Positions 1 through 64,000 of a DNA stretch of 64,000 bases are shown here, one piece after another. A model generated the notes under the pieces. It did no database searches, was not told the DNA's origin, and saw only the letters and a program-made list of their open reading frames with translations. The stretch is from Tuwongella immobilis (GTDB lineage: Bacteria > Planctomycetota > Planctomycetia > Gemmatales > Gemmataceae), in assembly GCF_901538355.1 (NCBI RefSeq), contig NZ_LR593887.1, forward strand, positions 1,836,920 through 1,900,919, given 5' to 3'. The position numbers were made by a program, and so were the translations under genes. Each line of letters starts with the position of its first letter. The stretch's first letter is position 1.

Positions 1-652
1 CGGTCGATTCGGGGGCATCGAAATCGTGGTTGTATTCGATGTCATTGCCGACAATCTGGATATTGCGAATTTCGCTCTGCGAAATCGAAATCCCGCCGCG
101 TTTGCAATAACTGATGTGGTTACCCGTGATATTGATCTGATGCAGATTGAGACGATCGAGAAAAATTCCGATTCCCGAATTGTCATAAATGTGGCAGGCG
201 GTAATTAGCACATTTCGATTGCGTTGCACTAAGTGAATGCCATGTCGGCATTTGCGGATTAAGACACCGTGCAACGTCGGCTGCATCACGCCTTCGAGTC
301 GGATGCCATCGGCTTGGGCATGGTGGCCGAGAATCTCAAAATCCCGCAGAAGCGGCATTCGTTCAGATTGCCAAACGGGTTCGAGAACGCTTTTGGGAAG
401 GGCGGATCCGCCGTGTGTGCCGATGAGGTGGAAGCAGGGGCCGGCGGCGTGGTGGTGCAGGGTGGCTGCGGATTCCCCGACGATGGCCAATCGTCCGAAC
501 TGCTTGAGGGGAATGAGGATCGGGCGGGTGATGCGATAATTCCCGCGGGGGATTTGAACGAGTCCGTCGCCACGTTCGATCGCGTGTTGGAATGCCGCGG
601 TATCGTCGGCGAGTCCGTCGCCTTTTGCGCCGAATTCACGAACGCTGGCCAT
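1..652 (-). CDS. Pectate-lyase-superfamily (right-handed beta-helix) protein, 3' part missing
   Basis: An open frame runs on the minus strand from ATG at 652 to the window edge (217 codons, no stop). The N-terminus reads SVREFGAKGDGLADDTAAF, the signature of the Pectate_lyase_3 / GDSL-less beta-helix family found in glycan-acting and phage-tail-like proteins. Later repeats of the type N-x-I-x-x-C/G-x-G-I-x-I (residues about 140-215) are beta-helix rungs. No signal peptide is seen, so it is either cytoplasmic or exported by another route. Substrate cannot be deduced. Start chosen because the family motif begins at residue 3. Confidence 0.85.
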   Translation of the reverse strand, partial: MASVREFGAKGDGLADDTAAFQHAIERGDGLVQIPRGNYRITRPILIPLKQFGRLAIVGESAATLHHHAAGPCFHLIGTHGGSALPKSVLEPVWQSERMPLLRDFEILGHHAQADGIRLEGVMQPTLHGVLIRKCRHGIHLVQRNRNVLITACHIYDNSGIGIFLDRLNLHQINITGNHISYCKRGGISISQSEIRNIQIVGNDIEYNHDFDAPEST

Positions 653-776
653 GACTGGGAACTCCGAACAGGAGGGCAGAGAAGCGAAGAAACCATTTGC
701 CCCTTCGAACGGAAGTCGAAGGGACAAATGGGGTTATGGATCAACACGAAGGCAGCTTCGTGGGATCGATCGACAA

Positions 777-1313
777 TTAGCGACGGCCGCGCTGGCAGGA
801 CGGGCAGTAGCTGTTGAACAGTTGGCTCGGGTAGGTCATGGCCGGGGTTTGAGCCGGAGCGGCAGCGGCGGGCGCTTCATGGCCAGGATTGGATTCCGTG
901 GCCGTGTAGACATAATCCGCAGCCGCATACTTGACGAGCCGAGCTTCGAACGCGGAGACAATCAGGTCACCTTCGTGGCGGAAGGCTTGGAAATCGCCGC
1001 TGCGTTCGGAGACAACGATTCCGCCGGTGCTGGGCATGCGGAACATCGGCAGCAGGGCTTTGCCTGCCGGGGTGTCCACATTAACGACCAGACAGACGTA
1101 ATCGCTTGCCAGGGTTTCATAGACGTTGGCGGAGAAGGCTGCGCCGAGCTTGACCTGCTCGACACCCACCGTCGGTGTGAAGAACACAGCGAGCGGCTTG
1201 TGCTGCTCACGGGCCATCGCCTGAGCGGTTGCGAAATCGCTCTGCCAGGAAATGGTCGGAGTCGCCGAGGGGGAAAGCATGCTCACCAGCACCAACGTCA
1301 ACGAAGTCGTCAT
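777..1313 (-). CDS. Secreted thioredoxin-fold-like protein
   Basis: 178 residues. Start ATG at 1313 is preceded by AGGAGAGGA at good spacing; an upstream ATG at 1337 lies before this ribosome site and is less likely. Residues 1-20 form a hydrophobic export signal. The next segment (W-x-x-DF-x-x-A-x-x-x-A, then KPLAVFFTP) has the pattern of the first helix and strand of thioredoxin-like proteins, but the usual CxxC is absent there. A CPSC pair sits at the extreme C-terminus (NSYCPSCQRGRR), possibly a metal site. An Ala/Pro linker precedes it. Function unknown; thioredoxin-like fold is inference from pattern only. Confidence 0.7.
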   Translation of the reverse strand: MTTSLTLVLVSMLSPSATPTISWQSDFATAQAMAREQHKPLAVFFTPTVGVEQVKLGAAFSANVYETLASDYVCLVVNVDTPAGKALLPMFRMPSTGGIVVSERSGDFQAFRHEGDLIVSAFEARLVKYAAADYVYTATESNPGHEAPAAAAPAQTPAMTYPSQLFNSYCPSCQRGRR

Positions 1314-1641
1314 CAAATCGTCCTCTCCTAGGTGCAAATCTCAGGTAGTCCATCACCCGTTTGAGGGGGAGATGTCACCCGAACCAGTTGCGGGTTCAGG
1401 TTGGGTCAGTTTGTAAAGGGTGGCTGTTTGGTCTGTCAAGCAGAAAACTCGGGTCAAAAAACGTCCAATTTTCCCATCTCGTGTAGTTGACGCCACTTGC
1501 GCGATTTGAAAGTTCGACATTTTTGGCCGGGATTGCTCGCAAAAAATCGCCGAAAATTACCGAATTCGACGCTTGCGGACGCTTGTCCAGCGGCTTACCC
1601 TGGGCTTCGCTTCTCCCGATTCGCGTGCGGAGGATGGTGGT

Positions 1642-3234
1642 ATGCGCTGGCTGGTAAGGGGTGACTGGGATGGATTTTTCGGATTGGCGTTGGATAATTT
1701 GGTCCAATTGCTGCTCATCGTTTCGCTGTGTCAATTCGTGCTGGGGTTCTCTCCCGAATTGATCTATGGGCGAATTCTTCCGGGCGCAGCAATATCGCTG
1801 ATTGTCGGAAATTTCTTCTATGGGTGGCAAGCCCGGCGATTGGCACAGCAGACCGGTCGGACCGATGTTTGTGCGTTGCCGTATGGAATCAATACCGTTT
1901 CGCTGCTCGCTCATGTCTTCCTGGTGATGCTTCCCGCCAAGTCCGTGGCGCAAAATCTCGGCATGGACCCTGCTCAGCAGGCGACATTCGCCTGGCAGAT
2001 GGGCCTTGTTGCGACGTTCGGCTGTGGGTTCGTGGAATTGATCGGCGTGCTTTTCGCCGATGCCATTCGTCGGGCGACCCCGCGGGCGGCGCTCCTCTCC
2101 ACACTGGCGGGCATCGCGGTTGGGTTTATCGCGATGACCTTTTTCTTTCGCTCATTCGCACGACCAATTGTGGGCATCCCCACGCTCGGCATCATCCTAT
2201 TGACGTATCTGGGCGGTCGCCGATTCAAATTCGGACTCCCCGGCGGGTTGGTTGCCATCACCGTTGGCACCGCTTTGGCGTGGATCACCGGCTTAGCCAC
2301 TACCGATCAGTTTCCGCAAACGCTTCCCACATTGGTACTTCCGTCATTTGCCGGTGCTGAGTTTTGGAGCGCATTGCAATCCGAACATTGGAGCATGTTT
2401 TTGTCTGTGATTTTGCCGATGGGACTCTTCAACCTGGTGGGGAGTTTGCAAAATATCGAATCGGCGGAGGCGGCTGGCGATCGTTACCCAACCCGCCCAT
2501 CTCTCGCAGTCAACGGAATCGGTAGCATCGCCGCCTGTCTGTTCGGCTCCACATTTCCCACCACCATCTATATTGGGCATCCCGCGTGGAAAGCCATGGG
2601 AGCACGCGCCGGCTATTCCATACTGAATGGCGTCTTTTGTACGATTGTCTGTCTGACGGGCGTTATCGCCCATATCGCCGCCATCATCCCCATTGATGCC
2701 GGCATGGCCATCATTGTCTACATCGGCGTCATCATCACCACCCAAGCCTTCCAAGCGACGCCCATTCGACACGCCCCCGCGGTCGTCCTTGGCCTCCTCC
2801 CCGGAATCGCCGCGTGGGGAACCTTGATGATTAAAAACGGACTCCGCGCCGCTGGAATCGGGACGCCCGAACGGCCATTCCAACAGGTGGAATCACTGTT
2901 GCCGACATTCCAAGGGCAATTCGATCTCTACGTGGATGGAGCATTCGCACTCAACGAAGGATTTATCTTCACCTCGATGATTTGGGCCGCGCTGACGGTC
3001 GCGCTGATCGAGCGACAATTCCGAATCGCCGCCATCTGGTGCCTAATCGCTGCGGCCCTCTCCGCCATCGGCTTCATCCACAGCTATACCTATACCCCCG
3101 GAGATACCGCCATGGCATTATTTGCCCCAGCTTCTCCATGGGCGCTTGCTTACGCAGTCACCGCAGCCCTCCTATTCGCAACCCCATATCTCACCCAGCC
3201 TAATCCCCCTCAACCTCCAAAGGATGAGTCGTGA
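1642..3234 (+). CDS. NCS2-family (xanthine/uracil/guanine-type) permease
   Basis: 530 residues from ATG 1642, which follows GGAGG; the frame is open back to 1573 but that part lacks family character. The N-terminus RWLVRGDWDGFFGLALDNL and the following ten to twelve hydrophobic segments match inner-membrane nucleobase permeases of the NCS2/AzgA-like group. The stretch GRTDVCALPYGINTVS is typical of the first re-entrant region, and the NIESAEAAGDRYPT region corresponds to the conserved family motif near the middle of these proteins. Stands alone, with no purine-metabolism genes nearby, so the exact substrate is not inferable. Confidence 0.9.
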   Translation: MRWLVRGDWDGFFGLALDNLVQLLLIVSLCQFVLGFSPELIYGRILPGAAISLIVGNFFYGWQARRLAQQTGRTDVCALPYGINTVSLLAHVFLVMLPAKSVAQNLGMDPAQQATFAWQMGLVATFGCGFVELIGVLFADAIRRATPRAALLSTLAGIAVGFIAMTFFFRSFARPIVGIPTLGIILLTYLGGRRFKFGLPGGLVAITVGTALAWITGLATTDQFPQTLPTLVLPSFAGAEFWSALQSEHWSMFLSVILPMGLFNLVGSLQNIESAEAAGDRYPTRPSLAVNGIGSIAACLFGSTFPTTIYIGHPAWKAMGARAGYSILNGVFCTIVCLTGVIAHIAAIIPIDAGMAIIVYIGVIITTQAFQATPIRHAPAVVLGLLPGIAAWGTLMIKNGLRAAGIGTPERPFQQVESLLPTFQGQFDLYVDGAFALNEGFIFTSMIWAALTVALIERQFRIAAIWCLIAAALSAIGFIHSYTYTPGDTAMALFAPASPWALAYAVTAALLFATPYLTQPNPPQPPKDES

Positions 3235-3713
3235 TATTCGTCCAATCGATAGGTCGATCAAGTTGGTGCGATCGGGTGAGATTCGTGTCCAGCGTTGTGA
3301 GGCGCGGCGAAGTCTGGAGCTGGGAAGTGGGACGCTGTCCGTGTGTGGGTGTGGGACGCTGTCCGAATGATGGCAGGGGCTCTGCCCCTGGACCCTGGCC
3401 AAGGGACTTGAAAGCCCCTTGGCAATCCCCGTCTTCGCTCCGATCATTTTTCGGGGCGATCGGTTGACTGCGTCAATCCGCTCACCCCGGATTGATTCTC
3501 TCATTTGGTCTGGTGATTGGTTGTTGTGGAGTCTTTGGCTGAAGCAACCGGCGGAGGTTCTGGGGGAACATGCTGCCGATGTTCCTGTCGGTGGAGCGAA
3601 TCGTTCTGGGGCATGGGCTGGCGATTTGCTCGCCGGAATCGGATGGCGAATGCGTTGGCACCCGAAGTCCGGCAGCGGTTCGTGTCGATGGATGCTCCGA
3701 ATGCCAACTGCGG
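3235..3713. other. Intergenic stretch between convergent genes
   Basis: Contains two direct copies of GTGGGACGCTGTCCG (about 3328-3367) and the double hairpin listed separately at 3374-3422. The remainder (3423-3713) is open on several frames but no frame has a ribosome site plus a protein-like sequence; I see no gene in it. Confidence 0.6.
3374..3422. repeat. Pair of adjacent GC-rich hairpins, probable bidirectional terminator or dispersed repeat
   Basis: CAGGGGC-TCT-GCCCCTG at 3374-3390 is followed eight bases later by CCAAGGG...CCCTTGG at 3399-3422. It sits between the end of the permease gene and the 3' end of the minus-strand gene at 3714. The phrase pattern resembles a short dispersed repeat seen downstream of genes in several GC-rich bacteria; that is recollection, not a search. 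Confidence 0.55.
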
Positions 3714-4958
3714 CTAATCCTTTTTGATCGGGTTGGCTTTTCGCCATTCTTCGTAGGTCTTGAACGCCGCTTTGCGGGTTTCGTCTTCCGTGAATCCGGC
3801 GTTGATCCAGCTTTCGAACGTCCCGTTTTGTGAGCCGAGAATGTCGAAGCGATAATCCTGAAACGACTGCCCGGTGAGTTTCACACAGACCGCCAAGGCA
3901 TAATCGCAAACGCGGGTTTCGACTCTGATCTGCGATCCATCTTTCAAATCGAAGCCGACGACTGGTTCCAATGTCGTTTGGTCCTTGAAGAGTTTTTCCT
4001 CAAAAAACGCAATCCGATCATTCTCGGGAATGCTCGCCGTCGCGACCATCGCCATCGCCACGCCCCGATGGTATGGCAGTCGCCAGGGGGATGTCGAGGC
4101 AGCGAGATCCATGAGGAAGTCGAGTGTGTCCGAATCGCTCTTCAGATTCATGATCTGTTTTTGGATCATGTCTTGGATGAAGAACAAAAAGGATGACATG
4201 GCAAGGGGTTCGGGGAGTTGTTTGGCCCAAGCGAACAGCAGCTTTCGGAAGTAGCGACCGTTGTTGGCATCCATCATCAACGCCTCGTAGTTTGGCGTCC
4301 AAAGCAGGCCGATGAAGCGTTGGTAATTGCGGTCGCCGCCTTTGAGTTGCTTGCGATTGGCTTCCACGATGGCTTGGCCGATTTTCTCGTCGGCAGCGAT
4401 CAACAGCAGCGCAGCGCCTTCTGTCACCGGACTGAGAACGCCTTTGCCGCGATTTTCGATCGCTTTGGTACGATCATTGAAGGTGTTGCCGATCGTTTGT
4501 GGGTTGTTGGCGGCGTCATTAAGAAGTTCGAAGTGATTGTTGCAGAGCTCGAAGTAGAATTTGCGGGCGTTCTCGTCTTTGCCGCAGATCTTCACATAGG
4601 TGGCAGCGAGCGGAAGGGCGTTCGCGATCTGTCCATCCGGATCGCTGGCTAACTCCTCGATCCGTCGTTTGAGCTCGAGCATGCGAATCATGGGGGCGAG
4701 CCGGTTGCAACGAGTGACAATCTCTGGATCGGGATTCTTGCGACCTTCCTCGATCGCCTTGAGAGCGGCGAGACCCAGTTTCAACAGTTTTTGGTTCGCC
4801 GCTTCGCGTTCCCGGAAACTGGAACTACCGAGTTTGCGGACTAATTCCTGGGCGATTGGGTCGATTGCTTGCGGAGTTTGATCCGCCTGTGCCGAGCGAG
4901 CCGGGACAGCGAACAGCAACGCCACAGCCAACACCAAATGTGGAATCAACGTCTTCAT
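3714..4958 (-). CDS. Secreted helical-repeat protein of planctomycete type
   Basis: 414 residues from ATG 4958. Residues 1-25 (MKTLIPHLVLAVALLFAVPA) are a signal peptide. Residues about 35-105 contain LVRKLGSSSFREREAANQKL followed by further helices; this REREAA-type segment is common in secreted planctomycete proteins with HEAT-like or sigma-factor-anti-type scaffolds. The rest is helical with no recognised catalytic motif. The upstream in-frame extension to 5126 overlaps the neighbouring gene's stop and is not used. It is followed on the same strand by nothing and preceded by the PQQ-repeat gene, 164 bases away, which may share its promoter. Role unknown. Confidence 0.75.
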   Translation of the reverse strand: MKTLIPHLVLAVALLFAVPARSAQADQTPQAIDPIAQELVRKLGSSSFREREAANQKLLKLGLAALKAIEEGRKNPDPEIVTRCNRLAPMIRMLELKRRIEELASDPDGQIANALPLAATYVKICGKDENARKFYFELCNNHFELLNDAANNPQTIGNTFNDRTKAIENRGKGVLSPVTEGAALLLIAADEKIGQAIVEANRKQLKGGDRNYQRFIGLLWTPNYEALMMDANNGRYFRKLLFAWAKQLPEPLAMSSFLFFIQDMIQKQIMNLKSDSDTLDFLMDLAASTSPWRLPYHRGVAMAMVATASIPENDRIAFFEEKLFKDQTTLEPVVGFDLKDGSQIRVETRVCDYALAVCVKLTGQSFQDYRFDILGSQNGTFESWINAGFTEDETRKAAFKTYEEWRKANPIKKD

Positions 4959-5122
4959 GGAACGACCCTGGTTCACGAGGCGACCGAATTCGGTGGACCG
5001 ACAATCCTGACGAACATCAACACCGCAATTCCACAGCGTTTCATCGCTTGAAATCGAAGACCATTGAACGATTGGCGCGGGCGTTTTTTTACTTGCGATC
5101 CCGTTGCAGTTCAGATGACGAA

Positions 5123-6463
5123 TCACTTGGATTTCGCCTGTCGAACGCAGTACAGATATTCGACGCCGCGAAGGTACAGGGCACCGCCCGCGACGGCTGG
5201 AGATGCCCAGAAGACGTCGTTGATCTTCCCAGTCCCGACAACCTCAAACGCTGGCCCGGCTTTGATGATCGCTGCCGATCCGGCCTCGTCCAGCAGGAGC
5301 ACCTGGTCCCCGGTGGCGATCGGGCAAGCGATCAGCCGAGTCATCTTCGGCACGCGCTCGTTATATTGCTGCTTCCCGGTCTTCGAATCATAACAGGCTA
5401 GCGTTCCCTTGCCGGGGATATACAGGTATCCCTTCTGGGACAGCGGCGAACTCCAGCCGGCTCCCCCGCCACTAACGTTCCAAGCCACGAATTCGCTAGG
5501 CGTTTCGCTATTTTTCGAGATGACCCCACGGACTCCAGCCCGGATGCCGAATAGCGGGCCGCTTGAACTCTGGCCGCCGTTGGAGAAGTAGAGGAGGTCG
5601 CCATCAACGGTCGGGGACGATGAGAACGGCTGAAACCCGCTCATCCGCCAAAGTTCATCGCCCGTATCCAGGGCCAGCCCCGATACCCCGTCGGGGCCAC
5701 AAACCACCAACTCGGTTCGCTTGGAGTTCGCCCACACCAAGGGGGAACTCCAAGCGGTGGTCGATGCTTGATCCGCCCACTGGAACCGCCATGCCTCTTT
5801 GCCTGTCTGACAGTCGAGGGCGACGACGAATGCCGTTTCCTGGCTGAAGCTTGTGATGAACACCTTGCCACCGCCGAGAGTTGGTGATGACCCACTTCCC
5901 CAATTGGCCACGGTCGGGTACGCGCCAAGTTCCGCCTTCCACACCTCTTTGCCAGTGTGGTCGAACGCTGCCATCGTCCCCGTCGCCCCGAAATAGGCAT
6001 ACACTCGTTCGGCATCGGCGCATGGGGTTTCCGTGGCATAGCTGTTACATGCATGGACCGGGTATTTCGGCTTACCCTTGGTTGCCGACTTCGCCCAGAG
6101 TGTCTTGCCGGTGATGCGGTCTAGGGCAACCACCTGCCAATCGATCTCCACGTCTGGGAGCGTCTCCCGCCCAGTTTCGATGACCCCTTGGCCGAAGCTC
6201 TTTGGCTTCCGGAGGTTGTCTGAAACGGCAGCGGTGACGAACAGCTTGTCACCGACTACCACTGGCTGCGATAATCCGGAGCCGGGCAGTTTCACCTTCC
6301 AGGCGATGTTCTTCTCCACTGACCACTCGGTCGGCAGTTCTGTCCCCTTTGTCGTTCCAGATCCGCTCGGGCCGCGGAATTGGGGCCAGTCTTCGGCCTT
6401 CACCTGTTGAGCAGATAGACAGAGGCCAAGGCCCAGCGTGCAAGCGTGGAACAATCGAATCAT
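5123..6463 (-). CDS. PQQ-like beta-propeller repeat protein
   Basis: 446 residues. ATG 6463 is preceded by GGAG; a further ATG at 6499 is in frame but lacks the ribosome site. Signal peptide at residues 1-24, then EDWPQFRGPSGSG, the hallmark opening of planctomycete PQQ-repeat (outer-membrane-assembly BamB-like) proteins. Blades repeat the pattern D-x-x-TGK-x-x-W (for example DRITGKTLW, DHTGKEVW, DCQTGKEAW, DTGDELW, DSKTGKQQY), giving an eight-bladed propeller. Likely periplasmic; no quinone-dehydrogenase catalytic partner is visible, so enzymatic activity is not claimed. Confidence 0.9.
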   Translation of the reverse strand: MIRLFHACTLGLGLCLSAQQVKAEDWPQFRGPSGSGTTKGTELPTEWSVEKNIAWKVKLPGSGLSQPVVVGDKLFVTAAVSDNLRKPKSFGQGVIETGRETLPDVEIDWQVVALDRITGKTLWAKSATKGKPKYPVHACNSYATETPCADAERVYAYFGATGTMAAFDHTGKEVWKAELGAYPTVANWGSGSSPTLGGGKVFITSFSQETAFVVALDCQTGKEAWRFQWADQASTTAWSSPLVWANSKRTELVVCGPDGVSGLALDTGDELWRMSGFQPFSSSPTVDGDLLYFSNGGQSSSGPLFGIRAGVRGVISKNSETPSEFVAWNVSGGGAGWSSPLSQKGYLYIPGKGTLACYDSKTGKQQYNERVPKMTRLIACPIATGDQVLLLDEAGSAAIIKAGPAFEVVGTGKINDVFWASPAVAGGALYLRGVEYLYCVRQAKSK

Positions 6464-6790
6464 GAGGTCTCCAGCGATCAGGAAGGGATGCTGTTTCAAG
6501 TCGTTTCAGAAGCGGTTTTGACAAGCGACGCGTCACGATTCGCCAGTTCACTCGGGAGGTCCGAATGAGAATCGAGCGAGAAAGATCGGTTCACTCACAG
6601 TCATAGACGAGCGGGGCCAGGATATTCCACCGCATCACCGCGAACGTGCCATCATCTCGACGCGATTCTGCGGACAACCGATCATTCCGTGTTGCGCCAC
6701 CGGATTGTGGTGCTTCGCCCGTGGTCGAATTTCCGGGGGCCATTCTCCTCATCATGAGTCGCCCGGAGTCCAAGAGTGTTCAAGGCCGCT
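6464..6790. other. Intergenic stretch, nothing convincing
   Basis: A 60-codon minus-strand frame (6591-6773) exists but has no clear ribosome site and no recognised sequence. It may carry the promoter of the PQQ-repeat gene. Confidence 0.4.
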
Positions 6791-7273
6791 TCATTGGTCT
6801 GCGATGAGTCCGGTTGTCTGTTGATTTGCAAATCGGTAGAGTGCCTCTCCCGTCGAGATACCGATTTCGACGGGGCCAAATTCGGTTCGCCATTCCTGCC
6901 TGCGAAAGAGAATTGCTTGCGTGATGACCTCGAAGCAAATATCCGTTAACGGAAATTCATGGCTCGTTTCCGAATCACTACCATAATCTTCGCAGATTTG
7001 GATCGACATTTGGCAATTTTGACTCATTTCAAGAATGAATCGCTTGAAAATCTCATCAATGCTCGTTGGATTACAAAGTGCAAACCGAATAAACATAACA
7101 ATCGATGTGCTTTCGTTGACAAGGATCTCGATGACATGTTTACCATCGGACAACAAAAACGAATTCGGTTGGCTCCCTTCGAACAATGGGATCGCTTGTT
7201 TTTTGAGGTGCGTCAGGATGGTATCCATGCTGGAATCCGTTTTCATCGCAACCAGAAATGACTCGGCACCCAT
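6791..7273 (-). CDS. Hypothetical protein, AT-rich island gene 1
   Basis: 160 residues. ATG 7273 follows AGGAG at six bases, a good start. Mixed alpha/beta composition, no signal peptide, no membrane segment, no recognised motif. Base composition and codon use (many AAT, ATT, GAA) are clearly more AT-rich than the surrounding genes, as in the next two genes, suggesting shared foreign origin. Not recognised. Its size and lack of export signal would fit an immunity-like or regulatory cytoplasmic protein, but this is only a guess. Confidence 0.6.
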   Translation of the reverse strand: MGAESFLVAMKTDSSMDTILTHLKKQAIPLFEGSQPNSFLLSDGKHVIEILVNESTSIVMFIRFALCNPTSIDEIFKRFILEMSQNCQMSIQICEDYGSDSETSHEFPLTDICFEVITQAILFRRQEWRTEFGPVEIGISTGEALYRFANQQTTGLIADQ

Positions 7274-7348
7274 TCCGGTCTCCTAAACTACTCTCGGGGA
7301 TGTGGTTGATTCGTTGGTCGCTGCAATCGAGATAAAGAGGAGCCAAAT

Positions 7349-8059
7349 TTAATGGATGAGTTTTGTCAGCGCATCAATCGCGGATTGGTATTCATTCATC
7401 GTGCGCTCAAAACGATGGTGAAACTCAGGGAAACTCGATGCCAAGATTTCCTCGATTGTGAAAAATCCGTCCGTTCCGCACGCAAATGCAATGGTTGCAC
7501 CTGGTAACGTCACTTTGGCGACGAGGTTACCGAGTGGCGTCTCGTGCGAATCAATCGGTTGAAGCAGGTCGATCACAATCGCGTGATTCATGAATTCGGT
7601 ATAAAAACTGTTCGGATTTAATTCATTGTAACTCCATCGAATCGAACCATTTTTGGTTGCGAGCAACAATTGCGATAGGAAGATTAAACTCGATTGACTC
7701 ATGATATTTGCTTTTGAAAAGCTGGAATTTTGGGTGATGAACAATCGGCACTTTTCGTCGATTCGAGAGTGATGAGCCGTCCAAGAAGCGTCTATTTTCT
7801 CGAGCAGTTTTCTTGCCTCGGCCATCCCGGTCGTCCCCGAGAAAAATGGGATATCTAATTGACCTGTCGAGATTACAATCCCTTGGCGATCGATTGTGAT
7901 TCCAGAAGGTGCGTACCAATACAACCACCGAAGATGATAGGATTGGGATGGTTTGACAGATTGATAACAATTCCCGACTCGCTTTTCCCACGTGAGTACG
8001 CCGCGATCTGTCGCGGAAGCGAGTAATCTGACAAATCGATGCTGCAGTTCTTGCTTCAT
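7349..8059 (-). CDS. Hypothetical protein, AT-rich island gene 2
   Basis: 236 residues from ATG 8059 (weak ribosome site). Soluble, with an HLRWLYWYAPSGI segment near residue 42 and IRWSYNEL near 138. No signal peptide or known motif. Separated by 75 bases from the gene at 6791 and 175 from the one upstream, all on the same strand with the same AT-rich composition, so the three are probably one transcription unit or one acquired block. Function unknown. Confidence 0.6.
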   Translation of the reverse strand: MKQELQHRFVRLLASATDRGVLTWEKRVGNCYQSVKPSQSYHLRWLYWYAPSGITIDRQGIVISTGQLDIPFFSGTTGMAEARKLLEKIDASWTAHHSRIDEKCRLFITQNSSFSKANIMSQSSLIFLSQLLLATKNGSIRWSYNELNPNSFYTEFMNHAIVIDLLQPIDSHETPLGNLVAKVTLPGATIAFACGTDGFFTIEEILASSFPEFHHRFERTMNEYQSAIDALTKLIH

Positions 8060-8234
8060 GTTGATACCGAAATGATCGCGATTCCGACATGTGTGAATTT
8101 ACCGGAGCGGTTTCGACGGTGCAACTCATCCGTTTGTGATGACCCTGTCGCTGCATTCCACTGATCATTGCCGACAATGTCGAGGGGGGAGAATGCGGTC
8201 GCTACTCCTCAGTTGAGTCAGCAACGGATTGCTG

Positions 8235-8891
8235 TCAACCAGGGCCATTTTCTTTGAGGATGGAAAGAATGGTCGAATCCATCAACTCAATCAGGTGAAT
8301 TTTCGAGTGGCCCGGGGGTGGGATCTTCAATTCGATCGCGCTCTGATCAATCTCGATGATATTTTGGAAATCCACCATTCCAATAATCCCTGTGAGATTC
8401 CGTTCTGGGGAAAGATTCAACTTCATTCGGGGTTGCTGGAATGTCAGAAAATCTCCATTGACTGCAGCGAACAAGTCAATGATGCAGTGCGTTGAGTTGG
8501 TTGCCTGCCCAATCGAAATGATTGCCTCGCGAAGGATGGATTCTTCCTGGTCGAAAAGTGAGAGACACCACTTTTCAGGAAAGCTCCATCGGAGATGTGA
8601 ATAATTCGGCTGTTGGATGACAAATACGGAGTGTGTTGCACCCAAAACAGATTTAAAATGATAGCTGAATGAGGCGCCTAAGTCGATGAGACGGAATATC
8701 GATTGTCTGGCATCTGGGGAGAACCGAATCACTTCTCCAAGCTCATCGAAGAATCCGGTTTCATCAGGAATTAACGAGGTGCCGGTGTCGTTAATCCTCG
8801 CGGTGAGCGCCAACAATTTCTCAATCCCGGCTCGGAGATTCAGCTTTTTTACCGGCCACGAAGAATAGTTCAATGAGATTGTTTCCCCCAT
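8235..8891 (-). CDS. Hypothetical protein, AT-rich island gene 3
   Basis: 218 residues. ATG 8891 is preceded by CAGGAG at proper spacing; the frame is open upstream to a TTG at 8966, which I reject as start for lack of a site. Contains HLRWSFPEKW around residue 125, faintly echoing the HLRW segment of the neighbouring gene, so distant relationship is possible. Cytoplasmic by sequence. No recognised domain. Confidence 0.6.
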   Translation of the reverse strand: MGETISLNYSSWPVKKLNLRAGIEKLLALTARINDTGTSLIPDETGFFDELGEVIRFSPDARQSIFRLIDLGASFSYHFKSVLGATHSVFVIQQPNYSHLRWSFPEKWCLSLFDQEESILREAIISIGQATNSTHCIIDLFAAVNGDFLTFQQPRMKLNLSPERNLTGIIGMVDFQNIIEIDQSAIELKIPPPGHSKIHLIELMDSTILSILKENGPG

Positions 8892-9259
8892 CCAATGCTC
8901 CTGAAACATCGCGATGATACCAATGAAGCTGATTTCGACAACGACCACGTCCTTGGCAAGCGACAATCACCCTGGATGAATGCGGAACGTTCACAACAAT
9001 CCTACTTCAACTTTGGCAAAATGATATCAATTCGTTGAATCATCTTGCGGTGCTTTTGGTTCCTTGCGTCCTCGTGCGAGGAGCGAAGTTGGTTGCTTCC
9101 TCAATCAGCAGACCGTTCATCGCGGGAATCAAGCATTACCAGTGATTGCACGTGCTTCAGGCGGGTGTGTGGGGATTGGGGTAGTCGGTGGTTGTGGTGA
9201 TGGCATAGGATTGGAAGGCGCGTGGGATTGGAGTTGACGTGGAGAAGGGAGGTTGGTAG
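8892..9259. other. Divergent intergenic region
   Basis: Separates the AT-rich minus-strand block from the plus-strand DUF2752 gene, so it should contain both promoters. I see no RNA gene or clear operator. Confidence 0.4.
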
Positions 9260-9757
9260 ATGCCACCGAGCGAAGAGGAGCCTTTGGAAGTGCGGGAGGC
9301 GTGGGATCGTCGGCCGTACTTGACGTGGGTGATTCGCGGGACGTTATTGCTGTTTGCCATGGGGATGATCGGGGTGTTGTCGATCGCGTTCTGGTTGAGT
9401 CCGTATGAAGCGGATGGTCGGCCGAAGCGAATGGCGACGCATCATCAATTGGGGCTGCCGCCGTGCAGTTTTCTGTTGGCGACGGGGAAACCCTGTCCCT
9501 CCTGCGGAATGACCACCAGTTTTAGTCTGTTGATGCATGGGGATATTCTGGGATCGGTGCAGGCAAATTGGGTTGGGACGCTGCTTGCGATCTTGGGAAT
9601 TGTGTTAACTCCATGGATGATCCTAAGCGGAATGCGGGGGCGTTGGGCTTGGGGGATTCATGATGTGGAACGGAGATTAATCTCCTTCACATTATTGTTT
9701 ATTTTGTTGGCCTTGGTGCGATGGGGGTTCGTGCTGGGCTGGCGTTGGCCGATATGA
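9260..9757 (+). CDS. DUF2752 membrane protein
   Basis: 165 residues; ATG 9260 follows GGGAGG. Three hydrophobic segments (about residues 25-47, 97-118, 138-160). Between the first two lies GLPPCSFLLATGKPCPSCG, the conserved core of DUF2752 with paired cysteines (CPSCGMT). The family is an inner-membrane protein of unknown function widely found in Planctomycetes and Bacteroidetes. It is followed after 22 bases by a lipoprotein gene and may be cotranscribed with it. Confidence 0.85.
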   Translation: MPPSEEEPLEVREAWDRRPYLTWVIRGTLLLFAMGMIGVLSIAFWLSPYEADGRPKRMATHHQLGLPPCSFLLATGKPCPSCGMTTSFSLLMHGDILGSVQANWVGTLLAILGIVLTPWMILSGMRGRWAWGIHDVERRLISFTLLFILLALVRWGFVLGWRWPI

Positions 9758-9779
9758 CGTAATCTTTGGGGGGGACGCC

Positions 9780-10457
9780 ATGATCCGGAAGTGGACGGTA
9801 CGCGGGCTGTTATTGATGGCGGTGATGGTGGTGACCTTGGGGTGTAATCCCCTGGCGGCGTCGCTATTTCTGCTCAATGGCACGGATTCCAAGACACCGG
9901 CGGAGTATCCCCTGGAGGCGAAAGATAAGCGGAGCGAAATCAAAGTCTTGGTACTCTGCCATTATCCGGGGAACATTCCGGAAGAGTTTATTGGCGTGGA
10001 GCGGATGTTGGCAATGCAGTTTTCAAACGCATTGCAGACCTTTGGCGCGGCAGAAAAAATGGTGATTGCCACCGTGCCCGCCAGCAAGTTGGAAAAATAT
10101 CAAAACGATACTCCCGATTGGCAAACCAAGCACCCCACCGAATTGGGCCGACGATTTGAAGCGGATTATGTGATTGATCTGCATATTAAATCGATGAGTC
10201 TGTATGAATATGGCTCACGGCATTTGTATCGCGGTCGCACGCTGATTGGGGTCGAAGCCTACAAGGTGGGCGAGGAAGTTGAATTGGATCCGGGCTATAC
10301 CTCGGAATACACCTGCGAATATCCGGAAGGGCACACGCCGGACGCCAGCGATATGCCGCCTTCAAAATTCCGAGCGGCGTTCTTGAAACGGATTGCCACG
10401 GATTTGTCCTGGAAGTTTGTGCCGCACACCACGTCGGCCCGCTTCCACCGCGATTGA
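9780..10457 (+). CDS. Conserved lipoprotein
   Basis: 225 residues. Residues 1-22 form a lipoprotein signal with lipobox VTLGC (Cys 22). The mature part (EIKVLVLCHYPGNIPEEFIG, then LGRRFEADYVIDLHIKSMSLYE) resembles a planctomycete lipoprotein family in which the beta-rich core looks like a domain for binding a partner in the envelope. No enzyme motif. It lies between DUF2752 and the nuo cluster; the gap of 153 bases to nuoI suggests separate transcription. Confidence 0.75.
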   Translation: MIRKWTVRGLLLMAVMVVTLGCNPLAASLFLLNGTDSKTPAEYPLEAKDKRSEIKVLVLCHYPGNIPEEFIGVERMLAMQFSNALQTFGAAEKMVIATVPASKLEKYQNDTPDWQTKHPTELGRRFEADYVIDLHIKSMSLYEYGSRHLYRGRTLIGVEAYKVGEEVELDPGYTSEYTCEYPEGHTPDASDMPPSKFRAAFLKRIATDLSWKFVPHTTSARFHRD

Positions 10458-10610
10458 TCGCTGGCAGATCGACCGAAATGACGCTTGTCGTTCGCGCATC
10501 CCAATTCGGGGAGAGATTCCCGGATTGGGATGCTTGCGTTGGGGTTCGCTCATCGGCTATGATGCAACCCGGTCGCAGACCTGACGATAAGCTCGGGGGT
10601 TGAGAGCGTC

Positions 10611-11183
10611 ATGCGCGGATGGCTTCGCAACATTCGATTGGCGATTGGCACGATTGGGCAGGGGATGTTCATTACCCTGTGGTATTTCGTGCAGACATTT
10701 CGCCGACGCACATTTACCGAACACTTTGAATATCCGGAATATCCGGTGCCGGTGAAGCCCCGCTATCGTGGGTTCCATCGCTTTGATCTGACTGCGTGCA
10801 TTGGCTGTGATAAATGTGCGCGTGCCTGCCCGGTCGATTGCATCTACATCGACAAAGAGAAGAATCCGGTCGGCAAAGGGTTCCGCGTCACCGGCTTCAA
10901 AATCGATTACACCAAGTGCATGTTCTGTGCCCTGTGTGTTGATCCCTGCCCGGCAGATTGCATCTTCATGGGGTCGACATTCGATCAATCCTGTTATTCT
11001 CGGGATGGCTGCATCATCGACTATGCCAAGCTGCCGCTGGAGGTGGCCTGGGGCGAGACGACGCTGAATCCCACTGCCGTGGCGGAATCCAAACGGGTGA
11101 CATTGCCAGTCTGGGTGAAACCGCCCGATCCACCCGCCGCCCCGAAATCCACGGATGCGGCCAAACCCGGGGAATCTGCCTAA
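10611..11183 (+). CDS. nuoI: NADH-quinone oxidoreductase subunit I
   Basis: 190 residues. Two complete 4Fe-4S ligand sets are present: CIGCDKCARACP near residue 63 and CMFCALCVDPCP near residue 103, the N6a/N6b clusters of complex I. These pass electrons towards NuoB. The C-terminal tail (about residues 160-190) is Pro/Ala/Lys-rich. It is the first gene of a nuo cluster with order I-A-(AhpD-like)-B-C-D, unlike the common A-to-N order; genes for E, F, G, H and J-N are not in this window. Start ATG 10611; ribosome site weak. Confidence 0.95.
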   Translation: MRGWLRNIRLAIGTIGQGMFITLWYFVQTFRRRTFTEHFEYPEYPVPVKPRYRGFHRFDLTACIGCDKCARACPVDCIYIDKEKNPVGKGFRVTGFKIDYTKCMFCALCVDPCPADCIFMGSTFDQSCYSRDGCIIDYAKLPLEVAWGETTLNPTAVAESKRVTLPVWVKPPDPPAAPKSTDAAKPGESA

Positions 11184-11210
11184 GTCGTTGACTGCAAAGG
11201 ACGTGCGAGC

Positions 11211-11747
11211 ATGACCGGTTTGGTCGTCTTTCTGCTGGTATTTCTCGTGGTTGGGGCCGCCTTTCTTGCGGTTAATCTGCTGGTGGGGCGACTCATTCGC
11301 CCGGCGAATCCCAACCCGGAAAAAGAGGCCATCTACGAATGTGGTGAGCCGAGCATCGGCCCAGCGTGGATTCAGTTCGATCTGCGATTTTACGTCGTGG
11401 CACTCCTGTTTGTCGTCTTCGACGTGGAAATGGCGTTCTTTTTCCCCTGGGCAGTCGTATTCGGTCAAATGACGCGCTTGCAGCATGGCGAATCGATGCC
11501 CGTGGGCGAATCGCTGGTGGCGGCACCCGAGATTGCCTCGCAAATTGCGTGGATCGCGTTTGTGGAAATTTTGTTCTTTTTCGGTGTGCTGCTGCTCGGC
11601 TTTGCGTATCTGTGGAAGCGGGGCGATTTGGATTGGGTGCGCTCGCTGGCGGCCCAAGCGCCGGTGACTCCCGCAGCGACCACGCTGCCCACAACCCCCG
11701 CAATGGCCAATACGCTTGAAGTCGCTTCCTCTCCCCGTTCCGAGTGA
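11211..11747 (+). CDS. nuoA: NADH-quinone oxidoreductase subunit A
   Basis: 178 residues, three membrane helices (about 5-27, 62-84, 105-130) and the family segment YECGEPSIGPAWIQFDLRFY with the loop at the quinone site, followed by FVVFDVEMAFFFPWA. A roughly 45-residue Pro/Ala/Thr-rich C-terminal extension is longer than in typical NuoA (about 120-150 residues). ATG 11211 follows AAAGGA. Twenty-seven bases after nuoI. Confidence 0.93.
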   Translation: MTGLVVFLLVFLVVGAAFLAVNLLVGRLIRPANPNPEKEAIYECGEPSIGPAWIQFDLRFYVVALLFVVFDVEMAFFFPWAVVFGQMTRLQHGESMPVGESLVAAPEIASQIAWIAFVEILFFFGVLLLGFAYLWKRGDLDWVRSLAAQAPVTPAATTLPTTPAMANTLEVASSPRSE

Positions 11748-11748
11748 G

Positions 11749-12072
11749 ATGCCCATGTACGACATGAAAAATATGGAGAAATTGAAGACCATCACGCAGA
11801 ATGCTCCCGAAAGCATGAAGGCGTTTTGGGCATTCAACTCCGCCGCTTGCGCCGATGGGGCGATTCCCAAGAAGTACAAAGAGCTGATGGCGATTGCGAT
11901 TGCCGTCACCACGCAATGCCCGTACTGCATCGAAATTCATACTGCCGATGCCCGGAAAGCCGGCGCGACCGATGCCGAAATTGCCGAGGCGATTGTCGTG
12001 GCCATGGCGCTGCGGGCCGGTGGCGCGCTCACGCACGGATCGCATTGTTTCCATGCTGCATCCAACGGGTGA
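11749..12072 (+). CDS. AhpD/carboxymuconolactone decarboxylase-family protein within the nuo operon
   Basis: 107 residues. The motif TQCPYCIEIHTADA (CxxCxxxH) is the catalytic set of AhpD-type peroxidase-reducing proteins, where the two cysteines carry out thiol-disulfide exchange. ATG 11749 begins two bases after the nuoA stop; ATG 11755 is an equally possible start. It sits between nuoA and nuoB with short gaps, so it is cotranscribed with complex I genes. This suggests a redox-protection or assembly role at complex I, which is inference; the family also includes stand-alone gamma-CMD enzymes. Confidence 0.9.
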   Translation: MPMYDMKNMEKLKTITQNAPESMKAFWAFNSAACADGAIPKKYKELMAIAIAVTTQCPYCIEIHTADARKAGATDAEIAEAIVVAMALRAGGALTHGSHCFHAASNG

Positions 12073-12093
12073 TTCGCGGAAAGGAGGTCGGCC

Positions 12094-12708
12094 ATGGGCG
12101 TTCTCGAAGGGCGATTCGAAGAAAGCGTGATGACCACCACGCTGGAACAAGCGATCAATTGGGCCCGTGAATCGAGCCTGTGGCCGATGACCTTCGGTTT
12201 GGCCTGCTGCGCAATCGAAATGATGGCCACTGGGGCGAGTCGCTACGATATCGATCGCTTCGGCGCGGGTGCTTTCCGAGCCACGCCGCGACAAGCGGAT
12301 TTGATGATTGTTGCCGGCACGGTCAATCACAAAATGGCCAGCCGCGTGCAGCGATTGTACCATCAGATGCCCGATCCAAAGTTCGTCATCGCCATGGGGG
12401 CATGCACCTGCGGCGGTGGTCCGTATTACAAGTACGGCTATAACGTGGTGAAGGGCGTCGATTTGGTGGTGCCGGTGGATGTGTATGTGCCCGGCTGCCC
12501 GCCCCGTCCCGAGGCGTTGCTTGAAGGGTTGATGCGCGTGCAAGACAAAGTGCGGGCCATGCACGAACTGACCCGCGGCCAACCCATCGGCGAGTTAATC
12601 CCCAAACGCACCGGGGGCGTGATGCTCGCCGACGAAGTCGATACGCCAGAAAAGGCGCTCGCCTTCGCCATCCGCAATAAAGAACAAGCGAAACCCAGCA
12701 AGGCATGA
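12094..12708 (+). CDS. nuoB: NADH-quinone oxidoreductase subunit B
   Basis: 204 residues; ATG 12094 follows AGGAGG. Cluster N2 ligands are visible in [19 protein letters not shown] and [11 protein letters not shown]. The protein receives electrons from NuoI and hands them to quinone. The C-terminal 40 residues beyond the core are family-variable. An internal ATG at 12130 (MTTTLEQA) would also start a viable protein but the upstream site is stronger. Confidence 0.96.
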
Positions 12709-12729
12709 CCCCGCCAGGGAGCCGGTTTG

Positions 12730-13260
12730 ATGACGCCTGCCGATATCATTCAACGCCTGGAAACGCTGCTGCCCAGTGCGATTGTCTCCAAGAAACTCGA
12801 TGCGGTCGATCCCTGGGTGGCACTGGATCTCGGGCAATTCCACGCTACCATGCAGCGGCTGCGGGATGAGCCGGAATTCGATTTCTCGATTCTGAATTGC
12901 GTCTCCGGCGTGGATTATCTCGAACCCGACGCCAAAAAAGCCCCCAAAGCCGGCTTCGAACCGCATCTGGAAGTGGTCTACCATCTCTCCAGTTTTCGCC
13001 ATCGCCATCGGCTGACCGTGAAGTTGATCTTGCCCCGCTGGAAGAACGATCAACCGGGACAATTGCCGGAAGTGCCCACCGTCTGCGATTTGTGGCGGAC
13101 TGCGGATTGGCACGAGCGCGAGGTCTTCGACCTGTGCGGCGTGCAATTTCTGGGCCACCCCGACTTGCAGCGCATTTTGCTGGCCGAGGATTGGGAAGGC
13201 TATCCGCTCCGCAAAGATTACGTGTACCCGCAAGAATATCACGGCATTCGCTGCCGATAG
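12730..13260 (+). CDS. nuoC: NADH-quinone oxidoreductase subunit C
   Basis: 176 residues from ATG 12730 (site CAGGGAG). The C-terminal signature HEREVFDLCGVQFLGHPDL followed by GYPLRKDY is diagnostic of the 30-kDa subunit. It forms the peripheral-arm scaffold with NuoD. It is a separate gene here rather than fused to NuoD. Twenty-one bases after nuoB. Confidence 0.95.
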   Translation: MTPADIIQRLETLLPSAIVSKKLDAVDPWVALDLGQFHATMQRLRDEPEFDFSILNCVSGVDYLEPDAKKAPKAGFEPHLEVVYHLSSFRHRHRLTVKLILPRWKNDQPGQLPEVPTVCDLWRTADWHEREVFDLCGVQFLGHPDLQRILLAEDWEGYPLRKDYVYPQEYHGIRCR

Positions 13261-13288
13261 TCGCATTCGCTCTCGGAGACTCGACACC

Positions 13289-14479
13289 ATGAATCAGCCG
13301 ATTTCCGTCGAACCGATGACGGTGGAATTCGACGTTCGCACGGATGAAATGCTGGTCAACATGGGCCCGCAGCACCCCAGCACCCACGGCGTGTTGCGGC
13401 TGGTCCTGCGCACCGACGGCGAGGTCATCTCCGAAGTGACCCCGCACTTGGGCTATCTGCACCGATGCGCCGAAAAAGTCGGCGAAAATGTCACGCCCAT
13501 TCAGTTCATCCCCTATACCGACCGCATGGATTACCTGGCCGGGATGAACATGAATCTCGGCTATTCCTTGGCCGTCGAAAAACTTTGCGGCATGGTCATC
13601 CCCGAGAAGGCGCAAGTCATTCGGGTGATTATCTCCGAACTCAACCGAATCGCCAGTCACCTCGTCGGCATGGGGGCATACGGCCTCGATTTGGGCAGTT
13701 TTAGCCCGTTTTTGTACGCATTCCGCGAACGGGAACAGATTCTCGACCTGTTCGAGGAAGTCTGCGGCGCTCGGCTGACCTACAGCTACCTGACCATCGG
13801 CGGGGCCCACGATGACCTGCCAGCCGGCTGGCTGGAACGCGTGCAAAAGTTCATCGGCTCCTTCCGCCCCCGCATCGCCGAATATCACGCCCTGCTAACC
13901 AACAACCATATTTTCGTCAAGCGGACGGCCGGCATCGGCGTTCTATCCCGCGAGATGGCGCTCAGTTACGGTTGCACTGGCCCGATGCTGCGTGCGTCGC
14001 TGGATCGCACCAAGGGCGACCCCGACTGGGACTTGCGCAAAATCGAGCCGTATTGCGGATACGAAACCTACGAATTCGATGTGCCACTGCCGCCGTTTGA
14101 GAATGCACCATCGGGGACCGTGATCGGCGACTGCTGGCACCGATTTTATGTCCGCATGTTGGAGGTGGTGCAAAGCCTGCGCATCATCGAGCAAGCGATC
14201 GACCGTTACCCCAAGGCCGCTGGCAGCCACCGCATCGAGCCACCGCGCACACTCACGCCCGGCGAATGCTACGTCGAAACCGAATGCCCGCGAGGGCAAA
14301 TGGGCTTCTACGTCGTCGGCCGCCCCAACAAAGACGCCGTCCCCCTGCGAGTGCGTGCCCGCTCGTCGAGCTTCAGCAATCTCAGCGTCACCAGCGACCT
14401 CTGCCGAGGCTGCCTCATCGCCGACATCCCCGCCATCATCGGCAGCATCGACATCGTCATGGGCGAAATTGATCGGTAG
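13289..14479 (+). CDS. nuoD: NADH-quinone oxidoreductase subunit D
   Basis: 396 residues. N-terminal region NMGPQHPSTHGVLRLVL and HLGYLHRCAEK are the conserved 49-kDa subunit motifs lining the quinone pocket (His and Tyr equivalents). The C-terminus SDLCRGCLIADIPAIIGSID and DIVMGEIDR is also canonical. Last gene of the visible cluster; downstream genes are unrelated. Confidence 0.97.
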   Translation: MNQPISVEPMTVEFDVRTDEMLVNMGPQHPSTHGVLRLVLRTDGEVISEVTPHLGYLHRCAEKVGENVTPIQFIPYTDRMDYLAGMNMNLGYSLAVEKLCGMVIPEKAQVIRVIISELNRIASHLVGMGAYGLDLGSFSPFLYAFREREQILDLFEEVCGARLTYSYLTIGGAHDDLPAGWLERVQKFIGSFRPRIAEYHALLTNNHIFVKRTAGIGVLSREMALSYGCTGPMLRASLDRTKGDPDWDLRKIEPYCGYETYEFDVPLPPFENAPSGTVIGDCWHRFYVRMLEVVQSLRIIEQAIDRYPKAAGSHRIEPPRTLTPGECYVETECPRGQMGFYVVGRPNKDAVPLRVRARSSSFSNLSVTSDLCRGCLIADIPAIIGSIDIVMGEIDR

Positions 14480-14571
14480 GCTGTTTGGCCGGGGCCTGGG
14501 TGGGTTGGATCGGCAATTGCACCGCAGCTTGGGGGCGAGATTTGCTTCCCCGACTGCGAAGCGGACCTGGC

Positions 14572-15075
14572 ATGTTCGAGACTGTTTATGTCCTCAATCA
14601 TTTCTGGGATGGGCCGCGGGAAGGTGTTGCCGATTTCCTGGGCTGTCCGCATGTCTTTGTCTCCGAGTGGGATTCCACCATCGACGATTTCGGAGATGCG
14701 TTTCTTCTGAAACCGCTCAGTCCGGAGACGTTCCGTCTGGTGATGGAGGAAGCGGCGATTTGCCAGCGATGGAAGCAGGCGGTCGATCAAGGGCTGACAA
14801 CCTTCGATACGCACCCGCCAGACCCCGACGATCGAGTCCGATTGGACAAATTGCGACGACTCCTGCACAAGCCACTGACGGTCGATCCGGCACGAGCGAA
14901 GCAGTCATTTCCATTTCGGAGTTGGATTGATCCGCTGCCGGGGGCGGTTGACATCAGTACGGTTTTTCGACGAGGTGCGTCGTTCCGATGGTTTAAGTCC
15001 CCGAAACGATGGCAGGATTGGGAGCTTCCGGGCTTGGAAGTGCAATGGTTAACCGCGCAGCCCGAAGGGAGATGA
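14572..15075 (+). CDS. Conserved hypothetical protein (WDGPREGVADF type)
   Basis: 167 residues from ATG 14572. Begins MFETVYVLNHFWDGPREGVA and has no signal peptide. The first half looks like a small alpha/beta domain; HFWDGPREGVADF with FVSEWDST and FLLKPLSPETF is a pattern I associate with a paralogous cytoplasmic family in Gemmataceae, without known function. The frame is open back to 14485 but the good protein-like part begins here. Confidence 0.7.
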   Translation: MFETVYVLNHFWDGPREGVADFLGCPHVFVSEWDSTIDDFGDAFLLKPLSPETFRLVMEEAAICQRWKQAVDQGLTTFDTHPPDPDDRVRLDKLRRLLHKPLTVDPARAKQSFPFRSWIDPLPGAVDISTVFRRGASFRWFKSPKRWQDWELPGLEVQWLTAQPEGR

Positions 15076-15195
15076 TCCCCGAGCCGGGACTTTGGTTGAC
15101 TGTGATCCTTGGCAGTTCCCTGTGGCGAATTTCCGTGGCGAATCCCTGTGGCGAATCCCAAGTCGGACGCCTTGTCTCCGATGCGGATGGTGTGA

Positions 15196-16527
15196 ATGGT
15201 TGGGAATCTCATGACTGCGATCGCCTATCCGGACTGCCAGGCAATTTCACCGAACGGCCAATTCTCGCTCGAAGCCCGATCGCCGGAGAATGGAACCATC
15301 CGACCGCAGCAGCGGCCGAAACGTTCGAGACAACGGACGTTTGCCTCGCAAGATCGATGTCATCAACGCGGGTTCCGCTACCAGCTTCTCGACAATTCGC
15401 ACAATGGTGAAGTTCTTTGGGAGCGGTGGCAGGAGCGATTCGAGAACTCGCCGCATGAGGTGGTCGTTTCCGATGACGGTTGGTCGATTCTGCGAACGCA
15501 TGGATTCTCGCCGGAACTGATCGTTGTCTCGCCGGATGGCGAGGATGTCATTCGCGTGCGGATCGACGGGCCGGATCGCGGAGATGCCGCTGCGGAAGTT
15601 CAGAATCCCGAACAACCGCTAGGTCAGGGGACTCGGTACCGTTGGTGTGCGGATCATCTGGTGTTCTCGACCGCAGGGCTGTACTGGACGGAACATTCCT
15701 GGCGGTGCTTCTTCACCCTGCACCCGACAAACTACTTCGTGTGGCGTCCGTATTGGGGCCAACGCTTGGTGCTCGATTTGACGAATGCCTTTTTGATCGA
15801 CGAGCAAGCACAGGCGAATCCGACGCTTCAGAATGCCATTCGGCAGGCCGAGATTTTGTCGGCGACGCATCACCTTGCGTCACTCGCGGGGCAGACATCG
15901 GAGATTCAGCGGTTGTTGGATCGGAATCGGGATGATTCGGAAGTTGAGAATAATTGCCGATTGTCGGATAGTCTGAAACGGGCCACGGGTGCCATTCATT
16001 TGATTGGCGTCCATCGGGTGGCAGCGTGCGTGCCGCTGCTGCGCTGGTTGGAAACGATCGATGCGGGGCGCTACTCGACAGGTTCGACGGCGATGGGGGA
16101 GAATTGGTGGGTTGAGGTCCAGTCGTTTCGGCCAATCCTCCACCACGCGCTTCGGCTCCTCGGCGAAGAGCCGCAAGGGTATGCAGCCCATCACTTTACT
16201 CAAGATCGGGTGCGATTCCCAATGCCCGAGTGCGTCGAGAACCGACGGGGGCGGGCCGCTTCATTGAATCCCAGCATGAACGCGGAGCAAGTCCTTCAAC
16301 GGCTTGGATCGCCGGACCATGTCCGACGGGAATCCTACCCAGTCGGAAAATTCTATCAATGGCGTGAATACTGGGAGTATGATTTCCATGTCGATGGGCG
16401 GTGGGAGACGCTGCGAATCGTTTGGGAGCAGCAGGGCCACAGTGGACGGATCGATCGTTTGGACGTGATGCCATCGCCCTGGCTGAATTCCGACGAGCGA
16501 GTGATGCAAATTCTGGGATTCGGTTGA
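15196..16527 (+). CDS. Hypothetical protein with C-terminal SmpA-like segment
   Basis: 443 residues from ATG 15196 (ATG 15211 also possible; neither has a strong site). The first 200 residues look like a beta-rich, non-catalytic domain with many aromatic residues (LYWTEHSWRCFFTLHPTNYF). The last 90 residues contain LNPSMNAEQVLQRLGSPDHV, resembling the small outer-membrane-protein-assembly (SmpA/BamE-like) fold. No signal peptide, so cytoplasmic or atypical. Function unknown. Confidence 0.65.
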   Translation: MVGNLMTAIAYPDCQAISPNGQFSLEARSPENGTIRPQQRPKRSRQRTFASQDRCHQRGFRYQLLDNSHNGEVLWERWQERFENSPHEVVVSDDGWSILRTHGFSPELIVVSPDGEDVIRVRIDGPDRGDAAAEVQNPEQPLGQGTRYRWCADHLVFSTAGLYWTEHSWRCFFTLHPTNYFVWRPYWGQRLVLDLTNAFLIDEQAQANPTLQNAIRQAEILSATHHLASLAGQTSEIQRLLDRNRDDSEVENNCRLSDSLKRATGAIHLIGVHRVAACVPLLRWLETIDAGRYSTGSTAMGENWWVEVQSFRPILHHALRLLGEEPQGYAAHHFTQDRVRFPMPECVENRRGRAASLNPSMNAEQVLQRLGSPDHVRRESYPVGKFYQWREYWEYDFHVDGRWETLRIVWEQQGHSGRIDRLDVMPSPWLNSDERVMQILGFG

Positions 16528-16718
16528 GCGATTCGCATGGTGAGAGGCTTCGAGTCGATAGAGTTTCGCCAGATTGACAGGAATTGGGGCGGATTTTTGG
16601 CGGTGCGATCCCTTCAGACGCTTTGCAACCGATACGATTCCCATAACCCGAGCGGATCGGGCACTCATGATGGAGCACAAATCCATGGATGGATTGGCAA
16701 GGATTGCGAGGTACGGTG

Positions 16719-17300
16719 ATGGTCTCGACATCGTCTGTGGTAGGGCAAGTCCACCAATCGAGTGGCATTCGTAACCTGTTGGTGGCAATGGGGATGGGCA
16801 TGATCTTGGCCTGCCCGACAGATCTTCGTGCGGAGCCGAAACCCGCCTCGGCTGGCATGGTGGCGACGGTGCCGGCCGCCACTGACGCGGGGCGAATCCC
16901 ATCCACCCGTTCGGAAGAGGCGTTGATCCGAGTGATTCGGACTCGGATGGTGATTCTGGAATTGGAGCAAGCCCAAGATACCCGCGAAGAACGCATCAAT
17001 CGTCTTTGGTTTGCGGATGATTATCGAGCATTGTCGCGGGCCTGGGGCGATTACGAACGCCGAGTCCGCCAGTTGCGGGAAGAAGTCGCCGATGATCCAG
17101 TGTTATACCACCAGTTGAACCGCATCGCTCGCTTCGCCGGGGACATTCGTTCCATCTACAACGAAGGGCGGTTGGTGGATTCCAAAATCGGGTTCGGCAG
17201 TCGATATTTCTTCTTCGAATCGACGATGAATCCCCGCGCATTGGAGATTCACCGACTCAAAGAACGACTCACCGACGCCCATCTGCAATTCGCGCGCTGA
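16719..17300 (+). CDS. Secreted helical protein, paralogue A
   Basis: 193 residues; ATG 16719 follows GAGG at seven bases. Signal peptide roughly residues 1-35. The mature part is alpha-helical, with RALSRAWGDYERRVRQLREE near residue 110, followed by DDPVLYHQLNRIARFAGDIR. The order and spacing of these features match the next gene (17438), so the two are tandem paralogues. No catalytic motif. Confidence 0.65.
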   Translation: MVSTSSVVGQVHQSSGIRNLLVAMGMGMILACPTDLRAEPKPASAGMVATVPAATDAGRIPSTRSEEALIRVIRTRMVILELEQAQDTREERINRLWFADDYRALSRAWGDYERRVRQLREEVADDPVLYHQLNRIARFAGDIRSIYNEGRLVDSKIGFGSRYFFFESTMNPRALEIHRLKERLTDAHLQFAR

Positions 17301-17437
17301 TCCGATTTCGCAAAATTGTTCGATACCACTGTCATTACCGCCGCCACCCCCGCGTATCTCCATGGGTGGGGGAGAACGACTCCCACGATGTCAGGCGATG
17401 TGTCGTGTGTCGAACCATTCGATCGAGGATGCAGCGT

Positions 17438-17983
17438 ATGATGCCGGATCTGCGACGACTGATGCAATGGCTGATGGTGCTGGCGGTGCTGGTTGGTGGC
17501 TTGGGCGTGGGCACGCTCCGAGCCGATTCAGTGGTCCAGCCCGCTCCGATGTCGCTGGAATCGGGTGTGTCGAATTCCGTTCCCTCGCAGGTGACCGAAC
17601 AAGAACTGCAAGCCATTTTGGAGAAGTTGGACACCGCCGAAGAGGAGCGCAACGATTGGACGCGGGGGATTTTGTTGCCCTGGGATCGGTCAGCGCACGG
17701 TCGGGCTTGGAAAGCCTATCGGGAACAGCTCCTCAAACTTCGGAATCAGTATTACTTCGACAAGCGACTCCGCAAAGTGTTGGATCAGATGCGGACGACC
17801 GCAGCCACGATTGAGGCGTTGTACATCTCAGGAGGATCGCCCAACGTCACGGTCGTCGTGACGACGGCGGGCGGGGTGGTCTCCATGGAAGAGACGGATC
17901 GGGAACGAGCCATCGTGCTGCAAATTCAGGAGTTGGGACGATTGCGCGAGCAAGTTTTGCCCCAACCGCCATCGAATCGGTGA
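17438..17983 (+). CDS. Secreted helical protein, paralogue B
   Basis: 181 residues from ATG 17438 (or 17441), with GAGG ten bases before. Signal peptide about residues 1-35 (LMQWLMVLAVLVGGLGVG). The helical core HGRAWKAYREQLLKLRNQY then FDKRLRKVLDQMRTTAATIE aligns by eye with the previous gene. The C-terminal third (NVTVVVTTAGGVVSM) is Thr/Val-rich and differs. Periplasmic role unknown. Confidence 0.65.
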   Translation: MMPDLRRLMQWLMVLAVLVGGLGVGTLRADSVVQPAPMSLESGVSNSVPSQVTEQELQAILEKLDTAEEERNDWTRGILLPWDRSAHGRAWKAYREQLLKLRNQYYFDKRLRKVLDQMRTTAATIEALYISGGSPNVTVVVTTAGGVVSMEETDRERAIVLQIQELGRLREQVLPQPPSNR

Positions 17984-18032
17984 GTTCTGAGGTGGGATGT
18001 TTGATCGAGTGTGATGCAAGCCGTTGGGCCGC

Positions 18033-18689
18033 TTAGCTTTCGGGGCGGTACCAACGGTTTTTGGTCTTCGGTTTCTGCCACCAGTCGAGCATGGGTTGCG
18101 GCCAATATCGGGCCGGGAGCGGGATCGTCCAATAGGGCGGCTGCGGATGGACAATCAGCGGCAGAAGTCCTTGCGCCAAGCGGGGTTGCGGCTGGGGCAA
18201 ATGTTTGCGAAAGACGTAAATCGTCGACAGGCGATAGACGGTGTCATGGGCGATGGACGCCGGAATCGGCAGGTCAAAAGTCCGGTCGGTTTCGGCGGCC
18301 AGATGCTTCCCGATGGCCGCCAGCGCGGGATCATCGCTCTCGGTATGTTTGAATGATCCGACCTCCGCACAAACGCGGGCGAGATCGTCCACATCCACCG
18401 CACCGGGCGGACCATCGGCGAAGATCACCTCCGCGGGGGCATCGTTGGTGCCGGGAAAAAATAACGTGTTGTTCGCTTGAACGATATGGCCCCAAGTCAC
18501 GCGACCGTTGCGAATCAACGAGCGGAAATTCAGAAACAGCGTCTCCAGCAAATCGTCGGGATGATGGTATAACCATTCCGGCCGTTTCAGCCACCAAAAC
18601 GAGTAGCGATCCCAGAGCGAAATCCGCCGCGGGGCGGGGCCAAATCGCTGGGCACAATCGGCAATCCATTCATCGAACATCGGTTGCAT
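18033..18689 (-). CDS. Conserved hypothetical protein
   Basis: 218 residues; starts MQPMFDEWI or, nine bases later, MFDEWI. Contains RYSFWWLKRPEWLYHHPDDL and a Trp/Pro-rich end (LPARYWPQPMLDWWQKPK). No signal peptide or membrane segment. Composition matches the neighbourhood. The plus strand here also has an open frame but with much poorer protein character. Not recognised. Confidence 0.6.
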   Translation of the reverse strand: MQPMFDEWIADCAQRFGPAPRRISLWDRYSFWWLKRPEWLYHHPDDLLETLFLNFRSLIRNGRVTWGHIVQANNTLFFPGTNDAPAEVIFADGPPGAVDVDDLARVCAEVGSFKHTESDDPALAAIGKHLAAETDRTFDLPIPASIAHDTVYRLSTIYVFRKHLPQPQPRLAQGLLPLIVHPQPPYWTIPLPARYWPQPMLDWWQKPKTKNRWYRPES

Positions 18690-18879
18690 CGGCGGGTTCC
18701 CGAATCACCGTGCGAAATGGGTGGCCCACTCGCCTTCGTTGTGCCCCAGTTGGCAGGTGCCAGTGCTCTCTGCCGAACTTCCAATTGTGCCCAGATTACC
18801 GAAGCCGATGGACGAACGCAACCAACACCCGGCGAATTCGGTCACGGGTTGCGAATTCGGTTTCCAGCGTCGGAACCTC

Positions 18880-19137
18880 TCAACTCAATGGATTTTGCGG
18901 GTCGGAACCGCAGTCGCTGGTGGTGGGGCTGTTGTTTGCGGCCTGGCGGCGATATTCGGTGGTGAGCATGCCGGCGAAGCCCCAGTTTTCGGGGTCGATT
19001 TCATCAATGACGATATGCGTATGCTCCGGCCGCTTGCCCAGCACGCGCTGCAACGTGGCGGTAATCTCCGCGACAATTTGCGCCTTCTGTTCGGCAGTAA
19101 CGCCATCGCGGGTGATTTTCACATTCACATAAGGCAT
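18880..19137 (-). CDS. 4-oxalocrotonate tautomerase family protein
   Basis: 85 residues from ATG 19137, immediately followed by Pro ([18 protein letters not shown]). Pro-1 is the catalytic base after Met removal. The segment [18 protein letters not shown] matches the family's second half, and the size (about 60-80 residues) fits. A longer frame begins at 19164 but would bury the catalytic Pro-1, so 19137 is the right start. Substrate unknown; small single-domain enzymes of this family act as isomerases or dehalogenases in small-molecule metabolism. Confidence 0.9.
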
Positions 19138-19204
19138 GGGCGAATCCTTCGGTTGGCGAACCATGGAAACCGATCGGCACCGGAATCAGATGCGGCCAGG
19201 TGGG

Positions 19205-19471
19205 TCAACGATGCGACGAATTGCCAATGCGAAGAATTTCGAGAATCCGCGACTCGGCGGCGGCGGGCGCGAGTCGTTCGGATTGTCGCTGGTGCAGGGG
19301 GGCTTCCCAGGTGAGTTCGAGTTGCTCATCGGCGGCGACGCGAACGGCGACACAGTGCAATCGTGTGGTACAGATCAGCCAATCGGCGGTGCGTGTCAGA
19401 CACAATTGGCAGCGCATCGACCATGGAATGGAGCGCAGACGCTGTTCGAGCGCGTCGAGCAAGGTTGCCAT
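19205..19471 (-). CDS. Small hypothetical protein
   Basis: 88 residues with no clear ribosome site. Contains four Cys-adjacent positions ([19 protein letters not shown]) and a beta-like centre. It lies between a tautomerase and a tRNA gene on the same strand. Could be real or spurious. Confidence 0.4.
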
Positions 19472-19510
19472 GTGCGTGTCGGGTGGGAATTTGCGAACAG
19501 AAGAGAAATA

Positions 19511-19584
19511 TCCCCAAGAGGATTTGAACCTCTAACCTTAGCCTCCGGAGGGCTACGCTCTATCCAGTTGAGCTATGGGGACGT
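19511..19584 (-). tRNA. tRNA-Arg(CCG)
   Basis: The minus strand folds into a full cloverleaf: acceptor GTCCCCA/TGGGGAT, anticodon stem TAGCC/GGCTA with loop CTCCGGA (anticodon CCG), T-arm AGAGG-TTCAAAT-CCTCT and discriminator A at 19511. CCA is not encoded. Acceptor position 1-72 is G-T. Reads Arg codon CGG. Confidence 0.97.
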
Positions 19585-19782
19585 ACCACTTCATCGTATC
19601 GCATGGACGCGATGCTGGGAATCCCCCCTTTTCAGAAAATTCGAGATGGAATCGGGGGCGAATCACGGCGGATTTGCGCGGGATGCTCGGGAATTTGCAC
19701 GGGGGTACAGACAACGACACGCGGTTGCTCTATGCTGACAGAAGCGGAAATTCGAGCTTTTGTCTGGAATGGAGTGCTGCGA

Positions 19783-20472
19783 ATGCGTCGAGTTCGGATT
19801 GCGGCGTTGCTGGGTGTGTTGCTGCTGACCGCCCCGCTGATGGGACATTTTGTGTACATTGTTCCGGCGTCGAATGAATCGGTGAAGGTGATTTTCTCCG
19901 ATTCCATGGAGCCGGATACGAATGTTAGCATCGAAAAAATCGCTGCCAGCAAGGTGATGATCGCCCAAGCGGGCAAGTTGAAGCCGGCAGAATGGACACT
20001 CAAAAAGGACGAGGGCTATTACGAGGTGCAGGTGCCTGGGGATGGCTCGCGGGTCGTGCTGGCGAACACCGATTATGGCGTGTTCCAACGCGGCACCAAT
20101 CAGCCGATTCGCCTGCAATATCACTCTCGGACGATCTTGGGGCCGTTGCCCGCTCCCGAAGAATTGACCTTCGCCAAGGAACAACCGTTGGAATTGATTC
20201 CGCAGGTGGTGGAAGGCAAACTCACCTTCCGGGCGCTGCTCAACGGTAAACCGTTGGCCAAGGCCGAATATGCCGTGATGGCCCCAGAATCCGAACGGGC
20301 TTTGGCGCAAACGACCGATGCACAGGGCTTTACGGCCAAATTCGAGAAGGGCGGAACCTACTCCGCTCGGGTGCTGTTCGTGGATGCCAAGCCGGGCGAA
20401 TTCCAAGGCAAAGCGTATAACGAATTGCGCCATTATGCGACGGTGGTTTATACCTGGTCGCCCGCAAAATAA
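19783..20472 (+). CDS. DUF4198 domain-containing secreted protein
   Basis: 229 residues; ATG 19783 has GGAGTG upstream. Signal peptide residues 1-22 ending around GHFVYIVPA. The first mature segment (HFVYIVPASNESVKVIFSD) and the beta-rich remainder match DUF4198, a family annotated near Co/Ni transport that binds metal or glycan with an immunoglobulin-like fold. The frame is open much further upstream (19603) but that part overlaps the tRNA side and lacks protein character. No transporter genes adjoin, so metal handling is only a hint. Confidence 0.8.
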   Translation: MRRVRIAALLGVLLLTAPLMGHFVYIVPASNESVKVIFSDSMEPDTNVSIEKIAASKVMIAQAGKLKPAEWTLKKDEGYYEVQVPGDGSRVVLANTDYGVFQRGTNQPIRLQYHSRTILGPLPAPEELTFAKEQPLELIPQVVEGKLTFRALLNGKPLAKAEYAVMAPESERALAQTTDAQGFTAKFEKGGTYSARVLFVDAKPGEFQGKAYNELRHYATVVYTWSPAK

Positions 20473-20671
20473 TCCGCTTTCCGACGACCGCGATGCGCCG
20501 CAGGCTTCCAATCCTGCGGATGCAAGCGGTCGTGCGTCGAGTTTTTGTCGGTTTCTGCCAATCTTTCATGATGGAGACACGAAATCTTCATCTCAATCGG
20601 ATACACCAAAGAATAAGCTCGCGGTGTCAGGATGCGATCAGCCGTGCCGGGATTCCTACGGAGATTGGATC

Positions 20672-21445
20672 ATGCGTGATGCGATTATCCTGTCCGATAT
20701 TCATTTGGGATCCGACAACTGTCAAGCCAAAGCGTTGACACACTTCCTGGACGCCATCCACAAGGGGGAAATCCCCACGCAACGGCTGATCCTCAACGGC
20801 GACATGTTTGATTCGATCGATTTTCGACGGCTCAAAAAACACCACTGGCGGGTGCTTTCCATGCTGCGGAAACTGTCGGATCACATGGATGTGCTGTGGC
20901 TCAACGGCAATCACGATGGCCCGTCCGAAATCGTCTCGCATCTCTTGGGGGTGCGGGTGCAGGATGAGTTTGTGCTGGAAACGGGCAACCGTCGGGTGCT
21001 GATTTTGCACGGGCATATCTTCGATGAGTTCATCGATAACCACCCCATTCTCACCTATGTGGCCGACACGATTTACCATCTGCTGCAAAAGGTGGATCGA
21101 TCGCACTATTTTGCGAAACTTGCCAAGCGAAAGAGCAAGATCTTCCTGCGCAGCACGCAAAAGATTCAGTCCAAGTCGATCGAATACGCCCGCAAGCAAG
21201 ATTGTCAGGTGGTTTGTTGCGGGCACACGCATTTGGCCATTGCCCACGAGCAGGGCGATGTCTGGTATTACAACAGCGGCTGCTGGACGGAAAAGCCGTG
21301 CCATTATCTGTCGATTGAAGCCGGTCAGATTGTCGTGCATGAATATCAGTTGCCGGAACATCTCCAGCCATCGCTATTTGACGATGCCGAGGATGCATCC
21401 CCAGAGACCAGCGACAAACTCGTGGCGGCCACGAACGCTGACTGA
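20672..21445 (+). CDS. LpxH-like metallophosphoesterase (UDP-2,3-diacylglucosamine diphosphatase family)
   Basis: 257 residues from ATG 20672 with GGAG nearby. Calcineurin-like motifs in order: SDIHLGS (residues about 7-13), NGDMFD (about 43-48), NGNHDG (about 80-85), LHGHIFD, and GHTH near residue 190, giving the dinuclear metal site. Family members cleave UDP-diacylglucosamine in lipid A synthesis; several planctomycete homologues are only LpxH-like, so the substrate is not certain. Followed by a strong convergent terminator. Confidence 0.85.
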   Translation: MRDAIILSDIHLGSDNCQAKALTHFLDAIHKGEIPTQRLILNGDMFDSIDFRRLKKHHWRVLSMLRKLSDHMDVLWLNGNHDGPSEIVSHLLGVRVQDEFVLETGNRRVLILHGHIFDEFIDNHPILTYVADTIYHLLQKVDRSHYFAKLAKRKSKIFLRSTQKIQSKSIEYARKQDCQVVCCGHTHLAIAHEQGDVWYYNSGCWTEKPCHYLSIEAGQIVVHEYQLPEHLQPSLFDDAEDASPETSDKLVAATNAD

Positions 21446-21512
21446 GCCGATTCGCATCGATTCGCCGAGTTGAACCTGGCATCGGATGCGATCCACCCGA
21501 TCCCGAATGCCG

Positions 21513-21577
21513 AAACGCCCGATCATGCCTCCCCAGTTGCGCCCAACTCGGGAGATATGATCGGGCGTTTGATTTTT
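21513..21577. terminator. Strong hairpin terminator between convergent genes
   Basis: AAACGCCCGATCAT (21513-21526) pairs perfectly with 21557-21570, a 14-bp stem followed by GATTTTT. A second, nested inverted repeat (CTCCC...GGGAG with AGTTG/CAACT) lies in the loop. It ends the phosphoesterase transcript and lies close to the end of the minus-strand MFS gene. Confidence 0.85.
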
Positions 21578-21641
21578 CAGCGATTGCGGCGATGGTCGAA
21601 GTCAGTCGCCGGATCACCGCAGTCGATCCCAGCCGGGTGGT

Positions 21642-23039
21642 TTACTCAGCTTCGGGGATGACGGGCTTCGAGGCATCAATTCGCAGCCACAGCAACATAC
21701 CGATGAAGTATACCGATCCGAAAAGCATGAAGTTGATGCGATAGGCGGCATTGCGGGCGAGTTCGAGCTCGTCGCCGGAAAGTCCCTTGATATACGAAGC
21801 GACAATCCATCCCGTCACGGCCGTGGTCAGTGCCCCACCTAAGTTGCCGATCATGTTCATGCAGCCCGCGACGATGGCCGCATAGCGTCGGCCCATGTCC
21901 TGCGCCGTGGCCCAACAGGTGGCCAGCGCGAGATCATTGAAGAATCCCGCGCAGGCAATGCAAACGGCGAATACCAAGGCTGTTTGGGGGCCGAATACGA
22001 TCACCGCAAATGACAGACTGGCCATGCCGAAGCCGATCATCCCGTAGGTTCGGCGACCCCAGCGGCGATCACCCGTTTTGCGGATATGGCGATCGGAGAG
22101 CCAACCGCCCAGCAAACAGCCCACCATGCCCAACAGCAGGGGACTGCCCGTGATCAATTTGTTGACGACTTTTTGTCCGAATGTGGCTGTTTCCGGATCC
22201 ACGGATGCGTTGAATTGACCCACCATGAACGATGGCAGATAGTACATGAAAAAGTACCAGCCGTAATTCATGCAGAAGTACATGCCGCAGAGTGCCCACA
22301 GATTCGCCGATAGAAATAGTTTCTTCCAGGGCACTGCGGCATGGGCATTGTCGGCGTTGGTGCCACCCGCGCGGATATATTCGATTTCCGCGGCGTTCAC
22401 GCTTGGATGCTCTTCGGGTCGATTGCGGAAAAAAGCCAGGAATGCCAGGCACCAAATCACGCCGACGAGACCGAATAATCCGAACGACACCCGCCAGTGA
22501 ACCCCGAGATAGTCCACCACGAACAGCCAAATCAACGGCGTGAGTCCGCCCATGAATCGAGCGGACATCCAAACCGCACCCTGGGCAAAGCCCCGTTCGC
22601 CGCTGGGGAACCAATTGTAAAGCGCTCGGGTGATGTTGGGATACGCCCCGGCTTCGCCCATGCCGAACAGGAAGCGAATCCCCACCAAGACCCAAAAGCC
22701 AATCAGCGTGACTCCAAAAATACTCATCCCCACCAGGCCAGTGATGGCGATAAAGGTGGACCACCAGATGACGATGCGAATGAGGGTTTTTCGCGGGCCG
22801 TAGACATCGCCCAACCAGCCAGTCGGGATTTCAAACAAGGCATAGGCCAACTGAAATGCGGCGAGCGCGATGGCGAGATCGGAAATATCCGTCAGCCCCA
22901 GCGATTTGCCAACTTCCTTTTCGGCGTTGGGGAACCACGCGCGATCGATGTAGGTAATCATCGACAGCAAACAGACAAATATCAGAACGCCATAACGCAC
23001 GCGCGTCGGGGCGATCCGCGAGTCGGGAGAGGTACTCAT
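21642..23039 (-). CDS. MFS transporter (anion:cation symporter-like)
   Basis: 465 residues from ATG 23039; the frame has an in-frame TTG four codons earlier. Twelve hydrophobic segments. The stretch ALFEIPTGWLGDVYGPRKTL is the signature A-type loop between helices 2 and 3 (G-x-L-x-D-x-x-G-x-R), and YIDRAWFPNAEKEVGKSL in helix 1 is typical of the ACS subfamily that transports organic anions such as hexuronates and phthalate. Substrate not inferable. Confidence 0.85.
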   Translation of the reverse strand: MSTSPDSRIAPTRVRYGVLIFVCLLSMITYIDRAWFPNAEKEVGKSLGLTDISDLAIALAAFQLAYALFEIPTGWLGDVYGPRKTLIRIVIWWSTFIAITGLVGMSIFGVTLIGFWVLVGIRFLFGMGEAGAYPNITRALYNWFPSGERGFAQGAVWMSARFMGGLTPLIWLFVVDYLGVHWRVSFGLFGLVGVIWCLAFLAFFRNRPEEHPSVNAAEIEYIRAGGTNADNAHAAVPWKKLFLSANLWALCGMYFCMNYGWYFFMYYLPSFMVGQFNASVDPETATFGQKVVNKLITGSPLLLGMVGCLLGGWLSDRHIRKTGDRRWGRRTYGMIGFGMASLSFAVIVFGPQTALVFAVCIACAGFFNDLALATCWATAQDMGRRYAAIVAGCMNMIGNLGGALTTAVTGWIVASYIKGLSGDELELARNAAYRINFMLFGSVYFIGMLLWLRIDASKPVIPEAE

Positions 23040-23517
23040 GCGAAAATCCAAGCATTGATCACGGCGAACAGGTTAGTCAAGGTTGGCTACTGTAACCCGA
23101 TTTGCAATGCGATGCAAACACTCGCTGGAGAATGGTTTGCTTAGTTCCTGCGATAATCATTCGCTGATCTCTTTTGTTTGCTGATGAGTATGATGGAATG
23201 GAAAAAATTCGCAAGGTAATTGTTGCACCAGCCGATCAAAACTTACATAATCGATTGGACGGAATCGTGTCTACAATCGGGTCTTCTTCCCGAATGGATC
23301 AATGATCGTTCATCGATGTTCCCGAGCGTTTGGAACGAACCCGTCTGTGGGTGAGTGTTGAAATCGGTTAGTTGAACTGCTTTGGATTCGTCCAAACAGA
23401 CGTGGAATCAGTCACCTATCTCCCCGACTGAATCGCGGCTGTTGCTCAATGCAGTCGATTGATGGATCTCGCATTGGTACCCAATTTCTCGTCGTCTGGA
23501 TACCGAAGGACTATCTC
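23040..23517. other. Long divergent intergenic region
   Basis: About 480 bases between the MFS gene and the DUF1559 gene, richer in A and T than the genes around it. I see no RNA gene or long repeat; both promoters should be here. Confidence 0.4.
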
Positions 23518-24396
23518 ATGTTTCGTACTCGCTGCCGTACCAAGCGATGGATTGGCTTCACGCTGATCGAATTGCTCGTGGTCATCGCCATCATCGCCAT
23601 CCTGATCGGTCTGCTGCTTCCCGCCGTTCAAAAGGTCCGAGAAGCTGCCGCTCGGATGTCCTGCCAAAACAACATGAAACAGCTTGGCATCGCCGTCCAC
23701 GCCTGCAACGATGCCGTCGGTCAACTGCCGCCGATGTACTCGGATGCGACCAACACGCAAGGACCGTACCGGGGCGCTACCGGCACGCCGTTCTTCTTCC
23801 TGCTGCCGTACCTGGAAAACGACAACCTGTATCGTCTGGCGGGATCGCCGCCCAACTGCAATGCCGCTCTGCCGGCTGGTAGCGTCGCCTCGTTCATTCA
23901 CTATGCCCCCATCAAAGCCTACAAGTGCCCCACCGATCCGAACTACGGCATCGGTCAAGCCTGGGCCGATGGTTGGGCCGTCAGCAACTATTCCGTTAAC
24001 TTCTTTGTGTTCGGTGTGCCCGCGACGGGGAGTGGCTTGGGCAACGCTCGCATTCCCACGACCTTCGCCGATGGTACCTCCAACACCATGATTATGGCCG
24101 AAAAGGCCGCCACCTGCGGTGGATACTGGTCGCTGTGGGCACATGGATTGTGGACCCCTCAGTACGCGTCGATGTACTATTCCCCGCTGACTTCGGCTGG
24201 CCCCGGCTCGAAGTTCCAAACCAGCCCGACTCCCTCCACTTGCAATCCGAACGTCGCCCAAAGCTATCACAGCGGTGGGATGAACTGCTTGGTTGCGGAT
24301 GGCAGCGTCCGCTTTGTGACCGCCAACATCACTCCCGCCACCTGGCAGTTCGTCAACGAACCGGCCGATGGCAACGTCCTGGGCAGCGATTGGTGA
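23518..24396 (+). CDS. DUF1559 prepilin-like protein
   Basis: 292 residues; ATG 23518 follows AAGGA. The N-terminus [20 protein letters not shown] is a type IV prepilin methylation motif (G-F-T-L-I-E) and transmembrane helix, followed by [19 protein letters not shown], the DUF1559 hallmark of planctomycetes. The globular part ([19 protein letters not shown]) includes the terminal signature H-x-G-G-x-N-x-x-x-x-D-G-S-V-x-F. Likely an extracellular pseudopilin exported by a type II-like system. Heads a block with a lipoprotein, TPR and CRTAC1 gene. Confidence 0.97.
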
Positions 24397-24494
24397 TCGG
24401 CTGATTCACGATTCCCGAATTCGAGCGCATCCTTCATCGGTTCGTCGGTGGAGGATGCCTCGCTTTGCATCTCTTGACTGGATTTGAGGTTGCT

Positions 24495-24974
24495 ATGATG
24501 TTCGCTCTCTCCCGTCCCCAATTCTTGGGACGTTTCGTCGCCGCTTCCGTCATGCTGCTCGGAATTTTTTCCGTCGCCGGATGTGGCTCCTCGGATACCC
24601 TGGTGAAGGTCACGGGCAAAGTCACCCTCAACAAACAGCCGCTGAGCAGCGGTAGCGTTGCGTTTATCGGCGATGTTTTTGCTGGCTCCAGCATGATCGG
24701 TTCGGATGGCAAGTACGAAATCGCCGGTGTGCCTGCTGGAAAAGCCCTCGCCATCACGGTTTCGGCTGGCTCGGGCCCGATGCCCGGCATGATGGGACCG
24801 AAAGGCCCCAGCGGTCCGCCAAAGGGTGTGGACACCTCCAAGATGCTCCCACCCGAGCCAAAGGGGAAGGCGACTCGCATTTCTCCGAAATATGCCGATG
24901 CCAAGTCCTCAGGATTGTCTTACACTCCGACACAGGCCGCAGAACAGACCCACGATATCGACTTGGCCCCGTGA
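24495..24974 (+). CDS. Lipoprotein with carboxypeptidase-regulatory-like fold
   Basis: 159 residues. Lipoprotein signal with VAGC box; ATG 24495 or 24498, both after GAGG. The stretch KVTGKVTLNKQPLSSGSVAF is the usual first strand of the small beta-sandwich lipoproteins that follow DUF1559 genes in planctomycetes. Ala/Pro/Gly-rich centre (PMPGMMGPKGPSGPPKG). Likely sits on the outer-membrane side beside the pseudopilin; that is inference from the regular gene pairing. Confidence 0.85.
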   Translation: MMFALSRPQFLGRFVAASVMLLGIFSVAGCGSSDTLVKVTGKVTLNKQPLSSGSVAFIGDVFAGSSMIGSDGKYEIAGVPAGKALAITVSAGSGPMPGMMGPKGPSGPPKGVDTSKMLPPEPKGKATRISPKYADAKSSGLSYTPTQAAEQTHDIDLAP

Positions 24975-24988
24975 TTGGATGATGCATT

Positions 24989-26272
24989 ATGGCTGCAGTG
25001 CGTGAATTCCTGCGAGAAGTGCCAACTCGGTTATGGGTGCTATTCGGGATTCTCATCCTGTTGGGCAGTTACGCCGGGTGGGTTTGGTCGCAAGAGCTGC
25101 ACTGGAATCGCTTGCAGCAGCAAGTGGAAGCCTCGCTGATTCAGCACGATTGGGACGCCGCGCGAGACGGAATCCAGCAACTGCTGGCCGTCCGCCCGGA
25201 TCGTCCCGAAGTGCTGGTCGCCGCTTGTCGGTTGGCCCGTCGCACCGGTCAAATCACGCAGGCCGCACAACATCTCCGCCACGCCAGCCAACTCCGACTG
25301 GACACCGATTCGCTCGCCACCGAACGGCTGTTGTTTGCCGCCGAGAGTGGCTCATTTCTCGTCACGGAACCGCTGCTGCGCGAACGACTGGAAGCCGATG
25401 ATCCGGATCGGATCTGGATTCTGCAAACGCTGGTGGATGGCTACGTGCAAAACTCCGTTCCGTTGGCGGCATTTGAACGCATCAATGAATATCTCGAATT
25501 GCGTCCGGATGATGCCATCGCCTGGTACGGTCGGGGAGCCATCTGCGAGCAGTTGTTCAACTTTGTGGATGCGGCGGCCTCCTATCGCAAGGTGTTGGAA
25601 CGGACGCCGGATAATCACGCCGCGCGGGAACGCCTCGCGGAATCGCTGCTCATCGCCGGTTCGCCCAACGAAGCCGCCCAGGAATTTCGGGCCTGTTTGC
25701 AAGTGGCCCCCACGCCGACCGCCACCATCGGCTTGGCCAAAGCCGAGGCCAAACTCGGGCATATCCCCGAAGCCGTGCAATTGCTCGATGCACGCTTGCA
25801 GGAAGTTCCCAATGATGCCGTTGCGCTGTCCGAACGCGGTTCCATCGCGTTCCAACTGGGCGAATTGGAATCCGCCGCCGACTTCCTCAAGCGGTCACTC
25901 GCGGTTCGACCGCACGATCGCCCGACGCTTTACAGCTACTTTCAGACGTTGACCAGTTTGAAGCGGGTCGCCGAGGCCGCCGACGCGGAAAAACAGTTGG
26001 CCCAACTCGATGCCGATATGACGCGACTGAAGGCGATCAACGCCGCGCTCAGCAGTCAACCGAATCAGCCCGATTTGCAGCACGAAGCCGCGGAGATTTT
26101 CCTGCGTCGGGGCGAGACCGATGAGGCGATTCGTCGGCTGGAGCGCGTCCTCCGCGAGGCACCGACGCATCTGCCGACCCATCAAACCCTTGCGGATTAT
26201 TTCACCAAAACGAATAACCCCCAACGGGCGGGCATTCATCGGCAAGCCCTGCAAGCGTTGGGCCCACGCTGA
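24989..26272 (+). CDS. Membrane-anchored TPR protein
   Basis: 427 residues. N-terminal helix (residues 15-32, LWVLFGILILLGSYAGWVW) then about ten tetratricopeptide-type helical pairs, with recurring patterns such as A-x-x-x-Y-x-x-x-L, DDAIAWYGRGAICEQLFNF and LERTPDNHAARERLAESLL. No enzyme motif; a scaffold for protein-protein contacts. Fourteen bases after the lipoprotein, with CRTAC1 immediately after, so one operon is likely. Confidence 0.85.
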   Translation: MAAVREFLREVPTRLWVLFGILILLGSYAGWVWSQELHWNRLQQQVEASLIQHDWDAARDGIQQLLAVRPDRPEVLVAACRLARRTGQITQAAQHLRHASQLRLDTDSLATERLLFAAESGSFLVTEPLLRERLEADDPDRIWILQTLVDGYVQNSVPLAAFERINEYLELRPDDAIAWYGRGAICEQLFNFVDAAASYRKVLERTPDNHAARERLAESLLIAGSPNEAAQEFRACLQVAPTPTATIGLAKAEAKLGHIPEAVQLLDARLQEVPNDAVALSERGSIAFQLGELESAADFLKRSLAVRPHDRPTLYSYFQTLTSLKRVAEAADAEKQLAQLDADMTRLKAINAALSSQPNQPDLQHEAAEIFLRRGETDEAIRRLERVLREAPTHLPTHQTLADYFTKTNNPQRAGIHRQALQALGPR

Positions 26273-26284
26273 TGTGAGGCTGCC

Positions 26285-28078
26285 ATGCGTCGATTGGCAT
26301 TGTGCGGGCTGTTGGCGGTGCTGATGGGCTGTTCCGCGTCGCCGTCCACCTCATCGGTCTCCGTCGCGGAATCATCAGCCGATTCTGGAACCGCTCCATC
26401 TCCCGGCTTATTCGCCGACATCACCGCAACCAGTGGCATCGTCCACACCTACCGCAATGGCGAACAGGCCGACCGCCACACGATTCTGGAATCGCTCGGT
26501 GGTGGCGCTGGGTGGCTCGATTTCGACCAAGACGGGCTACCGGATTTGCTGTTTCCCGGTGGGGGTGAGTTTGACACCGCTGCTGCGGGGCCAGGTGGTG
26601 CGCCGACGATTCGCGGATTGCCGCCGACGCTGGTTCGCAATCTTGGCGGACATCGATTTGCGGATGTGACGGCGTCCGTGGGGCTGGCCGAATCGCCGTT
26701 CTATTCGCACGGGGTGGCCGTGGCCGATTTCGACCGCGATGGCTTTCCCGATGTGCTGCTCACCGGCTATCGTGGCATCGCATTGTATCGCAACGAGGCG
26801 AATGGGCAGGGGGGCCGGCGGTTTCGCAATGTCACGGCAGAGGCGAAACTTTCGGCCAATCAGGGCTGGTCCGCGAGCGCCGCCTGGGGGGATCTCGACG
26901 GTGACGGCTGGCCCGATTTGGTCGTCGCCCATTATGTCGATTGGTCGTTCGCCAATGATCCGAAGTGTAGTTATGACGGGAAGTTACGCGATGTCTGTCC
27001 GCCGAAATCGTTCAACGGCTTGCCCGATCAAGTCTTCCGCAATCGGGGCGATGGCACGTTCGACGATGTCAGCGCGACATGCGGCATTCGAAGCGTGCCG
27101 CCGGGCAAAGGGCTGGGCGTGATGCTGGTGGATGTCACCGGCGATCGTCACCCGGACGTGCTGATTGCCAACGACACCACGGATAATCTGCTGTTTGTGA
27201 ATCGCAGTCAGCCGGGGAGCATTCGACTGGAGGAAGTCGGGATCTCCGCCGGATTCGCCCGCGATGCCCGAGGTGTCGCCAACGGCAGCATGGGGTTGGC
27301 CGTCGCGGATCTGGACGCCAACGGCTTGCCCTCGGTGATGGTGACGAATTACGAAAACGAGTCGCACGGGCTATATCGGCATCTAGGTGGGGAAAGTCGG
27401 CCTCAGTATCGGTTCTCGACACTTGCTTACGGACTTGCGGCGATTGGGCAATCCTATGTCGGCTGGGGAGTCAGTTTCGCTGACTTGGAATGGCAAGGCC
27501 GCGAAGATTTGCTCCTGGTCCACGGCCACGCCATCCGCTTTCCACTGGGAACCACCAAGCGCGCTCAGTTGCCGATCTGGTTCCGACCGGAGATTGAGCC
27601 GACCGGCAAAATCCGTCGCTACGGTGTGGTTCCTCCATCCGAAGCGGGGAGATTCTTTCAGACGCCGATTCAAGCGCGGGCATTGCTCGTCGGCGATCTC
27701 ACGGGAACGGGGCGGCTGGATGCGGTGGTCACGCGGCTCAATGCGCCGGTGATGCTGCTGCGAAATCAAGCGACATTCGCCGATCGGCATTGGCTGGGTG
27801 TGGAGCTGACGGATTCCAGCGAGCGGGATTGGGTTGGATCGCGGGTGCAGGTGCGCGCCAACGGCGTGACGCAAACGCGATTCGTGATCGGCGGCGGCGG
27901 ATTCGCATCGTCGCTCGACCCGCGATTGCATTTCGGGTTGGGGCGCAGCGATCGAATCGATGAATTGCGGATCGAATGGAGCGATGGTCGAACCGATCGC
28001 TGGCAGAATCTTTCCGCCGATGCTTGGCTGCGGTGTGTCCCCGGAACCGAACCGCAGCGACTCTCGCCAAAATCATGA
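26285..28078 (+). CDS. CRTAC1-family protein (FG-GAP repeats plus ASPIC/UnbV domain)
   Basis: 597 residues from ATG 26285 (site GAGG). Lipoprotein signal with Cys 16. Repeats of D-x-D-x-D-G-x-x-D (LDFDQDGLPDLLFPG, DFDRDGFPDVLLTG, DLDGDGWPDLVVAH) are FG-GAP/VCBS calcium-binding blades of a beta-propeller. The last 90 residues (LGVELTDSSERDWVGSRVQV ... HFGLGRSDRIDELRIEWSDG) are the ASPIC/UnbV domain. Secreted surface protein of unknown ligand; it ends the DUF1559-lipoprotein-TPR block. Confidence 0.95.
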   Translation: MRRLALCGLLAVLMGCSASPSTSSVSVAESSADSGTAPSPGLFADITATSGIVHTYRNGEQADRHTILESLGGGAGWLDFDQDGLPDLLFPGGGEFDTAAAGPGGAPTIRGLPPTLVRNLGGHRFADVTASVGLAESPFYSHGVAVADFDRDGFPDVLLTGYRGIALYRNEANGQGGRRFRNVTAEAKLSANQGWSASAAWGDLDGDGWPDLVVAHYVDWSFANDPKCSYDGKLRDVCPPKSFNGLPDQVFRNRGDGTFDDVSATCGIRSVPPGKGLGVMLVDVTGDRHPDVLIANDTTDNLLFVNRSQPGSIRLEEVGISAGFARDARGVANGSMGLAVADLDANGLPSVMVTNYENESHGLYRHLGGESRPQYRFSTLAYGLAAIGQSYVGWGVSFADLEWQGREDLLLVHGHAIRFPLGTTKRAQLPIWFRPEIEPTGKIRRYGVVPPSEAGRFFQTPIQARALLVGDLTGTGRLDAVVTRLNAPVMLLRNQATFADRHWLGVELTDSSERDWVGSRVQVRANGVTQTRFVIGGGGFASSLDPRLHFGLGRSDRIDELRIEWSDGRTDRWQNLSADAWLRCVPGTEPQRLSPKS

Positions 28079-28196
28079 GTGGACCGGCAATTTGGTCCCG
28101 AGTGGTAGAATAATGGGAGAAATCCGCGCAAGTTCCTCGAACTCGTGCGTTTGCGGGATAGGAAAACACCGATCCAACATTGATGGAGTATCCCCC

Positions 28197-28577
28197 ATGA
28201 AACGCTTCCTTCCTTGGATTTCGGCAATGGCGGTAGCGGCGGTGCTGACCGTGGGCACTGGGACCGCGTCGGCTCAGATTGTCATTCAGCCGTCTGTGTT
28301 TGTTCCGGCCCCCGTGTTCGTGCCCTCGCCGATTTACGGGCCGGGCTTCGCTCCTGGGGTTTACAACCCCTATTCGGGACGATTCGTCAATAACTACTAC
28401 CGATTCGGCACCCCCTTCGGTGGATTCTCCGCCGGGGAACAGGGCTACAATCCCTATACCGGAAATTTCTACAGCTATCAGAAGTATGGCAACCCGCTCT
28501 TGGGTCGTTATGGTGTGAGCAAGTCGTACTACAATCCGACGTTCAACACCTATAGTTTCTACCGCTACGGTCGATAA
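28197..28577 (+). CDS. Small secreted Tyr/Gly-rich repeat protein
   Basis: 126 residues; ATG 28197 follows GGAG. Signal peptide residues 1-27 ending ASA. The mature part repeats a motif of the form YNPYSGRFVNNYYRFG, YNPYTGNFYSYQKYGNPL and YNPTFNTYSFYRYG, i.e. Y-N-P-x-x-x-x-F/Y-x-x-Y-x-x-x-G. Preceded by a Pro/Val-rich spacer. A structural envelope or matrix protein is plausible; no enzyme motif. Confidence 0.7.
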   Translation: MKRFLPWISAMAVAAVLTVGTGTASAQIVIQPSVFVPAPVFVPSPIYGPGFAPGVYNPYSGRFVNNYYRFGTPFGGFSAGEQGYNPYTGNFYSYQKYGNPLLGRYGVSKSYYNPTFNTYSFYRYGR

Positions 28578-28688
28578 GTCGTTGATTATCAACGGGTTGC
28601 GAATTGCGAGAATTTTTGGACTGCATCCGCGAGGGAATCGTTCTACACTGCGTAGACCGATTCCTTTGTTGGTTCTGAGGATTCTCGC

Positions 28689-29696
28689 ATGCGTGTCGCC
28701 TTCTTTGGAACGCGGAGTTACGATCGGCATTACTTCGATGCCGTCAACGCCGCTCGCCCCAGTTCCGAACAACACGAGTTGCTGTATCTGGAACCGCGAT
28801 TGACCGCCCAAACTGCGCCGCTGGCCGCCGGCTTTCCGGCGGTCTGTGTGTTTGTCAACGATTCCGTAACCGCTGACGTCATCGGCCAATTGGCTGCCGG
28901 CGGCACGAAGGTGATTGCGTTGCGGTGTGCGGGGTTCAACAACGTGGACCTGGCCGCAGCGAAATCGCATGGCATCACCGTCGTGCGAGTCCCCGCGTAT
29001 GCCCCCGATGGCGTCGCCGAGTTTGCCGTCGCGTTGCTGCTGACGCTCAATCGCAAAATCCACAAAGCCTACAACCGCGTGCGGGAAGGCAACTTCTCGC
29101 TCGATCACCTGGAGGGGTTCAATCTCGCCGGGAAGACTGTGGGCGTGATTGGCACCGGGAAAATCGGTCAGATTTTTGCGCGAATCATGCTCGGTTTCGG
29201 CTGTCGGGTATTGGCGTATGATGTCGCCCCTGCCGAAGATTGCCTCAAGCGAGGGGTGCAGTATGTGTCGCTCGATCAACTCGCGGCCGAATCGGATGTC
29301 ATCTCGCTGCATTGTCCGTTGATGCCGGCGACGCACCATCTCGTGAATGCAGCACTGCTTGCGAAAATGAAGCCCGGCGTGATGCTGGTCAACACCAGTC
29401 GCGGTGGGTTGATCGATACCAAGGCGGTCATTCATGCCTTGAAGACGCACCATCTCGGGGCATTGGCCATCGATGTCTACGAGGAAGAAGAAGGCGTGTT
29501 CTTCGAGGATCAATCGGTGGACGGCGTGCAAGACGATGTGCTGGCCCGGCTGTTCACCTTCCCGAATGTCTTGGTTAGCGGTCACCAAGCGTTTCTCACC
29601 AAAGAAGCGCTCAGCAACATTGCCAGCACGACGCTGGATAACTTGTCGTGCCTGCAACGGGGCGAAGTGTGTGCGAATCGGGTGGAAAAGTCGTAA
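28689..29696 (+). CDS. ldhA: D-lactate dehydrogenase (2-hydroxyacid dehydrogenase family)
   Basis: 335 residues; ATG 28689 with GAGG upstream. Nucleotide fold motif [16 protein letters not shown] (about residues 150-165), catalytic Arg in NTSRGGLID, Glu in DVYEEEEG, and His in SGHQAFLT. The size and the phrase [15 protein letters not shown] match fermentative NAD-dependent D-lactate dehydrogenase (LdhA, pyruvate to D-lactate) better than other family members. Stands alone. Confidence 0.9.
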
Positions 29697-29730
29697 CCCA
29701 TTGTCGATTCGGATGATGCGGAAATGAGTT

Positions 29731-29771
29731 CGCCCCGTGATGCGTCGGAAAATCCGAGGCATCGCGGGGCG
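29731..29771. terminator. Hairpin between convergent genes
   Basis: CGCCCCG-TGATGC-G-TCGGA at 29731 pairs with TCCGA-G-GCATC-G-CGGGGCG ending at 29771, a long GC-rich stem with a short A-rich loop. It separates ldhA from the minus-strand Pro-rich gene. There is no T-run on either side, so it is an unusual terminator. Confidence 0.6.
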
Positions 29772-29792
29772 GCTTGCGGTTGCGGGCCAGAC

Positions 29793-31973
29793 TTAGTTGA
29801 CCGGGTTATGAAACCGAATCGTATAGGTTTCGCCCGCGGGCAGCAGTCGGCTTTGCATGGCGGCGTTATCCACCAGCAGTTGATAGTTGAACGCCCCGGC
29901 AGGGATGGTCAACGTGGTGGTTTGGCCGGGCAGCAATCGGTAGGTGCGATTGTTGACCACGACCGACACTTCTTGAATGTAGTCGTTGACCAGCCGCAGT
30001 TGGCCGTTGCCTGCCGCGGGGGCCGGGTTTGCCGGGGCTGCGGGAGCGGGCGACGAGCGCGAGATTGACTTTTGGGCTTGCTCGTCCACTCGCTTGGAGA
30101 GCCGTTCCATCTCCCGACGCAAATCGCCGATTTGCAGTTTGAGTTCTGAGACATCGCCTTGCAACTGCGTGACGGCCAAGCCGTTCTTCGATTGGCTATC
30201 GCGCATCGATTCTTCGAGTTTTTCGAGCTTGCTGAGGGCATTCGTCAACGCTTGCACTTGCGTCTTGAGATCCGCCAGCGAATTGTCCACCTTCGGAGCC
30301 GCGGGTGAAGCGCCGGGTTCCTTCGGGAGCGGATTGGGTTCCTCGGCCGCGCGAACGAAGTTGACCATGGGCGACGTTGGGGCAACCGTCACGATCGACC
30401 CCGCCAGCGAGGCCGCTAGCAAAGAGTTCAGGCCCAGTTTGTTCCAGGTGCGGGTCATTGGGGTATTTCCGGGTGTCTGGTGCGGAATGCTCAACGGCTC
30501 CATCGGCATCGGCGGATCACCCACGATCACTTCCACCATCGGCCCGCCTTTCGGCATCGGCATCGGCATCGGCGGAGTCGGCGTGGGAGCCTTGAGAGGT
30601 TGCGACGGATTTTCCGTTCTCTCTTCGAGGGTAGTCTTTGCGGGCGACGTTGGCAAGTTCTTTTCAATCGGAGTGGGTCCGATCGGCTGCATCGGCTTTA
30701 CCGGTTCTGCCGATTTCATAGGCTGGGCAGGCTTGGGAAGTGGGGTGATCTCCACATCCACCGGTTTCGGCGTCGGCAATGGCTCAATCACCGGATCCAA
30801 TTTCGGCATATCCGGCGGCAGATCCATCGGTTCCGGTTTCGCCATCGGCTTGGGCGATTCCATCGGCTTGGGATCGATCGGGTCGATCGGAATCAGCGGA
30901 GCCGCAGCCGGTGCTGGCGGAGTGCTGGGCGTCGCGGGCATCGGTTCCGCGCCGGGAATCGGCAGAATCAGCCCCGGCGCATTCATTGGCTTGGGCGCGT
31001 CGGGCACAGGAGTCAATTTCGGTGCCGTTTTGGGCGGATTCATCGGCGTCAGCGGCGCCACGGGTGCCGCAACTGGCGCAGCGGGTGCGGGAGCCGGTGC
31101 CGTCAAATCAGGAATGACCAAATTCGTGGGATCGACTGGCGTTGGCCCCGGAGCCGGGATCGGCGCATTCGGCATCGGCGTTTCACCAGGCAGCAGCAGC
31201 GGCGCAACCGGTTCCACCTTCGGCGGTTGGATCGATTTCGCGGCGTTCGGAATCGGCTGAATTAGCGGCGCGGCCCCCTTGCCGGAATCCATCGGCATCA
31301 GGCCGGTGGTCGTTCCGGGAACGCTCGGTGCTGGCGCGAGCGGCGATGTGGGAGCTGGCGACGGCACAACCGGCGGCTTGCCCGAAGTTGCCGGAGTGGT
31401 CGGCGCAGCCGGGGCGGTCCCCAATTCTGGCAGCGTCAGATCGAGATTGGTCAGCGGGTCGGGGCCAGGCATGGGCGGATTATCCGCTTTCGGCTTAGCG
31501 AGTGGCGGTTGTTCGCTGACGCGGGGCGTGCCCACCGGCGAGGTCGATTCGCTGATGGTGGGATTGGCCTTGGCCAGCGGATTTTTCCCGTTGGCGGGCG
31601 ATTTTTTCGGTTCGGATTCTTCCTCGGTCCCCATCACGGGCATCGGCCCGGCGCTGGCCCGATTGGCCATGCCCAGGCGCGGTCCCCAATAGGAATGTGA
31701 GGCGACAATGCTGCCAAGCAGCGTGCAAACAGCAATCAACCAGCCGACATGCGTCGGTCCCCGTTGACCGCGATGGACTGCGCGAGGCGTTCCATCGGGC
31801 GAGATGGCATCCGCTTCGGGCGGTGGCACCCACTCTGGCCGGGGCAAACGCGGCGGACGGCCCAGCCGACCCGACGGCCCCACCGAAGTGAGGCCGCCGT
31901 CGATTGGGCTGGTGCCGGCGTCCAGTGGCTGGTCAATTTTCTTCGTACTGGGCGATCCGGTTGCTGACATCAT
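29793..31973 (-). CDS. Large Pro-rich membrane protein with C-terminal coiled coil
   Basis: About 726 residues from ATG 31973 (GAGG six bases before; ATG 31970 is adjacent). A single membrane helix lies at about residues 81-101 (VGWLIAVCTLLGSIVASHSY), then a roughly 350-residue Pro/Ala/Met low-complexity stretch full of PMPxP repeats, then a coiled coil (LADLKTQVQALTNALSKLEK ... DLRREMERLSKRVDEQAQ) and a small beta domain (NRTYRLLPGQTTTLTIPAGA). It overlaps the end of rimI by about 40 bases, suggesting coupled translation. The plus strand is also open but Gly-rich and without protein character. Confidence 0.75.
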   Translation of the reverse strand: MMSATGSPSTKKIDQPLDAGTSPIDGGLTSVGPSGRLGRPPRLPRPEWVPPPEADAISPDGTPRAVHRGQRGPTHVGWLIAVCTLLGSIVASHSYWGPRLGMANRASAGPMPVMGTEEESEPKKSPANGKNPLAKANPTISESTSPVGTPRVSEQPPLAKPKADNPPMPGPDPLTNLDLTLPELGTAPAAPTTPATSGKPPVVPSPAPTSPLAPAPSVPGTTTGLMPMDSGKGAAPLIQPIPNAAKSIQPPKVEPVAPLLLPGETPMPNAPIPAPGPTPVDPTNLVIPDLTAPAPAPAAPVAAPVAPLTPMNPPKTAPKLTPVPDAPKPMNAPGLILPIPGAEPMPATPSTPPAPAAAPLIPIDPIDPKPMESPKPMAKPEPMDLPPDMPKLDPVIEPLPTPKPVDVEITPLPKPAQPMKSAEPVKPMQPIGPTPIEKNLPTSPAKTTLEERTENPSQPLKAPTPTPPMPMPMPKGGPMVEVIVGDPPMPMEPLSIPHQTPGNTPMTRTWNKLGLNSLLAASLAGSIVTVAPTSPMVNFVRAAEEPNPLPKEPGASPAAPKVDNSLADLKTQVQALTNALSKLEKLEESMRDSQSKNGLAVTQLQGDVSELKLQIGDLRREMERLSKRVDEQAQKSISRSSPAPAAPANPAPAAGNGQLRLVNDYIQEVSVVVNNRTYRLLPGQTTTLTIPAGAFNYQLLVDNAAMQSRLLPAGETYTIRFHNPVN

Positions 31974-32466
31974 CCGCATCCTCGCTGGTATCATCCGCGA
32001 TTCGATACTGCATCAAGAAGGCGTCTTCCCCACTGTCTTCGTAGTAATTTCGCAGCACCTTCAGTGCCTTGAATTCCTGCGTGCGGAAGAACAACTGGGC
32101 GGCGAGGTTGGTTTCTCGCACCGCCAGCGTGATCCGCGTCCGACGATGGCTGGACAACTTTCCAATCAACTTGGCGACCATCTGCGAACCAATTCCGGAA
32201 CGACGAAATTGCGCGTTCACGGCAAAATTCAGAATGTGCAGCTTGTTCTTGTGCAGCTCATAAATCATGAAGCCCACGACTTTTTCACCATGCTCGGCGA
32301 CCATCCCGATGCAGTTGCGTTGCCGCAGGCAGCGCAGAAAGTCTTCTTCCGTCCAGGCGAAGTCGAAGCTCTCTTGTTCAATTTGCAGCACTTCCGGCAT
32401 ATCTCGCCGAATCATCCAGCGAATATGAACCCGTAGCTGTTCCTTCTGCGATCGTCCCGTATTCAT
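31933..32466 (-). CDS. rimI: Ribosomal-protein-alanine N-acetyltransferase-like GNAT
   Basis: 177 residues from ATG 32466. GNAT core motif QFRRSGIGSQMVAKL (acetyl-CoA pyrophosphate loop R/Q-x-x-G-x-G), followed by LAVRETNLAAQLFFRTQEF, typical of RimI. The N-terminal part (VHIRWMIRRDMPEVLQIEQESFDF) also fits. In other bacteria RimI acetylates ribosomal protein S18; planctomycete homologues are only RimI-like, so partner specificity is uncertain. The tail (about residues 140-177) is unusually acidic. Confidence 0.85.
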   Translation of the reverse strand: MNTGRSQKEQLRVHIRWMIRRDMPEVLQIEQESFDFAWTEEDFLRCLRQRNCIGMVAEHGEKVVGFMIYELHKNKLHILNFAVNAQFRRSGIGSQMVAKLIGKLSSHRRTRITLAVRETNLAAQLFFRTQEFKALKVLRNYYEDSGEDAFLMQYRIADDTSEDADDVSNRIAQYEEN

Positions 32467-32784
32467 GGAACCCGACTCCCCCTCTCGCAAGGAATCGACC
32501 GCTTCGCTTCCGAAGGGTGATTCCCGCCTGCCCGCTGGCAGTGTTGGCACGGCATGTTGGGCTATCCGTGGTTGGGATGATTCCTTTGGTGGTTGTCGCA
32601 TGTTGCTGGTTCGGCTGGTCATCCATCGGTTAGTCCGCACGCTCTCTTACCGTCACTGCCAGTCCTTCTCAAGGCCACTCTGAGCGACCTTGCCCCCTTA
32701 CCGGGCATGGATCTTCCCCAAGAATCCATGCCAAGTTCCGATTCGGCCATTGGTACACGCGTGCCAGGATGCGGCGATCCGCCA
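32467..32784. other. Intergenic stretch
   Basis: Lies between rimI and the DUF11 gene, both on the minus strand. It contains the hairpin at 32704-32732 and otherwise no feature I can support. Confidence 0.4.
32704..32732 (-). terminator. Hairpin downstream of the DUF11 gene
   Basis: GGCATGGAT (32704-32712) pairs with ATCCATGCC (32724-32732) around an 11-base loop. It lies 53 bases past the stop of the minus-strand DUF11 gene and so may end that transcript. No T-run. Confidence 0.45.
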
Positions 32785-34680
32785 TTACTCCTGATAGAAC
32801 TGCGTGCTCTCATCTTTCACCAACGGCTCTTTGATTTCTTGGCACGATAGCGTGGCTCGCAGTCGGCCTTCGCCCGGCTTGCTGCTGCGGACGCGGATGC
32901 GGTACACGGTGTCCGCTTTGGTCCCCAGCTTGGCAAACGGCTCGAACACGACTTTGTTGCCCACGATCTTGTACGCCACCGGCCCGTTCACCTGCGAAAC
33001 CGTCATCCCATCGCTGAGTTGCGCTTCCAGGCGAATCCCCGTGCAGGCACACGTCCCCTGATTCAGCACCCGCACTTCGTAGACGGCTTCCTTGTTGACC
33101 GAGACGACCCCTTCCAAGTCGACCACCTCGAACGACAACGCGGGAATGCCTTCGATTTGGATGCTGTTATCCTGGCGATTCTCCAGTTTGCTGCCGGACT
33201 GCGCCACCGCGGTGACGGTCCACTTCCCGGCCATACTCGCCCGCGTCTGATAGTTCAGCGATCGAGATGCTCCGGCAGCCAGACTTTCCAATTCCCAGAC
33301 AATCTGACGCGTCGATTCATCGAATCGGCCATTGTCGCTGGCGGCAGCAAAGGCGATGCCTTCTGGCAGAATCACGGCGACTTTGACGGTGTCGGTTGCC
33401 GCGGTGCCGGGATTACTCACTTCCAGCATGGAACGCAAGTCCTGTCCCACCAATGCCTTGGGAGCGAGCGTTTGCCGAACTTGCAACAGCGGCTCAACAA
33501 TCATGACTTCGGCGCGTTGCGAGACTTCCCCGGCCCCATCCGCAGAGACGGTCAACTCGCACACTTGCGTGCCCGCTTTCATCGCCTGCGTCTTGAGGCT
33601 GACGGTCTTGGTCTCGCCGACCGCGAGTTGGGCCATGTCGGCTTCGATGAGTTGCCCCTGCGGGTGCATCAGCCCGTCGCTCAATTTCGCTCGCAAGTGA
33701 ATTTGCGTCGCCGCGCCGCTGCCGCTGTTGGTGAGTGTGAGCTGGAACGGCACGGTATCGCCCACCGTCGCATTCTTGGCGGCGGTCAGCACCACATCCA
33801 ATTTCGGACGGGTCACTTTCGTGCGCATGCCCGTTTGCGCGGAGCTGGTGATCGTGGTGCGTGTCTTGAAATCGCCTTCGACATTGGCCTGCACTTCCAC
33901 TTGGATTCGTCGCTGCGCGCCGGGTTCCAAGGAGGCGAGTTGCCATTGAAGTTTGTCGCCGTTAATTTCCGCAAGTGGTTCGCCGCCCAGATATTTCGAT
34001 CCAGTGGGCAGTTGTTCTTCGACGCGGATGGCATCCACGGAGACATTCGAGGAGTTGCGGACGACAATTTCGTATTTCAACGATTGTCCCACGCCAATGC
34101 TTTCCGGCGCGACGGTCTCGATGGAAAGTCCGGGCGAGATTCCCAGATTGCTGCCGCGCGGCGTTTCGGGCACGGCGGTCGGGAATTGCGGCAGTGGCGA
34201 GACACCGCTGGCTTGCCGAATCGGGTTGCCGGGCGCGGGCGTCTTCGGGATCACCAGATTCGGATTGGCCGAATTCGGCATTCCAGACGCAGTCGTTGGG
34301 CGAGGATTGCTTCCCGGAGTCGATCCCAAATTGGAATGGGGCGAGTTCCCGAGCATGCCATTGGGCAGTGTACCGGGGCGAGGGGCACTGCCGGGCTGAG
34401 ATGTTCCGGGATTTGAAACGGCGATGGGGGTGTTGAGATCGGTCGGCCGCAGTGGGCGCGGCGCGTTGCTGGCCGTGGGCGGCACGGCTTGGAATCGGGT
34501 TGGAATCGGGACCGATTCCACCGGCATTCCCGTGGGCGGAAGATACGGGCCACCCGAGGGCGCAGGCTGCGCCAACGGCATCATCTGCTGTGCCGAGAGC
34601 TGCCCCGTGCGCACGAGAAGCCCCGCCAAAACCGCCAAGCCCCATTTCAGGGCACGCCAATTGCCACGATTGCCCAACAT
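32785..34680 (-). CDS. DUF11-repeat secreted surface protein
   Basis: 631 residues; ATG 34680 is preceded by a G-rich run at seven bases. Signal peptide residues 1-30. A Pro/Thr/Asn-rich linker reaches residue about 150. Then several DUF11/CARDB-like beta-sandwich repeats: SVGQSLKYEIVVRNSSNVSV, AKNATVGDTVPFQLTLTNSG, PKALVGQDLRSMLEVSNPGT, VSVNKEAVYEVRVLNQGTCA. Each begins with a V-x-x-x-x-x-x-Y/F-x-x-x-V-x-N pattern. Typical of secreted, cell-surface or S-layer-associated proteins; no cell-wall anchor motif. Confidence 0.85.
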   Translation of the reverse strand: MLGNRGNWRALKWGLAVLAGLLVRTGQLSAQQMMPLAQPAPSGGPYLPPTGMPVESVPIPTRFQAVPPTASNAPRPLRPTDLNTPIAVSNPGTSQPGSAPRPGTLPNGMLGNSPHSNLGSTPGSNPRPTTASGMPNSANPNLVIPKTPAPGNPIRQASGVSPLPQFPTAVPETPRGSNLGISPGLSIETVAPESIGVGQSLKYEIVVRNSSNVSVDAIRVEEQLPTGSKYLGGEPLAEINGDKLQWQLASLEPGAQRRIQVEVQANVEGDFKTRTTITSSAQTGMRTKVTRPKLDVVLTAAKNATVGDTVPFQLTLTNSGSGAATQIHLRAKLSDGLMHPQGQLIEADMAQLAVGETKTVSLKTQAMKAGTQVCELTVSADGAGEVSQRAEVMIVEPLLQVRQTLAPKALVGQDLRSMLEVSNPGTAATDTVKVAVILPEGIAFAAASDNGRFDESTRQIVWELESLAAGASRSLNYQTRASMAGKWTVTAVAQSGSKLENRQDNSIQIEGIPALSFEVVDLEGVVSVNKEAVYEVRVLNQGTCACTGIRLEAQLSDGMTVSQVNGPVAYKIVGNKVVFEPFAKLGTKADTVYRIRVRSSKPGEGRLRATLSCQEIKEPLVKDESTQFYQE

Positions 34681-34740
34681 TGCCATTCCCCCCCGACCAT
34701 CGCCTTGCCAGTGGCCCCAGTCCCCCGACCGGTGCCCGGC

Positions 34741-35121
34741 TCAGCGATCCCCCGTCGATTCGGTCATCTCCCGCCCATCGCCCCCCAGCGATTCCGGAGC
34801 GGGATACTTCCGAGCATTCTTTTCGATCTTGGCTTGCAGGATCGTGGCGAGGTCCATACCCGTCTGAATGCAGAACTGCAAGACCAGTCCCGCAACATCC
34901 GCCACTTCATCCGCAATCGCTTCGCGGTGCGCGGGATCCGCCGCTTTCGCCCGCGATTCTTCCGGTGTCAGCCACAAAAAATGTTCCATTAGCTCGGCCG
35001 CTTCACACGCCAGCGCCATGGCCACATTCTTGGGAGCGTGATACGGATCCCAATTGCGAGCCAGCGCAAACGCCCGCACCGCTTGCTTCAAGTCAGCGAT
35101 GGTGGTGGTTTGATCGCTCAT
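34741..35121 (-). CDS. MazG-like nucleotide pyrophosphohydrolase
   Basis: 126 residues from ATG 35121 (site AAGGA). The all-alpha NTP-PPase core is visible: EAAELMEHFLW (E-x-x-E metal ligands) and DEVADVAGLVLQF (E-x-x-D). Members hydrolyse non-canonical or excess NTPs to NMP. Single short MazG domain of the dCTPase/RS21-C6-like size class. Precise substrate not inferable. Divergent from recJ, which shares a nucleic-acid housekeeping theme. Confidence 0.9.
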   Translation of the reverse strand: MSDQTTTIADLKQAVRAFALARNWDPYHAPKNVAMALACEAAELMEHFLWLTPEESRAKAADPAHREAIADEVADVAGLVLQFCIQTGMDLATILQAKIEKNARKYPAPESLGGDGREMTESTGDR

Positions 35122-35425
35122 GTCGCGTCCTTGGGGCGATTCCGTGTGCCGTTGGTTGATTTCGCATCGTTCATCGAGGGCGGGACCATACCCGGCTGCA
35201 TTTTCCTGTCAATCCCGACGAGACGCTTAATCCCGATAATCCACAAACGCCGAAAAGAGAGAGAAGCCGACACTCCGGGCACGATCGCTGGAGAATGTCG
35301 CGTCACGAAATTTCCAGCCGATGCGTAGTTCCGGGTAGAATGTGCTTCAGTTGGCCTTGTCAATCGCGGATGGATGCGAGACGATCCAAGGGGTCGTGTT
35401 GGTACATTCGCAAGGAGATTCGCTC
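35122..35425. other. Divergent promoter region between mazG-like gene and recJ
   Basis: About 300 bases between divergently transcribed genes. No RNA gene or repeat recognised. Confidence 0.4.
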
Positions 35426-37183
35426 ATGCCGCATGTCGCCAAAGCCTGGCATTTGAAACCTCATGATGCCCTGGCGATTCGTGCGTTGAGTCAATCGATG
35501 CGGATTTCCCCCGTGATTGCGCAATTGCTGGTCAATCGCGGCGTCACGGAAGAGGCCGACGCCCGCCGATTCTTGGACGCGGGGATGAATCTGCTGCACT
35601 CGCCCAAGTTGATGCCCGGCATGGAAGCGGCCGTCGATCGCATTCTCGATGCCATCAAAGATCGTAAGAAAATCTGCGTCTATGGCGACTACGATGTGGA
35701 CGGCACCACCGGGACCGCCATTCTCGTGCAGTTGTTCCAGAAATTGCAGGTGCCCATCCAGTTTTATGTGCCCAACCGACTGGGGGAGGGGTACGGCCTG
35801 AATATGGACGCGCTGCGGAATCTGCATGCCGAAGGGGTGCAGGTCATCATCAGCGTCGATTGTGGCATTGCCGCCCTCGAAGAGACCAAGTTGGCCAGCG
35901 AACTTGGCATCGAAATGATTATCACCGACCACCACGAAATGCGGGACGAACTGCCCGGTGGGGGCGCGGTGCTGGTCCATCCGCGATTGCCCGGTTCGCT
36001 GTATCCCTGGGGCAGTCTGTCCGGCTCGGCGGTGGCGTTCAAACTCGCTTGGGCGCTATCGGTTCGCATCTCGAATCATGATCGCGTTCGCCCGGAATTG
36101 CGCGAACTGCTGATGGATAGCCTCTGCCTGGCCACGCTCGGCCTGGTGGCGGATGTCGTGCCGCTGCAAGACGAAAACCGCGTGTTGGTCAAACATGGCT
36201 TGAAGCGAATCAGCGAACAACCCACCGTCGGCATCCGCGCCTTGCTCGAATCATCCAAGTTGGGTGTGGAACAGCAGTTGCGTGCGGAAGATATCGCCTT
36301 TCGGATCGCGCCACGCATCAACGCCGCTGGTCGATTGGGCTGCGCTCGCAGTGTCGTGGAATTGCTGCTGACGCAATGCCCCGACCAAGCGCGCGAGTTG
36401 GCCGACTTCCTCGATCAACGCAACACGCAACGGCAACAGATTGAACGTCGCATGCTCGAACAGGCGCAGGAACTCGCCGAACGCGACGGCGAAGGCCGCC
36501 CCGCATTGGTGTTGTCGCACCCAGATTGGCACGCCGGAATCATCGGCATCGTCGCGGGCAAGCTCGTCGATCGCTACGGTCGCCCCGTGATTCTGATTGC
36601 TCAGCATGATGGCAAACCGTTTGGCACCGGCTCCGCACGCTCGATTCCGGGATTCGAGATGCACACCGCACTCGACGCATGCCGCGACGATCTGATTGCG
36701 CACGGGGGCCACGCCATGGCCGCCGGGCTGAAGATTGCCGCCGATCGCATCGACAGCTTCCGCGAGCGCTTCTGCGAATACGCCGCCCAGCATTTTCCGC
36801 AGGGGATTCCGCCGGTTCCCAAATTGTCGATCGATGCCGAGATGCCGCTGTCGAGTCTGACCATCGGCCTGCTCAACGACCTGGACCGACTCGAACCATA
36901 CGGCGCGGACAATCCCCGACCGCTGTTTCTGACCGGGAATCTGCAACTCGATGGCGAGCCGCGGATTCTCAAAGATGTGCACCTGAAATTCTTCGTTCGC
37001 AGTGGCAATTCCCGATTCGCCGCCATTGGATTCTACATGGCCGATCGACTCGACGAACTGCTCTCCGGCGGCGGGAAAGTCTGTCTGGTTTATCGCCCCA
37101 AGCGAAATGTCTGGCAGGGGCAAACCAACATCGAAATGGAACTGGTCGATTTCCAGCCCGGCCCCGATGCCGACTTAGCGTAA
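35426..37183 (+). CDS. recJ: Single-stranded-DNA-specific exonuclease RecJ
   Basis: 585 residues; ATG 35426 follows AAGGAG. DHH-family metal motifs GDYDVDGTTG (near residue 95) and TDHHEMRDELPGGGAVLVHP (near 175), with VDCGIAALEE between them. The C-terminal DHHA1 and OB regions contain GHAMAAGLKI and a typical ending. Full length for RecJ (about 570-600). Degrades 5' single strands in recombination and mismatch repair. Confidence 0.97.
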   Translation: MPHVAKAWHLKPHDALAIRALSQSMRISPVIAQLLVNRGVTEEADARRFLDAGMNLLHSPKLMPGMEAAVDRILDAIKDRKKICVYGDYDVDGTTGTAILVQLFQKLQVPIQFYVPNRLGEGYGLNMDALRNLHAEGVQVIISVDCGIAALEETKLASELGIEMIITDHHEMRDELPGGGAVLVHPRLPGSLYPWGSLSGSAVAFKLAWALSVRISNHDRVRPELRELLMDSLCLATLGLVADVVPLQDENRVLVKHGLKRISEQPTVGIRALLESSKLGVEQQLRAEDIAFRIAPRINAAGRLGCARSVVELLLTQCPDQARELADFLDQRNTQRQQIERRMLEQAQELAERDGEGRPALVLSHPDWHAGIIGIVAGKLVDRYGRPVILIAQHDGKPFGTGSARSIPGFEMHTALDACRDDLIAHGGHAMAAGLKIAADRIDSFRERFCEYAAQHFPQGIPPVPKLSIDAEMPLSSLTIGLLNDLDRLEPYGADNPRPLFLTGNLQLDGEPRILKDVHLKFFVRSGNSRFAAIGFYMADRLDELLSGGGKVCLVYRPKRNVWQGQTNIEMELVDFQPGPDADLA

Positions 37184-37313
37184 TCTCGGAATTGCTCCCC
37201 GCGAAACGCCGCCTCGCCCGAATTGTCCCCCGATGTCTCTTGGGAGATGGCCGCAATATCGGCTATCATCAGGATATGGGACATTGGAGAGGCTGTTTGC
37301 AGGAGGGCGACCC

Positions 37314-38204
37314 ATGGCAGAATCGACCATCGCTGTTCGCTGTGCAGAATTGCTGGGGGACTGGCTGCAACCGGTGATTCCATCGACCGCACGAAGCTGG
37401 CTGGCCGACCGACTCCGCCAGATCAGCGAAGGCGATCAATCGGCACTGTTCCTGGGCTTCGGCATGGTCCCTCGCAAGACCGGCAAAGCCGATTTGCGAC
37501 TATCCGCCGCCCAACTCGCCGCCGCGCAGGAAGCCCGTCCCGGCTGGAACCCCGCGACCTGGAGCATCGATCAAGCCGCCCGCACACTGCTGCTGTTGGC
37601 CTATCCCGCCGATGCGGTCGATGAGTACACCGACACCTTGGACAAACTGTTTGCCGCAGGCGAAGTCGGCGAACTGGTCGCGCTGTACCAGGCGTTGCCG
37701 CTTTTGCCGTTCCCCGATGCCCACGTTTGGCGAACCCGCGAGTGCATTCGCACGAATATGAAATCGGTATTTTGCGCAGTCGCGCACCGCAATCCCTATC
37801 CCGCCGAGCATCTCGATGAGGCCAGTTGGAATCAGCTGATTTTGAAGTGTCTGTTCGTCGGGGCCGCCCTTGATCCGGTGGTCGGGCTGGACAGCCGCGT
37901 GAATCCCCGTCTGATGACCATGCTGGTCGATTACGCCCACGAACGCTGGGCCGCCAAACGGCAGGTCAGCCCGGAATTATGGCGGCCGGTCGGTCCCGTC
38001 GCCGATGCCCGAGCGCTGGCCGATTTGGAGAAGGTCTACACCGAGGGCACTCCGCCAGAGCGTCAAGCCGCAGCCCTGGCGTTGAGCGTCTGCCCGCTTC
38101 CATCTGCCGAAACGATCCTGAATCGCAATCCGCTCCTCGCCACGCAAGCCCGCTGCCGCCAACTCACCTGGTCCCAAATCGCCGCCGATTCCGCCTCGGG
38201 GTGA
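37314..38204 (+). CDS. eboA: EboA-family protein
   Basis: 296 residues; ATG 37314 follows AGGAGG. The order WSIDQAARTLLLLAYPADAV, LYQALPLLPFPDAHVWRTRE, NQLILKCLFVGAALDPVVGL and YAHERWAAKRQVSPELW matches EboA, the first protein of the widely conserved ebo cluster, which is implicated in transport of a prenylated precursor to the periplasm (for example scytonemin precursors in cyanobacteria). It is separated from eboB by the 1-kb array described here. Other ebo genes (prenyltransferase, sugar-phosphate-cyclase-like and others) are not in the window. Confidence 0.85.
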   Translation: MAESTIAVRCAELLGDWLQPVIPSTARSWLADRLRQISEGDQSALFLGFGMVPRKTGKADLRLSAAQLAAAQEARPGWNPATWSIDQAARTLLLLAYPADAVDEYTDTLDKLFAAGEVGELVALYQALPLLPFPDAHVWRTRECIRTNMKSVFCAVAHRNPYPAEHLDEASWNQLILKCLFVGAALDPVVGLDSRVNPRLMTMLVDYAHERWAAKRQVSPELWRPVGPVADARALADLEKVYTEGTPPERQAAALALSVCPLPSAETILNRNPLLATQARCRQLTWSQIAADSASG

Positions 38205-38285
38205 GCCGGAGAATTTGCCGGATTTTTTGCTTTCTTGGCGGATCGAGCCGGGGTATGGTAACGCGAGATTGGTTGGTTCGATTCC

Positions 38286-38449
38286 GAGACTATTCTCAGG
38301 TGTTCCGCCTGGGTTGAAGTTGCCTGCGATTGCGTTCTCCAAGCCGTTGTTCTTTTTGCTACTACGTCGCCGAGTGGCGGGTGTGCTGAGACAACGGCTG
38401 TTCTACCCGCCACTCGGCGACGTAGTAGCTCGGTGAACGTCTTGGATCC
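38286..38449 (+). repeat. Variable-stem hairpin unit 1 (candidate structured RNA or ssDNA element)
   Basis: Invariant 74-nt 5' part (38286-38359), arm 38360-38382 (23 nt), loop 38383-38404 (22 nt), arm 38405-38427, invariant 3' part GCTCGGTGAACG... (38428-38449). The arms pair 23 of 23 and the stem can be extended by the flanking GC. Loop bases 38391-38399 (ACAACGGCT) are the exact complement of 38342-38350 (AGCCGTTGT), just 5' of the stem. Outer arms CGTTCTCCAAGC (38333-38344) and GCTCGGTGAACG (38428-38439) pair with two mismatches. Strand is arbitrary. Not a known family to me. Confidence 0.85.
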
Positions 38450-38515
38450 TTCGTGATGGTCGTGAGTCGGAATCGAAATCGATGGGGTGTTGGAACGGGT
38501 CATTCGGAATGGATC

Positions 38516-38678
38516 GAGACTATTCTCAGGTGTTCCGCCTGGGTTGAAGTTGCCTGCGATTGCGTTCTCCAAGCCGTTGTTCTTTTTGCTCATCAAGGAG
38601 GAATTTCCCGGTGGGCTGAGACAACGGTTGTTCTACCGGGAAATTCCTCCCTGATGAGCTCGGTGAACGTCCTGGATC
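38516..38678 (+). repeat. Variable-stem hairpin unit 2
   Basis: 5' part 38516-38589 is identical to unit 1 over all 74 bases. Arms 38590-38612 and 38635-38657 pair in 22 of 23 positions (one A-C mismatch), although they are mostly unrelated to the arms of unit 1. Loop 38613-38634 shares GCTGAGACAACGG with unit 1. 3' part from 38658. ACAACGGTT (38621-38629) faces AGCCGTTGT (38572-38580) with one G-T wobble. Confidence 0.85.
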
Positions 38679-38774
38679 GAGTCTTGGAAGTCGATCATTC
38701 GGAATGCATGACCAAGTTGGGAAGACTGGGATCGATTCGATCCCGGTCGGTTGATTGCGATTCACTCTCCTTGC

Positions 38775-38938
38775 GAGACGATTCTCAGGTGTTCCGCCTG
38801 GGTTGAAGTTGCCTGCGATTGCGTTCTCCAAGCCGTTGTTCTTTTTGCCCACATGCCCGGCACCGGCGGGTAGGCTGAGCCAACGGATGTTTTGCCCGCC
38901 GGTGCCAGGCATGTGGGCTCGGTGAACGTCTTGGATCC
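38775..38938 (+). repeat. Variable-stem hairpin unit 3
   Basis: 5' part 38775-38848 differs from the other two at one base (GAGACG versus GAGACT). Arms 38849-38871 and 38894-38916 pair at 21 positions plus one G-T, with one C-A mismatch. Loop 38872-38893 keeps GCTGAG-CAACGG. The arm ends GGCGGGT as in unit 1 but the rest differs. 3' part GCTCGGTGAACG at 38917. CAACGG in the loop can pair with CCGTTG at about 38833-38838. Confidence 0.85.
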
Positions 38939-39213
38939 TGACTTGGAAGTCGCAAGGTGGTGCGTCGCGATTGGCTTGTCGGAGCAATCCCTAAGCGCAT
39001 CTCCATTTCAATGCGCGTCCGTTTCGTTCCGATTCGGAACATTCGTTCCATTTGGCGGAAGCAATCGCAGGCGTGGCGAGGCTTTTTGGCGGATTCCGAC
39101 TGGCTGGTTGGAAACCGCTGGGGCGTGGGGTATCATGCAGATAGGCATCCGCGTGTTCTCTCCACACCGAATGACATCCTTCGGGATCGTTCTCGCTTGC
39201 AAGGCACTGCACC

Positions 39214-40128
39214 ATGAAAATCATCGATCCGCATATTCATATGTCTGCTCGCACCACGGATGATTACGAAGCCATGGCGGCGGCGGGAGTCGTTGCGGTG
39301 ATCGAGCCGGCCTTCTGGCTGGGGCAGCCGCGAACCTCGGTCGGCACGTTCCAGGATTATTTCTCGTCGCTGGTCGGTTGGGAGCGATTTCGGGCCGCGC
39401 AGTTTGGGATTCGGCATTATTGCACGATTGGATTGAATTCCAAGGAAGCGAATAATGTCCCACTCGCCGAACAGGTCATGGAGCTGTTGCCGTTGTATCT
39501 CGCCAAAGAAGGCGTGGTGGCGGTCGGGGAAATCGGCTTCGATGAAATGAGCAGTGCCGAAGAACGCTTCTACAAAGCGCAACTCGAATTGGCCAAACAA
39601 GTTGAGTTGCCGGTGATGGTCCACACGCCGCACCGCAACAAAAAGCAAGGCACCACTCGCAGCATGGATATCGCCCTGGATTACGGCCTGCCCGCACATC
39701 GGGTGGTGATCGATCACAACAACGAAGAGACGGTCAAGGAAGTGCTGGATCGCGGCTTCTGGGCGGCCTTCACCATCTACCCCAAGACGAAGATGGGGAA
39801 TGAGCGGATGGTCGAAGTGGTGCGAAAATATGGGCCGGATCGAATTATCGTGGATTCTTCTGCAGATTGGGGCGTGAGCGATCCGCTGGCGGTGCCCAAG
39901 ACCGCGCGGCTGATGATCGAACGCGGAATCCCCGTCGAGCATGTCGAGGCCGTCTGCTATCGCAATGCCATTTTGGCATATGGGCAATCGGGCCAATTTT
40001 CCGAAAGCGATTGGCTCAGCCCCGCCGCCATCGATCAGCGCAACCTCTTCGAGGGCAACAGCGTGCTACGCGGCCAATCGCCCCGAATCGACGAGCCGCA
40101 AGCGGAAGAAGCCGGGATTATTCGCTGA
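39214..40128 (+). CDS. eboB: TatD-like metal-dependent hydrolase, EboB
   Basis: 304 residues from ATG 39214. PHIHMSARTTDDYEAMAAAG opens the TIM barrel with an H-x-H pair; GEIGFDEM, MVHTPHRNK, VIDHNNEETV and DSSADWG carry the remaining metal ligands (E, H, H, D). The sequence fits EboB rather than TatD nuclease itself, with extra segments for the ebo role. It lies directly downstream of eboA except for the array. In characterised ebo clusters the pair lies in one operon. Confidence 0.85.
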   Translation: MKIIDPHIHMSARTTDDYEAMAAAGVVAVIEPAFWLGQPRTSVGTFQDYFSSLVGWERFRAAQFGIRHYCTIGLNSKEANNVPLAEQVMELLPLYLAKEGVVAVGEIGFDEMSSAEERFYKAQLELAKQVELPVMVHTPHRNKKQGTTRSMDIALDYGLPAHRVVIDHNNEETVKEVLDRGFWAAFTIYPKTKMGNERMVEVVRKYGPDRIIVDSSADWGVSDPLAVPKTARLMIERGIPVEHVEAVCYRNAILAYGQSGQFSESDWLSPAAIDQRNLFEGNSVLRGQSPRIDEPQAEEAGIIR

Positions 40129-40205
40129 TTGCTCGCCTGGTTCCTACAACAATCCGCACAGGGGAGCGACTACGCCCAGGTGCGGATTTGGATCAGGAAG
40201 CGACA

Positions 40206-41234
40206 ATGCGGCAACGGGTGGTTTTGATTACCGGCGCGGGTGGAGAAATTGGCCATAGTTTGATTAATCGGCTCGGGAATGATCCCGATCGGCCGGTCAT
40301 CACACTCGATCTCAACCCGCTGGCCCCGTCGTTGGCCGGGCGCGTGCGATTCCATTACACGGGGTCGATTCTCGATGCCCAATTGCTCGACCGAATTTTG
40401 GCCGAGTATCAAGTCGAACGGATCTTCCATCTCGCAGCGTTACTCTCGACCCGGAGTGAATTTGCGCCCGTCACTGCCCATCGCGTCAATGTCGAAGGAA
40501 CCATGACCATGCTCGATTTTGCCCAGAAACAGGCAGAATCGCATGGTCATCCAGTCGTGTTTATGTATCCCTCGTCGATCGCCGCGTTCGGGATGCCCAA
40601 TCTCAGCATCAAGCAGCAGGCCGGGGCCGTCTTGGAAGATGATTTCAATCATCCGACCACGATGTACGGCTGCAACAAGTTGTACTGTGAGCATTTAGGA
40701 CGCTATTACGCTCGCCATTACAAGCAGCTTGCGAGTGAAAATCTCGCTGGCAAGGTCGATTTTCGCTGCATTCGATTTCCGGGCCTCATCTCCGCCTTTA
40801 CTGTTCCATCTGGCGGAACCTCCGATTACGGTCCCGAGATGATCCACGCCGCCGCCAAGGGAACGCCGTATGCCTGTTTCGTGCGACTGGACACGCGGAT
40901 TCCGTTCATGACGATGCCGGATGCGGTCGAAGCGTTGCTGAAATTTGCCGATGCGCCGCGTGAGAAGCTCACCCGAACCGTCTACAATCTGAAGGCATTT
41001 AGTCCGACGGCGGAAGAATTCGCTCAGATGACCAAGCGGTTTTTCCCGGATGCGGTCATTTCGACGCAGTTGGATGCGAAGCGGCAAGGAATTGTTGACA
41101 GTTGGCCGGCTGATGTCAACGATGAAGCCGCCCGACGGGATTGGGGCTTCGATCCGCAACACTCGTTCGAGCAAGCCTTTACGGATTATCTGGTGCCGCA
41201 ACTGCGAAAGTCGGGGCAATCGGCCGGACATTAA
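40206..41234 (+). CDS. NAD-dependent epimerase/dehydratase, L-threonine-dehydrogenase-like SDR
   Basis: 342 residues; ATG 40206. Rossmann GAGGEIGHSLINRL at the N-terminus (G-x-x-G-x-x-G), active-site YGCNK in TTMYGCNKLYCEHLGRYY, and the following RFPGLISAFTVPSGGTSDYG and MHAAAKGTPYACFV-like pattern found in SDR-type L-threonine 3-dehydrogenases. Oxidation of threonine to 2-amino-3-ketobutyrate is the family reaction; not proven. The frame extends upstream to 39867 by chance, over eboB. Confidence 0.85.
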   Translation: MRQRVVLITGAGGEIGHSLINRLGNDPDRPVITLDLNPLAPSLAGRVRFHYTGSILDAQLLDRILAEYQVERIFHLAALLSTRSEFAPVTAHRVNVEGTMTMLDFAQKQAESHGHPVVFMYPSSIAAFGMPNLSIKQQAGAVLEDDFNHPTTMYGCNKLYCEHLGRYYARHYKQLASENLAGKVDFRCIRFPGLISAFTVPSGGTSDYGPEMIHAAAKGTPYACFVRLDTRIPFMTMPDAVEALLKFADAPREKLTRTVYNLKAFSPTAEEFAQMTKRFFPDAVISTQLDAKRQGIVDSWPADVNDEAARRDWGFDPQHSFEQAFTDYLVPQLRKSGQSAGH

Positions 41235-41830
41235 ACCGTTTCGACTTCGCCCAGATCGAGTTCTTTCAGAACACGATTCAACGCTCGGGTGAGTTTTTTG
41301 CGAAGGGCTTCCGGGGAGCCGCCGACCTGCTCGGCGATCTCCGGCCAGTCAAAGCCCGCGCCGCGCAGTTGGGCCAACACCCGCGTCTCATCCGGCAAAC
41401 GCGAGCGAATCTGCGTCACCAGTTCATCCAACGCCACAATTTTGCTTGGCGTCATCTGCCGGTCCTGAACACTGTCCAGGGCCGCGTCCATCGCATCATC
41501 ATCTTGTCGGCGGAAGTCCCGTCGCTGGGCCTGCAGTTTGCGGGCTTCATCGTAGACCTGATTGCGGGCCATGGTCGTCAGCAGGCCAACGAGCTGTTCT
41601 TCGGATGTGAATTCGAATTGGCCAACGGTAACTCGGGCAAAGAAGTTCGCAAAGACGATTTGTGAAATGTCACTTGGATCAATCAGCCGATGCAGCCGCA
41701 TTTCCACCAATAAGTGGCGAATGCTGTTTTGCACACTGGGATCCAAACGCCGGACGAAATCGGTGGCGGATCGTTGATCGCCCACGCGAAGTCGCAAAAG
41801 CAAGTCGGCGAAGCTGAGATTATCGCTCAT
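41231..41830 (-). CDS. ECF-like sigma-70 family factor (planctomycete type)
   Basis: 199 residues from ATG 41830; the longer frame to 41980 is unlikely. Region 2 is LIDPSDISQIVFANFFARVT, and region 4 is GFDWPEIAEQVGGSPEALRK with a helix-turn-helix. The linker region is QRRDFRRQDDDAMDAALDSV. This class of sigma factor is greatly expanded in Planctomycetes and often regulates local or distant genes with a kinase partner; no kinase adjoins. The stop overlaps the end of the convergent SDR gene by four bases. Confidence 0.9.
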   Translation of the reverse strand: MSDNLSFADLLLRLRVGDQRSATDFVRRLDPSVQNSIRHLLVEMRLHRLIDPSDISQIVFANFFARVTVGQFEFTSEEQLVGLLTTMARNQVYDEARKLQAQRRDFRRQDDDAMDAALDSVQDRQMTPSKIVALDELVTQIRSRLPDETRVLAQLRGAGFDWPEIAEQVGGSPEALRKKLTRALNRVLKELDLGEVETV

Positions 41831-42109
41831 TCCCGCACCCTTGCTCGGGAGATCGGTCGAATCGATTCTACCGCTATTGTACCACCAGATTCCCAAAATG
41901 ACGAGATTTCTGGGATCGGTGCGATCTACCAGTTGAGTACAATGCGAAGAGTAGTCAATTCTGCCCGAAATCGTGAGCATTGACGAGTCGATTTTTCCGG
42001 GTTTATCGATTTTCGAATCACAAATGGGCGGTCACGGTGCGCAAGGATTGCCAGGCCGTGCATTTCGTTTCTAGGAAGGAATCATCGGACGCAAACGGGA
42101 GGCACGACC

Positions 42110-42319
42110 ATGGGCGATCGCCGAATTCCCAACGGACCGATTCTCCTGCGCTTCGAGCGCCCCGCAACCCGTGAACCACGGGAACCTCGCACGCCTCGTC
42201 GTCGGAATGAGGGCACACCTCACGCACTCCAGTTCACCCCGCGGAAAGCTCCCGTAACGCTTCAGCCAATGACCGCCGAAGAACGCGAACTCGCCCGCTG
42301 GATGGATCTGAGCGGTTGA
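42110..42319 (+). CDS. Small Arg/Pro-rich protein
   Basis: 69 residues; ATG 42110 follows GGGAGG with seven bases spacing, a strong site. Sequence [19 protein letters not shown] is basic and unstructured; the C-terminus [17 protein letters not shown] has a short helix. Composition and site quality suggest it is translated. Function unknown; may belong with dcd 90 bases downstream. Confidence 0.55.
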
Positions 42320-42408
42320 ATCGCCCAAGCCGGACGGGCTTCCCATTTTGCCAAGATTATGGTACATCACGCCGAATTCGCATGACGCCGTTCAGGAGGA
42401 ATTCGGCA

Positions 42409-42978
42409 ATGGGTGTACTGCCCGATTGGATGATTGAGCGCGACGTGACCATTCAGCCCAAGGCACTCGCTCAGGTGCAAGCGGGCGTAATCTCTTATGG
42501 AATCACGAGTTACGGCTACGATGTCCGCGTCGATCGTCGCTTCAAAGTCTTCACCAACGCACGCTGCACGTTGGTCGATCCCAAGAATTTCGACCCGCTC
42601 TCATTCGTGGATATCGAAGGCGACTTCTGCCTGATCCCGCCAAATAGTTTTGCACTCGCCGAAACGATTGAATATCTCGAGATTCCACGCGATGTCATCG
42701 GTGTCTGCGTCGGCAAATCGACGTATGCACGTTGTGGCATTATTGTAAACGTTACACCGCTGGAGCCAGAGTGGCGCGGTCGGGTGACGATTGAAATTAG
42801 CAACACCACTCCGCTCCCGGCGAAAATTTATGCCGGCGAAGGAATCGCGCAAATTCTCTTCTTCAAGGGCGTTGAACCCTGTCGTACCAGTTATGCCGAC
42901 AAGGCCGGGAAGTATCAGGACCAAAAAGGCCTGCAACTGCCGTTTGTCGTGGGGAGTGACGGCGGTCCCTCACAATAA
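42409..42978 (+). CDS. dcd: dCTP deaminase
   Basis: 189 residues; ATG 42409 follows AGGAGGA. Core [20 protein letters not shown] (S and R in the nucleotide site) and [20 protein letters not shown] (catalytic Glu), plus [10 protein letters not shown] at the C-terminus. Makes dUTP from dCTP for dTMP synthesis. In keeping with this the next gene is ribonucleotide reductase, so nucleotide supply genes cluster here. Confidence 0.95.
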
Positions 42979-43116
42979 TGGAGTGTCTGCGGGAATTGGA
43001 AAACTTGCGATTGACCAGGTAATGGAATTGGTAGAATCGCTCAACTCGCTTGTTCCAAGCTTCCGATACTTCATTTAAGAGAATCGACCCATATTTCTCC
43101 GAAACGATACTTTCTT

Positions 43117-43146
43117 TTTGTGCATCACTAGACAGGGGTGCACAAA
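43117..43146. promoter_or_regulatory. Inverted repeat upstream of nrdJ
   Basis: TTTGTGCA (43117-43124) and TGCACAAA (43139-43146) form an 8-bp perfect inverted repeat with a 14-base spacer, about 78 bases before the nrdJ ATG. It could be an operator or a small hairpin. It does not look like an NrdR box (two separated ACANTATATCTTGT-type sites) and I find no B12-riboswitch box. Confidence 0.45.
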
Positions 43147-43223
43147 TCGATTAAAGTACAGTCATTCGGAGCCGGCGCTCTGATCGTAGAGCCTAGAAAC
43201 ACTCCACTGCGGGACTCTGACCC

Positions 43224-46200
43224 ATGCAGATGCATCGGCACTACACGCGCGAAGGTCAAGATCCCTTCGCCTCGATCCGCTTCACGCCCCGTACCTCTCG
43301 GATTGTCAATCCGAATGGCAAAGTCGTCTTTGAAATGAAAGACTTGATGGCGCCAGAAGGGTGGTCCCAAGTCGCGGTGGATATTCTGGCGCAGAAATAT
43401 TTCCGCAAAGCCGGGATTCCCCAACGCACGGAACGAGTCGTTGAAGCAGGCGTACCGGAATGGCTCCAGTGCAGTCGCCCCGTCGCGGGGGATGCCTGCA
43501 GCAATCAGGAAATCGACTCCCGACAAGTGTTCCGTCGCTTGTCTGGTTGTTGGACCTATTGGGGCTGGAAAGCCGGGTACTTCACCTCCGAGGCGGATGC
43601 TCGCACCTATTTCGATGAAATGTGTGCCATGCTCGCGCTGCAAGTGGCTGCGCCGAACAGTCCGCAGTGGTTTAATACGGGTTTGCATTGGGCTTACGGC
43701 ATCGAAGGGCCACCGCAAGGCCATTATTTCGTCGATCCGCAAACGGTGCAAGTGGTCCGTAGCGCCAGCGCCTACGAACGGCCCGCGCCGCATGCCTGCT
43801 TCATCCAATCGATTGCCGATGATTTGGTGAATGAGGGGGGCATCATGGACCTTTGGGTTCGTGAAGCCCGCATCTTTAAGTATGGTTCCGGCACGGGGTC
43901 GAACTTTTCTTCGCTTCGCGGAGAAGGGGAGCCGCTCTCCGGCGGTGGGAAGTCCTCTGGTCTGATGAGTTTCCTGAAAATTGGTGATCGCGCTGCGGGA
44001 GCCATCAAATCGGGTGGCACGACTCGGCGAGCCGCCAAGATGGTCGTGCTCGACTTAGATCACCCGGATATCGAAGAATTCATCAACTGGAAGGTCACCG
44101 AAGAACAAAAGGTGGCGGATCTGGTCATCGGCTCCAAGCTGATGAACAAGCACCTCAATGCCATTCTGAAGAATATTCACGTTTGGCCAAAGGTCGAAGA
44201 ACGCTTCGACGTGACGAAGAACAAAGATCTTCGCAAAGCGATCGTGGAGGCCCGTGGCGCACTGATCCCCGATAACGCGATTGCCCGCGTGATTCAGCTT
44301 GGCCGCCAAGGGTTTAAGTCGCTGTTGGTCGAAGAATACGACACCGATTGGACCTCAGCAGCGTACTTCACCGTTTCCGGTCAAAATTCGAATAATTCGG
44401 TTCGGGTGAATGCCGCGTTCATGAATGCGGTGGCCGAAGATGGTCCGTGGCATCTGTATTGGCGGACGGAAAAAGAGAAGGCGGCCCGCGAAGGGCGTGC
44501 CCCGAAGCCGAATAAGACGCTCAAAGCCCGTGATCTGTGGGATCAAATCGCGTTCGCGGCGTGGTCGTGTGCCGACCCCGGTTTGCAGTTCGAAACCACG
44601 ATCAACGAATGGCACACCTGCCCGAACGATGGTGAGATTCGCGCCAGCAATCCGTGCAGCGAATACTTGTTCCTCGATGACACGGCCTGCAATCTGGCGT
44701 CGATGAACTTGCTGAAATTCTACGAGCCGACCACCGGTCAGTTCGATCTGGCCCGGTATCAGCACGCGATTCGCCTTTGGACGCTGACTTTGGAAATCTC
44801 GGTCTATATGGCCCAGTTCCCCAGCGTGAGCGTCGCCCAGCGATCGTATGATTTCCGAACCCTGGGGCTTGGTTATGCCAACCTCGGCGCCCTGCTGATG
44901 GTCCAGGGGATTCCCTACGATTCGCTCGAAGGCCGGGCGCAATGTGCGGCCCTCTCGGCGATTATGCACTGTGGCGCATATGCCACCTCGGCCGAAATCG
45001 CTGCCGAAGTCGGGCCGTTCCCGCGTTATTCGGTCAATCGGGAATCGATGCTGCGGGTCATTCGCAACCACCGTCGCGCAGCCTACAATGCAGTCGCCAC
45101 GGAATACGAAGGGCTGACGATTCCGCCAGTCGGACTTGATGCCCGTGCTTGTCCCCCCGCTTTGGTGCGTGCTGCCCAAAAAGAAGCGGATCGCATGCTG
45201 GAGTTGGGCGAGAAGTATGGCTTCCGCAATGCCCAAGTGACGGTGGTGGCACCGACTGGAACCATTGGTCTGGTCATGGATTGCGACACGACCGGCATCG
45301 AACCAGACTTCGCGCTGGTGAAGTTCAAGAAGCTGGCCGGCGGTGGTTACTTTAAGATCATCAATTCGTCGATTCCGCCCGCGTTGGCTCGCCTGGGCTA
45401 TACGCAAGCACAGATCGATGATATTGTGCGCTATACACGCGGTGCGGGATCGCTCTACGGCTGTCCGCACATCAATCCCAGCAGTCTGCGTGGGAAGGGG
45501 TTCACCGACGAAGTGCTCCAAAAGATCGAGGAGCAATTGCCCGGTGCGTTTGAACTGCCTTTCGTTCTGAACCGCTGGACGATTGGCGACGCCTTCCTGA
45601 AGGATGGCTTGGGCATTCCGCAGGCCGTGTTCGAAGCTCCTGGGTTTGACCTGCTCGCTCACTTGGGCTTCACCAAGCAGCAGATCGCGGATGCCAGTCA
45701 GTATGTCTGTGGCACCATGACCATCGAAGGTGCCCCACACCTGCGAGCGGAGCATCTCCCGGTCTTTGATTGCGCGAATCGTTGCGGCAAACTCGGCCGT
45801 CGATTCCTGTCGGCGGAATCGCACATCCGAATGATGGCGGCGGCCCAGCCGTTCATCAGCGGTGCGATCTCGAAAACCATCAATATGCCGAATGATGCGA
45901 CGATCGAAGATGTCAAGAAGGCCTACCAACTTTCTTGGCAACTGATGATTAAAGCCAATGCGTTGTATCGTGACGGCTCGAAGTTGAGTCAGCCGCTCAA
46001 TTCGGTGGCGGATTCGACCGAACAAGCGATGCTCGAATCGGCGACCCCGGAACCGGTCGAACCGGCCCCTCTGCCCAAGGCGGAAGCGGTGAAAGTCGCG
46101 GAACGCATTGTGCATCGCTACATTGCGAAGCGGCGTCGGTTGCCGGATCGCCGGGCGGGGTACACGCAAAAGACGCGGGTGGGCAACCACAAGATTTATC

Positions 46201-46913
46201 TGCGCACCGGCGAATACGAAGATGGGACGCTCGGCGAAATCTTCTTGGATATGCACAAAGAAGGGGCCGCCTTCCGAAGCATGACCAACTGTTTCGCGAT
46301 TGCCGTTTCGCTGGGACTTCAGCATGGGGTGCCGCTCGAAGAATTCGTAGATGCGTTCCTGTTCACGCGTTTCGAGCCAAACGGGATCGTGCAGGGCAAT
46401 CCGCATATCAAGATGGCAACGTCGATCATCGACTACATCTTCCGCGAATTGGCCATTACCTACTTGGGTCGCTACGATCTGGCCCATGTCGATCCCGAAG
46501 ATTTGCGTGGCGATGCGATGGTTCGCGATGACGAAGATGAGGATTTTGAATCCGAAGAAATCGTTGCCGAACTGCCGCAAAAGACCAGCAAGCCATCCTT
46601 GGCGCCACGCTCGGAACATCTGCGACCGATGTCTCCACCCGCTAACCCCGCCCCGACGAAATCGAACGGGAACGGCAACGGCAACGGTCACCACCATGGC
46701 AATGGTAATGGCAATGGCAACGGTCATTCCAAGTCTGCGGAAGCGACTGCGGTGTTGTCGAAGCCGGCGACGACGCTGAGCGATCGGGTTCGTCAGGCCC
46801 GGCAGAAGGGCTACGAAGGGGATCCATGTCCGGAATGCGGCTCGCTGACGTTGGTTCGCAGCGGGGCGTGTGCCAAGTGTGACACCTGCGGTGCGACCTC
46901 CGGCTGTAGCTGA
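43224..46913 (+). CDS. nrdJ: Adenosylcobalamin-dependent (class II) ribonucleotide reductase
   Basis: 1229 residues from ATG 43224. Catalytic region [20 protein letters not shown] near residue 476, [20 protein letters not shown] near 690 and [20 protein letters not shown] near 834 are typical of the B12-dependent enzyme; the C-terminal [19 protein letters not shown]-type tail holds the redox/zinc cysteines. Between the catalytic part and this tail lies a Gly/Asn/His-rich stretch (about residues 1148-1171). Makes deoxyribonucleotides from ribonucleotides without oxygen need. Follows dcd. Confidence 0.97.
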
Positions 46914-47329
46914 TCATCCGCACTTCGAATGAGTCGAATATCGCGCGATCCATGGGTTGTTCTGCAATCCATGGATCGCGTCGCGCTTGAGTCGAAAATC
47001 GAGAAGTTCTCCATTTTTCTTGAAGTGACCTCCTGATGTAGCAGTTTCAAGGAGTGTGCGAAGAAAACCTCAGAAATCAGCCGGGATGGGTAAGTTTTTC
47101 GTGAGGTTGGTCAGGAAAACTTGCAGAATTTCGGTTTTCCGAGTAGCTTGGTATTATCGGGCAGATATACGCCCACACGAGCTATTGACTCGCGACCGAA
47201 ATTCCTTGATCACCATTGTCCGGAAAATCACTCAAAATCAGATGTGCTTGCAGATTGACTGTGACGCATTGAAGGATTTTACGGTCAATGCTTGAGAGCG
47301 GCTGAGGTGATGGACCTCTGGAGGCTGTG
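46914..47329. other. Intergenic region between nrdJ and the subtilase gene
   Basis: Holds the hairpin at 46944-46980 and then an AT-rich stretch (about 47000-47300) likely carrying the promoter of the protease gene. No further feature. Confidence 0.5.
46944..46980. terminator. 12-bp palindromic hairpin downstream of nrdJ
   Basis: CGCGATCCATGG (46944-46955) pairs with CCATGGATCGCG (46969-46980) around a 13-base loop, beginning 31 bases past the nrdJ stop. No T-run. Position suggests transcript end or mRNA stability hairpin. Confidence 0.6.
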
Positions 47330-50275
47330 ATGCTGCGAAGCTGGTTGTCTCAGAACCGTCGAGGTTCGTCGGTGTCTTCGACCCTCAAAGTGGAATCGCT
47401 TGAATCACGTGAAGTGATGAATGCGTATGTTCCGAATTTTGTCGAAGAAAGCTGGATGGCGCGTCAAAATTCGCTCGCGGCAAGTGGCGAATTTGGAAGC
47501 AGCTATGTGAATCAATGGGTGGTCGGGGTTCGAGCCGATGTTGATGCCTATCAGCTTGCCCGCCGAGTTGGTCCAATTGAGTCGGTGAGTGATTTCAGCC
47601 AAGCGATGCAAGGCAGTCAGATTTGGAAGTTCGCGCAATCGTCTGGCGGTACAGAGGGGCAATCCGTGACCCCCGCTCAGATGATCCAGAAGTTTGAAGA
47701 ACTCAAATCCCAAGGGTTGATTACCTACTACTTCAGCGGCAATAACAATCTCGAGCGGGAAACTCACGCGTTTGTTCCCAACGATGCGTTGTTTAATCGA
47801 CAATGGTTCTTGCAGAATAAAGGCCAAACGGGTGGGAAAGCCGGGATTGATCTCAATCTCGCTCCTGTTTGGCAACAAGGCCTCACCGGCAATGGGGTCA
47901 TCGTTGGGGTGATCGATGACGGGTTGCAATGGCTGCATCCCGATATCAATGCCAACGCCTGGCAGAATCCGGGCGACCCGATTGACGGCATCGACAATGA
48001 TGCCAATGGGTTCATCGACGATTTCGTCGGTTGGAACTTCCGAAATAACACGAATAATCCCGCACCGATCACAACGGATGACGGTCACGGTACGGCCGTG
48101 GGTGGCATCATCGGTGCTCGGGGAGGCAACTCCGTTGGCGTCACGGGGGGCGCACCGAATGCGAAGCTCCTCGGATTGTCGCTCATTGGAGGCGGGGTCA
48201 CCGATCCCCTCGCCGACTTCAAGTCGCTCACCTACCAAGTTGATGATTATGTGGATATCTTCAACAATAGTTGGGGATTTGTGAACACCAGCAAAAACAT
48301 GGTGTTCGATCCGCTCAGCACGCTTGCGATGCGATACGGCAGTGAAAATGGGCGGGATGGGAAGGGAACCATCTATGTCTTCTCGGCTGGGAATAGTCGA
48401 GCGGAAGGGGCACTCACCACTTATTCGAGTCTGACGAACAACCCATATTCCATTGCGGTAGCCGCTCTCGATCACAACGGGGTCGTTACGAGCTATTCCA
48501 ACGCAGGTGCTTCTGTTTTCATTACTGGACCGAGCTCCGAAACCGCTGCGGATGGGATGGTCACGACCGACCTGACTGCGGATTGGGGCTACAACGATGG
48601 TAGCGAAGGTGTTGGCCCTGATTATACCACCAGCTTCAACGGAACTTCGGCTTCTGGCCCGGCGGTGTCCGGGGCTATTGCGTTGCTGCTCGAAGCCAAT
48701 CCCGAATTGACCTATCGTGACGTCCAAGAAATCATCGCCCAATCCGCGAGACGAACCGACGTCGGCAACGCGACTTGGAAACAGAATGGTGGCGGTTTCT
48801 GGGTTTCGGAAGATTATGGTTTTGGTTTGATGGATACCGCCAAGGCTGTTGAATTGGCCAAGGGGTGGAAAAACCTGAGCCCGCAGGTGGCATTCAACGG
48901 GAAACTGGAAACCATCGTGAATGGCGTCGTGCCGGACGGTTTCAGCTTCCTGACACGATCCTCGATCATTGACCGCAATGTTCGGATGGAGTGGACCTCC
49001 GTATCGGTAGACATCACCACCGCATTTCGTGGTGACTTGCTTATCGAGTTGACTTCACCGAGCGGAACGACCGTGACATTGGCCGCTCCACGCGGCGATG
49101 CGAACCCGAATTATTCGTACACCTTCTGGACGCCGTTTTTCCGGGGTGAATCCTCCGCAGGTGAATGGAAGCTGACGGTTCGCGATATGCTCACGGGAGA
49201 TATCGCCACGCTCAATCGGTTCCAAATTTCGGTACTTGGCACCGATCCGTCGATTCCGTTTGGCCAACAGCCGCTTCCGACGGTTCCTCCGGTGACTGGT
49301 ACGTTCCTTCCGGGGTCGTCGGGACTCTTGGTCGATCGGAACAGTAGTTCGAACTCCGCATCGCTGGTTTCGGTTGGGACGGGCGTTGGATTGCAAGGCA
49401 CCGTCCGAGTCATGAACTCGTTGACGGGCTTCATCTCCTTTGAGGTGGCCCCCTACGGTCCGAACTTCGGCGGTGGGGTGAATGCGGTTCAGACGGATCT
49501 GACCGGTGACGGCGTGATGGATCTGGTGACGGTGCCCGCCAGTGGCGGTGGTGCCCTCATCAAGGTCTACGACGGGTTCACAGGTGCCGAGGTGGCGAGC
49601 TTCTTTGCCTTTGATCCGAGCTTCCAAGGCGGGGCGAGTATCGCAGCGGGTGACATCGATGGCGATGGTCGCAACGACATCATCGTGGCGGCTGGGGCAG
49701 GTGGTGCGCCGCACGTGCGTGTGTTCAGCGGTGCCGGTCTGCAACCGATTGCGAACTTCTTTGCCTACGATCCGAGCTTCCGAGGTGGTTCTTCGGTCGC
49801 GGCGGGTGACATCAACGGCGACGGTCGAGCGGATATCATCGTTGGGGCCGGCATGGGCGGTGGCCCGCACGTCTATGTCTTTGATGGCTTGACGCAAGCC
49901 CCGATTGCATCGTTCTTTGCCTACGATCCGGCCTTCCGAGGTGGCGTCAATGTCTCGGCGGGTGACTTCAACGGCGACGGCTTGGTCGAAGTGATTACTG
50001 CCCCAGCATTTGCGGGTGGGCCGCACATCAAGATCTTCGACATCACTGCCGGAAACGCACTGATCGGCTCGTTCATGGCGGATGATCCGAACTTGAATCA
50101 GACCGGTGGTCGCGTGTCGGTGAAGGATGTCACTGGTGATGGCCGCGATGACATTGTCTACGCCAACGGTCCTGGTGTTCGCAGCCGCGTGCGAGTGTTC
50201 AACGGTACCGATCTGGCTCTCCTCAACGAGTATCAGCCGTTCGGCGATGATACCGGTGGTGTCTTCGTCGGATGA
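47330..50275 (+). CDS. Secreted subtilase (S8) with P domain and FG-GAP repeats
   Basis: 981 residues from ATG 47330 (site GGAGG); a GTG three bases earlier is in frame. LKVESLESREVMNAYVPNF at the start is the LESLE-type leader found in large planctomycete surface proteins. Catalytic triad: Asp in GVIDDGLQWLHPDI (about 195), His in DGHGTAVGG (about 250), Ser in GTSASGPAVSG (about 440). A proprotein-convertase P domain follows (about 520-640), then a beta-propeller with FG-GAP units (GDIDGDGRNDIIVAA, GDINGDGRADIIVGA, GDFNGDGLVEVITAP). Cell-surface protease. Confidence 0.93.
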   Translation: MLRSWLSQNRRGSSVSSTLKVESLESREVMNAYVPNFVEESWMARQNSLAASGEFGSSYVNQWVVGVRADVDAYQLARRVGPIESVSDFSQAMQGSQIWKFAQSSGGTEGQSVTPAQMIQKFEELKSQGLITYYFSGNNNLERETHAFVPNDALFNRQWFLQNKGQTGGKAGIDLNLAPVWQQGLTGNGVIVGVIDDGLQWLHPDINANAWQNPGDPIDGIDNDANGFIDDFVGWNFRNNTNNPAPITTDDGHGTAVGGIIGARGGNSVGVTGGAPNAKLLGLSLIGGGVTDPLADFKSLTYQVDDYVDIFNNSWGFVNTSKNMVFDPLSTLAMRYGSENGRDGKGTIYVFSAGNSRAEGALTTYSSLTNNPYSIAVAALDHNGVVTSYSNAGASVFITGPSSETAADGMVTTDLTADWGYNDGSEGVGPDYTTSFNGTSASGPAVSGAIALLLEANPELTYRDVQEIIAQSARRTDVGNATWKQNGGGFWVSEDYGFGLMDTAKAVELAKGWKNLSPQVAFNGKLETIVNGVVPDGFSFLTRSSIIDRNVRMEWTSVSVDITTAFRGDLLIELTSPSGTTVTLAAPRGDANPNYSYTFWTPFFRGESSAGEWKLTVRDMLTGDIATLNRFQISVLGTDPSIPFGQQPLPTVPPVTGTFLPGSSGLLVDRNSSSNSASLVSVGTGVGLQGTVRVMNSLTGFISFEVAPYGPNFGGGVNAVQTDLTGDGVMDLVTVPASGGGALIKVYDGFTGAEVASFFAFDPSFQGGASIAAGDIDGDGRNDIIVAAGAGGAPHVRVFSGAGLQPIANFFAYDPSFRGGSSVAAGDINGDGRADIIVGAGMGGGPHVYVFDGLTQAPIASFFAYDPAFRGGVNVSAGDFNGDGLVEVITAPAFAGGPHIKIFDITAGNALIGSFMADDPNLNQTGGRVSVKDVTGDGRDDIVYANGPGVRSRVRVFNGTDLALLNEYQPFGDDTGGVFVG

Positions 50276-50464
50276 TCGAGTGATTCATCTGGCCATGATT
50301 CGCTGATGAACGATCGCAATCGATTCCGAGAACGGGTCGGTTGCGATTGTCATTTTCGGGATCTTCGTTGAAATCGGCAGAAAGAACATTCTTTCAGCGG
50401 AATCGGGTGGGCATCCACGGTACACTGAAGGCTGTGGGATGGCTCGCTTCCGAGGCACGCCGAT

Positions 50465-53293
50465 ATGCCCTTGGCACGCATACCGCTGGTGCAGTTGCTC
50501 GACTTGGATCGAGCCGCTTGGCCATTGCCATCGACCGGTTCTGATCCCGCGACAGTCCCATCGTCGCAACCCGTTCCCCAATCCACACTTCGGATCGCAT
50601 GTCAGCGTTGGTTGCATCCGCAATTCCTGGATTGTGCGGAAGATGGGCAGCTTGCGGACGAGCTGGTTCACTTTGCATCGCAAGTCATCCCCCCGCCAGT
50701 GTTTGCATCGCGGATTCGTGCCAAGGTGCGCTTCCTTCGTCATGGGTTGCAGCATTGGTTGCATGCGGCGGGATCGGTACCGGAAAAGTTGGCCGCCTGT
50801 TTGAATTGGGATGGGCCGTATGCGTTGGCGGGGTTCGGTTCGCAATTTTGGCTGGCGATTGCGCGAGCGATCACGCTCGAAGCCGGGGCGGATGATCTGC
50901 CGATGATTTCGGCATCGATCGATGCGGGGCTGGGTCGGCTGGGGCTGGTGTTTTCCCGAGAGTCGCTGGCCGATTGGGGCGATCACTTCGCCCGACGCAT
51001 GGCCTGGTACGCCGATTTGCGGCAGGCCCGTCCGGAATGGTCAGTCGCTCAGTTGGACGATTTTTTTGCTCGCGTCGGGCAGATGACGCATCGCGAGATC
51101 CCCGCGCCGCCGGCGACATCGGATTCACCGGCAGAGGATGTTGCGGATCTGGTGCGTAACCTTCGGAATCAGCGACCGTTACGACGATTTCTCGCGGAGC
51201 GGACAGCGACTTTGGAACGGGCGATTGACCGCCTGCGTCAAGCGATTGCCCAAGCGGATGCGGATGCGCTGCGGCATGCGTTGGCGAGTGTGCATCCGGT
51301 TGCGGCTCAGCGGTTGGATCTGGGCGATGCGGGCTGGCCGGAGATGCTTCAGTCGATTCTGGATGCTCCGACCCTGGCGGATGCCTGGGATGAGGCAATT
51401 GTCGATCGCTTGGGGTGGTGGTTGCCCGCCGCGGTGCTGCATCTGCGTGATCCGTTGCAATATCCTGCGTGGGATGAGGCGAGTCGGCGGGGGGTGGCGT
51501 TGCTGGCGGACGGGGTTTTGCTGGCCGAGACGGTTGGCGAAGGCTACGAGTTGGTGCAGGAAGCCGTGCAGGCATTGGCGGCGGAATACCATCTGCATCC
51601 GCTGGAGGTGCCGGATCTGTTGCGGCTGGTGGCGAATCGAAGTCGGCCGACGATTCCACGTGGCGAATCGTCATCGGAGATGGCGGCCGCCCCGACCTTC
51701 GGCGGATTCTGTCGGGATACCTTCCGATTCCTGGCAGAATTGGAACAGTCGAATCATCGGGAGTGGATGCAATTGCACCGCGAACGGTACGAATTTGCCG
51801 TGCGCGAGCCGTTGGTGGAATTATGCGAGGCACTGACGACGCGCTACATTGAGCCGGTGTGGGTGCGTGAGCGCGGTTGGGATTTGGAGACAACCGCGAA
51901 ATCGGGGCGTGCCTTGTCGAGCATCGTTCGCAATGATTTTGGCCGCGGGGCACCGTATCAGCCAACGCAGTGGATCGTCTTCTATCGGCGGGCGATTGGG
52001 GCCAAGCGGGACGATGTGCAGTGTGTGGTGCGGGTGGATGCATCTGGGGTCGCGGCGGGGATTCAGCTCGGGCAGGGGGCACGCGAGGCGGGGCGGCGTT
52101 TTCGGCGGCAGATCCAGCAGCATGCGGAAGCGCTTTGGGCCGCGCTGCAAGCCCGTGGGTGGAATCGCGGGATTCGCTTTCGTCCGGATACGGATGCCGA
52201 GCCGATTGCGATTCGTTCTGCGGCAGATTTGCGTCATTGGGCCACGGGGCGGAATCTGCGAGCGGAGCTGACCTTTGCGCCCGATGATCCACTCTTGCGG
52301 CAAGAATCGCTGGTGAATGTGCTGATTGTGTTGTTCGATCAATTGATGCCGATTTATGCGTGTGCGGTCGAGGAACAGCCGTTGCCATTGTTGGAAAGCT
52401 GGGCTGGGCCGATTCGCACATCGTATGATGCAACGCGATTTCGAGACGAAACCGGCCTGGGAGCGGATTGGATTCGGCAGGCCCGCGAACTGCTGGATAT
52501 GAAGCGGCAACTGCTGCTGGTCGGCGTTCCGGGCACGGGGAAAACCCATGTCGCCCGGCACCTGGCCCGACTGCTCACCGGCGATCGGCCCGAGGCGGTG
52601 CGGCTGGTGCAGTTTCATGCGGCCTATTCGTATGAGGAATTCGTCGAGGGGATGAAGCCGCGCACCATCGAGGTAGATGGCCGCACGCAAGTGAGCTACC
52701 CGATCGAGCCGGGCGTGTTGCCGAGCTTCGTGGAGCACGCGCAAGCCGAACCCGGGCAAACGTTTGTGCTGCTCATCGATGAAATCAATCGTGGCAATCT
52801 CGCTCGCATTTTCGGCGAACTGCTATACCTGCTGGAATACCGCGATCACGCGATTCTGCTGCCGTACTCGCGGCGGCAATTCCAACTGCCGGGCAACCTG
52901 CTGATTCTGGGGACGATGAACGGGGCCGATCGATCGACCATCGCGCTGGATCAAGCGATGCGACGACGATTCTCCGTGCTGGAGATGCCGCCCGACGCCG
53001 GGATTCTCGCCGATTGGCTGATGCGACACCCGCCGAAAGCGGAGGAACCATTCGCATCGCGCGTGCTGCAATTATTCGAAACGCTGAATGCGCGACTCCG
53101 GAAGGAATACGGCCCCGAGTGCCAAATCGGGCATAGTTTCTTCATGCAGCCGGAGCTGGACGAATCCAAATTGCGCGCCATTTGGGAGCACCACATTCGC
53201 CCGCTGCTGGACGATTACCAACAACGCCACCCCACCCGCCGCGATTGGCCCTTCACCGATTTCTGGCCCACCCCCGCGAAATCCCGCCGGTAA
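50465..53293 (+). CDS. DUF2461 domain fused to McrB-like AAA+ ATPase
   Basis: 942 residues from ATG 50465. Residues about 1-400 are helical and unrecognised. About 412-640 contains a DUF2461-like domain beginning FCRDTFRFLAELEQSNHREW then RYEFAVREPL. The C-terminal third is a McrB-type AAA+ module: Walker A GVPGTGKTHVA (about 687), Walker B VLLIDEINRGNLARIFGELL (about 770), and TMNGADRSTIALDQAMRRRF. McrB powers McrBC modification-dependent restriction, but no McrC nuclease is near. Followed by toxin genes, so a defence role is possible. Confidence 0.85.
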   Translation: MPLARIPLVQLLDLDRAAWPLPSTGSDPATVPSSQPVPQSTLRIACQRWLHPQFLDCAEDGQLADELVHFASQVIPPPVFASRIRAKVRFLRHGLQHWLHAAGSVPEKLAACLNWDGPYALAGFGSQFWLAIARAITLEAGADDLPMISASIDAGLGRLGLVFSRESLADWGDHFARRMAWYADLRQARPEWSVAQLDDFFARVGQMTHREIPAPPATSDSPAEDVADLVRNLRNQRPLRRFLAERTATLERAIDRLRQAIAQADADALRHALASVHPVAAQRLDLGDAGWPEMLQSILDAPTLADAWDEAIVDRLGWWLPAAVLHLRDPLQYPAWDEASRRGVALLADGVLLAETVGEGYELVQEAVQALAAEYHLHPLEVPDLLRLVANRSRPTIPRGESSSEMAAAPTFGGFCRDTFRFLAELEQSNHREWMQLHRERYEFAVREPLVELCEALTTRYIEPVWVRERGWDLETTAKSGRALSSIVRNDFGRGAPYQPTQWIVFYRRAIGAKRDDVQCVVRVDASGVAAGIQLGQGAREAGRRFRRQIQQHAEALWAALQARGWNRGIRFRPDTDAEPIAIRSAADLRHWATGRNLRAELTFAPDDPLLRQESLVNVLIVLFDQLMPIYACAVEEQPLPLLESWAGPIRTSYDATRFRDETGLGADWIRQARELLDMKRQLLLVGVPGTGKTHVARHLARLLTGDRPEAVRLVQFHAAYSYEEFVEGMKPRTIEVDGRTQVSYPIEPGVLPSFVEHAQAEPGQTFVLLIDEINRGNLARIFGELLYLLEYRDHAILLPYSRRQFQLPGNLLILGTMNGADRSTIALDQAMRRRFSVLEMPPDAGILADWLMRHPPKAEEPFASRVLQLFETLNARLRKEYGPECQIGHSFFMQPELDESKLRAIWEHHIRPLLDDYQQRHPTRRDWPFTDFWPTPAKSRR

Positions 53294-53420
53294 TTCCTGA
53301 TTCACTCGACTTGCCGCCAATCACCACGAACCGCCGCCAATCGATCCGCGACCCAACACCGATCCCGTGGGAACCGGTCAACCTTTCGAGACGCAGCCAG
53401 AGGGTATCGGGGCGATCTAG

Positions 53421-53696
53421 AAGATCGAAGGGGGAGCGAATCCGCAGTCGGAGATTCCTAAATCTCGTCAATGGCACCGCAAACGCCGTGCGTATATTGT
53501 GGAGAATCCGAGGAAAGGTTCGAAATCCGACAACGAGGTCGTTGATCGGATGCGTCAGGAAGGGAAGATGCTCGGCGAGTGTGCTGAAGCGAAAGGAAAT
53601 CATCTGATGGAACGTGGCGGCTACTTGATCGCGCCGCACACGAAGTCGGCCACGCACCCGTTTCGTAACGGGATTCTTCACGAAAAGGTGAGACTT
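53421..53696 (+). pseudogene. Toxin C-terminal remnant upstream of a TPR immunity gene
   Basis: One open frame without a good start reads SRQWHRKRRAYIVENPRKGS then VVDRMRQEGKMLGECAEAKG. The order W-x-x-x-A-Y ... NP-x-K-G ... V-D-R-M resembles the end of Rhs/HNH (GH-E-like) polymorphic toxins. It continues in frame into the next gene. A stop lies just upstream (TAG 53418). I read it as a truncated toxin end; the family is inference. Confidence 0.5.
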
Positions 53697-54113
53697 GTGA
53701 ACGACAAACTGGCAAGCGAGATCCAAGCCAAAATCGACGAAGGCGATACGTTTCTCAGTGAAGATCGGTTTGCTTTGGCTGTGAAGTGCTACGAACAGGC
53801 CGCTGCTCTTCTTCCCGAGCCACGGAATGCTCATGCAATCAGTCTTCAGGTTTATCTGGCGTTGGGCGAAGGGTACTTTTTTTCAGGGTACTACGATCAG
53901 GCATTGGTCGCTTTTCAGCAAGCCATGAAAACTTCGGGGGGAATCGAGAACCCGCTTACGCATCTCCGGATGGGGCAATCATATTTCGAGATCGGCGAAC
54001 TTGATTCGGCTGCAGATTCGTTGACGAGGTCGTATGCTTTAGATGGGCGTACCATTTTTGACGGCGAGGATGAGAAATACCTGTCGTTCCTCGCTTCTCG
54101 GATCGATCTATAA
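53697..54113 (+). CDS. TPR-containing immunity-like protein
   Basis: 138 residues from GTG 53697, which is preceded by AAGGTGAG. Two tetratricopeptide-like units (AVKCYEQAAALLPEPRNAHA, YYDQALVAFQQAMKTSGGIE, GELDSAADSLTRSYALDGRT). Small TPR proteins of this kind typically follow polymorphic-toxin tips and act as their immunity proteins. Starting at 53499 instead would fuse the toxin remnant to it. Cytoplasmic. Confidence 0.7.
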   Translation: MNDKLASEIQAKIDEGDTFLSEDRFALAVKCYEQAAALLPEPRNAHAISLQVYLALGEGYFFSGYYDQALVAFQQAMKTSGGIENPLTHLRMGQSYFEIGELDSAADSLTRSYALDGRTIFDGEDEKYLSFLASRIDL

Positions 54114-54194
54114 CCTGACTCGTTTAATTGTGACAGATAACGAATCTGTATATTTCAATTTGTTATCTTATACAAACAGCCTACTTACTGCAAA

Positions 54195-55244
54195 GTGACA
54201 TGGGAGTACTGGCGCGACTCACGTGATTGGCATCTAGCGAACGCACGAACCCCTCCCCGCATCCTTTGTTCGCTCGCTTCGCCGCCGAAGCCGTCGCATC
54301 CAATGGACCTGTGCCAATGCCGACGAGCGATCGAGCAATTCGTCCCAGGAGATGCCATTCTCAGCCGAGACGAACACGACCTCAACGGCCCAATCGAAGT
54401 CCAGATTGTGGAATTCGTGTTCGAACGATCGCCCCTGATCTTCGAACTTCGCGTGGCAGGTCAATTCATTGAGACAACCGCCGAGCATCCATTCTGGGTC
54501 GTTAACCGTGGCTGGACACCAGTCTGGGAACTGACGATCGGCGATTCGCTGACGACAATCACTGGCGAAACGGTATCCGTCGAGGGCGTTCACGAAACCG
54601 ATCGGCGGCAAACGGTCTACAATCTGAGGGTTGCGGAGTTCCACACTTACTTCGTCGGCTGCGACGAGTGGGGCTTCAGTGTTTGGGCGCACAACGTCGA
54701 TTGCGGCGACGTGTGGCGGGCGATAGGCGGGAAGGGAGAGGTTCCGGAAGCGGCCCGTGAGGCCGTGAACAGGGTCACCGAGGCGGTCAACCGTGGGGCG
54801 AGCAAGACTGAAGTCCGCGACCTTCTGAAGCAGATCCCAGATGGTCCGGCCTCTAACAGCAAGGCGTTGCCCATCGCGGACGATCTGCTCACTCGTCCCA
54901 AGACTGCCGCACCTGCCCCCAAGCCCGCAACTCCTGCGGCTCCGCCGCGCTCTCCCGCAGGCCGCCTGCTTGAAGACGAGATCGCACATCACTCCCAGGG
55001 GCATTGGCCTGGGGAAAGCGTCTCAAGGATTCGGCAGCGAGTCGATGAGGTGATTGCTGGTGCGCAGGAATCGCACGCGATGCCAAATGGGCATACCATC
55101 TATCGGCGCGGCGATACCGTAGTCGTCGTAAACACGAACCGGACTGAAGGGACTATTTTTCGGCCCTCTAACTTGAAGAATGAAACAGGTGTGGATATCG
55201 CGAAGAACCACGTCCGCCGCTGGGTTGAAGAGGGAGGCCGGTAG
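54195..55244 (+). CDS. Truncated Hint-domain polymorphic toxin, cassette 1
   Basis: 349 residues by the longest frame (GTG 54195; ATG 54303 is possible). The Hint (pretoxin) domain lies about 38-170 with IEQFVPGDAILSRDEHDLN, IETTAEHPFWVVNRGWTPVW and ending GCDEWGFSVWAHN. The usual N-terminal block with the catalytic Cys (GCFVAGTPLL, present at 58779) is absent, so autoprocessing should fail. The C-terminal toxin (about 175-349) ends HTIYRRGDTVVVVNTNRTEG, a pattern reminiscent of RNase-type tips; not recognised precisely. The paired immunity gene starts two bases after the stop. Confidence 0.8.
   Translation: MTWEYWRDSRDWHLANARTPPRILCSLASPPKPSHPMDLCQCRRAIEQFVPGDAILSRDEHDLNGPIEVQIVEFVFERSPLIFELRVAGQFIETTAEHPFWVVNRGWTPVWELTIGDSLTTITGETVSVEGVHETDRRQTVYNLRVAEFHTYFVGCDEWGFSVWAHNVDCGDVWRAIGGKGEVPEAAREAVNRVTEAVNRGASKTEVRDLLKQIPDGPASNSKALPIADDLLTRPKTAAPAPKPATPAAPPRSPAGRLLEDEIAHHSQGHWPGESVSRIRQRVDEVIAGAQESHAMPNGHTIYRRGDTVVVVNTNRTEGTIFRPSNLKNETGVDIAKNHVRRWVEEGGR
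54222..54303. repeat. Cassette-boundary repeat, copy 1
   Basis: About 80 bases running from GTGATTGGCATC to GTCGCATCCAA, nearly the same as 60434-60513, including CTTCGCCGCCGAAGCCG and CCTTTGTTCG. The copy at 60434 has the same order of small inverted repeats. It lies between a TPR immunity gene and the next Hint fragment. Confidence 0.75.
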
Positions 55245-55245
55245 G

Positions 55246-55626
55246 ATGTTGCTGTCACTATCTCAACGCGACGTGCGGATTCTGCTTGGCGCTCAGTTGA
55301 TGAGCTTTGGCGTCCCGTTTTATCGAACGACCAAGCCGGATCTCGCGCCCTACGAGGTAATCATGGAGGAACTGCGCTCTCGTCTCATCAAAGAGAGAAA
55401 CGCGATACTCGACGCGCGAACAGGAGGAGCGAGCGACGAAAGGGAATCAAGCTTCCTTGAGTTGTCGCTTTCTCCAGACGAGATTCGGGGGGGCAGGATC
55501 GTGCTGGAAGCGTGTCTCGCGGAGTGTGGCGACGATCCCACAGACCTAGAACTTCATCTCCGGACTCGCGAACGACAGGACGTTGAACGGTTGCTCGCCA
55601 AATTTCTCGGAGCGAGAGGCAAGTAA
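55246..55626 (+). CDS. Immunity protein for cassette 1
   Basis: 126 residues; ATG 55246 begins one base after the toxin stop at 55244 and follows GAGGGAGG, so translation is coupled. No signal peptide. Soluble, acidic and helical (FLELSLSPDEIRGGRIVLEA). The arrangement toxin-tip then small gene is the classical toxin/immunity pair. Not a recognised family. Confidence 0.75.
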   Translation: MLLSLSQRDVRILLGAQLMSFGVPFYRTTKPDLAPYEVIMEELRSRLIKERNAILDARTGGASDERESSFLELSLSPDEIRGGRIVLEACLAECGDDPTDLELHLRTRERQDVERLLAKFLGARGK

Positions 55627-56061
55627 CAACGAGGATTCCGGGGTTATCACCGGTCCCCCGCTGGTTACTCCTCGGTATCCACGTTAGCCCCGGCGGCAAC
55701 TCTCTCCCGCCCAAGACCATCCGTGCGGCCAGGGCCACGGATTGGGAACATGATGGGTGTCGTTCTGCCATCGGCATCTGAATGATGTCGTTGGCCACGC
55801 CAGTGGGCTTGTGCGTGTTGCTGAAGCCGGGCGAAAAAGTTCCATTCATCGAAATCGGCTTGCGAAAAAAGGTCTGTCGGGACTCCTGCCAGGCCTGTAA
55901 ATCATCATCCGTGTGTTCCCTTCTTCTCTTGGGACTCCGGCGGTGGGATCAGCGTGGCTCGCAACCCGGCGAACAAACAAACGGTCCTGCCGGCTTTTTG
56001 TTCGTTCGCCTGAAGTTCCCCGCATTGATGCTGCGAAGCGAAGATCCTTCGACTGACGCTG
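55627..56061. other. Degraded stretch between cassettes
   Basis: No gene found. It includes a further CTTTTTGTTCGTTCGCC-type boundary scrap (about 55992-56015) in front of the next Hint fragment, and probably remains of a deleted cassette. Confidence 0.5.
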
Positions 56062-56547
56062 GTGGGATCACGTCAACTGATTGAGACCACCGCCGAGCAT
56101 CCGTTCTGGATCGTTGGCCGTAGCTGGACGTCGGTCTGGGAATTGTCAAAAGGCGATTGTCTGACGACAATCACTGGTGAAACGGTATCCGTCGAGGGCG
56201 TTCACGAAACCGATCGGCGGCAAACGGTCTATAATCTGCGTGTCAGCGACTTCCACACCGACTTCGTCGGCTGCGACGAGTGGGGCTACTCCGTCTGGGC
56301 GCACCATGCGGAGTGCGCGATCCTCTATCAGCGAGGTGATACATGGTATCTCAGGGGTAAAGGATCGAACACTGTCCTAAAAGAAGGCACAGTATCTGAC
56401 GTGCGTGCTTACGCTACGGCCAACGGCCACGAAATAACTGTACCGAAGGCTGGAGAATCATTCTCACCCGAACACCGTGCTGCCGATTCACAAGCATACT
56501 TAGACAAGTTCAAGCCGGGAGGTGAGAACTACGGCAAAACCCTGACA
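56062..56547 (+). pseudogene. Hint-domain toxin, cassette 2, 5' part interrupted by an IS3 element
   Basis: Starts at a GTG (56062) with GSRQLIETTAEHPFWIVGRS, so the whole front of the Hint domain is missing. Ends FVGCDEWGYSVWAHHAEC (Asn replaced by His at the usual Hint end). The toxin part reads YLDKFKPGGENYGKTLT and is cut at the IS left end (56548). The sequence resumes after the IS at about 57804. Confidence 0.8.
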
Positions 56548-56590
56548 TGCCCCCAAAAAGTGGTCCAGTCGCTGTGAGAGTCGGATCCAC

Positions 56591-57439
56591 TCATCCAATT
56601 GTGTCCTCGACACGGCATCGCGCAGCGGAGTCGTGGCGAGGACACAATTCCCCGTACTCCGCAGGCGTCTTGTAACCCAGCGAGCTGTGCGGGCGCTCGT
56701 GGTTGTACTCTCGACGCCACTGTCCCGCAAGCACCTTCGCTTCCGTCACGCTTGCGAACTCCTCCACACCCAGAAACTCGTCCCTCACTCGGCTGTGGAA
56801 CGACTCCGCGTAGCCGTTTTCCCAGGGCGAACCTGGCTCCACGTACAATGTCCCGACACCCGCTCCGGCCAGCCAATCCCGGATTGCACCGGCGATGAAC
56901 TCTGGCCCGTTGTCGCTGCGGATGTGCCCTGGGGCTCCCCGAACCTCGACCAACTCGGCCAGCACTCCGATCACCTCCCGGCTGCCCATCGACCGGCCTA
57001 CCTCAAGAGCCAGGCATTCCCGAGTGTACTCGTCCAACACGCTCAGCACCTTCAGCGTCGAACCCGAGGTCGTCCTGTCGTGGATAAAATCCCAGCACCA
57101 GACGTGATCCTTGCCCATTGCACGGTACCGCGAGCACCCGTTGGCCGACTGTCCCAGCCGCGTCTTTTTCCTTATTTTCCTGGGGACACGAAGGCCCTGA
57201 GCCTTCCAGAGTCGGGACACACGCTTGCGGTTGACCCGCCAGCCGGCCCGCACCAAAAGCACCCAAATCCGGCGGTAGCCGTATCGTGGATGCCGCCCGA
57301 CCAACTCCAACATCGCCTCCACCAGCCCGGCCTCATCCTCCCTCGGGGCTGGTCTCTGGCGCATGGTTGAGCGGTGCAGCCCGACCACCTCACAGACACG
57401 CCGCTGCGACACGTCGAAGGTCGCGGCCAGGTCCGCCAC
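56591..57439 (-). CDS. IS3-family transposase OrfB (DDE)
   Basis: 282 residues by itself (ATG 57439), but made as an OrfAB fusion by -1 frameshift. rve integrase core with WCWDFIHDRTTSG (first Asp), RSDNGPEFIAGAIRDWL (second Asp) and PWENGYAESFHSRVRDEFLG (Glu). HTH_21 domain near the start (RHPRYGYRRIWVLLVRAGW). Complete, so likely active. Confidence 0.96.
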   Translation of the reverse strand: MADLAATFDVSQRRVCEVVGLHRSTMRQRPAPREDEAGLVEAMLELVGRHPRYGYRRIWVLLVRAGWRVNRKRVSRLWKAQGLRVPRKIRKKTRLGQSANGCSRYRAMGKDHVWCWDFIHDRTTSGSTLKVLSVLDEYTRECLALEVGRSMGSREVIGVLAELVEVRGAPGHIRSDNGPEFIAGAIRDWLAGAGVGTLYVEPGSPWENGYAESFHSRVRDEFLGVEEFASVTEAKVLAGQWRREYNHERPHSSLGYKTPAEYGELCPRHDSAARCRVEDTIG

Positions 57440-57462
57440 GATGGCACGCCCGGCTGCGGCGG

Positions 57463-57738
57463 TCAGGATTTTTTTCGGACCACCTCCTGGAGCATTTGCT
57501 TGTCCAAAGCCAGGTCCGCCACCAAGCGTTTCAGGCGGACGTTCTCAGCCTCGAGTTCCTTGAGCCTCCTGGCCTCGTCGGCCTTCATACCGCCATACTG
57601 GTTGCGCCAGCGGTGGAAGGTCTGCTCGCTCACCCCCAGGCGTTGACACACCTGAGCGATCGTCTGTCCCTCGCTCTGGAGCTTCTCGGCCAGCCTGAGC
57701 TTCTGGATGATCTGCTCCGGCGTATGTCGCTTCTGCAT
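57463..57738 (-). CDS. IS3-family transposase OrfA
   Basis: 91 residues from ATG 57738. Helix-turn-helix region IAQVCQRLGVSEQTFHRWRN, then a leucine-zipper-like part (LKELEAENVRLKRLVADLAL). Ends EVVRKKS just after an A7 run. Confidence 0.95.
   Translation of the reverse strand: MQKRHTPEQIIQKLRLAEKLQSEGQTIAQVCQRLGVSEQTFHRWRNQYGGMKADEARRLKELEAENVRLKRLVADLALDKQMLQEVVRKKS
57469..57475 (-). promoter_or_regulatory. Programmed -1 frameshift site (A7)
   Basis: Seven A residues on the minus strand (T7 at 57469-57475) at the end of orfA, where the orfB frame is open. This is the standard slippery site for IS3-type OrfAB fusion protein. Confidence 0.8.
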
Positions 57739-57803
57739 CGGTTCGTCTCCTCCCCGTCAGGGGTCAAAGACTCTCATATCACATGGACCACTTTTCGGGG
57801 AGC

Positions 57804-58184
57804 ATTCCAACCCCCTACACGAACGAGAGATGGGACAATTCATACGATGGTAATCAGCTGCGAGCAAGCGTTGCGAACGAGCCTGTAATCGACTACCACA
57901 CTCAACTTGGCTGGGGCAAACGGCAGGTCACAATCCAAACTCCAAAGGAGCTTGGGCCACCCCGCAAGCTGGACATCGCAGATGAAGCGGGGCTTCGGGG
58001 TGTGGAGGTAAACACTGGCTATATCCGAGGCAGTCCTGAACTTACCGCAGAGATTAACCGCGATGCCTGGTTGGTTAAACAAGGATGGGACATCGAGTAC
58101 TCTTTCGCTCCGGCTAGTCGAGCGAGTCAAGGTGTACTAGATGATCTTAAAGCAGCAGGTATTCGAGTTACAGGTTTGAAATGA
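57804..58184 (+). pseudogene. PD-(D/E)xK toxin, cassette 2, 3' part after the IS
   Basis: In frame with the 5' part if the element is removed (KTLT then IPTPYTNERWD). The end LDIADEAGLRGVEVNTGYI fits a restriction-endonuclease-type toxin: D, then E-V-N where K would be expected (E-x-K). Loss of the lysine suggests loss of catalysis. C-terminus INRDAWLVKQGWDIEYSFAP is typical of Tox-REase tips. Intact tip would give about 288 residues counting both parts. Confidence 0.75.
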
Positions 58185-58194
58185 GGATCACTAC

Positions 58195-58617
58195 ATGATT
58201 GACCGAGACGGATTCGAGGCATGGCTCATGTCTACGGAAGATACTAACAAGCAGTTTCTTAGTGAACTGCCTGATGAAATCTCGCATAGGCTCAACTTTA
58301 CGCTGGAATCGCTGGACGTGTTGGAAAGATGGCTGCTGGACAAATACGACTCGCCAGCCGACATCCTACAGCCGTCTGAGAACTGGTTTATTGACCAGGC
58401 CTCCAAGTATGTTGGCGAAACCGTCAGGAGAAATGCAGGCGGAACGTGGAACATCAATCTCGATGATCCAAGTCTTGTTTTCTACGGATTGCCGGTTGTA
58501 ACAAGAGCAAACGGCTACTCCGACTGCCCCGCATCTCTCGTCACTGCCTCGCTTGATCGGCGGCGTGGGAACTTCATTAGGACGGTGGTCGAGAACATTG
58601 TGAGGGAAAGTCGTTAG
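58195..58617 (+). CDS. Immunity protein for cassette 2
   Basis: 140 residues; ATG 58195 follows GAGG. Begins MIDRDGFEAWLMSTEDTNKQ and has the phrase LESLDVLERWLLDKYDSPAD, which matches immunity proteins commonly found behind Tox-REase tips. Helical, cytoplasmic. Begins 10 bases after the toxin stop. Intact even though the toxin is broken. Confidence 0.75.
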   Translation: MIDRDGFEAWLMSTEDTNKQFLSELPDEISHRLNFTLESLDVLERWLLDKYDSPADILQPSENWFIDQASKYVGETVRRNAGGTWNINLDDPSLVFYGLPVVTRANGYSDCPASLVTASLDRRRGNFIRTVVENIVRESR

Positions 58618-58769
58618 CCTGCGAGCAATCGAGCAAAGCCCGCCGTTCCGCCAGCCGACGCCTTTGTTCGTTCGCTCGCTTTGCCCGATGCGACCATGGG
58701 AGCAATGCTGACGCGAAGCCGGGCCAGGGCAAGCGGTAGCACGGAGCGGGAGCGGGATGCGGTGAGTGG
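58618..58769. repeat. Cassette-boundary repeat, divergent copy
   Basis: CCTTTGTTCGTTCGCTCGCTTTGCCCGATG at 58661 on; shares the CCTTTGTTCG core with copies at 54263, 60470 and 61808 but differs further out (GAGCAAAGC / GCTTTGC inverted repeat). Lies between the immunity gene and the start of the next Hint domain. Confidence 0.6.
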
Positions 58770-59138
58770 TTGACGGGATGCTTTGTGGCAGGAACGCCGC
58801 TGCTCATTCCAGGGGGTTCGAGAGCGATCGAGCAGTTCGTCCCAGGGGATGCGATTCTCAGCCGAGACGAACACGACCTCAACGGCCCAATCGAAGTCCA
58901 GATTGTGGAAGCGGTATTCGAACGCTCGGCCATCATTTTCGAACTTCGCGTGGCCGGTCAACTGATTGAGACAACCGCCGGGCATACGATGATCGACGGA
59001 TTGGGGGTAGGGGTGACTCTCAGACGTTTGAGGCTGGCGATCAGCAGCTTCTTCGTGATTCGGTGCGGAACCGGGCCACATCGGGTGGTCCAGGAAAAAG
59101 TGGTACCGGGACCGTCATTCTGGGCGACGGCTCCGTGA
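58770..59138 (+). pseudogene. Hint-domain fragment with intact block A, cassette 3
   Basis: Begins CFVAGTPLLIPGGSRAIEQF, the catalytic Hint front, and runs to RVAGQLIETTAGH, then changes to unrelated sequence (TMIDGLGVGVTLRRLRLAIS). So it has the front block that copies 1 and 2 lack, but has lost HPFW and the C-terminal block. Frame without a normal start (TTG 58770). Confidence 0.75.
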
Positions 59139-59221
59139 TTACTCGTGGATCCCCTTGACCTGCGAACTCGGTCAAACCTCAGCATGCCGATCTGTCGTTG
59201 CGGTCAGTCACGGAGGCTCTC

Positions 59222-59680
59222 TTGGCGTACGCGATAACATATCTCATCAAGATTCAAGGGGCTGCCTTCAATCGACTTCTGAGACCGACTCACCAAGCTG
59301 ACGTGGCTCACTTGGAGAAATGGGCACAGGGATCGGAGTCGAATTTGTGGGATGGGATGCTCTGGAATGACGACATGGAGTTCCTCGTTGATCTCACTGG
59401 GGAGTGGACACTTTGTATCCTGCCATATCCGCATTCATGCTTATTGGGTGATTCAGAAAATTCTCGTGTTTCCAGCAGGGTTGAGAAGTGGGAGCAGGCT
59501 TTGCAAGCATTGCTGCCGTCCAGAGAGATATTCCGCATCGACGATTTTCTTCTTGATGGGTGGAATTCCCGTTACGACTACCGGTTAGTTCGAAGCCCTC
59601 AGGCCGTCCTTGAGTTCCTTGAGTGGCTTCGAACCCAGGACCATCGGTACTGGACTCTGCTAACTGCATCACGGCCATGA
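59222..59680 (+). CDS. Hypothetical protein, possible immunity gene
   Basis: 152 residues from TTG 59222, which has GGAGG six bases before; ATG is absent nearby. Begins LAYAITYLIKIQGAAFNRLL, and contains EKWAQGSESNLWDGMLWNDD. No signal peptide. It lies in the toxin region between Hint remnants, which suggests an immunity role, but no toxin tip precedes it. Confidence 0.5.
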   Translation: MAYAITYLIKIQGAAFNRLLRPTHQADVAHLEKWAQGSESNLWDGMLWNDDMEFLVDLTGEWTLCILPYPHSCLLGDSENSRVSSRVEKWEQALQALLPSREIFRIDDFLLDGWNSRYDYRLVRSPQAVLEFLEWLRTQDHRYWTLLTASRP

Positions 59681-59700
59681 TGAAGGACGTCGGGACGTCG

Positions 59701-59720
59701 GTGGTCCACTTAAGGGGGGA
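59701..59720. repeat. Possible solo IS end
   Basis: GTGGTCCACTTAAGGGGGGA resembles the IS3-type terminal repeat of the element above (TGG-x-CCACTT-x-x-x-GGGG). No transposase sequence follows. Could mark an old excision or deletion. Confidence 0.35.
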
Positions 59721-59728
59721 AGTAGCCG

Positions 59729-59914
59729 GTGCATCTGATTTGGGACAAACGTGCACATCTTTCCAGCCCGTATCCCTTGCGTTCCGCGAGGCGTCTCGCT
59801 CCCGTTCCAGTCTATCGGGTCGGCCAGTGCCCGGAGTCGGGCTTCAGCGTCTGGTCGCATCATTCCGATGGCGAAAACCGCTGGAACGAGTTCCAGCATC
59901 AAGTGAGTACCTGA
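59729..59914 (+). pseudogene. Terminal scrap of a Hint domain
   Basis: A 61-codon frame contains VGQCPESGFSVWSHHSDGEN, matching the end of the Hint domain in copies 1 and 2 (VGCDEWGFSVWAHN). It ends in a stop after NRWNEFQHQVST. The toxin tip that should follow is not present in one frame. Confidence 0.55.
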
Positions 59915-60015
59915 AGAGTGAACCCAGCAACAGGGGATGTCGGAACGATTCAGCGGTTCGATGCGACGATTTTTGGCAATCGGGTGATGAGGACCATTTT
60001 TGGAGGGGATGTGCA

Positions 60016-60381
60016 ATGATTTCGGCGGAGTTTTTCATCAGTGGGCCTGCAAACAGCCCAAAAGGGTCGCTCTACGGACACCCGACGGTCGTTACCTCGC
60101 CACCGCATGAGTTGCTGGGCCAGTTTCTGACTGGAGAACTTGATAGTTTGCGGTGTCCTCTCTTGATGGCTCTTGCGCGGATCCTTGCCGAAATCGCCTC
60201 AGGGCAACGAAGGGACTATGAGGGTGGTGGTGAAGGGCATCTCCTCACAATTTCAGGAAACCTCGTGACGATTGACACGATCTACACGGATCCACCTGAG
60301 ATGGTCCAAGTGATGCTCGAAGACTTCTGTGACATTTTTGCCCGATGGCGAGCGTTTATATCAGAACATGAGCCGAGTTAA
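60016..60381 (+). CDS. Probable immunity protein
   Basis: 121 residues; ATG 60016 follows TGGAGGGGA at good spacing. Begins MISAEFFISGPANSPKGSLY and continues with HPTVVTSPPHELLGQFLTGE. Compact, cytoplasmic. No recognised immunity family. A boundary repeat and another immunity gene follow, so it belongs to the same scrap yard. The earlier in-frame ATG 59623 is not used. Confidence 0.6.
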   Translation: MISAEFFISGPANSPKGSLYGHPTVVTSPPHELLGQFLTGELDSLRCPLLMALARILAEIASGQRRDYEGGGEGHLLTISGNLVTIDTIYTDPPEMVQVMLEDFCDIFARWRAFISEHEPS

Positions 60382-60433
60382 TCATTCCTGGATGTACATT
60401 TGGTCAAGGGAAAAATGTTGGGGGGGCATCTCC

Positions 60434-60513
60434 CGTGATCGGCATCGAGCGAACGACCGAACGCCGCCCCCTTTGTTCGTTCGCTCACTTCGCCGCCGAA
60501 GCCGTCGCATCCA
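60434..60513. repeat. Cassette-boundary repeat, copy 2
   Basis: Near-copy of 54222-54303. Includes GAGCGAACGA...TCGTTCGCTC, a perfect 10-bp inverted repeat around a 20-base centre, and the shared CTTCGCCGCCGAAGCCGTC. It has four extra bases (TTCG) relative to copy 1. Directly precedes the SUKH-like gene. Confidence 0.75.
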
Positions 60514-60537
60514 ACTTTTCTGCAGATGGAGTTGATG

Positions 60538-61017
60538 ATGCTCGCTCAAGAAGTTCAGGCAGTGCTTCAACGGCAGGGTTGGTCACCGACCCGGAGAGTT
60601 TCAATCCGTGATTGGATCGCCCAGCTCGGCGGAGTCGGGTGTACCGTTTTGCCGAAAGCGGAATCGATTTTGCAAAACTTCGGCGGTCTTGAAATTGTTC
60701 CAGTGAAGACGCCGATGGATGCGTACTCTCCCGAAATCATTCGGTTCGATCCAGTAACCGATGTGCTGAGCGAGGTCGAGCGAATCGAGTTCTGGCAACA
60801 GCGGCTTGCCACAACATTCACCCCGCTGGGGGTATTGTACCCAAGCGAAGGCATCCTTCTGCTCGCCGAGAACGGGCAGATCTGTTTCGAGTGGGGGAAC
60901 ATCATCGTTGACTGTGGTGATTCCTTCGAAGACGCCTTGGAATCGACCCTCGTGTTCGCTCGGCGAAAACCGATCGCTCGAATGGTCGATTCCGAGGGGC
61001 GGTTGGTACCGGTGTAG
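60538..61017 (+). CDS. SUKH-3-like immunity protein
   Basis: 159 residues. ATG 60538 lies six bases after GGAG; ATG 60526 and 60535 are alternatives. Features: GWSPTRRVSIRDWIAQL (start of the fold), AESILQNFGGLEIVPVK (the FGGL hallmark), and TPLGVLYPSEGILLLAENGQ. This is the SUKH-3 class in the SMI1/KNR4 superfamily of immunity proteins. No toxin gene directly upstream. Confidence 0.85.
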   Translation: MLAQEVQAVLQRQGWSPTRRVSIRDWIAQLGGVGCTVLPKAESILQNFGGLEIVPVKTPMDAYSPEIIRFDPVTDVLSEVERIEFWQQRLATTFTPLGVLYPSEGILLLAENGQICFEWGNIIVDCGDSFEDALESTLVFARRKPIARMVDSEGRLVPV

Positions 61018-61171
61018 ACAGTGCGTATCTCGGTTTCGCCAGCACGCCGGCAATCAGACGGCCTGCTGGAGTCGCAACGCCTCCCAAATTGGTCCATCGC
61101 GTCTCAGAAGCAGTCCTCGGTGCTGGCAATGTTCTGACTTTGCCAAAATTCGAAAAAGGAGCCACGCCACA

Positions 61172-61756
61172 ATGTCAGACAAATATATCCGAGTGACATT
61201 ATTTCGGAACAGCAGTGATATTGGTCTGTCTTTTATTCGTGATATGGCTGATGCATGTGGCCTCAAGTTCTTTCATCCGGCCACTTCAGCATTTGTGACA
61301 TGGACGCCACATGGCAGTAATGCAGAATCCGATTTGTCTACGTTTCGTTCCGCTATTTTGAACGGGAGGAGGATTGCATTTCAACTCTGGTGGAATGAGC
61401 GAGAAGATCTTTTCTGTACTTTTGACACGTCAATTTTTTTCGTTTCCTACGACATGTCCCTTCGTGGCGTGTCGCGGATTCACATTGGTGAATTGCTCTC
61501 TGCAATGGAGAAACTGATACCACTTTCAACGTATATCGATTGGTTTGCAGCGTTAGTTTTTGATGAGCATGGATATTCTGCCGAAACACCGTGGGATGAC
61601 AGGTTTATTCAAGGGTTTTCTCCGGACGATATGCTCCCTGAAACCGTGATTTTGTCACCACGAATTCCCGGGTTAAACCTGCTCGACTCTCGTCAGTTCA
61701 ATATTTCCAAGATAAATACCGAATTCATCAGATTGTATCGCAAAAGTGGCGGATAG
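61172..61756 (+). CDS. Hypothetical protein, possible immunity gene
   Basis: 194 residues; ATG 61172 follows AAGGAG at good spacing. Begins MSDKYIRVTLFRNSSDIGLS. Alpha/beta, no export signal. Composition is slightly AT-rich. It follows the SUKH-3-like gene by 155 bases and is followed by a boundary-like repeat (61808). Function unknown. Confidence 0.6.
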   Translation: MSDKYIRVTLFRNSSDIGLSFIRDMADACGLKFFHPATSAFVTWTPHGSNAESDLSTFRSAILNGRRIAFQLWWNEREDLFCTFDTSIFFVSYDMSLRGVSRIHIGELLSAMEKLIPLSTYIDWFAALVFDEHGYSAETPWDDRFIQGFSPDDMLPETVILSPRIPGLNLLDSRQFNISKINTEFIRLYRKSGG

Positions 61757-62053
61757 CGACGAAATGTTGAGTATAATCGTTCGGATGTGCGGGTTTCGAC
61801 GCCTGCGCCCTTTGTTCGCTCGGTTGATGAGTGGGATGCGCAGGAAGTGCCCTGGCCGGGGCAAGCGATTCGGAAAAATCGGGATGGGTTTCGCTGATGC
61901 ATCGAATCAATCAGGAGATTCAGCGAACTCAGATCGACTCGACAGATGTGCGTAGCGACTACTGCGCGACGTGATTACAAGGCAACACGAGCTGAAGCAA
62001 TCATTCCATGCGATCATCAGGAAATTGTTCAACCAGCGACCAGGAACGATCCA
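61757..62053. other. Intergenic scrap with a boundary-like repeat
   Basis: CCCTTTGTTCGCTCGG at 61808 and neighbouring bases match the repeat core, then TGGCCGGGGCAAGCGATTC. No gene found. Confidence 0.5.
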
Positions 62054-62563
62054 ATGCGACATCAGCCGCGAGATCATCTGATTCGCCTTCTCGCATCGCT
62101 CAACGGAAGAGAAGTTTTCTGTGTCTATTGTGGCGTCTCAACCGGCTCGGTCTTGGATATTCACTTTACCCCCGTCAAACAGAGGCCAGAATCGCTCGGA
62201 AATTCGCAGTTTTCTCGGCGTCATCGGGAATACATGGGGACGTTTTCTGTCTTTGTTGAGTGTACTTGGCGCATTCAGGGCCATGGCACGATTCTTGTTG
62301 GTTCGGGGGATGCGACTGCTGATGGCGAGGAGGTTTTTCGCACGGTTCGAACGTTGGAAACTCGATTGGTGACGCAGGTGATTCTTCCGGCGATTGACCA
62401 AATCCTCGATTTTGCGCTCTGCTTCGATAACGGTTTGCAACTCTTGGTGTTCTGCGACACGGGCAGGAACAGCCACGAAAACTTCACGGTGTTTGCTGAG
62501 GATTCATGGATCTCCGTCGTAAACGGTTGTGCGATTGACTCGACATCTTCGAGCCTGCAATGA
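62054..62563 (+). CDS. Hypothetical protein, possible immunity gene
   Basis: 169 residues from ATG 62054. Begins MRHQPRDHLIRLLASLNGRE. Centre with FVECTWRIQGHGTILVGSGD. No signal peptide or known motif. Last gene of the cassette region by position and style. A start further upstream (61946) is in frame but gives less protein-like sequence. Confidence 0.5.
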   Translation: MRHQPRDHLIRLLASLNGREVFCVYCGVSTGSVLDIHFTPVKQRPESLGNSQFSRRHREYMGTFSVFVECTWRIQGHGTILVGSGDATADGEEVFRTVRTLETRLVTQVILPAIDQILDFALCFDNGLQLLVFCDTGRNSHENFTVFAEDSWISVVNGCAIDSTSSSLQ

Positions 62564-62803
62564 TCGGGAGCGGGGATGATTCAGACGGCGGCGACTCTTT
62601 CGGAGCGAATCGCATCCGGAAGGCCGATGGCCGCGGGGGCGTTCCGACTGGCTTTCTTGCATTGGCAACCGTGAGCGGAGATTTCGTCCATTGAACTCGA
62701 CCGGGGTGATGGTGGGATGTTACCGGCGTGTGACAGACTGGCGGGGGGGGAAATGGTACGGTGATCTGGGTGGCGGAATCGTGTCATTGTGGGGGGAACG
62801 TCT

Positions 62804-63229
62804 ATGAACCGCCGAGAGTTTTTTCCCAAGTTGGGGGCTTCCACCGGCGGGATGCTCACCGGGGCGGCTCTGGGTACGCTGGGGGCGACGGCATCGACGC
62901 AGGCGTTTCAACCGATCGATTCCGGGCCGCAACTGCTGCGTGAATCGCAGATGAAGATGATTCTGCGGCGACCGGGATACCGCTTCACGGAACTCTATGC
63001 CAAGGAGGTCGAGTTTGTGGCTCGGGTGCGAATCGCCCGCGAGACGCCGTTACTGGAACTCTGGGCGGATGAGCAGTTGCCGTTGTTGATCCATTTACAC
63101 GGGGCGGGCGGTGGGTTGATCGAAGGGAAATGGTTGCGAGTGGTGGGGCTGATCATCGATACCGGGTATGGGGCGCTGATGGTCTGGCAGCGCCGCATGC
63201 AGTACGTCGAAGACAAGCCCGCTTCCTGA
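62804..63229 (+). CDS. TAT-exported small protein
   Basis: 141 residues; ATG 62804 follows a G-run. Starts MNRREFFPKLGASTGGMLTG, a twin-arginine signal (N-R-R-E-F-F). The mature part (FTELYAKEVEFVARVRIARE, LIHLHGAGGGLIEGKWLRVV) has no recognised fold. Likely periplasmic, folded before export, possibly cofactor-binding. Confidence 0.65.
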   Translation: MNRREFFPKLGASTGGMLTGAALGTLGATASTQAFQPIDSGPQLLRESQMKMILRRPGYRFTELYAKEVEFVARVRIARETPLLELWADEQLPLLIHLHGAGGGLIEGKWLRVVGLIIDTGYGALMVWQRRMQYVEDKPAS

Positions 63230-63282
63230 TGCGGGCGCCTCACCATTCAGGCGAGATGGCATTCGCCACGGTTCGCCTGAAT
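63217..63282. terminator. Two hairpins between convergent genes
   Basis: GCCCGC (63217-63222) with GCGGGC (63231-63236), then ATTCAGGCGA (63245-63254) with TCGCCTGAAT (63273-63282). They lie between the plus-strand TAT protein and the end of the minus-strand pseudouridine synthase gene. Confidence 0.55.
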
Positions 63283-63295
63283 CGACCAGACGCGA

Positions 63296-64000
63296 TTAGG
63301 CATCGTCTTCCGGCCATTCGTCCAGATCTTCATCTGCCGCAGTTCCAAGCGGACGATCGATGAACAGACCGTCATCGTCATCGTCGTCGTCCAGATCGTC
63401 GTCCAAATCATCCGCATCGAGATCATCCGCATGGAGATCATCGGCGGATGAATTCGCTGGCGTGGATGCGCCGTTGTCACCCGCGTTGTTGGCAAGTGCT
63501 TCGCCCGTCAGGGCTGCGCCAGCGATGATTCCACCGGCGAGAATTCCGGCGGGGAGCATGTCGGCGGGTTGGCTCGCGGCTGCGGCCGATTCGGCGGCGG
63601 GGTTTCGCAGCGCTTCCAGCAGGGTGGCCATGTCGTTGGGCAGCAGCGAATCCCAGTGCATTTTCGACCCGGTTTCCGGGTGAACGAAGCCCAGATGGGC
63701 GGCGTGCAGCATCGTGCGTTTGGCACCGGAGCGATCCGGCAGCGGGGCACCATGCAGCGGGCGATCGTACACCGTTTCGCCGGCCAGCGGGCAGCCCATT
63801 TCGCCCAGGTGGATGCGAACTTGGTGCGTGCGACCGGTCTCAAGGCGGCATTCCACCAGTGTGAATTCGCCTAATTCTTCGACAATGCGCACATGCGTGA
63901 CCGCACGCTGGGTCTGTTCGCCCGGCGTGATGACGCTGCCTCGGCGGCCATCTCCGCGATCATCGATGAAGTGCGATTCGATGCGACCCGCCGTCGGTTT
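63296..64000 (-). CDS. RluA-family pseudouridine synthase, 5' part missing, with acidic C-terminal tail
   Basis: The minus-strand frame enters the window at 64000 and stops at 63296 (234 residues). GEFTLVECRLETGRTHQVRI and HLGEMGCPLAGETVYD are the conserved RluA/RluD C-terminal motifs, and HWDSLLPNDM follows. The catalytic Asp (R-L-D-x-x-T) should lie beyond the window. After the core there is an Ala-rich then strongly acidic tail of about 90 residues (DDLDADDLDDDLDDDDDDDG) not usual in the family. Modifies 23S rRNA uridines in other bacteria. Confidence 0.92.
   Translation of the reverse strand, partial: KPTAGRIESHFIDDRGDGRRGSVITPGEQTQRAVTHVRIVEELGEFTLVECRLETGRTHQVRIHLGEMGCPLAGETVYDRPLHGAPLPDRSGAKRTMLHAAHLGFVHPETGSKMHWDSLLPNDMATLLEALRNPAAESAAAASQPADMLPAGILAGGIIAGAALTGEALANNAGDNGASTPANSSADDLHADDLDADDLDDDLDDDDDDDGLFIDRPLGTAADEDLDEWPEDDA

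What the first reader, a model, noticed from the sequence alone, without database searches (positions are those of the whole stretch)
38286..38938. Three tandem units with invariant flanks and largely unrelated, self-complementary 23-bp stems
The sequence shows a 74-nt 5' part identical in two units and one base different in the third, a 22-nt loop of shared core, and a shared 3' part, but arms that are mostly unrelated between units. Despite this, each pair of arms is complementary at 23, 22 and 21 (+1 G-T) of 23 positions. Gradual mutation cannot give flanks this similar with stems this different, so the stems look exchanged as whole blocks, or are made by a process that copies one arm as the complement of the other. 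I know no family with this build; it could be a structured ncRNA array with programmable duplexes, or an ssDNA-hairpin mobile element.
Basis: seen in the sequence. Interest (0 to 1): 0.9.

Follow-up and report, generated by a model that had tools for sequence, protein, structure and literature searches.

The report
Spare template RNAs of a retron
The three repeats are extra copies of the template RNA of a retron (a bacterial reverse-transcriptase system of a kind used in phage defence); one reverse transcriptase elsewhere in the genome appears to serve seven such templates, each with the same ends but its own perfectly paired hairpin stem, which would make a small repertoire of DNA hairpins rather than the single one known retrons make.

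Summary
The three units are copies of the msr-msd ncRNA of a type XIII retron. The genome has seven units. Two sit beside the SWIM_XIII and RT_XIII genes (unit-SWIM-unit-RT). Five are orphans, including the three in the window, where no RT or SWIM lies. The same RNA lies upstream of 43 of 46 type XIII RTs with enough context, across Planctomycetota, Verrucomicrobiota, Myxococcota and Competibacteraceae. It is conserved as an outer stem (a1/a2), an msr-like hairpin and a long msd-like stem. The msd stem is about 98% Watson-Crick with under 1% G-U in 56 units, so DNA-type pairing seems to be what is kept.

The claim that gradual mutation cannot explain the stems is too strong: Competibacteraceae show slow, paired stem changes beside unchanged flanks, and the seven own units look like old copies. 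Whole-stem replacement is nevertheless real: at orthologous sites in three Gemmata genomes flanks are mostly 93-97% identical while stems are wholly different in several comparisons and identical in two. No donor stem was found. What is new, as far as I could check, is a multi-copy, partly in-trans set of retron templates with exchangeable stems. Whether the orphans make msDNA is untested.

The parts
38277..38287 (+). unit 1, outer stem P1 5' arm (a1-like), TTCGATTCCGA
   Evidence: pairs with 38467-38477
38286..38357 (+). unit 1, conserved 5' part: GAGAC start, P2 hairpin CTCAGGTG-TTC-CGCCTGGG (msr-like), P3a arm
38358..38382 (+). unit 1, variable msd-type stem 5' arm
   Evidence: 100% complementary to 38405-38429
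38383..38404 (+). unit 1, conserved loop
38405..38429 (+). unit 1, variable stem 3' arm
38430..38463 (+). unit 1, conserved 3' part (GTGAACGTCTTGGATC, partner of P3a)
38467..38477 (+). unit 1, outer stem P1 3' arm (a2-like), TCGGAATCGAA
38516..38694 (+). unit 2, complete msr-msd-type ncRNA unit (stem arms 38588-38612 / 38635-38659)
   Evidence: 206.9 bits
38512..38517 (+). unit 2, inner part of outer stem P1 5' arm (partner 38691-38696)
38775..38953 (+). unit 3, complete msr-msd-type ncRNA unit (stem arms 38847-38871 / 38894-38918)
   Evidence: 209.2 bits
38769..38776 (+). unit 3, outer stem P1 5' arm (partner 38950-38957)
38205..39213 (+). intergenic stretch, between a 323-aa gene with no Pfam match and a TatD-type gene, that holds the three orphan units; no RT_XIII or SWIM_XIII match anywhere in the window (partner genes at G000:C1:4216600-4220195)

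Best explanation
Each unit is the ncRNA (msr-msd) of a type XIII retron. The outer stem P1 is the a1/a2 repeat, P2 is the msr hairpin, and P3 (the long variable stem) is the body of the msd that is copied into a DNA hairpin. Shown: the unit belongs to type XIII RT loci; the fold is conserved; the stem is kept at Watson-Crick pairing; one RT_XIII gene is present in a genome with seven units, five of them unlinked; and stems were replaced as blocks in Gemmata. Inferred: the single RT uses the orphan RNAs in trans, so the cell carries a small mixture of msDNAs sharing ends but differing in stem. Also inferred: stems are unrelated because only pairing is selected (slow paired drift between old copies), with conversion between units exchanging whole stems in multi-copy lineages. 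The likely role is phage defence, by analogy with other retrons, with HEAT-ARM and SWIM as partner proteins.
For: PADLOC: SWIM_XIII E 2.6e-177 and RT_XIII E 3.3e-158 beside two units in the own genome. HEAT-ARM_XIII, SWIM_XIII and RT_XIII in one operon with three units in a Gemmata genome. In the 95 family genomes, nearly all genomes with units also have RT_XIII. 43 of 46 independently fetched RT loci with at least 3 kb upstream carry the unit upstream, most within 0.7 kb. The RT has YADD and the retron motifs NAxxH and VTG, invariant in six diverse RTs. Covariation: 96% of cells paired, score 0.786 against 0.179 shuffled and 0.09-0.13 slid; all 25 P3 pairs change on both sides. Stem G-U is 0.7-0.9% against 18.6% in P2. 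Stem replacement at orthologous sites. Paired drift. Own copies.
Against: No msDNA or RNA data could be examined. Use of the orphans in trans is not shown. The msr/msd boundary and the branching G are placed by analogy only. The own operon has no HEAT-ARM gene within the 19 kb looked at. PADLOC names rest on its own models.
Confidence: 0.88

Rival explanations
1. Ordinary structural drift alone: old paralogous RNAs with flanks frozen by selection, and a stem in which any base pair will do, changing by compensatory substitutions. No exchange of blocks is needed.
For: Sequence outside the seven own units is at random identity, so the copies are old. In Competibacteraceae the ncRNA flanks show 0 of 199 differences in several pairs at about 15% neighbourhood divergence, while stems differ by 0-6 coupled pairs and at most one one-sided change, outside one divergent member. 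This suffices for the window's three units.
Against: Three Gemmata orthologue sets at 89-96% coding identity have flanks mostly 93-97% identical and several stems unrelated, while other units of the same genomes keep identical stems. The P1 stem of the same units does not change.
Confidence: 0.35
2. Cassette exchange: homologous recombination between units (in one genome or from other strains) through the conserved flanks swaps stem, loop and sometimes P3a.
For: Unit B of one Gemmata genome (G065) has units A/C-type P3a helix with B-type outer parts, a conversion tract around the stem. Stem sharing is not consistent with one species order: A is shared by G062 and G065, B by G062 and G063. Whole-stem replacement is seen in multi-copy genomes.
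Against: No donor unit with the same stem was found in any of 12 genomes or among 53 distinct stems. It does not say where new stems come from.
Confidence: 0.45
3. Arm-copying by the RT: errors or captured sequence in one arm are copied into the other by fold-back synthesis, and the msDNA recombines back into its locus.
For: Near-absence of G-T pairs and one-sided changes. Arms are themselves weakly self-complementary (p about 3e-6 against half-swapped controls).
Against: Stems are stable over long times when not replaced (identical in G062/G065 and G062/G063; slow drift). Strong selection for a DNA hairpin explains the Watson-Crick bias equally well. No direct evidence of any return to the genome.
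Confidence: 0.1
4. Guide-like small RNAs: the stem is processed by RNase III into about 23-nt duplexes that target phage or host sequences.
For: Perfect 23-25 bp duplexes; weak miRNA-precursor-like Rfam scores, all far below gathering cut-offs.
Against: Arms match nothing in the own genome, 12 relatives, phages or plasmids above chance. Four viral-contig scans gave one chance hit in a glycine-rich coding stretch. The unit is tied to a reverse transcriptase.
Confidence: 0.03
5. A mobile ssDNA-hairpin element or MITE dispersed the units.
For: Orphan copies at scattered sites.
Against: No fixed termini: the outer stem differs at every site. No transposase is linked. In relatives the unit is mostly found at the retron locus.
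Confidence: 0.04

Closest known systems
Type XIII retron (PADLOC RT_XIII + SWIM_XIII + HEAT-ARM_XIII)
   Same: Same protein set, and the unit lies in the operon, usually just upstream of the RT.
   Different: Here 2-7 ncRNA units per genome, five of seven away from the RT in the own genome, with exchangeable stems. Whether the type XIII ncRNA was described in Mestre et al. 2020 could not be checked (paper not held).
Classical retron ncRNA (a1/a2, msr, msd), e.g. Retron-Eco1 (PMC8989520)
   Same: Outer inverted repeat, short conserved hairpin, long hairpin in the copied part; layout as.
   Different: Classical retrons, to my knowledge, have one ncRNA per RT in cis. Here there are tandem and unlinked copies.
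Diversity-generating retroelements
   Same: RT-linked RNA template with a variable part (PMC8867640).
   Different: No target gene, no adenine-biased change seen; stems are stable unless replaced.
CRISPR arrays
   Same: Repeated constant part with variable inserts.
   Different: Inserts are self-complementary hairpins; no match to phages or plasmids.

Membership tests
Type XIII retron | RT of the XIII clade linked to the RNA | tested here: met
   RT_XIII E 3.3e-158 beside two units in the own genome; 43 of 46 RT loci have the unit upstream
Type XIII retron | SWIM partner protein | tested here: met
   SWIM_XIII E 2.6e-177; 40 of 46 independent RT loci
Type XIII retron | HEAT-ARM partner protein | tested here: inconclusive
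   Present in Gemmata and 36 of 46 loci; not within 19 kb around the own RT
Retron ncRNA | Outer inverted repeats a1/a2 | tested here: met
   P1 found by duplex folding at all 12 units tested
Retron ncRNA | Conserved msr hairpin and long msd stem, covarying | tested here: met
Retron RT | YADD, NAxxH and VTG motifs | tested here: met
   Invariant in alignment A6; motif meaning from established knowledge
Retron | 2'-5' branched msDNA actually made from the unit | not testable with these tools
   needs RT-DNA sequencing
Retron (cis arrangement) | ncRNA next to its RT | tested here: not met
   Met for 2 of 7 own units; the window's three are unlinked, so for them the claim is 'copies of a retron ncRNA', not a complete retron
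Rfam family | Match at gathering score | tested here: not met
   Only sub-threshold miRNA look-alikes
CRISPR-like memory | Inserts match mobile elements | tested here: not met

The most novel reading that the evidence does not exclude
Multi-copy type XIII retrons keep a repertoire of msDNA hairpins: one RT copies several templates, some far away, and stems are swapped between templates as cassettes under diversifying pressure (for example phage enzymes that cut, modify or mimic one msDNA), so that the sensor part of the defence is variable.
Probability: 0.3. Interest if true: 0.85.

Novelty: new variant of a known kind. Interest (0 to 1): 0.66.

Why it matters
Known retrons are treated as one RT, one RNA, one msDNA. 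A genome with one type XIII RT and seven intact templates, five of them unlinked, suggests that these RTs work in trans on a set of RNAs, and that counting RT-adjacent RNAs misses templates. Constant ends with freely replaceable, strictly Watson-Crick stems point to which parts the proteins read and to DNA as the selected form. The covariance alignment gives a family that Rfam lacks and a direct test of whether msDNA stems diversify under phage pressure. It also offers natural evidence of which msd stems an RT tolerates, useful for retron-based DNA production.

Tried and rejected
Arms as targeting sequences: no match in the own genome, phages, plasmids (47; about the first two thirds of the arms were sent), or 12 relatives beyond their own units. 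The near matches of 20-26 nt are in GC-rich stretches without matching hairpins, and one viral 20-mer hit lies in a glycine-rich coding stretch. Palindromic restriction-type sites enriched in the arms: perfect 6-mers are not enriched against shuffles (26 against 26.1), although arms do have excess dyad symmetry about their middle. Hypermutation of stems in Competibacteraceae: it first looked striking (0 of 199 flank differences, 3 coupled stem changes), but neighbouring DNA differs by about 15%, so stems there are not faster than neutral; rejected. miRNA-like Rfam scores: far below gathering. Dispersed REP-like donor elements: contexts of arm look-alikes are not matching hairpins. Naming the organism by exact pattern in genome contigs failed. 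Literature: Mestre et al. 2020 not held; no paper in the library ties a retron to type XIII ncRNA, Gemmata or several ncRNAs.

Full report
1. Observation. The repeat finder gives a 76-nt 5' block at 38285, 38515 and 38774 (100/100/97%), three inverted repeats of 24-25 nt that are 100, 96 and 96% complementary with 22-24 nt loops, and a shared 3' block. The intergenic stretch 38205-39213 lies between a 323-aa gene without a Pfam match and a TatD-type gene. The window's genome (6,690,754 bases, one contig) holds seven units: the three here, two at 4216383 and 4218336, one at 6189499 and one at 794714 on the minus strand. All seven stems differ and all pair. Each unit is also enclosed by a second, variable outer stem P1.

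2. What the units are. The two units near 4.217 Mb flank a 568-aa gene that matches PADLOC SWIM_XIII (E 2.6e-177), and the second is followed by a 532-aa gene matching RT_XIII (E 3.3e-158). In a Gemmata genome (G063) the order is HEAT-ARM_XIII, two units, SWIM_XIII, a 161-aa ORF, one unit, RT_XIII. A covariance model built from the seven own units found about 66 matches in 28 of 95 Gemmataceae genomes; a second model from 55 units found about the same set, 29 of 95. RT_XIII occurs in 44 of the 95. An independent fetch by RT sequence gave 79 loci from Planctomycetota, Verrucomicrobiota, Myxococcota, Riflebacteria and Competibacteraceae. The model found the unit upstream of the RT in 43 of the 46 loci with at least 3 kb upstream held, with SWIM in 40 and HEAT-ARM in 36. 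In other planctomycete families the order is HEAT-ARM, SWIM, unit, RT. The RTs carry YADD, NAxxH and VTG, the last two being retron hallmarks from established knowledge. The layout of outer repeat, short hairpin and long hairpin is that of a retron ncRNA (a1/a2, msr, msd; PMC8989520). I conclude that the units are type XIII retron ncRNAs and that the window holds three orphan copies. Rfam 15 has no family for them.

3. The stem. Over 56 units the long stem has 1390 pairs: 1364 Watson-Crick, 10 G-T and 16 mismatches. In the structure count all 25 stem pairs change on both sides and one-sided changes are very rare; the covariation score is 0.786 against 0.179 in shuffles and at most 0.134 when slid. 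G-U is 0.9% in the stem but 18.6% in the msr hairpin. An RNA helix would tolerate G-U, so the selected form is probably the DNA hairpin, as expected for msDNA; that step is inference. In 55 units from a second, wider set of loci the same holds: 1319 of 1354 Watson-Crick, 4 G-U (a few of these loci repeat genomes of the first set).

4. How unrelated stems arise. Two regimes are visible. (a) Slow, paired drift: ten Competibacteraceae units have stems differing by 0-6 coupled pairs with at most one one-sided change, and one more divergent member. Several pairs have 0 of 199 differences in the RNA flanks, while kilobases around them differ by about 15%. The flanks are thus under very strong purifying selection, and 'identical flanks, different stems' need not mean recent exchange. 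The seven own units fit this: DNA just outside them is at random identity, so they are old copies. Flanks including P1 are about 93-97% identical in most comparisons (91% and 87% for two unit-B pairs), yet stems are identical in two comparisons and fully different in several. P1, also a free-sequence stem, stays unchanged, which speaks strongly against drift as the cause there. In unit B of G065 the replaced tract includes the adjacent P3a helix, now of the type seen in units A and C of that genome, as expected from conversion between units. No donor stem was found. G022 carries a second, distantly related type XIII retron whose two tandem units again share flanks (99%) and differ in stem.

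5. An extra property. The arms are themselves weakly self-complementary about their middle: mean z -1.39 against shuffles, Wilcoxon p about 3e-6 against chimeras of half-arms, random 28-mers of the window z -0.08. The effect is modest, perfect 6-mer palindromes are not enriched, and I have no tested explanation.

6. Mechanism offered. One RT_XIII copies several msr-msd RNAs, two in its operon and five in trans, into msDNAs with constant ends and unit-specific hairpins. HEAT-ARM and SWIM would be the partner proteins, with phage defence by analogy with other retrons. RNA identity, fold, pairing constraint and copy number are shown. Production of msDNA, trans use and defence are inferred. In Eco1, msr and msd supplied in trans still give RT-DNA (PMC8989520), so trans use is chemically plausible.

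7. Novelty. It is a known kind (type XIII retron) in a new variant: multi-copy, partly unlinked template RNAs with exchangeable stems. I could not read the 2020 classification paper, so the basic type XIII ncRNA may already be described. The multi-copy orphan arrangement was not found in the library searched.

Noticed in passing
window 35342-37183 (+): A RecJ-type ssDNA exonuclease gene (DHH, DHHA1, RecJ_OB) and, on the other side, a TatD-type gene flank the orphan array; probably coincidence, but both are nuclease families.
   Followed up: partly
L066 (G022:C16:11708-13598, minus strand): A second, divergent type XIII retron in the same genome: two tandem ncRNA units 249 nt apart with 99% identical 5' flank and different stems.
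   Followed up: partly
L048 8033-8518 (+): A 161-aa ORF between SWIM and unit C in the Gemmata operon, no Pfam or PADLOC match.
   Followed up: partly
L050 5722-5898 and L053 6907-7037: Intermediate stems with an uncompensated base or indel in one arm (A opposite C; bulge), showing that imperfect states do exist.
   Followed up: partly
all 52 distinct arms: Each arm is weakly self-complementary with the axis near its middle, beyond half-swapped controls; no explanation.
   Followed up: partly
L128 (G127:C72:4000-17000) 6384-6600: A more distant retron-type RT with an upstream RNA sharing the P2 hairpin but with a different arrangement of long stems.
   Followed up: no
L074, L077, L082, L085: Other RT_XIII-like genes lack this unit but have long CACCGCAGAGG-type inverted repeats nearby, likely unrelated dispersed repeats.
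   Followed up: no
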